Below are positions 1 through 33,317 of a DNA stretch of 33,317 nucleotides, one piece after another (the first letter of the stretch is position 1; the number at the start of each line of letters is the position of its first letter). Where the stretch lies: positions 1-33,317 of the forward strand of contig NZ_QUMK01000066.1 in assembly GCF_010907035.1 (NCBI RefSeq), in the 5' to 3' direction. The notes beneath the pieces were generated by a model. It was given only the letters and a program-made list of their open reading frames with translations, was not told the DNA's origin and did not search any database. Both the position numbers and the translations under genes were made by a program. Origin of the DNA: Rhodopseudomonas sp. BR0M22. Lineage in GTDB: Bacteria; Pseudomonadota; Alphaproteobacteria; Rhizobiales; Xanthobacteraceae.

Positions 1-16
1 TTGCTAACCATGCACC

Positions 17-31
17 GGGCAAATTTTGCCC
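17..31. promoter_or_regulatory. 15-bp palindrome upstream of flhA
   Basis: GGGCAAA-T-TTTGCCC is a perfect odd-centred inverted repeat about 100 bp upstream of the flhA start. No T-tract follows it, so it is a poor terminator. It could be an operator for flhA or the tail of the preceding transcript; nothing in the window decides this. Confidence 0.35.
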
Positions 32-132
32 AGTGAACCGAAGTGTCGTCGGCAGCGAACATCGGGGAATCCCCCGTCGACGCCAGTGCGGTGCCTCACG
101 TCGGCCCCAGCGGCAAGCGACACACGCGAGAG

Positions 133-2274
133 ATGGCGACGGACATGACGGACACCACGGTCGGCCAGGGCACAGGGTCCGGCATCCCCAGCATCAAAGA
201 GATGATCGCGATCCTGCGGCGCGGCGACCTGATGCTCGCGATCGGCGTGCTGACGATCCTGGTCGTGCTGATCCTGCCGCTGCCGGCGCTGATTCTCGAC
301 CTGTTCCTGGCGATCTCGATCACGCTGTCGATCCTGATCCTGATGACGTCGCTGTTCATTCAGGCGCCGCTGGAATTCTCGTCGTTTCCGACCGTGCTGC
401 TGATCTCGACGATGTTGCGGCTGTCGCTGAACATGGCCTCGACCCGGCTGATCCTGTCGCACGGCCACGAAGGCACCGCGGCCGCCGGTCACGTCATCGA
501 GGCGTTCGGCGGCTTCGTGATGGGCGGCAATTTCGTGATCGGGATCATCGTGTTCACGATCCTGATCATCGTCAACTTCGTGGTCATCACCAAGGGTTCG
601 GGCCGTATCGCCGAAGTCGCGGCACGCTTCCAACTGGATTCGATGCCCGGCAAGCAGATGGCGATCGACGCCGACCTGTCGGCCGGCCTGATCGACGAAG
701 CTACCGCGAAAGCCCGGCGCAAGGAGCTGGAGGACGAGAGTGGCTTCTTCGGCGCCATGGACGGCGCCTCGAAGTTCGTCCGCGGCGACGCCATCGCCGG
801 CCTGCTGATCGTGTTCATCAACGTGATCGGCGGCATCGTCATCGGCGTGATGCAGCAGGGGCTGTCGTTCGGCGAAGCCGGCCGCACCTACACGCTGCTG
901 ACCGTCGGCGACGGCCTGGTGACGCAGATCCCGGCCCTGATCGTCTCGACCGCGGCGGGCCTGCTGGTGTCGAAGGCGGGCATCTCCGGCTCGGCCGACA
1001 AGGCGATGATGGGTCAGTTGTCGGGCTATCCGCAGGCGCTCGGCATGGCGGCCGCGGTGATGCTGGTGCTGGCCGCCCTGCCGGGCATTCCGACGCTGCC
1101 GTTTCTGGCGCTCGGCGGCGGCGCAGGCTTCCTCGCTTTCAAGGCTGGCAAGCGCAAGGCGGAAGTGACGGCCGAGAAGGCGCAGGCCGCATTGGCGCCG
1201 GAAGCGGCCGCCGCCGCCGCGGCAGGTGCTGTGGCCGAGGAGCCGATCGCCGCCGCGCTGAAGATCGACGACCTGAAGATCGAGCTCGGCTACGCGCTCT
1301 TGCCGCTGGTGAACGGCCCCGACGGCCAGGACCGCCTCACCGAGCAGATCAAGGCGCTGCGCCGCTCGCTGGCGATCGAGATGGGCTTCGTGATGCCGGC
1401 CGTGCGCATCCTCGACAACGTCCAGCTCGAGGCCAACACCTACGTCATCAAGATCAAGGAGGTCGACGCCGGCACCGGCCGGATCTGGCCGAACCAGTTC
1501 ATGGTGATGGATCCGGCCGGCGACCAGGTGACGGTGCCGGGCATCAACACCACCGAGCCGACCTTCGGCCTGCCCGCGACCTGGGTCGACGCCAACTTCA
1601 AGGAAGAGGCGTCCCTGAAGGGCTACACCGTGGTCGACGCCGCCACGGTGCTGTCGACGCATCTGACCGAGCTGCTCAAGGCCAACATGTCCGACCTGTT
1701 GTCCTACGGCGAAACCCAGAAGCTGCTCAAAGACCTGCCGAGCGAGCAGAGCGAGCTGGTCAAGGACATCGTGCCCAGCCAGATCACCGTGTCCGGCATC
1801 CAGCGCGTGCTGCAGCTTCTGCTCGCCGAGCGGGTCTCGATCCGCGACCTGTCGACCATCCTGGAAGGCGTCGCCGAGGCGCTGGCGTTCTCACGCAATC
1901 CGTCGACCATCGTCGAGCACGTCCGCGCCCGGCTGGCGCGCCAGATCTGCGCGCAGAACACCTCCTACAACGGCTACCTGCCGCTGATCGCGCTGTCGGC
2001 CAAATGGGAGCAGGCGTTCGCCGAATCGATCATCGGCCAGGGCGAAGAGCGCACCCTGGCGATGGCGCCGTCGAAACTGTCGGAATTCATGACCGCGGTG
2101 CGCGACAAATTCGAACAGGCCGCCCGGGAAGGCGAGGCACCGGTGCTGGTGACGTCGGCTTCGATCCGGCCGTTCGTCCGCTCGCTGGTCGAGCGGTTCC
2201 GCGCCCAGACCACTGTGATGTCGCAGGCCGAGATCCATCCGCGGGCCCGGCTGAAAACCGTCGGCAGCGTCTGA
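133..2274 (+). CDS. flhA: Flagellar biosynthesis protein FlhA
   Basis: FlhA is the large inner-membrane component of the flagellar type III export gate; its cytoplasmic domain docks chaperone-substrate complexes before export. The N-terminal half has the family's run of hydrophobic segments and the very conserved block around PLEFSSFPTVLLISTMLRL (about residue 85), followed by the FHIPEP-type loop with the residues SMPGKQMAID (about residue 180). The C-terminal 350 residues form the soluble domain. The length of about 713 aa is normal. The start is uncertain: ATG 133 sits directly behind GAGAG, ATG 145 is in frame and gives the commoner-looking N-terminus MTDTTVGQ, and a GTG at 43 is also in frame. 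The gene stands alone here; fliI-fliJ are 2.4 kb downstream on the other strand. Identity is very sure, start moderately sure. Confidence 0.97.
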   Translation: MATDMTDTTVGQGTGSGIPSIKEMIAILRRGDLMLAIGVLTILVVLILPLPALILDLFLAISITLSILILMTSLFIQAPLEFSSFPTVLLISTMLRLSLNMASTRLILSHGHEGTAAAGHVIEAFGGFVMGGNFVIGIIVFTILIIVNFVVITKGSGRIAEVAARFQLDSMPGKQMAIDADLSAGLIDEATAKARRKELEDESGFFGAMDGASKFVRGDAIAGLLIVFINVIGGIVIGVMQQGLSFGEAGRTYTLLTVGDGLVTQIPALIVSTAAGLLVSKAGISGSADKAMMGQLSGYPQALGMAAAVMLVLAALPGIPTLPFLALGGGAGFLAFKAGKRKAEVTAEKAQAALAPEAAAAAAAGAVAEEPIAAALKIDDLKIELGYALLPLVNGPDGQDRLTEQIKALRRSLAIEMGFVMPAVRILDNVQLEANTYVIKIKEVDAGTGRIWPNQFMVMDPAGDQVTVPGINTTEPTFGLPATWVDANFKEEASLKGYTVVDAATVLSTHLTELLKANMSDLLSYGETQKLLKDLPSEQSELVKDIVPSQITVSGIQRVLQLLLAERVSIRDLSTILEGVAEALAFSRNPSTIVEHVRARLARQICAQNTSYNGYLPLIALSAKWEQAFAESIIGQGEERTLAMAPSKLSEFMTAVRDKFEQAAREGEAPVLVTSASIRPFVRSLVERFRAQTTVMSQAEIHPRARLKTVGSV

Positions 2275-2498
2275 CCAATCGGTTCCGCGCTGTCGCACCG
2301 CAACATCGGCTGCGCGACTTTTGAGCAACAGACAAGAGCTCTCGTAGCAAAAGGGTATCGTTGGACCGACAGTGGCGGAATCGTTCAAATTGTCCGCACC
2401 TGCTTCAATCTGATTAATTTTCAGTAAATTAGGTCAGTGTTTCGCACTGCATTCTCGCGCACTATCACGCTTATTCACGCGCTTGTGATGACCTCTAC

Positions 2499-2524
2499 GG
2501 AACGTCCGAGCGATTTCCTACGTT
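2499..2524 (+). promoter_or_regulatory. Putative EcfG (general stress) promoter
   Basis: GGAAC at 2499-2503 and CGTT at 2521-2524 are separated by 17 bp, which matches the GGAAC-N16/17-CGTT consensus known for the alphaproteobacterial general-stress sigma factor EcfG. It lies about 80 bp upstream of the small membrane protein at 2608 and on the same strand. The rest of the gene-free stretch 2275-2607 shows only AT-rich sequence around 2410-2435 and no convincing terminator after flhA. Confidence 0.6.
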
Positions 2525-2607
2525 TTCTGCGTGAGTTCTTTGAACCTGCTTCGGGATTGCAAACACGAATTTCCGAGGGTGGACAGAAAGACACCAGGAG
2601 GCTCCGC

Positions 2608-2808
2608 ATGAACCATTCGATCTACAGTGCCGATCGCACCACCCACTTGAAGGTTGTGGCCGTGGCTCTGGTCGCAGGGATCGCGGTGGCGGGTCTCGGG
2701 ATCACTGCACGCCTCGGCGCCGACGACGGCTACACTCAGACCGCGAAGGTGATCAAAGCCGGCAAGCCGATGGCGATCACCAAGGCGGAGACCATGGTGA
2801 TCCGCTGA
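2608..2808 (+). CDS. Small single-span membrane protein, unknown function
   Basis: This 66-residue protein begins at ATG 2608, preceded by a strong AGGAGG Shine-Dalgarno at 2596-2602; the longer open frame starting near 2437 lacks such support. A basic, polar N-terminus (MNHSIYSADRTTHLK) precedes one hydrophobic helix (VVAVALVAGIAVAGLGI, about residues 17-33). A short polar tail with TAKVIKAGKPMAITKAETMVIR-like composition follows, probably periplasmic. I recognise similar small proteins in Bradyrhizobium and Rhodopseudomonas but know no function. The EcfG-type promoter upstream suggests a general-stress role (inference). A bidirectional terminator closes the unit at 2911-2937. It is real by ribosome-binding site and composition; the role is unknown. 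Confidence 0.8.
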   Translation: MNHSIYSADRTTHLKVVAVALVAGIAVAGLGITARLGADDGYTQTAKVIKAGKPMAITKAETMVIR

Positions 2809-2909
2809 AGCGATCCGATGAGAGTTCCAGCCTTCACGCATGCCGGATAGCCCCCCTGGCTAACGCGTGAGCTGAGGAGGTCGCACTCACCCCAAGTGAC
2901 GACCCGAGG

Positions 2910-2937
2910 AAAACGCCCGCTCCCCACGGGCGTTTTT
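2910..2937. terminator. Bidirectional intrinsic terminator
   Basis: A 9-10 bp stem AAACGCCCG / CGGGCGTTT (2911-2919 with 2927-2935), loop of 7, is followed by TTTTTCTTTT on the + strand and has a matching A/T flank on the other strand. It sits between the convergent small membrane protein and the anti-sigma gene and can serve both. Confidence 0.85.
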
Positions 2938-3033
2938 CTTTTGTACGACGCCAATTGAACGACGAGGCGTGCTGATATCAGCCGCTCCGTCATCAGGCCT
3001 AACTATCGACAGCTGATAGAAACGCCGGCCAAA

Positions 3034-3981
3034 CTACTTCGGCGGCGCTGCCGGTGTCGGTTCCGACGGGACACTCTCCACCAGCTTGCCGGTGAACACG
3101 ATCGGACCGGTCGCGACCCCGGTCGGCGAACCGCCTTCCGGCTCGACCGTCACCGCATAAGTGGCCTTGTTGACCAGCTCCGGATCGAACGAGGACAGCA
3201 CCGGATTGACGGTGAAGTCGTGACCGCCGATCACGCCGAGCGAACGCGGCTTCTGCAGCTTGTCGGACACCAGCCAGAGTTCGTAGCTCTTGCCGGGCTC
3301 CGGCGTGGCGGCGACGCGGCGCACCGTGAACGTCTTGGTGCCGGCGTCGACGGTGAGGATGAACGCAGGCGCATCGCCGTCCTTTTGCAACACCGCGACG
3401 TACTGCGCCGGGATCGGTTGCGGCGGCGCCTCGACGGTCACCACCTTGGTGCGGACCGGTGGACGCAGGGCATCGGGCAGCGCATCCGGCTGATACACCT
3501 GCGCGCCGACCACCAGCAGCAGGACCGCCGCGGCGGCGCTCGACAGCATGGCGAGACCGCGCCAGACGTAAGCGCGCTTGGCGAAGTGAACGACGCGCTT
3601 GGATTCCGGACTGAGTTCGGTCGGTTCGCTCGCGGGAACGGGACCAAGGTCGTTGGCGGGACGTGGCAAGATCGGCTCTCCGGGCGCACCAAGCGCTCCC
3701 GCAGCCGCGACATCTGGATGCGGCGCAGCCAGCGGCGAGACCGGCGCGCGCTGTGACTCGGCGGCGATCGCCGCCTTGATCCGATCCCACACCTCGGCAC
3801 GCGGCTCGACCAGCCCGACCATCTGATTAAGCGCGCCGAGCTTGTACTCCCACGCCGTCACGAGCTCCGCGAATTCCGCGTCGCTACGGATCAGCGTCTC
3901 GGCTTCCGCCCGTTCGGCGGCGTCGAGAGTGCCGAGCGCGTATTCGGCGGCGAGCGCGCTATGGTCTTCGCTATGGGCCAT
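3034..3981 (-). CDS. Anti-sigma factor, RskA-type
   Basis: This 315-aa protein is the partner of the ECF sigma factor encoded immediately upstream. The N-terminal ~110 residues contain the helical sigma-binding region of the family (HSALAAEYALGTLDAAE, then WEYKLGALNQMVGLVEPR). A Pro/Ala-rich linker follows, then one membrane helix (GLAMLSSAAAAVLLLVVGAQVY, about residues 140-165), and a C-terminal extracytoplasmic domain of about 150 residues resembling anti-sigma-K RskA (YELWLVSD, LGVIGG, TYAVTVEPEGGSPTG). No Cys-containing zinc motif of the ZAS type is present. Its ATG overlaps the sigma stop as TGATG (3979-3983), so the pair is translationally coupled. It probably holds the sigma factor at the membrane until an envelope signal releases it; the signal is not evident from sequence. 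Confidence 0.85.
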   Translation of the reverse strand: MAHSEDHSALAAEYALGTLDAAERAEAETLIRSDAEFAELVTAWEYKLGALNQMVGLVEPRAEVWDRIKAAIAAESQRAPVSPLAAPHPDVAAAGALGAPGEPILPRPANDLGPVPASEPTELSPESKRVVHFAKRAYVWRGLAMLSSAAAAVLLLVVGAQVYQPDALPDALRPPVRTKVVTVEAPPQPIPAQYVAVLQKDGDAPAFILTVDAGTKTFTVRRVAATPEPGKSYELWLVSDKLQKPRSLGVIGGHDFTVNPVLSSFDPELVNKATYAVTVEPEGGSPTGVATGPIVFTGKLVESVPSEPTPAAPPK

Positions 3982-4529
3982 CAGGTCAGTCCCAAACACC
4001 CCCGAACATCCAACAAGCTGCGGCGCAGCCAGGTCTTGATCGTATTGGCCGGCGCACCGAACTTGGCGCCGAGTTGCTCCCGGCTCCAACCGTTGTAGTA
4101 CGCCAGCAGCACCAGCTTCTGCCGATCCGGCTCGAGCCGGCCGATGCACTCCAGCAGCCGTTTCAGTTCCTCGGTCATCTCACGGCGCGCGAGCGGGTCC
4201 GGCGTCTCCGCCGCCACATTGTTGGCGGCGGGTTCTTCCTCGATCGACACCTCGCCGCGCTTGCGCACGACGTCGATCGCCCGATTGCGCGCGATCGACG
4301 CCATCCAGGTGATCGGCGAAGCGACCTTGGAGTCGAACTGTGCGGCGTTGTTCCAGATCTTGACGTAGGCGTCCTGGATGACTTCTTCGGCGAGATCCTG
4401 TCGCCGCAAGATACGGAGGACCACGCCGAACAGTTTCGCCCGGGTGGCTTCGTAGAGTCGCTGGAACGCGTCCTGATCGCGCTCTGCGACCGCGGCGATC
4501 AGCGAAACCAACTCAGCAGGCGATAGCAT
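3981..4529 (-). CDS. ECF RNA polymerase sigma factor (SigK/RpoE-like)
   Basis: This 182-residue group 4 sigma factor redirects RNA polymerase to a small stress regulon. Region 2 is visible around DAFQRLYEATRAKLFGVVLRIL and DLAEEVIQDAYVKIW, with the region 2.4-like ITWMASIARNRAIDVVRKR. Region 4 is a helix-turn-helix near LLAYYNGWSREQLGAKFGAPANTIKTWLRR. There is no extra C-terminal domain. It is co-encoded with an RskA-type anti-sigma factor through a TGATG overlap, the classical arrangement. A GAGG ribosome-binding site precedes ATG 4529, and a 7-bp hairpin lies just upstream of it. This is not the EcfG sigma factor, since no phyR/nepR genes accompany it. Target promoters cannot be read from this window. 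Confidence 0.93.
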   Translation of the reverse strand: MLSPAELVSLIAAVAERDQDAFQRLYEATRAKLFGVVLRILRRQDLAEEVIQDAYVKIWNNAAQFDSKVASPITWMASIARNRAIDVVRKRGEVSIEEEPAANNVAAETPDPLARREMTEELKRLLECIGRLEPDRQKLVLLAYYNGWSREQLGAKFGAPANTIKTWLRRSLLDVRGCLGLT

Positions 4530-4542
4530 TCCGAGACCTCAT

Positions 4543-4561
4543 CATGGCCGTTGCGGCCATG
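4543..4561 (-). promoter_or_regulatory. Inverted repeat next to the sigma factor ribosome-binding site
   Basis: CATGGCC-GTTGC-GGCCATG is a perfect 7-bp inverted repeat with a 5-nt loop, 4-5 nt from the GAGG ribosome-binding site of the sigma factor gene. It could form a leader hairpin or be a protein operator. No T-tract is present. Confidence 0.4.
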
Positions 4562-4650
4562 TCCCCGTCCGAGCCGAGCGGCCCGGATTTGGTCAGCATA
4601 GCTTGCAGCGCAGCGATTCACCACGGCACAGCAGTCTTTGTGGATACGCC

Positions 4651-4685
4651 AAACAAAAGCCCGGACCGTGCGGCCCGGGCGTTTT
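4651..4685 (-). terminator. Intrinsic terminator after fliJ
   Basis: Read on the minus strand, GCCCGG and CCGGGC arms (4675-4680 with 4659-4664) enclose a 10-nt loop and are followed by TTTTGTTTGG. It lies 26 bp past the fliJ stop and closes the fliI-fliJ unit. Confidence 0.75.
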
Positions 4686-4710
4686 GATCTCAACGCGGCG
4701 ATGAGAGAAC

Positions 4711-5139
4711 TCAGACGACGGCGCCGGCGCCGCCGAGCCTGGCCCGCATCAAGCCAATGCTGTCCAGATCGGCCTGTTCGCGGGCGCTTTCCTCGGCGCG
4801 CTCGCGAGCCTGATCGCGCTCGTCGAGCAGCTCGACCTTCTTCATTTCGTCGAACGCCTCCGACAACTGGCCCCGCGCCTCTTCGAGCTGCACGCGCAGT
4901 TCATCGGCGGAGCGGGTCAGGTTCTCCCGGCGCTGAATCGCCGCTTTGGCATAGGTCGGATAGGCGAAGTGGGTCGGATCAGCGATACCGGCGCGTTCCT
5001 GCTCGGTGACGATTTCGCGCTCGAGATCGGCGGACATCCGCTCGAAATCGGCGATCATCGCTTCGATCTGGGCAACCCGTCTGCGCCGCTCGTCGACCTG
5101 AAATTTCTTCAGGCGGATCAGCGTGTCACGTGACTTCAT
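4711..5139 (-). CDS. fliJ: Flagellar export chaperone FliJ
   Basis: FliJ is a small coiled-coil stalk protein that sits in the FliI hexamer and helps couple ATP hydrolysis and proton flow to export of flagellar subunits. The 142-residue product is almost entirely charged alpha-helix: MKSRDTLIRLKKFQVDERRRRVAQIEAMIADFERM at the N-terminus and an ELRVQLEEARGQLSEAFDEMKKVELLDERDQ helix in the second half, as expected for the antiparallel coiled coil. It follows fliI after a 108-bp gap on the same strand and ends before an intrinsic terminator, so it is the last gene of the unit. Sequence conservation in FliJ is low; the call relies on helix pattern, size and position after fliI. Confidence 0.9.
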   Translation of the reverse strand: MKSRDTLIRLKKFQVDERRRRVAQIEAMIADFERMSADLEREIVTEQERAGIADPTHFAYPTYAKAAIQRRENLTRSADELRVQLEEARGQLSEAFDEMKKVELLDERDQARERAEESAREQADLDSIGLMRARLGGAGAVV

Positions 5140-5247
5140 CGACTCGTACTCCCCAGAAGTCCCAATTCAACGCGGGACATCGCCGGCCCGCCACGCAGGG
5201 GCAACCGGCAAATCGATTGATCTGCCAAGGATGATGACCGGACAAAG

Positions 5248-6573
5248 TTAGCGTTCCGTTTCCGAATTACTCAGGATCTGCTCCAATTGCGCATATCCCG
5301 ACTGCAGGCTGGTCGCTTCGTCCTTGCCCTGGCGCAGAAAATCTTCCAGCGGCTCGTGCAGCCGCACCGCCTCGTCGACCTCGGCGCTGGAGCCCGGACG
5401 ATAGGCGCCGAGCCGGATCAGCTCTTCCATATCGGCGTAGGTCCCCATGATTTGCCGCGCCCGCTTGATCAGCGGCAGATAGGCTGGGTCGGCCGATTTC
5501 GGCATCGTCCGCGACACCGATTTGAGAACATTGATGGCCGGATAGCGGCCGCGCTCGGCAATCGCGCGCTGCATCACGATATGACCGTCGAGAATGCCGC
5601 GGACCGCGTCCGCGACCGGCTCGTTGTGATCGTCGCCGTCGACCAGCACGGTGAAGATGCCGGTGATGGTGCCCTCGCCCAGCCCCGGGCCTGCGCGTTC
5701 GAGCAGCTTCGGCAGCTCGGTGAACACCGTCGGCGTATAGCCCTTGGCGGTCGGCGGCTCGCCGGCGGACAGCCCGATCTCACGCTGCGCCATCGCAAAG
5801 CGCGTCACCGAGTCCATCAGACACAGCACGTCCTTGTCGTTGTCGCGGAAGTATTCGGCAATCGCCAGCGTCAGATAAGCTGCCTGACGCCGCATCAGTG
5901 CAGGCTCGTCCGATGTCGCCACCACCACCACCGAGCGCGCCAGGCCTTCCTCGCCGAGGTCGTCCTGCAGGAACTCCTGCACCTCGCGGCCGCGTTCACC
6001 GATCAGGCCGATCACCGAGACGGCGGCATCGACGTTGCGGGCGAGCATCGACAGCAGCACTGACTTACCGACGCCGGAACCGGCGAAGATACCCATGCGC
6101 TGCCCACGGCAGCAGGTGAGAAACGTATTCAGCGCCCGCACGCCGAGATCGAGCGGCGCGCCGACCCGCTTGCGCGAATGCGCCGGCGGCGGTTGATTAC
6201 GGAACGACATCGGCGACGGGCCCTGCACCAGCGGCCCCTTGCCATCGATCGGTTCGCCCAGCGCGTTGACGACACGGCCGAGCCAGTGCGGCGACGGACG
6301 CACCTGAGCGGCAGCGTTGGCGATGATCGCGCGGCAGCCGCGGCGCACGCCTTCGAGCCCCGCGAACGGCATCACGATGGCGTTGTTGCCAGTGAAGCCG
6401 ATGACTTCGCATGGGATCGAGCGGTGGGCCCCGGTCTCGACGACGATGCGCGCCCCAACGCTCATCGCATGGATCGGCCCGGCGATCTCGACCATCAATC
6501 CGCGCACGCCGACGACACGCCCATACGTATTGACGCTGTCGATGTCTCCGATCTGTTCCGCCAGGGCCTTCAT
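5248..6573 (-). CDS. fliI: Flagellum-specific ATPase FliI
   Basis: FliI is the cytoplasmic ATPase of the flagellar type III export apparatus, related to the F1 beta subunit. The 441-residue protein has the P-loop [11 protein letters not shown] (about residue 163), the FliI/YscN signature [11 protein letters not shown], the Walker B region [21 protein letters not shown] and the conserved [23 protein letters not shown] segment. Length is normal. It begins at ATG 6573 and is followed by fliJ. Upstream on the shared fliI/ctrA intergenic region is a TTAA-N7-TTTAC sequence, one mismatch from a full CtrA box, 40-55 bp before the start; this fits a CtrA-controlled early flagellar promoter as known in Caulobacter (inference). 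Confidence 0.97.
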
Positions 6574-6612
6574 TGCGAAACCCTTAAGTTCCTCGACGCG
6601 GGGGCCGTCACC

Positions 6613-6628
6613 TTAACTTCGTGTTTAC
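6613..6628. promoter_or_regulatory. Near-consensus CtrA box upstream of fliI
   Basis: TTAA-CTTCGTG-TTTAC differs from the CtrA consensus TTAA-N7-TTAAC at one position. It lies 40-55 bp upstream of the fliI start, a position typical of CtrA-activated flagellar promoters. A further TTAATCAT at 6637-6644 differs by one base from the half site TTAACCAT. Confidence 0.55.
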
Positions 6629-6695
6629 CCGCATCGTTAATCATTGCGTCACTGTCTTTGGTAACTGAGCACGCTCGCCCATCAGAATGAAGGGT

Positions 6696-6864
6696 GAGTC
6701 GAAAGAGTCGGTTAGCCCCGCCTCTTAATGTGGAACTTGAAGGGACCGGTCAGCAAAAAACTGCTTTTCCGCAACACCTTAGTGCGATTCGACAAAAATT
6801 GCACGGCGGGACCTTGCGGAGCCGAATCAGTTTTTGTTAACCATTGCTCGTCAGGATCCGAATC
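6696..6864 (+). promoter_or_regulatory. ctrA control region: five GANTC sites and a CtrA half site
   Basis: GANTC, the CcrM methylation target, occurs at 6696-6700, 6705-6709, 6786-6790, 6824-6828 and 6860-6864. An exact CtrA half site TTAACCAT is at 6837-6844. It is flanked by two copies of CCGAATCAGTT (6822-6832 and 6858-6868) whose starts are 36 bp apart. In Caulobacter the ctrA promoter is controlled by methylation and by CtrA itself; this layout suggests the same logic here. The whole gap 6574-6940 holds no further gene. Confidence 0.6.
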
Positions 6865-6940
6865 AGTTCTTCAAAGGCGTTTCCAGTGCCGCAAGTGTGC
6901 GGACGCCTGACGCCCGTAGCGGCGCTTAGAGGGGACTGGC

Positions 6941-7642
6941 ATGCGCGTATTGCTGATTGAAGATGACAGCGCGACTGCGCAGTCGATCGAATTGATGCTC
7001 AAATCCGAGAGTTTCAATGTCTACACGACGGATCTCGGTGAAGAAGGCGTCGACCTCGGCAAGCTGTACGACTACGACATCATCCTGCTTGATCTGAACT
7101 TGCCGGATATGTCCGGTTACGACGTTCTCAAGCAGCTTCGCGTCTCCAAGATCAAAACCCCGATCCTGATCCTGTCCGGCCTTGCCGGTATCGAGGACAA
7201 GGTGAAGGGTCTGGGCGTCGGCGCCGACGACTACATGACCAAGCCGTTCCACAAGGACGAGCTGGTCGCGCGCATCCACGCCATCGTCCGCCGCTCCAAG
7301 GGTCACGCCCAGTCGGTGATCCAGACCGGCGACCTCGTCGTCAATCTCGACACCAAGACCGTCGAAGTCGGCGGCCAGCGCGTGCATCTGACCGGCAAGG
7401 AATATCAGATGCTGGAACTGCTCTCCCTGCGGAAGGGCACCACGCTGACCAAGGAAATGTTCCTCAACCACCTCTATGGTGGCATGGACGAGCCGGAACT
7501 GAAGATCATCGACGTCTTCATCTGCAAGCTGCGCAAGAAGCTCGCCAACGCGTCCGACGGCCGCAACTTCATCGAGACGGTGTGGGGACGTGGCTACGTG
7601 CTGCGCGAGCCGTCCGAGGACGACGTTCGCATCCCGGCCTGA
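6941..7642 (+). CDS. ctrA: Cell-cycle response regulator CtrA
   Basis: CtrA is the OmpR-type master regulator of the alphaproteobacterial cell cycle; phosphorylated CtrA binds TTAA-N7-TTAA, controls flagellar, division and chemotaxis genes and in some species blocks the origin. The 233-residue protein has a receiver domain (acidic pocket D8-D9, phospho-acceptor D51 in [11 protein letters not shown], lysine in [10 protein letters not shown]) and a winged-helix DNA-binding domain with the family-typical [32 protein letters not shown] and FICKLRKKL blocks. ATG 6941 follows GAGGGGAC. Location beside fliI/fliJ is usual for the alphaproteobacterial gene. The C-terminal tail [11 protein letters not shown] is short and hydrophobic-ended; ClpXP turnover of CtrA depends on such ends in Caulobacter. 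An intrinsic terminator follows. Confidence 0.97.
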
Positions 7643-7695
7643 CCCGGTTTACCCAGGAGCGCCACCCGGCGCTCTCCTTCCGAGCGAACCTCCAG

Positions 7696-7725
7696 CCCCG
7701 CCGCAAATGGCGGGGTTTTTGTTTT
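7696..7725 (+). terminator. Intrinsic terminator after ctrA
   Basis: Stem CCCCGCC / GGCGGGG (7696-7702 with 7709-7715), loop GCAAAT, followed by TTTTTGTTTT. It lies about 55 bp past the ctrA stop. Confidence 0.9.
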
Positions 7726-7760
7726 GCGGATCCTGCTCTGGCCGCGGCAGCTCCCCTACG

Positions 7761-7807
7761 CCGTGTTTCGGGTTCGCGAGCTGCGCTCGCGCCCCGGAAT
7801 GACGACG
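7761..7807. repeat. Probable dispersed intergenic repeat unit
   Basis: The sequence around a CGCGAGC-TGC-GCTCGCG hairpin (7775-7791), with flanks GTTTCGGGTT and CCCCGGAATGACGAC, matches my memory of short palindromic repeats scattered between genes in Bradyrhizobium and Rhodopseudomonas genomes. Only one copy is present here, so the repeat nature is inferred. It lies between the ctrA terminator and the end of cheR. Confidence 0.45.
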
Positions 7808-7856
7808 AAGGGTGTGTAGCAATGATGCGGAAGAAGAGCCGGCGTGGCTCCGCGCG

Positions 7857-8735
7857 TCAGCCGGCGCGCAGGCTGCTGAGCTTGCTGTTCGCCGACAATG
7901 ACGGCACGATCGACGGCGACGTCTTCAGGTTCGGCAGATACACGCCGCGACGCGACAGGTGTGGCTTGAACACGTCGGTGAGGCCGACCACAGTCTCGGC
8001 GGCGCCGAGGGTCAGATAACCGTCGGGCTCGAGCCGCTTGGCGATCCGCTCGAGAATCCCGACCTTGGTCGGCTGGTCGAAGTAGATCAGCACGTTGCGG
8101 CAGAACACGATGTCGAAAGTACCGAGCAACGAGAAATCGTGCAGCAGGTTGAGCTGGCGATGCTGCACCATGGCGCGGATCTCGGGGCTGAGCTCCCACA
8201 CTTCGCCGGCCTGCTTGAAGTACTTCACCAGAAGCTGGATCGGCAGGCCGCGCTGCACCTCGAACTGGCTGAACAGCCCGGACTTCGACTTCGCCAGCAC
8301 CTGCGGCGACAGATCGGTGGCGATGATCTCGAACCGCCAGCCGGCAACCGCCGGTCCAAGCTCCTTCAGCGTCATCGCGATCGAATACGGCTCCTGTCCG
8401 GTGGACGATGCCGCGCACCAGATCCGCAACGAACGCCGCGACGCGCGCGCCTGAAGCAGCGCCGGCAGCATCTCGTCGCGCAGATGATCGAACGGCATCT
8501 TGTCGCGGAAGAAGAAGGTCTCGTTGGTGGTCATCGCCTCGACAACGTCGGCGATCAGCGCTTCGGTGCCCATCCCCTTCATCTTCTGGACCAGCTCGGC
8601 GATCCCGCCGAGGCTGAACCGGCGCGCCAGCGGCAATAGCCGGCTCTCCACCAGATATTGCTTGTCGGACGACAGATCGAGGCCGGACCGTTCCTTCAGC
8701 AGCTTGCGCAGGTACTCGTAGTCGGCCGGATTCAT
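7857..8735 (-). CDS. cheR: Chemotaxis protein methyltransferase CheR
   Basis: CheR transfers methyl groups from S-adenosylmethionine to glutamates of chemoreceptors, giving adaptation opposite to CheB. The 292-residue protein has the N-terminal CheR helix domain, the conserved [17 protein letters not shown] segment (about residue 75), the SAM-binding [17 protein letters not shown] region and the NVLIYFD motif of the Rossmann domain. No C-terminal NWETF-type tether or TPR domain is present. Its ATG overlaps the cheB stop as ATGA (8732-8735), so translation is coupled; a longer in-frame start at 8804 would run far into cheB and is unlikely. It is the last gene of the cheAWYBR operon. No clear intrinsic terminator follows on this strand. 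Confidence 0.96.
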
Positions 8736-9913
8736 GACCGATCTCCCGCGAACAGCCGCACCAGTTTCGAGCCGATCTGATTGAGCGGCAGCACCGCGGC
8801 GCAAACGCCGGCGTTGGCGACCGCGCCGGGCATGCCCCAGACCACGCTGGAGGCTTCGTCCTGGGCAATCACACTGCCACCGGCGGCGACGATGTCCTTG
8901 CCGCCACGCATCCCGTCCGACCCCATGCCGGTCAGCACCAGCGCGAGAATGCCGCCCTGCCAGACGTCGATTGCCGACATGAACAGCGGATCGACCGCGG
9001 GCTTGCAGAAATTAACCGGCGGTCCGTCGTCGAGCGCGATCACCGGGCTGCCGCCCTGCTTGGCAACGCGCATGTGCTTGCCGCCGGGGGCGAGATAGAT
9101 GTTGCCGGGCTTGATCGCCTCGCCGTCGATGCCTTCGTGCGCTGGCCGCCGGCTCGCGCGCGCGAGGTGCTCGGCCAGAATGGTGGTGAAGGTCGGCGGC
9201 ATATGCTGGGTGATGAGCACCGGGAAGCGGTCGATCACCGGCCCGATCTCAGCGACCACCGCCATCAGCGCCTGCGGACCGCCGGTCGACGAACCGATCA
9301 GCAGCACCCGCGGCGCAGTTGGGCCGAACGAACGCTTCGCCAGCGCCGCCTGGCTCGCAACGGTGTGGTGCGTATGCGCGGCTGGCGCAAGCGGAGCCGG
9401 ATGCGGATCGCGTACACGCTCGATCACCGGTGCAGCAGGCGCGGCCGATGCACGACGCCGGACCCGGCCACCGAGCGAGCGGATCTTCTGTAGCAGATCG
9501 TGCTTGAAGATGTCGGCGGCCTGCGGCTCGCGCGTGGTCTCCGGCTTCGGAATGTAGTCGGCAGCGCCGAGCGACAACGCCTTGAAGCTGATCTCCGCGT
9601 TGCGGCGGGTCAGCGTCGACGCCATGATCACCACGAGATCGCGCTTCTTGGCGAGCAGTTGCGGCAGCGCCGAAATGCCGTCGAGCTCCGGCATCTCGAT
9701 ATCGAGGACCGCAACGTCGGGCTTCACACGTTCGAGCTGGTTGACGGCGTCGAGCCCGGTGCGCAGCGAGGCGGCTACCACCATGTCGGGCTCGGCTTCG
9801 ACCCAGCGCGAGATCAAGCCGCGGATGACGACCGAATCGTCGACGATCATCACGCGCAACGGCTCGTATTGCGCCGAATTCGTAGCGGGACTACCTGCCA
9901 AAGCTACGCTCAT
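8732..9913 (-). CDS. cheB: Protein-glutamate methylesterase CheB
   Basis: CheB removes methyl groups from (and deamidates) chemoreceptors; phosphorylation of its receiver domain by CheA activates it. The 393-residue protein has an N-terminal receiver (RVMIVDDS, phospho-acceptor Asp in [13 protein letters not shown], Lys in YIPKPE), a Pro/Ala/His-rich linker, and the C-terminal esterase domain with catalytic Ser in [10 protein letters not shown], His in ITQHMP and Asp in GMGSDG. ATG 9913 is chosen because it gives the N-terminus MSVALAGS known in related CheB proteins; a TTG at 9928 is in frame but weak, and neither has a good Shine-Dalgarno. It overlaps cheR by 4 bp and follows cheY by 78 bp. 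Confidence 0.96.
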
Positions 9914-9991
9914 AGAACACCGACGCAACGCATACTTATACTCCCCGTCGCGTCCCCGAACGCGGCGTCAAAACCGACCTTCCGACCCCCG

Positions 9992-10357
<366 letters not shown>

Positions 10358-10424
10358 TTTCTGCCTCTGTCAGTTCCCGCCCGGTTGGGCAGTTCGTGCG
10401 GTTAAGCCGAGACCACCTCAGCCG

Positions 10425-10925
10425 TTAAGCAGCGATACGTTGGTTTGCGATTTCGAGGACTTTGTCGACGTCGAGGACGACCATGAGCTGTCCGTCGAGG
10501 CGATGGACGCCGTTGGCGAAGGATGCCATGCGGGGGTCGAGGTTGACCGGGTTGGTCTCGCGGCCCTCGTCCGGCAGGGTCAGGACTTCGCCGATGGAGT
10601 CGATCAGAAGGCCGTAGGATTCGCCGCGCAGATCGACGCCCATCGCCATCGGCGGCTTGCCGTCGTCGTTCTTGGGCAGGCCGAGACGGGCCCGCATGTC
10701 GATCGCGGTGACGATCCGGCCGCGCAGGTTCAGCACGCCGGCGACGTCGTCCGGCGCCAGCGGCACCCGGGTCAGCCGTTCCGGCATGAACACGTCCTGC
10801 ACCCGGGAGATCGGCAGCCCGAACAGCTGACCGCCGATCATCGCGGTGGCGAACTGGGTGGTGTTGCCGCTGATTGCGCCGATGCTGCGGGTCATCGCGG
10901 GGGTGTCCTTCCTGGTCTCGCTCAT
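10425..10925 (-). CDS. cheW: Chemotaxis adaptor protein CheW
   Basis: CheW links chemoreceptors to the kinase CheA. The 166-residue product begins with about 25 variable residues and then a full CheW fold: FATAMIGGQLFGLPISRVQDVF, the conserved VAGVLNLRGRIVTAIDMRARLGL block and the YGLLIDSIGEVLTL segment. The start ATG 10925 overlaps the cheA stop by 4 bp (ATGA), indicating translational coupling. It is the second gene of the leftward che operon. Confidence 0.96.
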   Translation of the reverse strand: MSETRKDTPAMTRSIGAISGNTTQFATAMIGGQLFGLPISRVQDVFMPERLTRVPLAPDDVAGVLNLRGRIVTAIDMRARLGLPKNDDGKPPMAMGVDLRGESYGLLIDSIGEVLTLPDEGRETNPVNLDPRMASFANGVHRLDGQLMVVLDVDKVLEIANQRIAA

Positions 10926-13744
10926 GCCGCCTGCTCCACCAGCACTTCGGGCGTCGTATGGGCCGTGGTCTGCTCCTTCAGCGCCGCGATCAGCCCGGGA
11001 CGGTCGAACTTGGCGATGTAGTCGGTCAGGCCCGCCTGACGGCCGCGCTCGATCGCCGCCGGCGACACTAGCGACGACAGCGCGATCACCGGCAGGTTCG
11101 ACATCTTGGCATCGGCCCGGATCGTCTCGGCGAACTCGAAGCCGTTCATCTCGGGCATCTCGATGTCGGTCAGGATCACGTCGAACTGCGCGCCCGAGCG
11201 CAGCACCGACAGGCCCTCGACCGCAGAGGTCGCCACCCGCACCTTGTAGCCCGCCGCCTTCAGCACCGGGCCCAGCATGTTGCGGAAGAACGCACTGTCG
11301 TCGACCAGCAGCACCGAGCGCGTGGTCATCGCCTGCTTCATCTCCTTGCGCGACAGCCAGTCCGAGAACGCCATGGGGAGGAAGTGGGCGACGTCGATCA
11401 CTTCGGTGGCCTGGCCCTTGATCACCGCAGAGCCCAGAATGCCCTCGCGGCTGGAGCCGACCTGGATGTGCAGATGCTCCTCGACGATGTCGACGATCTC
11501 GTCGACCACAAGGCCCATCGAACGGTCCTCGTCGGCGAACACCAGGATCGGCTGCACCCCGCTGGACGCCACCGTGACGCCTTCCATCAGCACGAGCGGC
11601 ATCAGCTGGTCGCGGTACTGCACCATGTAGCGGCCGTTCGACATCTCGATCTTGTCGGAGGCGATCTCTTCCAGCCGCGTCACCAGCGACAGCGGCACCG
11701 CCTTCGGCTGGTTCGAGCCGGCGCGGAACACGAGCAGCGAGGTGAGCTGTTCGGCCGAGGCGTTGCGGCTCGCCGCCGCCTGATCGGAGATGTCGTGCTG
11801 CGCCGACACCGCGGTGCCGAGCGCCTGCGCGATCCCGTTCGGATCGACGATCATGATTACCGCGCCGTCGCCCAGGATGGTGTTGCCCGAGAACATCCCG
11901 ATGTGACGCAGCTTGGTCGACATCGGCTTGACGACGATTTCTTCGGTGTGGAACACGCCGTCGACCACGATGCCGAAGGTCTGGCTGCCGACCTGGGTCA
12001 CCACGATGAAGCCGTTCTCCGGCTCGCTGTTGGTGCCCTCGTCGATGCCGAGCAGCTTCTTCAGATGGATCAGCGGCAGCAGCTTGTCGCGCAATCTGAG
12101 GACGGGCGTGTCCTTGATCCGCTCGATGCGGTGCTCGGAGTTGGCCCGCGCCCGAACCAGTTCGACCACCGCCAGCTGCGGGATCGCGAACCGGTCGCCG
12201 CCGGCCTCCACGATCAGCGCCGACACGATCGCAAGCGTCAGCGGGATCTTGATGGTGATGGCCGAGCCTTCGCCCGCCACCGACTTCACTTCAATCGTGC
12301 CGCCGATCTGGTCGATATTGGTCCGCACCACGTCCATGCCGACGCCGCGGCCCGACACCGAGGTGACGGCGGCGGCGGTCGAGAACCCGGGCGCGAAGAT
12401 GAACTTGTGGATCTGCGCCTCGGTCATCTTCTCGAGTTCGGCCTCGGTGACCAGGCCGTTGGCGAGCGCCTTGGCCTTGATCTTCTCGGTGTCGAGCCCG
12501 CGGCCGTTGTCGGCGATGCAGATCACGATGTGGCCGCCCTCGTGATAGGCGGACAGCCGGATGGTGCCCTGCTCGGGCTTGCCGGCCCGCACCCGCTCCT
12601 CGGTCTTCTCCAGACCGTGGTCGGCGGAGTTGCGCACCATGTGGGTGAGCGGATCCTTGATCAGGTCGAGCACCTGGCGGTCGAGCTCGGTGTCGGCACC
12701 GTGCATCTCCAGCTCGATGTGCTTGCCGAGTTCGGCGGCCAGATCGCGCACGATCCGTGGCAGCTTCTGCCAGGCGTTGCCGATCGGCTGCATTCGGGTC
12801 TTCATCACCCCGTCCTGCAGCTCGGCCGTCACCGTCGACAGCCGCTGCAGCGGCACCTTGAACTCGTTGTCCTCGTGGCGACGGCTGATCTCGAGCAACT
12901 GGTTACGGGTCAGCACCAGCTCCGACACCATCGTCATCAGGTGTTCGAGGGTATCGACATTGACCCGGATCGACTGATTGGCGACGCCGCCGCCGGCTCC
13001 GCCCTCGGTCGCGCCTTCAGCTTCGCCGCCGGACTTCTTGGCCGCGGGCTTGGCGGTCTTCGGCTTGGCGGCCGACTTCGGCTCGGGCTGCGCGGCTTCG
13101 GCCACAGCTTGCGCCTCCTCGGCCACCGGCTGCAGCGGCGGCGAGGCCATCTCGATCTCGGTCTCGCGGAAGGCGCGCTCCAGCTCGTCGAGCGACACTT
13201 CGCCCGGCCGCAGCGGACGCTCCAGCGTCTGCTCCACCAGCGTGCCTGCGGTCGAATTGGAATTGGCCGCCACCACCGCGGCAGGCAAGTCGGCTTCGGT
13301 CTCGGCTTCCTCTTCGGCCTCGGCCACAGCTTCCGGCGCCGCGCCGAGCTCGGCTGCGATCTCCTCCGCGCTGCGCATCGACAGCCGCTCCAGCTCCCCG
13401 CTCAGATCGCCGTCGTCGCCTTCCGGCTCGGCCTGGGTCGCTTCGAGCTGCGTCAGAATCTCCTTCAGGCGGTCGATCGTGGTCAGGATCAGCGTCACCG
13501 CCTCCCCGGTCACCGGCATCCCGTCCCGGAATTTGCCCATCAACGTCTCGGCCGCGTGCGCCAGCGCCTCCAGCCGCGGCAGCCCCAGAAAACCGCACGT
13601 CCCCTTGATGGTGTGAACAAGACGGAAAATATTGTCCAATATCTTCGCGTTGTTCGGCTCCTGCTCGAACCGGACCAACTGATTGTCGACCGTGTCAAGG
13701 CTCTCGAAGGTCTCCGTCAGAAACTCACGAAGAAGATCGTCCAT
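10922..13744 (-). CDS. cheA: Hybrid chemotaxis histidine kinase CheA with C-terminal receiver
   Basis: CheA autophosphorylates on the Hpt histidine in response to receptors and passes phosphate to CheY and CheB. The 940-residue protein is longer than the usual ~650-750. Visible order: Hpt domain with His44 (LVHTIKGTCGFLGL); long acidic/Ala-Lys linker (about 130-250) instead of a clear P2 domain; dimerisation helices with TLEHLMTMVSELVLTRNQL; HATPase domain with N box DPLTHMVRNSADHGLE and G boxes (DNGRGLD, SGRGVGMDVV); a CheW-like domain (about 550-670); a second CheW-like segment (about 675-790); and a receiver with phospho-acceptor Asp in VILTDIEMPEMNG (about 815-930). First gene of cheAWYBR. 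The receiver may act as a phosphate sink or feedback element (inference from other hybrid CheA proteins). Confidence 0.96.
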   Translation of the reverse strand: MDDLLREFLTETFESLDTVDNQLVRFEQEPNNAKILDNIFRLVHTIKGTCGFLGLPRLEALAHAAETLMGKFRDGMPVTGEAVTLILTTIDRLKEILTQLEATQAEPEGDDGDLSGELERLSMRSAEEIAAELGAAPEAVAEAEEEAETEADLPAAVVAANSNSTAGTLVEQTLERPLRPGEVSLDELERAFRETEIEMASPPLQPVAEEAQAVAEAAQPEPKSAAKPKTAKPAAKKSGGEAEGATEGGAGGGVANQSIRVNVDTLEHLMTMVSELVLTRNQLLEISRRHEDNEFKVPLQRLSTVTAELQDGVMKTRMQPIGNAWQKLPRIVRDLAAELGKHIELEMHGADTELDRQVLDLIKDPLTHMVRNSADHGLEKTEERVRAGKPEQGTIRLSAYHEGGHIVICIADNGRGLDTEKIKAKALANGLVTEAELEKMTEAQIHKFIFAPGFSTAAAVTSVSGRGVGMDVVRTNIDQIGGTIEVKSVAGEGSAITIKIPLTLAIVSALIVEAGGDRFAIPQLAVVELVRARANSEHRIERIKDTPVLRLRDKLLPLIHLKKLLGIDEGTNSEPENGFIVVTQVGSQTFGIVVDGVFHTEEIVVKPMSTKLRHIGMFSGNTILGDGAVIMIVDPNGIAQALGTAVSAQHDISDQAAASRNASAEQLTSLLVFRAGSNQPKAVPLSLVTRLEEIASDKIEMSNGRYMVQYRDQLMPLVLMEGVTVASSGVQPILVFADEDRSMGLVVDEIVDIVEEHLHIQVGSSREGILGSAVIKGQATEVIDVAHFLPMAFSDWLSRKEMKQAMTTRSVLLVDDSAFFRNMLGPVLKAAGYKVRVATSAVEGLSVLRSGAQFDVILTDIEMPEMNGFEFAETIRADAKMSNLPVIALSSLVSPAAIERGRQAGLTDYIAKFDRPGLIAALKEQTTAHTTPEVLVEQAA

Positions 13745-14078
13745 ACGCGTAACGCCTCTCGCCTGAACCCGTGCCGACCGGACAGACTTCGGCTCAGCGA
13801 GCGCGAACGACGTCCAATGCCAGCCTTAGCGCCCTGCCGCCTACGCTCTCGTTAATTTTGCGCCACGTAGGAGTACGAAGTTAAGCCCGCCAAATCGCGG
13901 CCCGCTCTGCCTCCGCAGGACTTCGTCCGATTGAATGACCATCGACATCGGATCGCTACCAGCGCGAGGGCCCGCGCGCGCAGGGCACCCAATCGAACGC
14001 GCCTTTGCTAATTTTCTGGACTGTGGGCATTTCGGGCGTGAGCGGCGCCTTAGCGGCTACAGCGCCACGCCGATGTCA
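13745..14078. other. Gene-free region upstream of cheA
   Basis: No gene or terminator is evident. The promoter of the leftward che operon should lie here. ACGAAGTTAAG at 13875-13885 is the reverse complement of an 11-mer (CTTAACTTCGT) that forms the left part of the CtrA-like box before fliI, so a shared regulator such as CtrA is possible. TTAA also occurs at 13852-13855, but no full TTAA-N7-TTAA was found. Confidence 0.4.
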
Positions 14079-14582
14079 TCAGCCGTTGCGCTCGAAACGG
14101 GGCCCGCACACTTCGCCCCAGGAATGCACGATCGGCAGTCCGGCCACCGTGCTGCGTAGATTGGCGAGCGAAATTCGAAGCGCGGCGAGGTCGATCGGCT
14201 TGGGAAAGCTCTGCAGAAGTTCCATACCGAGCGACTTGGCGAGATCGCGCGAGGCGCGGCGATGTTGCGAATTCATGCCGCTGATGACGATCATCGGGCC
14301 ATCGTATTTGACCGCCGCCATCGCCCGCATCACGTCGGCGCCGTCACCGTCTTCGAGCTTCAGATCCAGTGTGATGCAGTCGAAATGCTTGACCCGGACC
14401 AGCGCCGTACCCTCGGCACAGGACTCCGCATGGGTCACCATGTAGCCGGCCTTTTCGGCCGCACCGGCAATCAGCATGCGTTGCGTGGCATCGTCGTCGA
14501 CGACGAGCAGATCGAGCAGTCCGAGCAACTTGTCCGCTTGTGGATCGGCATGCTCCCCGACGGGACATTGATCGCTCCGCAT
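14079..14582 (-). CDS. Stand-alone response regulator receiver protein
   Basis: This 167-residue protein consists of one receiver domain with about 23 extra N-terminal residues. The acidic pocket is DLLVVDDD (D29-D31), the likely phospho-acceptor is D73 in CITLDLKLEDGDG, and the conserved Lys is K128 in SFPKPID. No output domain follows; about 38 residues after the Lys form the last helix and a tail. ATG 14582 has GGGAGGA eight bases upstream. It lies 335 bp upstream of cheA on the same strand, so it may take part in chemotaxis signalling or act with another kinase; the partner is not in the window. A TTAACCCT (one mismatch from the CtrA half site) lies about 60 bp upstream. Confidence 0.88.
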   Translation of the reverse strand: MRSDQCPVGEHADPQADKLLGLLDLLVVDDDATQRMLIAGAAEKAGYMVTHAESCAEGTALVRVKHFDCITLDLKLEDGDGADVMRAMAAVKYDGPMIVISGMNSQHRRASRDLAKSLGMELLQSFPKPIDLAALRISLANLRSTVAGLPIVHSWGEVCGPRFERNG

Positions 14583-14711
14583 CGCTCGGTCCTCCCAGAT
14601 CCTCCGATCGCCGAGCTATAGCGGACCTGCTGCAACCCAGGGTTAATAAGATACCTCAACGACCCGCGATCGCAGTTCCGCCTGCGCGAGTGGTTGACGG
14701 CTGCTTGACCG

Positions 14712-14742
14712 GGCCGGCGCAATTGTCAGGATCGCGCCGGCC
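14712..14742 (-). terminator. Possible terminator hairpin after phosphoketolase
   Basis: Perfect 9-bp arms GGCCGGCGC / GCGCCGGCC with a 13-nt loop lie 14 bp past the phosphoketolase stop. There is no T-tract, so it is a weak or factor-assisted terminator, or a 3'-end stabilising hairpin. Confidence 0.45.
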
Positions 14743-14756
14743 GGTTCGTGAGCGGA

Positions 14757-17108
14757 TCAGGCCGACCAGCGCCAATCGCGCACTTCCGGCATGTCGTCGC
14801 CGTGCTCGCCGACATACAGCTTGTGGCGCTGGATGGTCGCCCAGTAGCGCGCGGTGGCGACGTCACGCTGGTCGGCAAGCCGCGGAACGCGCAGGATCGC
14901 GTCGAGCGCCAGCCGATAACGATCGAGATCGTTCAGCACCACCATGTCGAACGGCGTCGTGGTGGTGCCCTCCTCCTTGTAGCCGCGGACATGGATGTTG
15001 ACGTGGTTGCGGCGGCGGTAGGTCAGCCGGTGGATCAGCCAGGGATAGCCGTGGAAGGCGAAGATCACCGGCTTGTCGGTGGTGAACAGCTCGTCGAAGC
15101 GGCGATCGTCCATACCGTGCGGATGCTCGGAGCTCGGCTGCAGCACCATCAGGTCGACCACGTTGACGACGCGGATCTTGATGTCCGGGACGTACTGGCG
15201 CAGCAGCGTCACCGCCGCCAGGGTCTCCACCGTCGGCACATCGCCCGCACAGGCCATCACCACATCGGGCTCGCCCTCGTCGCTGGCCCAATGCCAGATC
15301 CCGGCTCCTGTCGTGCAGTGCCGAACGGCGGCGTCGATGTCGAGCCACTGCCACTCCGGCTGCTTGCCGGCAACGATCAGGTTGACGTAGTTGCGGCTGC
15401 GCAGACAGTGGTCGGCCACCGACAGCAGACAGTTGGCATCCGGCGGCAGATAGATCCGCACCACGTTCGCTTTCTTGTTGGCGACGTGATCGATGAAGCC
15501 GGGATCCTGGTGCGAAAAGCCGTTGTGATCCTGGCGCCAGACGTGCGACGTCAACAGATAGTTCAGCGACGCGATCGGCTTCCGCCACGGGATCGTGGCG
15601 CAGGCCTTCAGCCATTTGGCGTGCTGATTGAACATCGAGTCGACGATGTGGATGAAAGCCTCGTAGCACGAGAAGAATCCGTGGCGGCCGGTCAGCAGAT
15701 AGCCTTCGAGCCAGCCCTGGCACAGATGCTCGCTGAGCACCTCCATCACACGGCCGTCGGGGCCGAGATTGACGTCGACATCCTCGATCGCCGCCATCCA
15801 CTCCTTTGGCGAGACCTGCAGCACCGCGTCGAGCCGGTTCGACGCGGTCTCGTCCGGACCGAACAGCCGGAAGTTCTCGCTCTCGAGGCTGTTCTTCATC
15901 ACGTCGCGCAGGAACGTGCCGAGCACTCGCGTCGCTTCCGCCTTCAGCGAGCCCGGCCCGGCCAGCGTCACCGCGTAGTCGTGGAAATCCGGCAGCGACA
16001 ACGGCTCCAACAGCTCGCCGCCATTGGCGTGCGGATTGGCGCTCATTCGGCGGCGGCCGGTCGGCGCCAGCGCCTGCAGTTCGTCGCGCAGCTTCCCGGT
16101 GGCGTCGAACAGCTCTTCAGGGCGATAGCTGCGCATCCAGTCTTCGAGCAGCGTCAGATGTTCGGGGCTCTTGAAGTCGGCGATCGGCACCTGATGGGCG
16201 CGCCAGGTGCCTTCGACCGGTTTGCCGTCGACCTGCTTGGGACCGGTCCAGCCCTTCGGCGTGCGCAGCACGATCATCGGCCAGCGCGGCCGCTCGGTCG
16301 CGCCGTGATGGCGCGCTTTGTCTTGAATGTCCTTGATCTCGCCGAGCACGCGCTCCAGCGTCGCGGCCAATGTCTGATGCACCATCGCCGGATCGTCGCC
16401 TTCGACGATGTGCGGCTCGTAGCCGTAGCCGCGCATCAGATCGGTCAGCTCCTGCGGCGTGATCCGCGCCAATACGGTCGGGTTGGCGATCTTGAAGCCG
16501 TTCAGATGCAGGATCGGCAGCACCGCGCCGTCGCGCGCCGGATTGAGAAACTTGTTGGAGTGCCAGCTCGTCGCCAGCGCGCCGGTCTCGGCTTCGCCGT
16601 CGCCGACCACGCAGGCGACGATCAGGTTCGGATTGTCGAACGCGGCGCCGAACGCATGCGCCAGCGAGTAGCCGAGTTCACCACCTTCGTGAATCGAGCC
16701 GGGCGTTTCCGGCGAGACATGGCTCGGCACGCCGTGCGGCCAGGAGAACTGCCGGAACAGCCGCTGCATACCGTTGCGGCTGCGCTCGATCGCCGGATAG
16801 CGCTCGGTGTAGGTCCCTTCCAGATACGCGTTGGCGACCAGGCCCGGCCCGCCGTGGCCTGGTCCGATGATGTAGATCATGTCGAGGTCGTGCGCGGTGA
16901 TCAGCCGGTTGAGATGCACGTACAGCATGTTGAGGCCGGGGGTCGTCCCCCAGTGTCCGAGCAGGCGCGGCTTGATGTGTTCGAGCTGCAGCTTCTGCTC
17001 GAGTAGCGGATTGTCCTGCAGATAGATCTGTCCGACCGACAGATAGTTGGCGGCGCGCCAATAGGCGTCCATCTTCTGCAACAGATCTTTGGACAATACG
17101 TCGGACAT
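14757..17108 (-). CDS. xfp: Xylulose-5-phosphate/fructose-6-phosphate phosphoketolase
   Basis: This thiamine-diphosphate enzyme splits xylulose 5-phosphate (and often fructose 6-phosphate) with phosphate into acetyl-phosphate plus glyceraldehyde 3-phosphate or erythrose 4-phosphate. The 783-residue length fits. Both family signatures are present: EGGELGY at 141-147 and a DNP...GDGEAETG stretch ending at 169-176; GPGHGGPG (82-89) and [12 protein letters not shown] are further XFP hallmarks. Three consecutive ATG codons occur (17114, 17111, 17108); GGAG at 17115-17118 is best spaced for the third. No acetate kinase or phosphotransacetylase gene is adjacent. The upstream region holds a TGTC-N10-GACA palindrome and, farther up, two FixK/FNR boxes shared with the divergent BON gene. 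This suggests a role in redox or carbon balance during anaerobic or phototrophic growth (inference). Confidence 0.96.
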
Positions 17109-17238
17109 CATCATCTCCAGATTATCGGGCAGGTGTGCGCCGGATTGGCGCTGGTGCGGGGACTTGTCCCGCAGGCGGGTTTGCTTCCACGTCGGCTCGG
17201 CGCGGCGCGCCCCCGCGCACGGCGATGATGGACGCAAA

Positions 17239-17296
17239 CAATGTCAGCATTGCGTGACATAGTCATGCGCGAACGCTACGCAATGTGAGCGTTCCT
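17239..17296. repeat. Interleaved direct and inverted repeats upstream of xfp
   Basis: CAATGTCAGCATT (17239-17251) recurs as CAATGTGAGCGTT (17281-17293), 42 bp apart. The first copy contains the palindrome CAATG-TCAG-CATTG. GAACGCT (17271-17277) and AGCGTTC (17288-17294) form a perfect 7-bp inverted repeat with a 10-bp spacer. Such phased repeats suggest cooperative regulator binding. Confidence 0.45.
17242..17259. promoter_or_regulatory. PpsR/CrtJ-type palindrome upstream of xfp
   Basis: TGTC-AGCATTGCGT-GACA exactly fits the TGT-N12-ACA (TGTC-N10-GACA) consensus of the photosynthesis repressor PpsR/CrtJ. It is 134 bp upstream of the xfp start. Only one copy is present, whereas PpsR usually binds pairs, so function is uncertain. 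Confidence 0.4.
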
Positions 17297-17386
17297 GCAG
17301 CAACTGTCGCGACGATCGCTTCGCGCGCATGCGAGACATGCATCGACGCCGAACAGCGTGCCGCAGCGGGCGAACCGGCACGATAT

Positions 17387-17433
17387 TTGATGCGGATCAA
17401 TCGCGGCGGTGTCTCGTTGTTGATTCTGATCAA
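17387..17433. promoter_or_regulatory. Two perfect FixK/FNR boxes
   Basis: TTGAT-GCGG-ATCAA at 17387-17400 and TTGAT-TCTG-ATCAA at 17420-17433 both match the perfect FNR/FixK palindrome, with centres 33 bp apart (about three helical turns). The second box is centred about 72 bp before the BON start. The first could serve the divergent xfp gene. The rest of the gene-free gap 17109-17497 holds the repeats listed separately. Confidence 0.8.
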
Positions 17434-17497
17434 TGTGTTTGTAGGACGAGACACCAAGATGCCGCGCGTCAGCGTAGCGGTACTCTCGAGGCCACGA

Positions 17498-18148
17498 ATG
17501 TCCGAGTCCCAGCTTCGTCAAAACATCCTTGACGAGTTCGAATTCGATCCGAGCTTCAACAGCGGCCACATCAAGGTCGCTGTCGAGAACGGCAGAGTGA
17601 TCCTCAGTGGTCACGTCATCAGCTATGCCGAGAAGGTCGCAGCGGTCGCGGCGACGCGTCGCGTCAAGGGCGCGCACGCCATCGTCGATCACATCGAAGT
17701 CCGCTATCCGTTCCATCGAACCGCGGACGATCAGATCGCGCAGCGGGCCTGTGATCTGCTGGAATGGAATGTGCTGGTGCCCGCCAGCGCTGTCGAGGTG
17801 CAGGTCGAGAACGGCTGGCTGACGTTGAGCGGCACGGTCGACTGGCACTTCGAGCGAGCCGCCGCAGAGGACGACGTCCGCAAACTCGCCGGCGTGATGG
17901 GCGTCACCAACAACATCGTTATCAACAATCCGCTGGCCGATCATTCCTGCATCCGCGCCAAGATCGAGTCGGCGCTGCGCCGCCACGCCGAGATCGGATC
18001 GAAGAGCATCCGTGTCACGGTGAAGAACGGCAACATCGTGATCCTGGAAGGCCGGGTCGACACCTGGGACGAACGCCGCGCGGCGCAAAATGCCGCATGG
18101 TCGACCCCCGGCGTAGCAGCGGTCGATGACCGTCTGATGATCAACTGA
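17498..18148 (+). CDS. Triple BON-domain protein
   Basis: The 216-residue protein consists of three BON domains in tandem (about residues 4-70, 77-144 and 150-216). Each has the pattern of a short helix, then V-x-V-x-x-G-x-V-x-L-x-G-x-V (IKVAVENGRVILSGHV; VEVQVENGWLTLSGTV; IRVTVKNGNIVILEGRV). BON domains are known in osmotic-shock proteins and are thought to bind phospholipids or other ligands. No signal peptide is present, so it is probably cytoplasmic, unlike OsmY. ATG 17498 has GAGG six bases upstream; ATG 17459 is in frame but less well spaced. Two FixK/FNR boxes precede it. It converges on the kinase-USP gene. A role in anaerobic or stress physiology is inferred from the promoter only. 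Confidence 0.88.
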   Translation: MSESQLRQNILDEFEFDPSFNSGHIKVAVENGRVILSGHVISYAEKVAAVAATRRVKGAHAIVDHIEVRYPFHRTADDQIAQRACDLLEWNVLVPASAVEVQVENGWLTLSGTVDWHFERAAAEDDVRKLAGVMGVTNNIVINNPLADHSCIRAKIESALRRHAEIGSKSIRVTVKNGNIVILEGRVDTWDERRAAQNAAWSTPGVAAVDDRLMIN

Positions 18149-18152
18149 GTTG

Positions 18153-18166
18153 GGCTTCGCGAAGCC
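18153..18166. terminator. Short palindrome between convergent genes
   Basis: GGCTTCGCGAAGCC is a perfect 14-bp palindrome, with GTT/AAC arms extending beyond one mismatch. It lies 5 bp after the BON stop and 28 bp before the stop of the convergent kinase gene. It lacks a T-tract, so it is only a possible bidirectional terminator. Confidence 0.4.
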
Positions 18167-18193
18167 GAACGCGTCGCGCTTCCCGGCGCGGGA

Positions 18194-19633
18194 TCAACCC
18201 TCCTGCACCGCCGGTCGCGGCGCGCTGCGCGGCGGCGCCGGCTGGGCCTCGCGCACGATGGTGACGGTGCAGCCCGCTTCGCTCGCGACCTTGGCCGAGA
18301 CACTGCCGAGCAGCGAGCGCAGCACCGAGCTGCGCCGCGCGCCGATCAGGATGTGATCGACGCGGCCGGCTTGGGCGAATTCGAGAATCGCCGACGCCGG
18401 ATCGACCGCTTCGAGCACATGCACGGTGAGACGGTCGTCTTCGAGCTTCAGCGGCTCGGCCCAATGCCTGAGTTGCACCAGTCGATCGACGTGCTTGTTG
18501 TGGCCATGCTCGTCGAGGGTCCGGTCGATCGTCATGCGGCCGAGCTTGAGGACGTTGAGGCAGGCGAGCCGCGCCGACGGCAGGGTGGCGAGGATGCGCG
18601 AGGCGGTGACGCGAAGCGCGTCGTTGAGCGCCGGCGAACCTTCGGCGACGTCGATCGCTATCGCCACGATCGGCGCCGACGCCAGATGCGCCGCCATCGA
18701 CTCCACCGCGCGCGGCCGTGTCAGCTCCTTGTTGAAACGTCGCCGCAACACGGTGCGCAGCGGATCGTGCTTCAGCTTCTCGGAGCGCGTGGTCAGCTTC
18801 ACCTCGGCCGGGTGGGTGAGATCGAATACGAGCTGCGCCGCGGTCGGGTAGCGCCACGCCGGCTCGATCTCCAGGCAGCGCAACACGATCTCCTGCAGCC
18901 ACGGCGGATAGTCGGGCCGCAGCTTGCGCGGCGGATGCGGATCGCGCCACAGCCGGCGGCGCATGCCGTACATCGTCTCGGTCTCGCCGAACGGTCGCAC
19001 GCCGGTGGTAAAAAAATACAGCAGCACGCCGAGCGCAAACAGATCGCTGCGCGGCTCGTCGCGCACGCCGAGCAGCCGCTCCGGCGCCATATAGGGCGCG
19101 GTGCCGAACGGCAGCCGGAATTCCTCCTGCATCAGGTCGGGCAACTGATCGCTGCAGGCCAGCCCCATATCGAGCAGCACCGCCTCGCCGGTCGGGCGGA
19201 ACATGATGTTGCTCGGCTTGATGTCGTGATGGATAACGTGCTGGCGATGCAGATCGGCGATCGCGCCGGCGATCTTGGCGGCAATCGCCACAGCCTCGTC
19301 GTAAGGCAGCGGCAGCTCGGGCAGCCGCGCCAGCAGCGGTTCGCCGGCGATCCGCTCCATCACGATGTAGGGATGGCTGGCGAAGTCCTGCATCCCAATG
19401 AATTTCGGGACGTGCGGCCCGGACAGCCGCGGCATCAGCATCTGCTCCATCTCGAAGCTGACGATCGCCGCCGGGTCCTCCCCCTCGCCGATCCGCGGCG
19501 TCTTCATCACCATCGGCATCGGGTCGTCGTCGCGGCGCACCTTGAACAGCGTCGCCATGCCGCCGCGATGGATCGCTTCCTCGATGATGAAACCATCGAG
19601 CGTCGAGCCGGGCTCGAACGTGGCCTGATCCAT
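18194..19633 (-). CDS. Ser/Thr protein kinase fused to a universal-stress (UspA) domain
   Basis: The 479-residue protein has an N-terminal Hanks-type kinase domain (about 12-290). It shows a Gly-rich loop RGGMATLFKV, the ATP-binding Lys in MVMKTPR (K44), the catalytic loop HHDIKPSN (D137), DMG in place of DFG (155-157) and MAPER (182-186), so it is probably active. The C-terminal ~150 residues (about 325-465) resemble UspA: APIVAIAIDVAEGSPAL at the start and HILIGARRSSVLRSLLGSVSAKV near the end. The Usp nucleotide motif G-x2-G-x9-G-S is only partly kept, since the second Gly is replaced. No membrane segment or sensor domain is visible, so the Usp part may be the input module (inference). It starts 3 bp after the metallophosphoesterase stop, so the two form one unit. 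Confidence 0.92.
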   Translation of the reverse strand: MDQATFEPGSTLDGFIIEEAIHRGGMATLFKVRRDDDPMPMVMKTPRIGEGEDPAAIVSFEMEQMLMPRLSGPHVPKFIGMQDFASHPYIVMERIAGEPLLARLPELPLPYDEAVAIAAKIAGAIADLHRQHVIHHDIKPSNIMFRPTGEAVLLDMGLACSDQLPDLMQEEFRLPFGTAPYMAPERLLGVRDEPRSDLFALGVLLYFFTTGVRPFGETETMYGMRRRLWRDPHPPRKLRPDYPPWLQEIVLRCLEIEPAWRYPTAAQLVFDLTHPAEVKLTTRSEKLKHDPLRTVLRRRFNKELTRPRAVESMAAHLASAPIVAIAIDVAEGSPALNDALRVTASRILATLPSARLACLNVLKLGRMTIDRTLDEHGHNKHVDRLVQLRHWAEPLKLEDDRLTVHVLEAVDPASAILEFAQAGRVDHILIGARRSSVLRSLLGSVSAKVASEAGCTVTIVREAQPAPPRSAPRPAVQEG

Positions 19634-19636
19634 CGT

Positions 19637-20377
19637 TTAGCGCCCCACCAGCAGGCGATCGGCCAGCCAGGGCGGCAGACCGTTGGCGCGAATCCGCTCC
19701 GCCGCATCGGCGGCGTCATAGGCGACCCGGCAATAGGTCAGCTCGTGCTTGACCGTGTCGTACAGCGCATAGGCCGCCGCCGGGTTGCCGTCGCGCGGCT
19801 GCCCGACCGAGCCCAGCACCGCGTGCCACTGCCGCCCCGGCAGCAGATGCACCGGAATGTCGGGGGTCGGCACGAAAGTGGTCATCTTGCCGGTGACCGA
19901 AAGCGAATACAGCGCCGGCTTGTGGACGTGACCGCAGAAGGTGACGTGAGCCGACACCGTCTGCATGCTGCGCGACGCGACCGCGGTGTCGGTGACATAG
20001 ATCCAGGCGTCGGGCCGGGTCGCTTCAGAATGCACGAACAGCAGGCTGTGCTCCTCGTGGCGCATCGGCAGCTCTGCGAGAAACTTGCGCTGGGCCGAAT
20101 CGAGCTGCCCGCGTGTCCACTCGATCGCCGCTTCGGCCTCGGCGTTCATCTGTACGCGGGTCTGCCCGATCGCAGCATCGTGATTGCCGAGCACGGCCAC
20201 CGCGCCGTCCGCCACCAGCGCGCGCACGGTGTCGACCGACCAGTCCGGATCGGCGCCGTAGCCGACGTAATCGCCGAGCAGAACGACGCGCTCGATGCCG
20301 CGCTGACGCGCATCGGCAAGGCATGCGGTGAACGCCGGCCGATTGGCGTGAATGTCGGCGAATAGCCCCAGCAGCAC
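19637..20377 (-). CDS. Metallophosphoesterase, possible phosphatase partner of the kinase
   Basis: The 246-residue calcineurin-like phosphoesterase has all the dinuclear-metal motifs: FADIHANRPAF (DxH), GDYVGYGADP (GDxxGYG), LGNHDAA (GNHD), FVHSEATRP and FCGHVHKPAL (GHxH). It resembles the YfcE/MJ0936-like group of small phosphodiesterases, some of which act on phosphoproteins. GTG 20377 is preferred because GGAGGGAG lies just upstream; a GTG at 20392 would place that sequence inside the gene. It is followed after 3 bp by the kinase-USP gene, so the pair may be a kinase/phosphatase module (inference); the substrate is unknown. Confidence 0.9.
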   Translation of the reverse strand: MLLGLFADIHANRPAFTACLADARQRGIERVVLLGDYVGYGADPDWSVDTVRALVADGAVAVLGNHDAAIGQTRVQMNAEAEAAIEWTRGQLDSAQRKFLAELPMRHEEHSLLFVHSEATRPDAWIYVTDTAVASRSMQTVSAHVTFCGHVHKPALYSLSVTGKMTTFVPTPDIPVHLLPGRQWHAVLGSVGQPRDGNPAAAYALYDTVKHELTYCRVAYDAADAAERIRANGLPPWLADRLLVGR

Positions 20378-20527
20378 CGCGCTCCCTCCCACTTCCTCGA
20401 GCCCCCGAAAAGGCCAGCTCCCGTTCCTCGTCGCAGCGCCGCCGGCGGTTTCGTATCAGACTGTTTTTGTGCGGCGCATCCGCAGTTTACGGCCTGTCTT
20501 TGATCGATCGCAACCGCGTTGCACTCG

Positions 20528-20570
20528 TTGATCCAGCGCAATGGGGCAAGACGGCTTGTGTGAGTATATC
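20528..20570 (+). promoter_or_regulatory. FixK-type box with -10 element upstream of the DUF6455-like gene
   Basis: TTGATCCAGCGCAA at 20528-20541 fits the Bradyrhizobium FixK2 consensus TTG(A/C)-N6-(T/G)CAA. TATATC at 20565-20570 is a good -10. Their spacing puts the box near -41.5 relative to a start site around 20576, as in class II FNR/FixK promoters. Confidence 0.6.
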
Positions 20571-20597
20571 GCGCGGTGAGTTGCGTTGGAGGCGATC

Positions 20598-21026
20598 ATG
20601 ACCGCACCCGGCAAGCCGACAAGAACCGCGCCCATGACCGAAGCTGTCGCCGACGTCGTCAAGGAGTGGGAAGAGATCGCCGGCAGCCCGAGCGAACTGG
20701 AAGCCTTCGGTCGGGCGATGGCCAACATGGTCAAGGATCTCGGCCTGTCGCCCGCGGAAGTTCGCTCTCTCGCGACCAAGGGCAGCAGCGCCAAGGAATT
20801 GCCATGCCTGCTCGAAGCGCTGCGGATCAGCATCCGCGCGCTGGCCGAAAAGGAGCCGATGTTACTAAACGATCTCCGTCGGACCTGCGCGGTCTGCGAG
20901 CACAAGCAGGAATGCGATGCCGACATCGCAGCGGGCACTCTGGTGCCTGCTTATCAGAGCTATTGCCTAAACGTCGACACGTTGGACGCCCTTCGGCAGG
21001 ACGCCAACTTCGTCGCGGAGACGTAA
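20598..21026 (+). CDS. Cys-rich DUF6455-like protein
   Basis: The 142-residue protein starts at ATG 20598 with GGAGG five bases upstream. The N-terminal ~90 residues are helical (SELEAFGRAMANMVKDLGLSPAEVRSLA). The C-terminal part has four clustered cysteines, C97-x2-C100-x5-C106-x16-C123 (TCAVCEHKQEC ... YC), which could bind zinc or an iron-sulfur cluster; a fifth Cys is at 70. I place it with DUF6455 proteins of alphaproteobacteria from this pattern, with moderate certainty. No function is known to me. The FixK-type box and -10 upstream, and position before bchE on the same strand (158 bp gap with its own promoter), suggest an anaerobic or photosynthesis-linked role. Confidence 0.82.
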   Translation: MTAPGKPTRTAPMTEAVADVVKEWEEIAGSPSELEAFGRAMANMVKDLGLSPAEVRSLATKGSSAKELPCLLEALRISIRALAEKEPMLLNDLRRTCAVCEHKQECDADIAAGTLVPAYQSYCLNVDTLDALRQDANFVAET

Positions 21027-21116
21027 CCCCTCACACCTGCGCGGCCACCTTCGGCCGCAACCTGTTAGCGGCAGCGGCGCGGATCGCGCGCTGCTGAGTA
21101 CCAAAGCACCATTCGT

Positions 21117-21130
21117 TTGATCTGCGTCAA
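21117..21130 (+). promoter_or_regulatory. FixK/FNR-type box upstream of bchE
   Basis: TTGAT-CTGC-GTCAA matches TTGA-N6-TCAA. Its centre is 61 bp before the bchE GTG start, compatible with activation of bchE at low oxygen. Its right half overlaps the first PpsR-type palindrome. Confidence 0.7.
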
Positions 21131-21167
21131 GCATCCTTGACAGGCCTTATGTCATCGTTTCTTGACA
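21125..21167. promoter_or_regulatory. Tandem PpsR/CrtJ-type palindromes at the bchE promoter
   Basis: TGTC-N10-GACA at 21150-21167 is exact. CGTC-N10-GACA at 21125-21142 has one mismatch. They are separated by 7 bp, the spacing known for cooperative CrtJ/PpsR binding on photosynthesis promoters. Confidence 0.7.
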
Positions 21168-21184
21168 ATCATGGGAGAAAGTCA

Positions 21185-22885
21185 GTGCGCATCCTTCTCA
21201 TTCACCCGAATTATCATTCCGGTGGCGCAGAGATCGCCGGCCACTGGCCGCCGGCATGGGCCCCCTATCTGGCCGGTGCGCTGAGGGCCAACGGTTTCGA
21301 CGACATCAAATTCGTCGACGCGATGACCGAGGACATCTCGAGTGAAGGCCTCGCCAAGATCATCTCCGACTATCAGCCCGATCTGGTCGGCGCGACCTCG
21401 ATCACGCCGTCGATCTATGCGGCCGAAGAGGCGCTGAAGATCGCCAAGCAGATCAATCCCAAGGTCGTCACCATGCTCGGCGGCGTGCACGCGACCTTCA
21501 TGTATCAGCAGGTGCTGAGCGAAGCGCCGTGGGTCGACGTCATCGTCCGCGGCGAGGGCGAAGAGATCGTCGTCGAGCTGGCGCGCGCCGTTGCCTCGGG
21601 CAACTGGCCGGCCAACCGCTCCGAGATCAAGGGCCTCGCCTACACCGAGGGCTCCAACGGCGAGAGCCAGATCGTCGCGACCGCCGCAGCGCCGACCGTC
21701 AAGGATCTCGACGCGATCAAGCCGGACTGGGGCGTGCTCGACTGGAATCTGTATCGCTACATTCCGATGAACACCCGCGTCGCCATCCCCAACATGGCGC
21801 GTGGCTGCCCGTTCACCTGCTCGTTCTGCTCGCAGTGGAAGTTCTGGCGCGACTACCGCGTCCGCGACCCGAAGAAGGTGGTCGACGAGATCCAGGAGCT
21901 GGTCGAGAAGTACGATGTCGGCTTCTTCATCCTGGCCGACGAAGAGCCCACCATCAACCGCAAGAAGTTCATCCAGTTCTGCGAGGAGCTGATTGCGCGC
22001 GGCCTGAACAAGAAGGTGCAGTGGGGCATCAACACCCGCGTCACCGACATCCTGCGCGACGAGCAGCTGCTGAAGTTCTACAACGAAGCCGGCCTGATGC
22101 ACGTCTCGCTCGGCACCGAAGCGGCGGCCCAGCTCAAGCTCGACCTGTTCAACAAAGAGACCAAGATCTCCGACAACAAGAAGGCGATCCGCCTGCTCCG
22201 CGAAGCCGGAATCGTGGTCGAAGCCCAGTTCATCGTCGGCCTCGACTCCGAGACCCCGGAGACGCTGGAAGAGACCTATCGCATGGCGATGGACTGGAAG
22301 CCGGACCTCGCCAACTGGTCGATGTACACCCCGTGGCCGTTCACGCCGCTGTTCAAGGAGCTGTCGGACAAGGTCGAAGTGTTCGACTTCGCCAAGTACA
22401 ACTTCGTCACGCCGATCGTGAAGCCGGCGGCGATGGAACGCGGCGAGCTGCTCGACCGGGTGATGAACAACTATCGCCGGTTCTACATGTACAAGGCGTT
22501 CTTCTCGTATCCGTGGTCCGGAACGGGACGCCGGCGGCGCTATCTGCTCGGCTGTCTGAAGGCGTTCCTCAAGGCCGGCTTCGAGCGCAAGTTCTACGAT
22601 CTCGGCCGGGTCGGCTATTGGGGCCCGCAGTCGAAGAAGAAGGTCGACTTCCACTTCGACACCACCCGCAAGATCTCGCACGCCCAGATGGCGGACTGGG
22701 AAGCCAACGCCGACCGCTCGCGCAAGGCGGCCGCCTCGCAGATGGCCATCGTCTCGGCCTGCGGCGGCGGTACGGAGCAGATGCAGGAAACCGAGTGCGA
22801 TCACGCCCAGGAGAAGCTGGCCGAGACCGTCGCCAGCCGCATGGTGGATACGACCCATGACGCAGGTTCGGCGACCCGTCACTGA
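21185..22885 (+). CDS. bchE: Anaerobic Mg-protoporphyrin IX monomethyl ester cyclase BchE
   Basis: BchE is the oxygen-independent cyclase that makes ring E of bacteriochlorophyll, a cobalamin- and SAM-dependent radical enzyme. The 566-residue protein has an N-terminal B12-binding domain ([47 protein letters not shown]) and a radical SAM domain with the 4Fe-4S motif CPFTCSFC (Cx3Cx2C). The C-terminal ~150 residues are BchE-like, and the last ~60 are a polar, Cys/His-containing tail. GTG 21185 is chosen for the upstream GGGAG and because family members begin [15 protein letters not shown] 21149 is in frame but overlaps the PpsR-like site. It overlaps bchJ by 29 bp. The promoter has FixK and PpsR-type sites, fitting repression by oxygen/light and activation in anoxia. 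Confidence 0.96.
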
Positions 22886-23567
22886 CGTGGAGACGCATCC
22901 GGCTGTGTCCGAGATCGGACCCAACGCCGTCATCCAACTGATCCACGCCCTCGACGCGGCCGGCCTCCAGCCGGCCGCGAAGGAGATCTTCTCCGAGGCG
23001 GCGGCGAGCGACTGGCTCGCCGAGCCGCCGTCGGTGATGGTCGACGAACGTCCGGTTGCGGCGATTCATCAGGCAGTGCGGCGCGTTTTGCCGCCACAAC
23101 AGGCCGCCGAAATCCTCGCCGATGCGGGGCTGCGGACCGGCGACTACATCCTGGCCAACCGGATTCCGAAGCTGGCCCAGGCCGTGCTGAAGATCATGCC
23201 GGCCTCGATCGCCGCCAGAATGCTGACCAAGGCGATCACCGCCCACGCCTGGACCTTCGCCGGTTCCGGCAGATTCTCCGCGCAGGCGGGGAAGACGGTG
23301 ACCTTCGAGATTGTCGCCAATCCGCTGTGCGCCGGCGAACACGCCGACCACCACGTCTGCGTCTGGCACGCCTCCGTATTTCAACGGCTATTCCAGTCGC
23401 TGGTGTCGCCCTATACACGGGTGATCGAGACGGCGTGCGGAGCACATGGCGACGATTGCTGTCGCTTCGTGGCGGACTGGACCTCGATTCCGGACGCCGC
23501 CAACATTTACGCCAGCCGACGATCAAAGCCGATCGCAGGTCAGTCAGAAACCCTTTCCGCGCGTTGA
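22857..23567 (+). CDS. bchJ: Bacteriochlorophyll biosynthesis protein BchJ (V4R domain)
   Basis: The 236-residue protein belongs to the BchJ family, long annotated as 4-vinyl protochlorophyllide reductase; later work assigns vinyl reduction to other enzymes and leaves BchJ a likely accessory or substrate-handling role. The C-terminal half is a V4R domain with [15 protein letters not shown] and [18 protein letters not shown], where Cys/His may bind metal or porphyrin. The N-terminus has [21 protein letters not shown] and the [15 protein letters not shown] block. ATG 22857 lies inside the end of bchE (29-bp overlap), showing translational coupling. hemN follows after 29 bp, so bchE-bchJ-hemN form one operon for anaerobic tetrapyrrole synthesis. 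Confidence 0.93.
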
Positions 23568-23596
23568 TCCGCGGGGCGATGAGAGAGATCACGACG

Positions 23597-24946
23597 ATGT
23601 CGTCAGCCCTCGACAAATACGCCAAGAGCTCGGTGCCGCGCTACACCAGCTATCCGACCGCGCCGCATTTCGCCAAGGACTTCCCGGAGTCGATCTATCG
23701 CGGCTGGCTCGCCCAGCTCGACACCGACGAGCCGATCTCGCTGTATCTGCATGTGCCGTTCTGCAAGCAGATGTGCTGGTACTGCGGCTGCAACATGAAG
23801 CTGGCGGCGAAGTACGACCCGGTCGCCGATTACGTCAGCAGCCTGATCGACGAGATCAATCTGGTCGGCGACGCCCTGCCCGGCACGATGCCGGTGCGCC
23901 ATCTGCATTTCGGCGGCGGCACCCCGACGGTGATCGATCCGCAGGATCTCGGCGCGGTGATGACGCTGCTGCGCGAGCGATTCGAATTCCTGCCCGACGC
24001 CGAGATCGCGATCGAAAGCGATCCGCGCACGCTGACCGAAGACATGGCCGCTAAGATCGGCGAGCTCGGCTTCACCCGCGCCAGCTTCGGTGTGCAGGAA
24101 TTCGACCCGAAGGTGCAGGAGGCGATCAACCGCATCCAGCCGCCCGAAATGGTCGCCCGCGCGATGCAGTTGTTCAAGTCGGCCGGCGTCGAACGGATCA
24201 ACTTCGACCTGATCTACGGCCTGCCCTATCAGACCGCCGAAGACCTGCGCCGCACCGTCGAGCAATGCGTCGAGATGAAGCCCGACCGGGTCGCGCTGTT
24301 CGGCTACGCCCATGTGCCGTGGGTGGCCAAGAACCAGCGGATGATCCCCGACGACTCGCTGCCGAAGTCGGAGCTGCGTGCGACCCAGGCCGACACTGCG
24401 GCCGAAGCGCTGGTCAAGGGCGGCTATGTCCGCATTGGCATCGATCATTTCGCGCTACCCGGCGACTCGCTCGCCATCGCCGCCAAGACCGGTGAGCTGC
24501 ACCGCAACTTCCAGGGCTACACCGCCGACGCGGCGCAGACTCTGATCGGCCTCGGCGCCACCTCGATCGGGCGCACCCCGAGCGGTTATGTGCAGAACAT
24601 CAGCGAAACCGGCGCCTGGGCCCGCGCGGTCGCTGCCGGCCAAATTCCGGTGGCGCGTGGCCATTCCCTGACCCAGCAGGACAATCTGCGCGCCCATGTG
24701 ATCGAACGGATCATGTGCGACGGCAAGATCGACCTCGCCGCCGCCGGCAAGGCGTTCGGCTGCGCCGACGACTGGTACACGCCGGAGCTGGATTCGCTCG
24801 CCGAATTGCAGCGCGACGGCGCGGTGGTGTGCAACGGCAGCAAGCTGACCCTCACGCCCGAAGGCGTCCGGCTGTCGCGCGTGGTGGCATCGGTGTTTGA
24901 TACTTACCTGCGCAACTCGTCGGTTCGGCACTCGATCGCCGTGTAA
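23597..24946 (+). CDS. hemN: Oxygen-independent coproporphyrinogen III oxidase HemN
   Basis: HemN is a radical SAM enzyme that converts coproporphyrinogen III to protoporphyrinogen IX without oxygen, feeding haem and bacteriochlorophyll. The 449-residue protein (E. coli form about 457) has PRYTSYPTAPHF at the N-terminus, the cluster motif CKQMCWYC (Cx3Cx2C) plus the following GC, HFGGGTPT, and the C-terminal HemN domain with GLGATSIGR and ERIMCDG. ATG 23597 has GAGAGAG nine bases upstream; ATG 23579 is in frame but has poorer spacing. It is the third gene of the bchE operon and ends before a strong terminator. Its presence beside bchE supports anaerobic phototrophic growth. Confidence 0.97.
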   Translation: MSSALDKYAKSSVPRYTSYPTAPHFAKDFPESIYRGWLAQLDTDEPISLYLHVPFCKQMCWYCGCNMKLAAKYDPVADYVSSLIDEINLVGDALPGTMPVRHLHFGGGTPTVIDPQDLGAVMTLLRERFEFLPDAEIAIESDPRTLTEDMAAKIGELGFTRASFGVQEFDPKVQEAINRIQPPEMVARAMQLFKSAGVERINFDLIYGLPYQTAEDLRRTVEQCVEMKPDRVALFGYAHVPWVAKNQRMIPDDSLPKSELRATQADTAAEALVKGGYVRIGIDHFALPGDSLAIAAKTGELHRNFQGYTADAAQTLIGLGATSIGRTPSGYVQNISETGAWARAVAAGQIPVARGHSLTQQDNLRAHVIERIMCDGKIDLAAAGKAFGCADDWYTPELDSLAELQRDGAVVCNGSKLTLTPEGVRLSRVVASVFDTYLRNSSVRHSIAV

Positions 24947-24974
24947 ACGGCCCTACAATCTTACCGACTACGTC

Positions 24975-25005
24975 AACGCGCGCTTCGGCGCGCGTTTTCA
25001 TTTTG
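24975..25005 (+). terminator. Intrinsic terminator after hemN
   Basis: AACGCGCGC / GCGCGCGTT arms (24975-24983 with 24988-24996) close on a TTCG tetraloop and are followed by TTCATTTT. It lies 29 bp past the hemN stop. Confidence 0.9.
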
Positions 25006-25041
25006 ATGCAGCTCAATTGCAAATCCGCTACCGGGTGGATT

Positions 25042-25059
25042 ATTACCGCCAACGGTAAT
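25042..25059. promoter_or_regulatory. Palindromic operator candidate
   Basis: ATTACCG-CCAA-CGGTAAT is a perfect 7-bp inverted repeat with a 4-bp spacer, in an AT-richer stretch 140 bp upstream of the small unknown protein at 25199. I cannot assign a regulator. Confidence 0.45.
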
Positions 25060-25198
25060 GGAGCAGGCTTCAGTATCGTTACGGAGCTGCATCTTTAACG
25101 GAAACTACCACATATAGCAGCCTAATCGCCGCGTGGTTCTCCCGTGAGGGTCGGCAACGTCGCAGCCCTCCACGATCGGACCAATCGAGGTACGTGCA

Positions 25199-25501
25199 AT
25201 GGCCCACAAACTCAAAGTTACCGACGATATGGTTGCCAAGGCCGCCGCTGCGTTCCGCGCCGCTACCGGCAGCGAAATCTACTGTCTGCGCGCCGCACTC
25301 GAGGCCGCACTCGCCAACCAGACGTTCTCGGTCGGCGACGAAGTCACCACACAGGGTGGCGCTACCGGCATCATCCTGTCGATCAATGGCGACGAGGCCC
25401 AGATCTCCTGGTCGTGCCGCGGCAAGACCACGACCAAGCTCTCGGAACTCGAGCACATCGAGCACGGCGAGTCGGTCCTGGCCGATAACCGCGCTGCCTG
25501 A
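25199..25501 (+). CDS. Small unknown protein with SH3-like C-terminal half
   Basis: The 100-residue protein has a helical N-terminal half (KVTDDMVAKAAAAFRAATG and CLRAALEAALA) and a beta-rich C-terminal half (FSVGDEVTTQGGATGIILSINGDEAQISWSC). The latter resembles small SH3-like barrels such as the DUF2158/YodC type. The resemblance is weak and gives no function. Two cysteines (in IYCLRAA and SWSCRGK) are present. ATG 25199 is preceded by GAGG about ten bases upstream. It stands alone between the hemN terminator and the VOC gene; the perfect inverted repeat at 25042-25059 may control it. GC-rich tandem hairpins follow the stop. Confidence 0.72.
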   Translation: MAHKLKVTDDMVAKAAAAFRAATGSEIYCLRAALEAALANQTFSVGDEVTTQGGATGIILSINGDEAQISWSCRGKTTTKLSELEHIEHGESVLADNRAA

Positions 25502-25518
25502 TCTGCACTGTCCCGCTC

Positions 25519-25567
25519 GCGCCGGCCGCCTGCCGGCGCCAGCCTTGCCGACCGGCGCGCTGCGCCG
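25519..25567 (+). terminator. Two tandem GC-rich hairpins
   Basis: GCGCCGGC-CGCCT-GCCGGCGC (25519-25539) and CGGCGC-GCT-GCGCCG (25553-25567) follow the small unknown gene by 17 bp. Neither has a T-tract; they may end transcription weakly or protect the 3' end. Confidence 0.4.
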
Positions 25568-25579
25568 ACGGCCGGATCG

Positions 25580-25593
25580 TTGATCCACGTCAA
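25580..25593 (+). promoter_or_regulatory. FixK/FNR-type box upstream of the VOC gene
   Basis: TTGAT-CCAC-GTCAA fits TTGA-N6-TCAA. A TCCAAT hexamer at 25615-25620 is at about the -10 distance for class II activation. Confidence 0.6.
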
Positions 25594-25610
25594 CCTCCCG
25601 ACGGAAGCGT

Positions 25611-25629
25611 TTGATCCAATGCGGATCAA
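25611..25629. promoter_or_regulatory. 19-bp palindrome over the predicted VOC gene start site
   Basis: TTGATCC-AATGC-GGATCAA is a perfect 7-bp inverted repeat with a 5-bp spacer. Its half-sites look FNR-like but the spacing is wrong for FNR/FixK (9 instead of 4 between TTGAT and ATCAA). It overlaps the predicted -10, a typical repressor position. Confidence 0.5.
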
Positions 25630-25655
25630 ATGCACAAAACAATCGGGAGGACATC

Positions 25656-26198
25656 ATGCAGATCCAACAGATCCATCACGTCGCCTATCGCTGCCGGGAT
25701 GCCAAGGAAACCGTCGCATTCTATGGGCGGGTGATGGGGATGGAGCTGATCGGCGCCATCGCCGAAGACAGGGTGCCGTCGACCAAGGCACCCGATCCCT
25801 ACATGCACATCTTCCTCGATGCCGGTGCCGGCAACATCCTGGCGTTCTTCGAACTGCCGAACTCACCGCCGATGGGGCGCGATCCGAACACCCCGGACTG
25901 GGTCCAGCACATCGCGTTTCAGGTCGACGACATCGACAAGCTGATGGCGGCCAAGCAGCGCGCCGAAGCCGAAGGGCTCGAGGTGGTCGGTCCGACCGAC
26001 CACACCATCTTCAAGTCGATCTACTTCCGTGACCCCAGCGGCCACAGGCTGGAAGTCGCGACCTGGACCGCGACGCCGGAACAGCTCTCCCGGATGAAGA
26101 GCGTTGCCCACGCGATGGTCGACGAGTGGGCGGAGACCAAGAAGCCGCCGCGCCACACCGCATGGCTGCACCAGAAAGAATTCGCCGACGCCGAATAG
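25656..26198 (+). CDS. VOC (glyoxalase/extradiol dioxygenase superfamily) protein
   Basis: The 180-residue protein is a two-repeat vicinal-oxygen-chelate fold. Likely metal ligands occupy the four classical places: His in QIHHVAYR, Glu in LAFFELPN, His in VQHIAFQVDD and Glu in HRLEVATW. The length fits a single glyoxalase-type domain with a C-terminal helix (MVDEWAETKKPPR). It could be a glyoxalase-like isomerase or a ring-cleavage accessory; the sequence does not decide. ATG 25656 has GGGAGG five bases upstream. It is followed after 26 bp by an HpcB-type dioxygenase, so the two probably act on the same aromatic compound. The upstream FixK-type box and palindrome suggest dual control. Confidence 0.87.
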   Translation: MQIQQIHHVAYRCRDAKETVAFYGRVMGMELIGAIAEDRVPSTKAPDPYMHIFLDAGAGNILAFFELPNSPPMGRDPNTPDWVQHIAFQVDDIDKLMAAKQRAEAEGLEVVGPTDHTIFKSIYFRDPSGHRLEVATWTATPEQLSRMKSVAHAMVDEWAETKKPPRHTAWLHQKEFADAE

Positions 26199-26224
26199 CA
26201 CCAGCAGAAATCGGGAGTTGCACG

Positions 26225-27076
26225 ATGGGCAAGCTGGTGCTGGCGGCCAAGGTCAGTCACGTTCCCTCGCTGATGCTGTCGGAGACCTCCGACAGCCCGC
26301 TGCGACAAGCGCGCGTCGGCGCGGTCGCAGCGCTGCGCGAACTCGGCCGCCGCGCCGCACAGCGCGGGGTCACCACCTTCGTGGTGTTCGATACCCATTG
26401 GTTGTCGAATTTCGGTTATCACATCAACGCCAATGCGCAGCATCGCGGCTCGTTCACCAGCCACGAAGCGCCGCATATGATCCAGGATCTGCGTTACGAC
26501 CTGCCGGGCGATCCGGCTTTGGCGCAGGCAATCGCGGCCGAAGCGCAGGGACGCGGGCTCAAGGTGCTGGCGCATCAGGTGCCGACGCTCGGGCTCGAAT
26601 ACGGCACCATCGTGCCGATGCACTATCTCAACGCCAGTGGCTGGGCCAAGGTCGTGTCGTTCGCTTCGCCGCTGTTCACCTCGATCGAGGAGAGCCGCAT
26701 CCTCGGCGAAGCGACCCGCCGCGCGATCGACGCCTCGGACGAGAAGGTCGCGATCCTCGCCTCCGGCTCGCTGTCGCACCGGCTGTGGCCGAACAAGGAT
26801 CTCGGCCCCGACGCCTGGACCACGATCGCCAGCGAGTTCAACCGCCAGGTCGATCTGCGGGTGCTCGAACTCTGGCAGTCGCGACGTTACCGCGAATTCA
26901 CCGCCATGCTTCCGGACTACGCGGTGAAGTGTAACGGCGAAGGCGGCATGGCCGACACCGTGATGCTGTTCGCCGCGCTCGGGTGGGATGATTACACCGG
27001 CGAAGCCGAGCAGCTGTGCGATTATTTCCCCTCCAGCGGCAGCGGTCAGATTAATGTCGAGTTTCATGTAAGTTAA
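26225..27076 (+). CDS. hpcB: 3,4-dihydroxyphenylacetate 2,3-dioxygenase-like class III extradiol dioxygenase
   Basis: The 283-residue protein matches the length and many blocks of HpcB/HpaD of E. coli: the MGKL-LAAK-HVPS N-terminus, FDTHWL, EYGTIVPM, LASGSLSHR and GEGGMADTVMLFAALGWDDY, ending in the FPSSGSGQ motif. It belongs to the LigB-type non-haem Fe(II) family; His12 and the His of FDTHW are probable iron ligands. The expected reaction is oxygen-dependent ring opening of homoprotocatechuate or a similar catechol. No other homoprotocatechuate pathway genes are nearby, so the true substrate may differ. Position behind the VOC gene under a FixK-type box is notable, because the reaction needs oxygen. 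The symbol is assigned by similarity and may overstate specificity. Confidence 0.85.
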   Translation: MGKLVLAAKVSHVPSLMLSETSDSPLRQARVGAVAALRELGRRAAQRGVTTFVVFDTHWLSNFGYHINANAQHRGSFTSHEAPHMIQDLRYDLPGDPALAQAIAAEAQGRGLKVLAHQVPTLGLEYGTIVPMHYLNASGWAKVVSFASPLFTSIEESRILGEATRRAIDASDEKVAILASGSLSHRLWPNKDLGPDAWTTIASEFNRQVDLRVLELWQSRRYREFTAMLPDYAVKCNGEGGMADTVMLFAALGWDDYTGEAEQLCDYFPSSGSGQINVEFHVS

Positions 27077-27178
27077 TTTGCAGGTGTATGAAGCCCTCAC
27101 TACCACCGCGACGCCTTGACAAACCGCTCCGGCCCCGGCGGAATCAGCACAGATCAGCGCCCAAGCCGCGGGACAGGC

Positions 27179-27865
27179 ATGACCGGAGGACGACAGCTCG
27201 GAGTGCTTCAGTTTGCGATCCTGATCGGGATCGCGGCGCCGGCGTTGCCTGCCCATGCACAGTGGTGGCCCAACAAAGACCCGATCGATTACGAGGAGTG
27301 CATCGCCAAGGGCGAAGCCAAGGCGACCACGGCCGACGCCAAGTCCACGCTGCAATCGCATTGCGACGCCAAATTCGCCGGGCGGCGCAAGCCCGGCGGC
27401 GGTTACAGCTATTACGACTTCATGCAGAACCGCAGTTTCGACATCGCCGGTCCAAACCCGACGCCGGAGGAACTACGCAAAATCGACGAGGCTTATACGG
27501 CCTATCTCGACGAGCGCCGCCGCAAGATGATCGCCGCGGCGTTTGTCGCCAAGCAGCAGCAGATCGCCGCACTTCAGCAGCAACAACAGCAGCAGCAGGC
27601 GATCGAGTCGCCGCCGCTCCCCAGGCCGCGGCAGGTGGCGGACAAGCCGGCGACCGATAAGCCAAAGGCGCGCGTTGCAGCCGACCGCGCGAAAGCACGG
27701 GCGGACAAACGGCGGGCCGCGCGTCGGCGCACGCCGGAGCCGCCGCGCTACGCCTGCAGCAGCAATGATCCGGTGTCCTGCGGACTGACGCAGCTATCGG
27801 CCGGCTTCAGCGCGGTGAAGACCTCGCTGTTCGGCGCATCGACTGCGAACGCTGAACGCCGCTGA
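27179..27865 (+). CDS. Exported protein of unknown function with Gln- and Lys/Arg-rich C-terminal part
   Basis: The 228-residue protein starts at ATG 27179. A signal peptide is clear: RQLGVLQFAILIGIAAPALPAHA followed by QWWPNKD, with likely cleavage after AHA (about residue 25). The mature N-terminal ~100 residues contain paired cysteines (EECIAKG, SHCDAKF) and a YSYYDFMQNRSFDI stretch. Then come helical KMIAAAFVAKQQQ, an eight-Gln run encoded by mixed CAG/CAA, a Pro/Lys/Arg-rich basic segment and a final CSSNDPVSCGLTQL with two more Cys. I do not recognise a family. It is probably periplasmic; the basic tail might bind anionic surfaces. An in-frame start at 27116 exists but would put 21 polar residues before the signal. 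Confidence 0.75.
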   Translation: MTGGRQLGVLQFAILIGIAAPALPAHAQWWPNKDPIDYEECIAKGEAKATTADAKSTLQSHCDAKFAGRRKPGGGYSYYDFMQNRSFDIAGPNPTPEELRKIDEAYTAYLDERRRKMIAAAFVAKQQQIAALQQQQQQQQAIESPPLPRPRQVADKPATDKPKARVAADRAKARADKRRAARRRTPEPPRYACSSNDPVSCGLTQLSAGFSAVKTSLFGASTANAERR

Positions 27866-27895
27866 GCGCCGGCTCTGTCCCTCGACCTCGCCCGT

Positions 27896-28171
27896 TCAGC
27901 GACCGGAGCGCTGGATCACGTCCATCAGTTCCGCGATCTTCTGGCGCTGATCGGCCTTGTCACCGCTCGCGATCGCGTGTTCGACGCAATGCGCGACGTG
28001 ATCCTTCAGCACTTCTTCCTCCACCCGCCGCAGCGCGGCGCGGACCGCTGATATCTGGGTGACGATGTCGATGCAGTAGCGCCCCTCCTCCACCATCTTG
28101 GAGATTCCGCGCACCTGCCCCTCGATCCTGCCCAGCCGTTTTTGACACGACGCCTTGATGTCCTTGTGCAT
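27896..28171 (-). CDS. csoR: Copper-sensing repressor CsoR
   Basis: The 91-residue all-helical protein belongs to the CsoR/RcnR/FrmR family, which bind DNA as tetramers and release it on metal or sulfur binding. The Cu(I) ligand set is intact: C33 (RYCIDIVTQ), H58 and C62 (DHVAHCVEH), with spacing 25 and 4 exactly as C36/H61/C65 of the Mycobacterium CsoR. Cys rather than His in the last position points to copper rather than nickel/cobalt. It is divergent from a Cu(I) ATPase, separated by 51 bp with a palindromic operator. It therefore very probably represses that ATPase and itself in the absence of copper. Confidence 0.92.
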
Positions 28172-28182
28172 GTCGGATATAT

Positions 28183-28201
28183 ACCCCTACACGGTATGGG
28201 T
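28183..28201. promoter_or_regulatory. CsoR operator candidate
   Basis: ACCCCTAC-acg-GTATGGGT has 8-bp arms with one mismatch and a 3-bp centre, with the ACCC...GGGT core typical of CsoR sites. It lies between the divergent csoR and copA starts, flanked by the AT-rich TATATA at 28178-28183. Confidence 0.7.
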
Positions 28202-28222
28202 TACAAGCGCCAGGGTGACGCG

Positions 28223-31123
<2,901 letters not shown>

Positions 31124-31160
31124 CGAGGTCTGGTTGCGACTAAGAGCCGCCAGCGTCCAG

Positions 31161-31201
31161 TTGATCTAACGCAAGGATCGACGGTCGATTGGACGTATTT
31201 T
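31161..31201 (+). promoter_or_regulatory. FixK-type box with -10 element upstream of the hemerythrin gene
   Basis: TTGATCTAACGCAA (31161-31174) fits TTG(A/C)-N6-(T/G)CAA. TATTTT at 31196-31201 is a fair -10 at the class II spacing, nearly the same geometry as at the DUF6455-like gene. Confidence 0.55.
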
Positions 31202-31263
31202 GCGGTCGCGTAGTTTTGCCGCAGATCGATTCATGTTTGCGGATAGCGACATCGAGGTCGGCC

Positions 31264-31851
31264 ATGTCACGAATCATTGAATTGCTGAACGAAGAGCACC
31301 GCAACATCGCGCGCCTGCTCGACGTGCTCGAACGAGAGCTCAGCGTGTTCGATCGCCGCGAGCGTCCCGACTACGAAATTTTCCAGGCGATCATCCAGTA
31401 CTTCAAGGAGTACCCGGAGGCCTGCCATCATCCGAAGGAAGACGTCGTCTACCGCATCCTCAAGGAGCGCAATGCTGCGGTGGCAGGAACCGTCGGCGAC
31501 ATCGAGAAGGAACACGAACTGGAAGTCGACCGGCTGGCGAATTTCGCCAAGGTCGTCGACGACGTGCTCGCCGATCAGGAGCTGCCGCGGCAGACCTTTC
31601 ACACCGCCGCGCGCGACTTCATCGAGCACCAGCGCCGTCACATGCTGAAGGAAGAGCAACTGCTGTTCCCCGCCGCGCTCGAAACGCTGACGGCGGAAGA
31701 CTGGGCCAAGATCGACGCTCGGATCGACGACCGCAAAGATCCGATCTTCGACGGCGAGATCGCCGGCAAGTTCCAGAATCTGTATGCGACCATTCTGCGC
31801 TGGGAGCAGGAGACCGAGGCCGAACGCAGCAAGGCGCCGGTGCGCGCCTGA
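31264..31851 (+). CDS. Hemerythrin-domain (HHE) protein
   Basis: The 195-residue cytoplasmic protein is a hemerythrin-type four-helix bundle that should hold a di-iron centre for oxygen, nitric oxide or redox sensing or storage. Likely ligands: H12 (EEHRNIARL), H55/H56 and E59 (CHHPKED), H84 (EKEHELE), H122 (EHQRRH), H126 and E130 (HMLKEEQLLFP). This matches the bacterial HHE family. ATG 31264 is chosen because it begins MSRIIELLNEEH, as family members do. It lies 140 bp after copA and has its own FixK-type box and -10, so it is probably a separate unit induced at low oxygen (inference). Confidence 0.9.
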   Translation: MSRIIELLNEEHRNIARLLDVLERELSVFDRRERPDYEIFQAIIQYFKEYPEACHHPKEDVVYRILKERNAAVAGTVGDIEKEHELEVDRLANFAKVVDDVLADQELPRQTFHTAARDFIEHQRRHMLKEEQLLFPAALETLTAEDWAKIDARIDDRKDPIFDGEIAGKFQNLYATILRWEQETEAERSKAPVRA

Positions 31852-31920
31852 TCGGCGCCGAGATCCGCGCACATCGTCCGCTGACCAGCCGGATCGGGCG
31901 GCCGAAGCGCCGCCCCGAGA

Positions 31921-32283
31921 TCAGTCGTCTTCGCCGGCGTAGTCTGCCCAGCAGTCCGAGGTCTCGTACACGCGCACGCCGGAAAGCTGCGGCAGCTCCG
32001 GCTTGGTCCGACGCCAGATCCAGACCGCGATGTTCTCCGCGGTCGGGTTCTCGAGCCCCTCGATATCGTTGAGACAATAATGGTCGAGCCGCTTCAGCAG
32101 CGGCCCGAACACCGCCTCGATCTCGAAGAAATCCAGTACGAAGCCGGTGTCCGGATTGACCGGACCGCTGAGCTGCAGCTCGACCCGATAGGAATGCCCG
32201 TGCATCCGCTTGCAGCGGTGTGTCTCCGGCACTTTGGGCAGATAATGGGCGGCTTCGAAGCGGAACGCTTGGGTGATCTTCAT
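31921..32283 (-). CDS. queD: 6-carboxy-5,6,7,8-tetrahydropterin synthase QueD
   Basis: QueD converts dihydroneopterin triphosphate to 6-carboxytetrahydropterin in queuosine and 7-deazapurine synthesis. The 120-residue length is typical. Zinc ligands H13 (FEAAHYLP), H28 and H30 (HGHSYRVE) and catalytic C24 (HRCKRMHGH) are all present, as is the conserved LDHYCLND and NPTAENIAVWIW block with the C-terminal RVYETSDCWADY. ATG 32283 starts the conserved MKITQAFRFEAAH; upstream in-frame codons give a Pro/Arg-rich stretch unlike the family. No clear Shine-Dalgarno is seen. Other queuosine genes are not in the window. Confidence 0.95.
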   Translation of the reverse strand: MKITQAFRFEAAHYLPKVPETHRCKRMHGHSYRVELQLSGPVNPDTGFVLDFFEIEAVFGPLLKRLDHYCLNDIEGLENPTAENIAVWIWRRTKPELPQLSGVRVYETSDCWADYAGEDD

Positions 32284-32461
32284 CGGTTTCGGGGGTTGGG
32301 GCGGCGGGCGCCGGCCGGAACGTCGGCGGCACCTATAAAAACGGTTGCCGCATTTGAAGCCGGCTATGCCCCCAAAACCGCCGCCGGGCAAGCCCGCCGC
32401 TCGCAGAGCCGCCCCACCGGGAGGCGACGATCAAGCCGCCTGCTGCTTGGCCGGCGGCCGG

Positions 32462-32488
32462 CGGAGGCGCCCACGCGGGGCGCCTCCG
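32462..32488 (-). terminator. Strong hairpin after the H1-like gene
   Basis: CGGAGGCGCCC and GGGCGCCTCCG form a perfect 11-bp stem with a 5-nt loop, 7 bp past the stop of the histone-H1-like gene. There is no T-tract, so it is a possible terminator or mRNA 3'-end stabiliser. Confidence 0.55.
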
Positions 32489-32494
32489 GAGCAG

Positions 32495-32695
32495 TTACTT
32501 CTTGGCCTTCTTGGCTTTCTTCGCCTTCTTGGCCGTCTTCGGCGCCTTCTTCACGGTCTTCTTGGTCGCCTTCTTCGTCGCTTTCTTGGCGACCTTCTTG
32601 GTCGCCTTCTTCGTGACCTTCTTGGCGGCCTTCTTCACCGTCTTGGCCTTCTTGGCCTTAGCGACGGTCTTCGCCTTCTTGGCTTTCTTCGCCAT
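32495..32695 (-). CDS. Histone-H1-like Lys/Ala-rich protein
   Basis: The 66-residue protein consists almost only of Lys, Ala, Thr and Val in repeats such as AKKA, KKAT and KKV, with three Pro-free helical stretches and one Pro (KAPKTAKKAKK). It resembles the C-terminal tail of eukaryotic H1 and bacterial AlgP/Hc1-like proteins, which bind DNA non-specifically and compact or organise the nucleoid. The gene itself is a degenerate run of CTTCTTGGC-type units on the + strand. ATG 32695 is followed by MAKKAKKAK; GAGAGGACGAG lies just upstream as ribosome-binding site. The repeat nature makes copy-number variation likely. Real by coding bias and start context; function inferred by composition. Confidence 0.85.
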   Translation of the reverse strand: MAKKAKKAKTVAKAKKAKTVKKAAKKVTKKATKKVAKKATKKATKKTVKKAPKTAKKAKKAKKAKK

Positions 32696-33068
32696 CTCGT
32701 CCTCTCGAGCTGATGGATACTAACTCCACACGAGACGGGACCGGGCTCGCCGATCTTGCAACCGCCTCCATTTTGATCCGAACAGATTCGCTGCCGCTTC
32801 TATCGGCTAACGAAGACATTTCGCGTTGTTATCCACAATTGTTCTCTCATTCCGCGTATGACTCAACGTTAACGCGAAGTGAACAGCGGTTGTCACTGCA
32901 ATGCTGCGGCGCCGTTCACTGTTTCAAAACCAACTCGTATTTTTGCGAAGCATGATCAGATTCCGTTAAACGCTCGCGGCGCACCCTCTGCTCAACTTTG
33001 GGAGTAGTCATGGGCGGACGACAGATAGCAATCGGGGGGTGGGCGACCTCCACCGGGCGGAGGCGCGC
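32696..33068. other. Gene-free region with DnaA box, GANTC and CtrA-like motifs
   Basis: An exact DnaA box TTATCCACA lies at 32829-32837. GANTC sites occur at 32785-32789, 32860-32864 and 32959-32963. TTAA-CGCGAAG-TGAAC at 32869-32884 is one mismatch from a CtrA box. No convincing gene is seen; a frame at 32713-32955 lacks a ribosome-binding site and known similarity. The region serves as upstream sequence for both the H1-like gene and the gene at 33069. Confidence 0.45.
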
Positions 33069-33317
33069 ATGTTGAGCATGCCGACGCTGTGGATCGTCTT
33101 CCTGATCAATTTCGTTTCGCTGGGCCTCGTATGGGTCCACGTCACCCGCAACTATCCGAACTTCACGCCGGCCCGCTACATGACGGCGGCGTGCTTCGTG
33201 CTCGCGACCGGCTCCGTCGTCGGCATGCTTCGCGTCGTGATCAATGTCGAACTCTCGCTGATCGGCGGCGGAACGTTAGTGGTCTTCGCCTGCTGTTTGT
33301 CAGCCATGGGCATGTAC
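33069..33317 (+). CDS. Membrane protein N-terminus, cut by the window end
   Basis: A frame open to the end of the window begins at ATG 33069, with GGAGG five bases upstream. The 83 visible residues start MLSMPTLWIVFLINFVSLGLVWVHVTRNYP and continue with two further hydrophobic stretches (AACFVLATGSVVGML and LIGGGTLVVFACCLSAMG). This is an N-terminal membrane region of the kind often found before GGDEF/EAL (cyclic-di-GMP) domains in alphaproteobacteria, but no catalytic part is in the window, so the output is unknown. The DnaA-box/CtrA-like region is directly upstream. It is partial at the 3' end. Confidence 0.7.
   Translation, partial: MLSMPTLWIVFLINFVSLGLVWVHVTRNYPNFTPARYMTAACFVLATGSVVGMLRVVINVELSLIGGGTLVVFACCLSAMGMY

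Follow-up and report, generated by a model that had tools for sequence, protein, structure and literature searches.

Results

The bchE locus and its upstream motifs

The window, meaning the whole 33,317-nucleotide stretch of Rhodopseudomonas sp. BR0M22 DNA that was analyzed, carries the gene order bchE-bchJ-hemN, and all three genes are matched by family models (789, 182, and 455 bits), as the initial annotation had proposed. The features of the locus and of the region 5' of bchE are as follows.

21117..21130, plus strand: FixK/FNR-type box TTGAT-CTGC-GTCAA, 9/10 to consensus, predicted centre -41.5
21125..21142, plus strand: PpsR-type palindrome 1, CGTC-N10-GACA, predicted -40 to -23, with 21125-21130 in common with the FNR-type box
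21150..21167, plus strand: PpsR-type palindrome 2, TGTC-N10-GACA, predicted -15 to +3
21153..21158, plus strand: predicted -10 hexamer CATCGT (xAxxxT) inside palindrome 2, proposed from conservation of the A and T
21165, plus strand: predicted transcript start, 20 nt 5' of the GTG, placed from the predicted -10 position
21173..21178, plus strand: likely ribosome-binding site GGGAGA, recognized by eye
21185..22885, plus strand: bchE, anaerobic Mg-protoporphyrin IX monomethyl ester cyclase, GTG start, TIGR02026, 789 bits
22857..23567, plus strand: bchJ, TIGR02019, 182 bits
23600..24946, plus strand: hemN, oxygen-independent coproporphyrinogen III oxidase, start codon approximate, TIGR00538, 455 bits

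The GTG at 21185 is the position at which 115 upstream regions, including that of the window, align (ATG in 99, GTG in 13, and TTG in 3, among the matches listed); the in-frame ATG at 21149, which lies inside palindrome 2, was ruled out as the bchE start because the homologues start at the GTG. BchE is the oxygen-independent cyclase and this genome also holds acsF, the gene for the aerobic cyclase, so the timing of bchE expression matters. A letter-for-letter check of the window placed the FNR-type box (TTGATCTGCGTCAA), palindrome 1 (CGTCAAGCATCCTTGACA), and palindrome 2 (TGTCATCGTTTCTTGACA) exactly where they had been described, upholding the claim that a FixK/FNR box overlaps tandem PpsR/CrtJ-type sites at bchE. 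All three lie within 68 to 18 bp 5' of the GTG, the whole element spanning 51 bp, with an overlap of 6 bp between box and palindrome 1 and a gap of 7 bp between the palindromes. The box departs at one of ten bases from TTGAT-N4-ATCAA and fits TTGAT-N4-RTCAA exactly; palindrome 1, as CGT-N12-ACA, opens with C instead of the T of the strict TGT-N12-ACA motif, to which palindrome 2 conforms. The bases common to the box and palindrome 1 are the recognition half-site of each, and binding of an activator and PpsR together at bchE would therefore be unlikely.

Rarity of the element in the genome

Single motifs of either type exceed expectation in the window. FNR-type boxes with at most one mismatch occur five times against 0.33 expected (the others at 17387, 17420, 25003, and 25580, the first two being exact matches), and single TGT-N12-ACA motifs occur ten times against 2.7 expected, so that one palindrome by itself is weak evidence. 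The tandem arrangement TGTC-N10-GACA-N7-TGTC-N10-GACA, on the other hand, had a single occurrence in the 5.29-Mb genome when up to two mismatches were allowed, the bchE site (backward control 0), and the FNR box joined to the outer PpsR half (TTGAT-N4-GTCAA-N8-GACA) occurs exactly once, again at bchE. With one mismatch the latter is present at three places (control 0), namely bchE, 5' of an FNR-type regulator gene, and 5' of a NuoA-like gene. The motifs at the bchE promoter are thus not due to chance, since the PpsR pair and the FNR-plus-PpsR element are each single in the genome. The photosynthesis-cluster contig (C84), on which strict boxes alone were scored, lacks any strict FNR box, and its single close PpsR pair has a gap of 8 bp, so that bchE looks like the meeting point of both regulons. 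It could be argued that FixK or AadR alone controls bchE and that PpsR makes no use of the palindromes, given that R. palustris bchE is listed for FixK dependence (PMC2908626) and that chance readily produces single TGT-N12-ACA motifs; however, the pair is single in the genome, its register is conserved across orders, and bchEJ is listed in R. sphaeroides PpsR ChIP (PMC4344238), and we consider such a scheme highly improbable.

Conservation of the geometry across bchE promoters

For comparison, the best 80 of 578 bchE matches, a choice biased to close relatives, were combined with 35 loci from other genomes (L133 was left out), and the resulting 115 loci, including the window, were reduced to 96 non-redundant promoters below 93% protein identity. 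A unique TTGAT-N5-TCAA box with at least 8/9 bases, position 10 being unscored, served as anchor in 73 of these 96 listed matches, and the outer half of palindrome 1 was scored as GACA, TACA, or GACG. Among the anchored promoters listed, this outer half stands at +22 from the box in 42/73, whereas composition shuffles gave a mean of 0.8 and a maximum of 5 at that offset. The shared half is at +8 in 52/73 and the halves of palindrome 2 are in register at +33 (40/73) and +47 (39/73), all remaining offsets from -15 to 59 staying below 8 among the matches listed. The bases between the sites vary among anchored promoters, also within Rhodopseudomonas, and sites held at fixed offsets while spacers vary point to selection rather than mere kinship. 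The composite of box and outer half is present in 42/96 non-redundant promoters, with palindrome 2 as well in 21-22/96 by two counts (among the matches listed). By locus title, and among the same listed matches, it occurs in Hyphomicrobiales (11/20), Rhodobacterales (9/17), Rhodospirillales (2/9), Acetobacterales (1/4), Rhodothalassiales (1/1), Sphingomonadales (1/4), and one gammaproteobacterial MAG, the remainder having no named order. Together, these data support an overlap geometry that is fixed across many bchE promoters, and the same layout in many purple bacteria indicates that it is probably a real switch and not a chance overlap.

The conservation has exceptions. Among the matches listed, 23/96 promoters have no unique FNR-type box and 31/73 anchored promoters have no in-frame outer half, and across 385 genomes sampled evenly from the class the strict element was found in only one of the seven bchE-bearing genomes, that of the window itself. 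The spacing of the palindromes is likewise not absolute. A gap of 7 bp had been put forward as the expected one, and it is indeed the commonest, being found in 34 of the 46 listed anchored promoters with palindrome 2 near register (counted in the frame of the box), but 8 bp (7 promoters) and 6 bp (5 promoters) also occur, and R. capsulatus bchC has 8 bp (PMC6199135). At two loci, L131 and L134, the bchE upstream region has an ATCAA box and PpsR-like halves downstream of it, with no half-site shared with the box.

Within Rhodopseudomonas, a bchE match was found in 15/16 genomes, the exception being G686. Both half-sites of palindrome 2 are kept in all 15 bchE promoters (the window and 14 relatives), whereas palindrome 1 carries C for the consensus T in 15/15. 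One may ask, then, whether the FNR box and palindrome 2 alone do the work, palindrome 1 being a half-match that is fortuitous or a relic, with repression acting only at the -10. This one-base departure and the absence of the outer half from 31 of the 73 listed anchored promoters would favor such a view, but the outer half sits exactly at +22 in the other 42, far above the shuffled expectation, and within the genus it is kept as TTGACA in 13/15 promoters (CCTACA in 2/15) while its flanks vary. We therefore regard a dispensable palindrome 1 as improbable.

The shared base at box position 10

The G at box position 10 is the base needed by PpsR (TGTC). It is present in 42/42 listed promoters with the outer half and in 21/31 without it (Fisher 7e-5, kinship ignored). 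A kinship-corrected test of the shared base was not significant; all informative tree pairs go in the expected direction, with 0 contrary pairs, and the pairs are too few (median p 0.125 and 0.25). Boxes ending in GTCAA make up 15/29 of the strict FNR boxes of this genome, and their share is 63/73 in the bchE set (among the matches listed) against 14/28 among other boxes (Fisher 4e-4, kinship ignored). The position-10 G is accordingly weakened as proof of selection by PpsR, GTCAA being a common variant and the kinship-corrected pairs too few. Its practical interest is that a G to A change at 21126 should hurt the repressor and spare the activator, which would provide a single-base handle on the interplay of an oxygen-responsive activator with a light- or redox-responsive repressor.

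A predicted promoter inside palindrome 2

Among the listed box-anchored promoters, an A at +37 (62/73) and a T at +41 (55/73) are prominent and have the four-base separation of a -10 hexamer. At the equivalent place of palindrome 1 the T is present in only 24/73 listed promoters, and in those where palindrome 2 has no left half the A and T are still found in 22/33 and 24/33 (among the matches listed), so that PpsR recognition does not explain the +41 T. We suggest that the conserved xAxxxT inside palindrome 2 reads as the -10; with the start placed seven bases 3' of the +41 T, the box would be centred at -41.5, the position of a class II activator, and the start codon would lie 18-22 nt downstream in 47/73 of the listed promoters. 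A constitutive sigma-70 promoter with the TTGACA of either palindrome as its -35 was considered and set aside: no promoter-like site, and no sigma-70-type site with a -35, was found within 20950-21300. With no good -35 in view, we propose that the promoter is activator-dependent. The literature found in our search gives no mapped bchE transcript start.

Regulator genes and the nature of the signal

Genes for both kinds of regulator are present. Two ppsR genes score above the TIGR02040 cut-off in the photosynthesis cluster of this genome, the second being followed by a bacteriophytochrome gene, and a ppsR gene was found in 15/15 same-genus genomes searched. One contig carries both a FixK-like gene (L099) and an FNR-like gene (L100) whose product has an N-terminal cluster of cysteines; the names FixK and AadR that we use for them are assumed from resemblance. 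No cysteine is present in the last 90 residues, the HTH end, of either PpsR encoded here, and in an alignment of PpsR1 alone to the R. sphaeroides PpsR chain the R. sphaeroides cysteine faces Val; we take the cysteines in question to be the redox cysteines of CrtJ/PpsR. Because the bacteriophytochrome gene adjoins the second ppsR, PpsR2 probably responds at least partly to light; in R. palustris, BphP1 binds PpsR2 under far-red light (PMC6899989). FixK of R. palustris is reported to regulate micro-oxic growth and photosynthesis (PMC13327599). Given the micro-oxic role of FixK, the lack of an HTH cysteine in both PpsR proteins, and the bacteriophytochrome gene next to the second ppsR, the earlier proposal that the switch opens only in anoxia is not supported.

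Related elements beyond bchE and other sites in the window

The exact element was found in 14/385 genomes of the even class sample (backward control 1), 13 of them without a bchE match. Nine of these 13 other copies lie within a frame of at least 200 residues and four do not (nearest downstream frames read by eye). Family models were run on one of the 13, L092, where the element (1501-1526) stands 5' of hemF, encoding oxygen-dependent coproporphyrinogen oxidase (360 bits), in an alphaproteobacterial genome without a bchE match; TGTC occupies the palindrome-2 place, and the copy is counted among the nine through a frame on the opposite strand. In the genome of the window, the one-mismatch copy 5' of an FNR/AadR-type gene (G000:C74:42750-43466, minus strand) lies at 43565-43590. 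In 16/16 Rhodopseudomonas genomes (L158-L173) the promoter of this gene reads TTGATCTGTGTCAAG-N4-CTTGAC[GA] and continues with an invariant ACATATT, with the same FNR/PpsR half-site overlap as at bchE and without a second palindrome. G686 was rejected as a PpsR-free control for this site, as it has both ppsR genes. It is conceivable, if doubtful, that the half-site-sharing element is a module beyond bchE, used at the aadR-type gene and hemF, and that PpsR would also lock the activator of bchE, giving a two-layer, possibly light-gated switch. A further copy, TTGATCGGCGTCAACCAGCCTTGACG (L142, G000:C17:4432-4457), found in this genome only, lies 5' of the NuoA-like gene (NuoA models below cut-offs).

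Other sites in the window concern different genes. Two perfect FixK/FNR boxes (17387-17400 and 17420-17433) stand 5' of a BON-domain gene, and paired TTGAY-N4-ATCAA-type boxes are also present in L001-L004. A TGTCAGC-N6-TGACA palindrome (17242-17259) lies just 5' of a phosphoketolase frame (start near 17237, minus strand); at the matching place L001, L002, and L003 have a TGTCAGC...TGACA palindrome whose core differs, and L004 and L005 seem not to extend that far. At 25580-25630, TTGATCCACGTCAA stands together with a TTTGATCCAATGCGGATCAAA palindrome, the half-sites of the palindrome being 9 bp apart, 5' of genes of the VOC family and of a homoprotocatechuate-type dioxygenase.

Discussion

We consider it likely, on the strength of the motif arrangement and its conservation, that these 51 bp form a composite operator at which FixK or AadR/FNR activates, and PpsR represses by occupying one half-site of the activator together with the -10. 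Bound to 21117-21130, at about -41.5, a dimer of the FixK or AadR/FNR type would recruit RNA polymerase in class II fashion. PpsR would occupy both palindromes, with GTCAA, the downstream half of the activator box, doubling as the upstream half of palindrome 1, and its binding to palindrome 2 would cover the -10 and the start, so that PpsR on the DNA would keep both activator and polymerase off. Low oxygen raising FixK/AadR, together with withdrawal of PpsR by light via the adjacent bacteriophytochrome, and perhaps by redox, would then open bchE-bchJ-hemN.

Published work on other purple bacteria bears on this reading from both sides. bchE (ID 1987, RSP0281) belongs to the core FNR regulon and is also among the FixK-regulon genes of R. 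palustris (PMC2908626). In R. sphaeroides, FnrL binds at bchE, where two PpsR sites are also known (PMC4263372, PMC4344238), and a T at -57 is needed for activation by FnrL and CrpK, its change costing ~90% of FnrL activation (PMC4263372). The R. sphaeroides FnrL site (reverse complement TTGATGCATGTCAA; PMC2908626) and the first PpsR site (TGTCAACTGAAATGGACA; PMC4344238) share TGTCAA, and the T at -57 fits this shared stretch. The joining of the FnrL and PpsR lists is ours, and it suggests, as far as published site strings go, that they describe one composite site, in which case a mutation read as affecting FnrL/CrpK only may also have touched PpsR binding. On the other hand, deletion of fnrL in R. 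sphaeroides gave higher, not lower, bchEJGP transcripts (PMC4263372), and expression data make FnrL an activator of bchE in R. capsulatus but a repressor of it in R. sphaeroides (PMC4634722).

The behavior of CrtJ in R. capsulatus is also a poor fit to the simple departure of a repressor, since its ChIP peaks at bchE are similar under aerobic and photosynthetic conditions (PMC5362033). Together with the proposal of an AerR-CrtJ complex as activator (PMC5362033, PMC6199135), this raises the idea that PpsR remains bound whether the promoter is repressed or active, a partner converting it from repressor to co-activator, so that the two regulators would not be simple competitors. However, the CrtJ motifs of R. 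capsulatus bchEJGP are 45-500 bp apart (PMC6199135), a layout that differs from that of the window, where the recognition bases of a half-site are shared, and we find a permanently bound PpsR unlikely here. The literature found reports no regulator binding at Rhodopseudomonas bchE, and our search of open-access literature found no description of the shared half-site or overlap; we do not claim that it is unpublished.

Among known systems, the closest to the element is the bchEJGP promoter of R. sphaeroides (Cereibacter), which, as compared through published site strings alone, likewise combines an FnrL box with two PpsR sites and whose T at -57 matches the T at -58 of the window; unlike the window, its operon is bchEJGP and its activators are FnrL and CrpK. 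R. capsulatus bchC, controlled by CrtJ, similarly has two closely spaced TGT-N12-ACA palindromes across the core promoter, but these are at -47 to -30 and -21 to -4 (PMC5362033) with a gap of 8 bp (PMC6199135), and the literature found on this promoter mentions no FNR box sharing a half-site. With class II FNR/FixK promoters the element has in common a TTGAT-N4-RTCAA box predicted at -41.5 and no visible -35, whereas here one half-site of the box doubles as part of a repressor operator, and the second repressor site contains the predicted -10. On this reading the element is an ordinary kind of device, competition between an activator and a repressor, in an unusually conserved and compact form, and the promoter of a relative is already known to be under both regulators.
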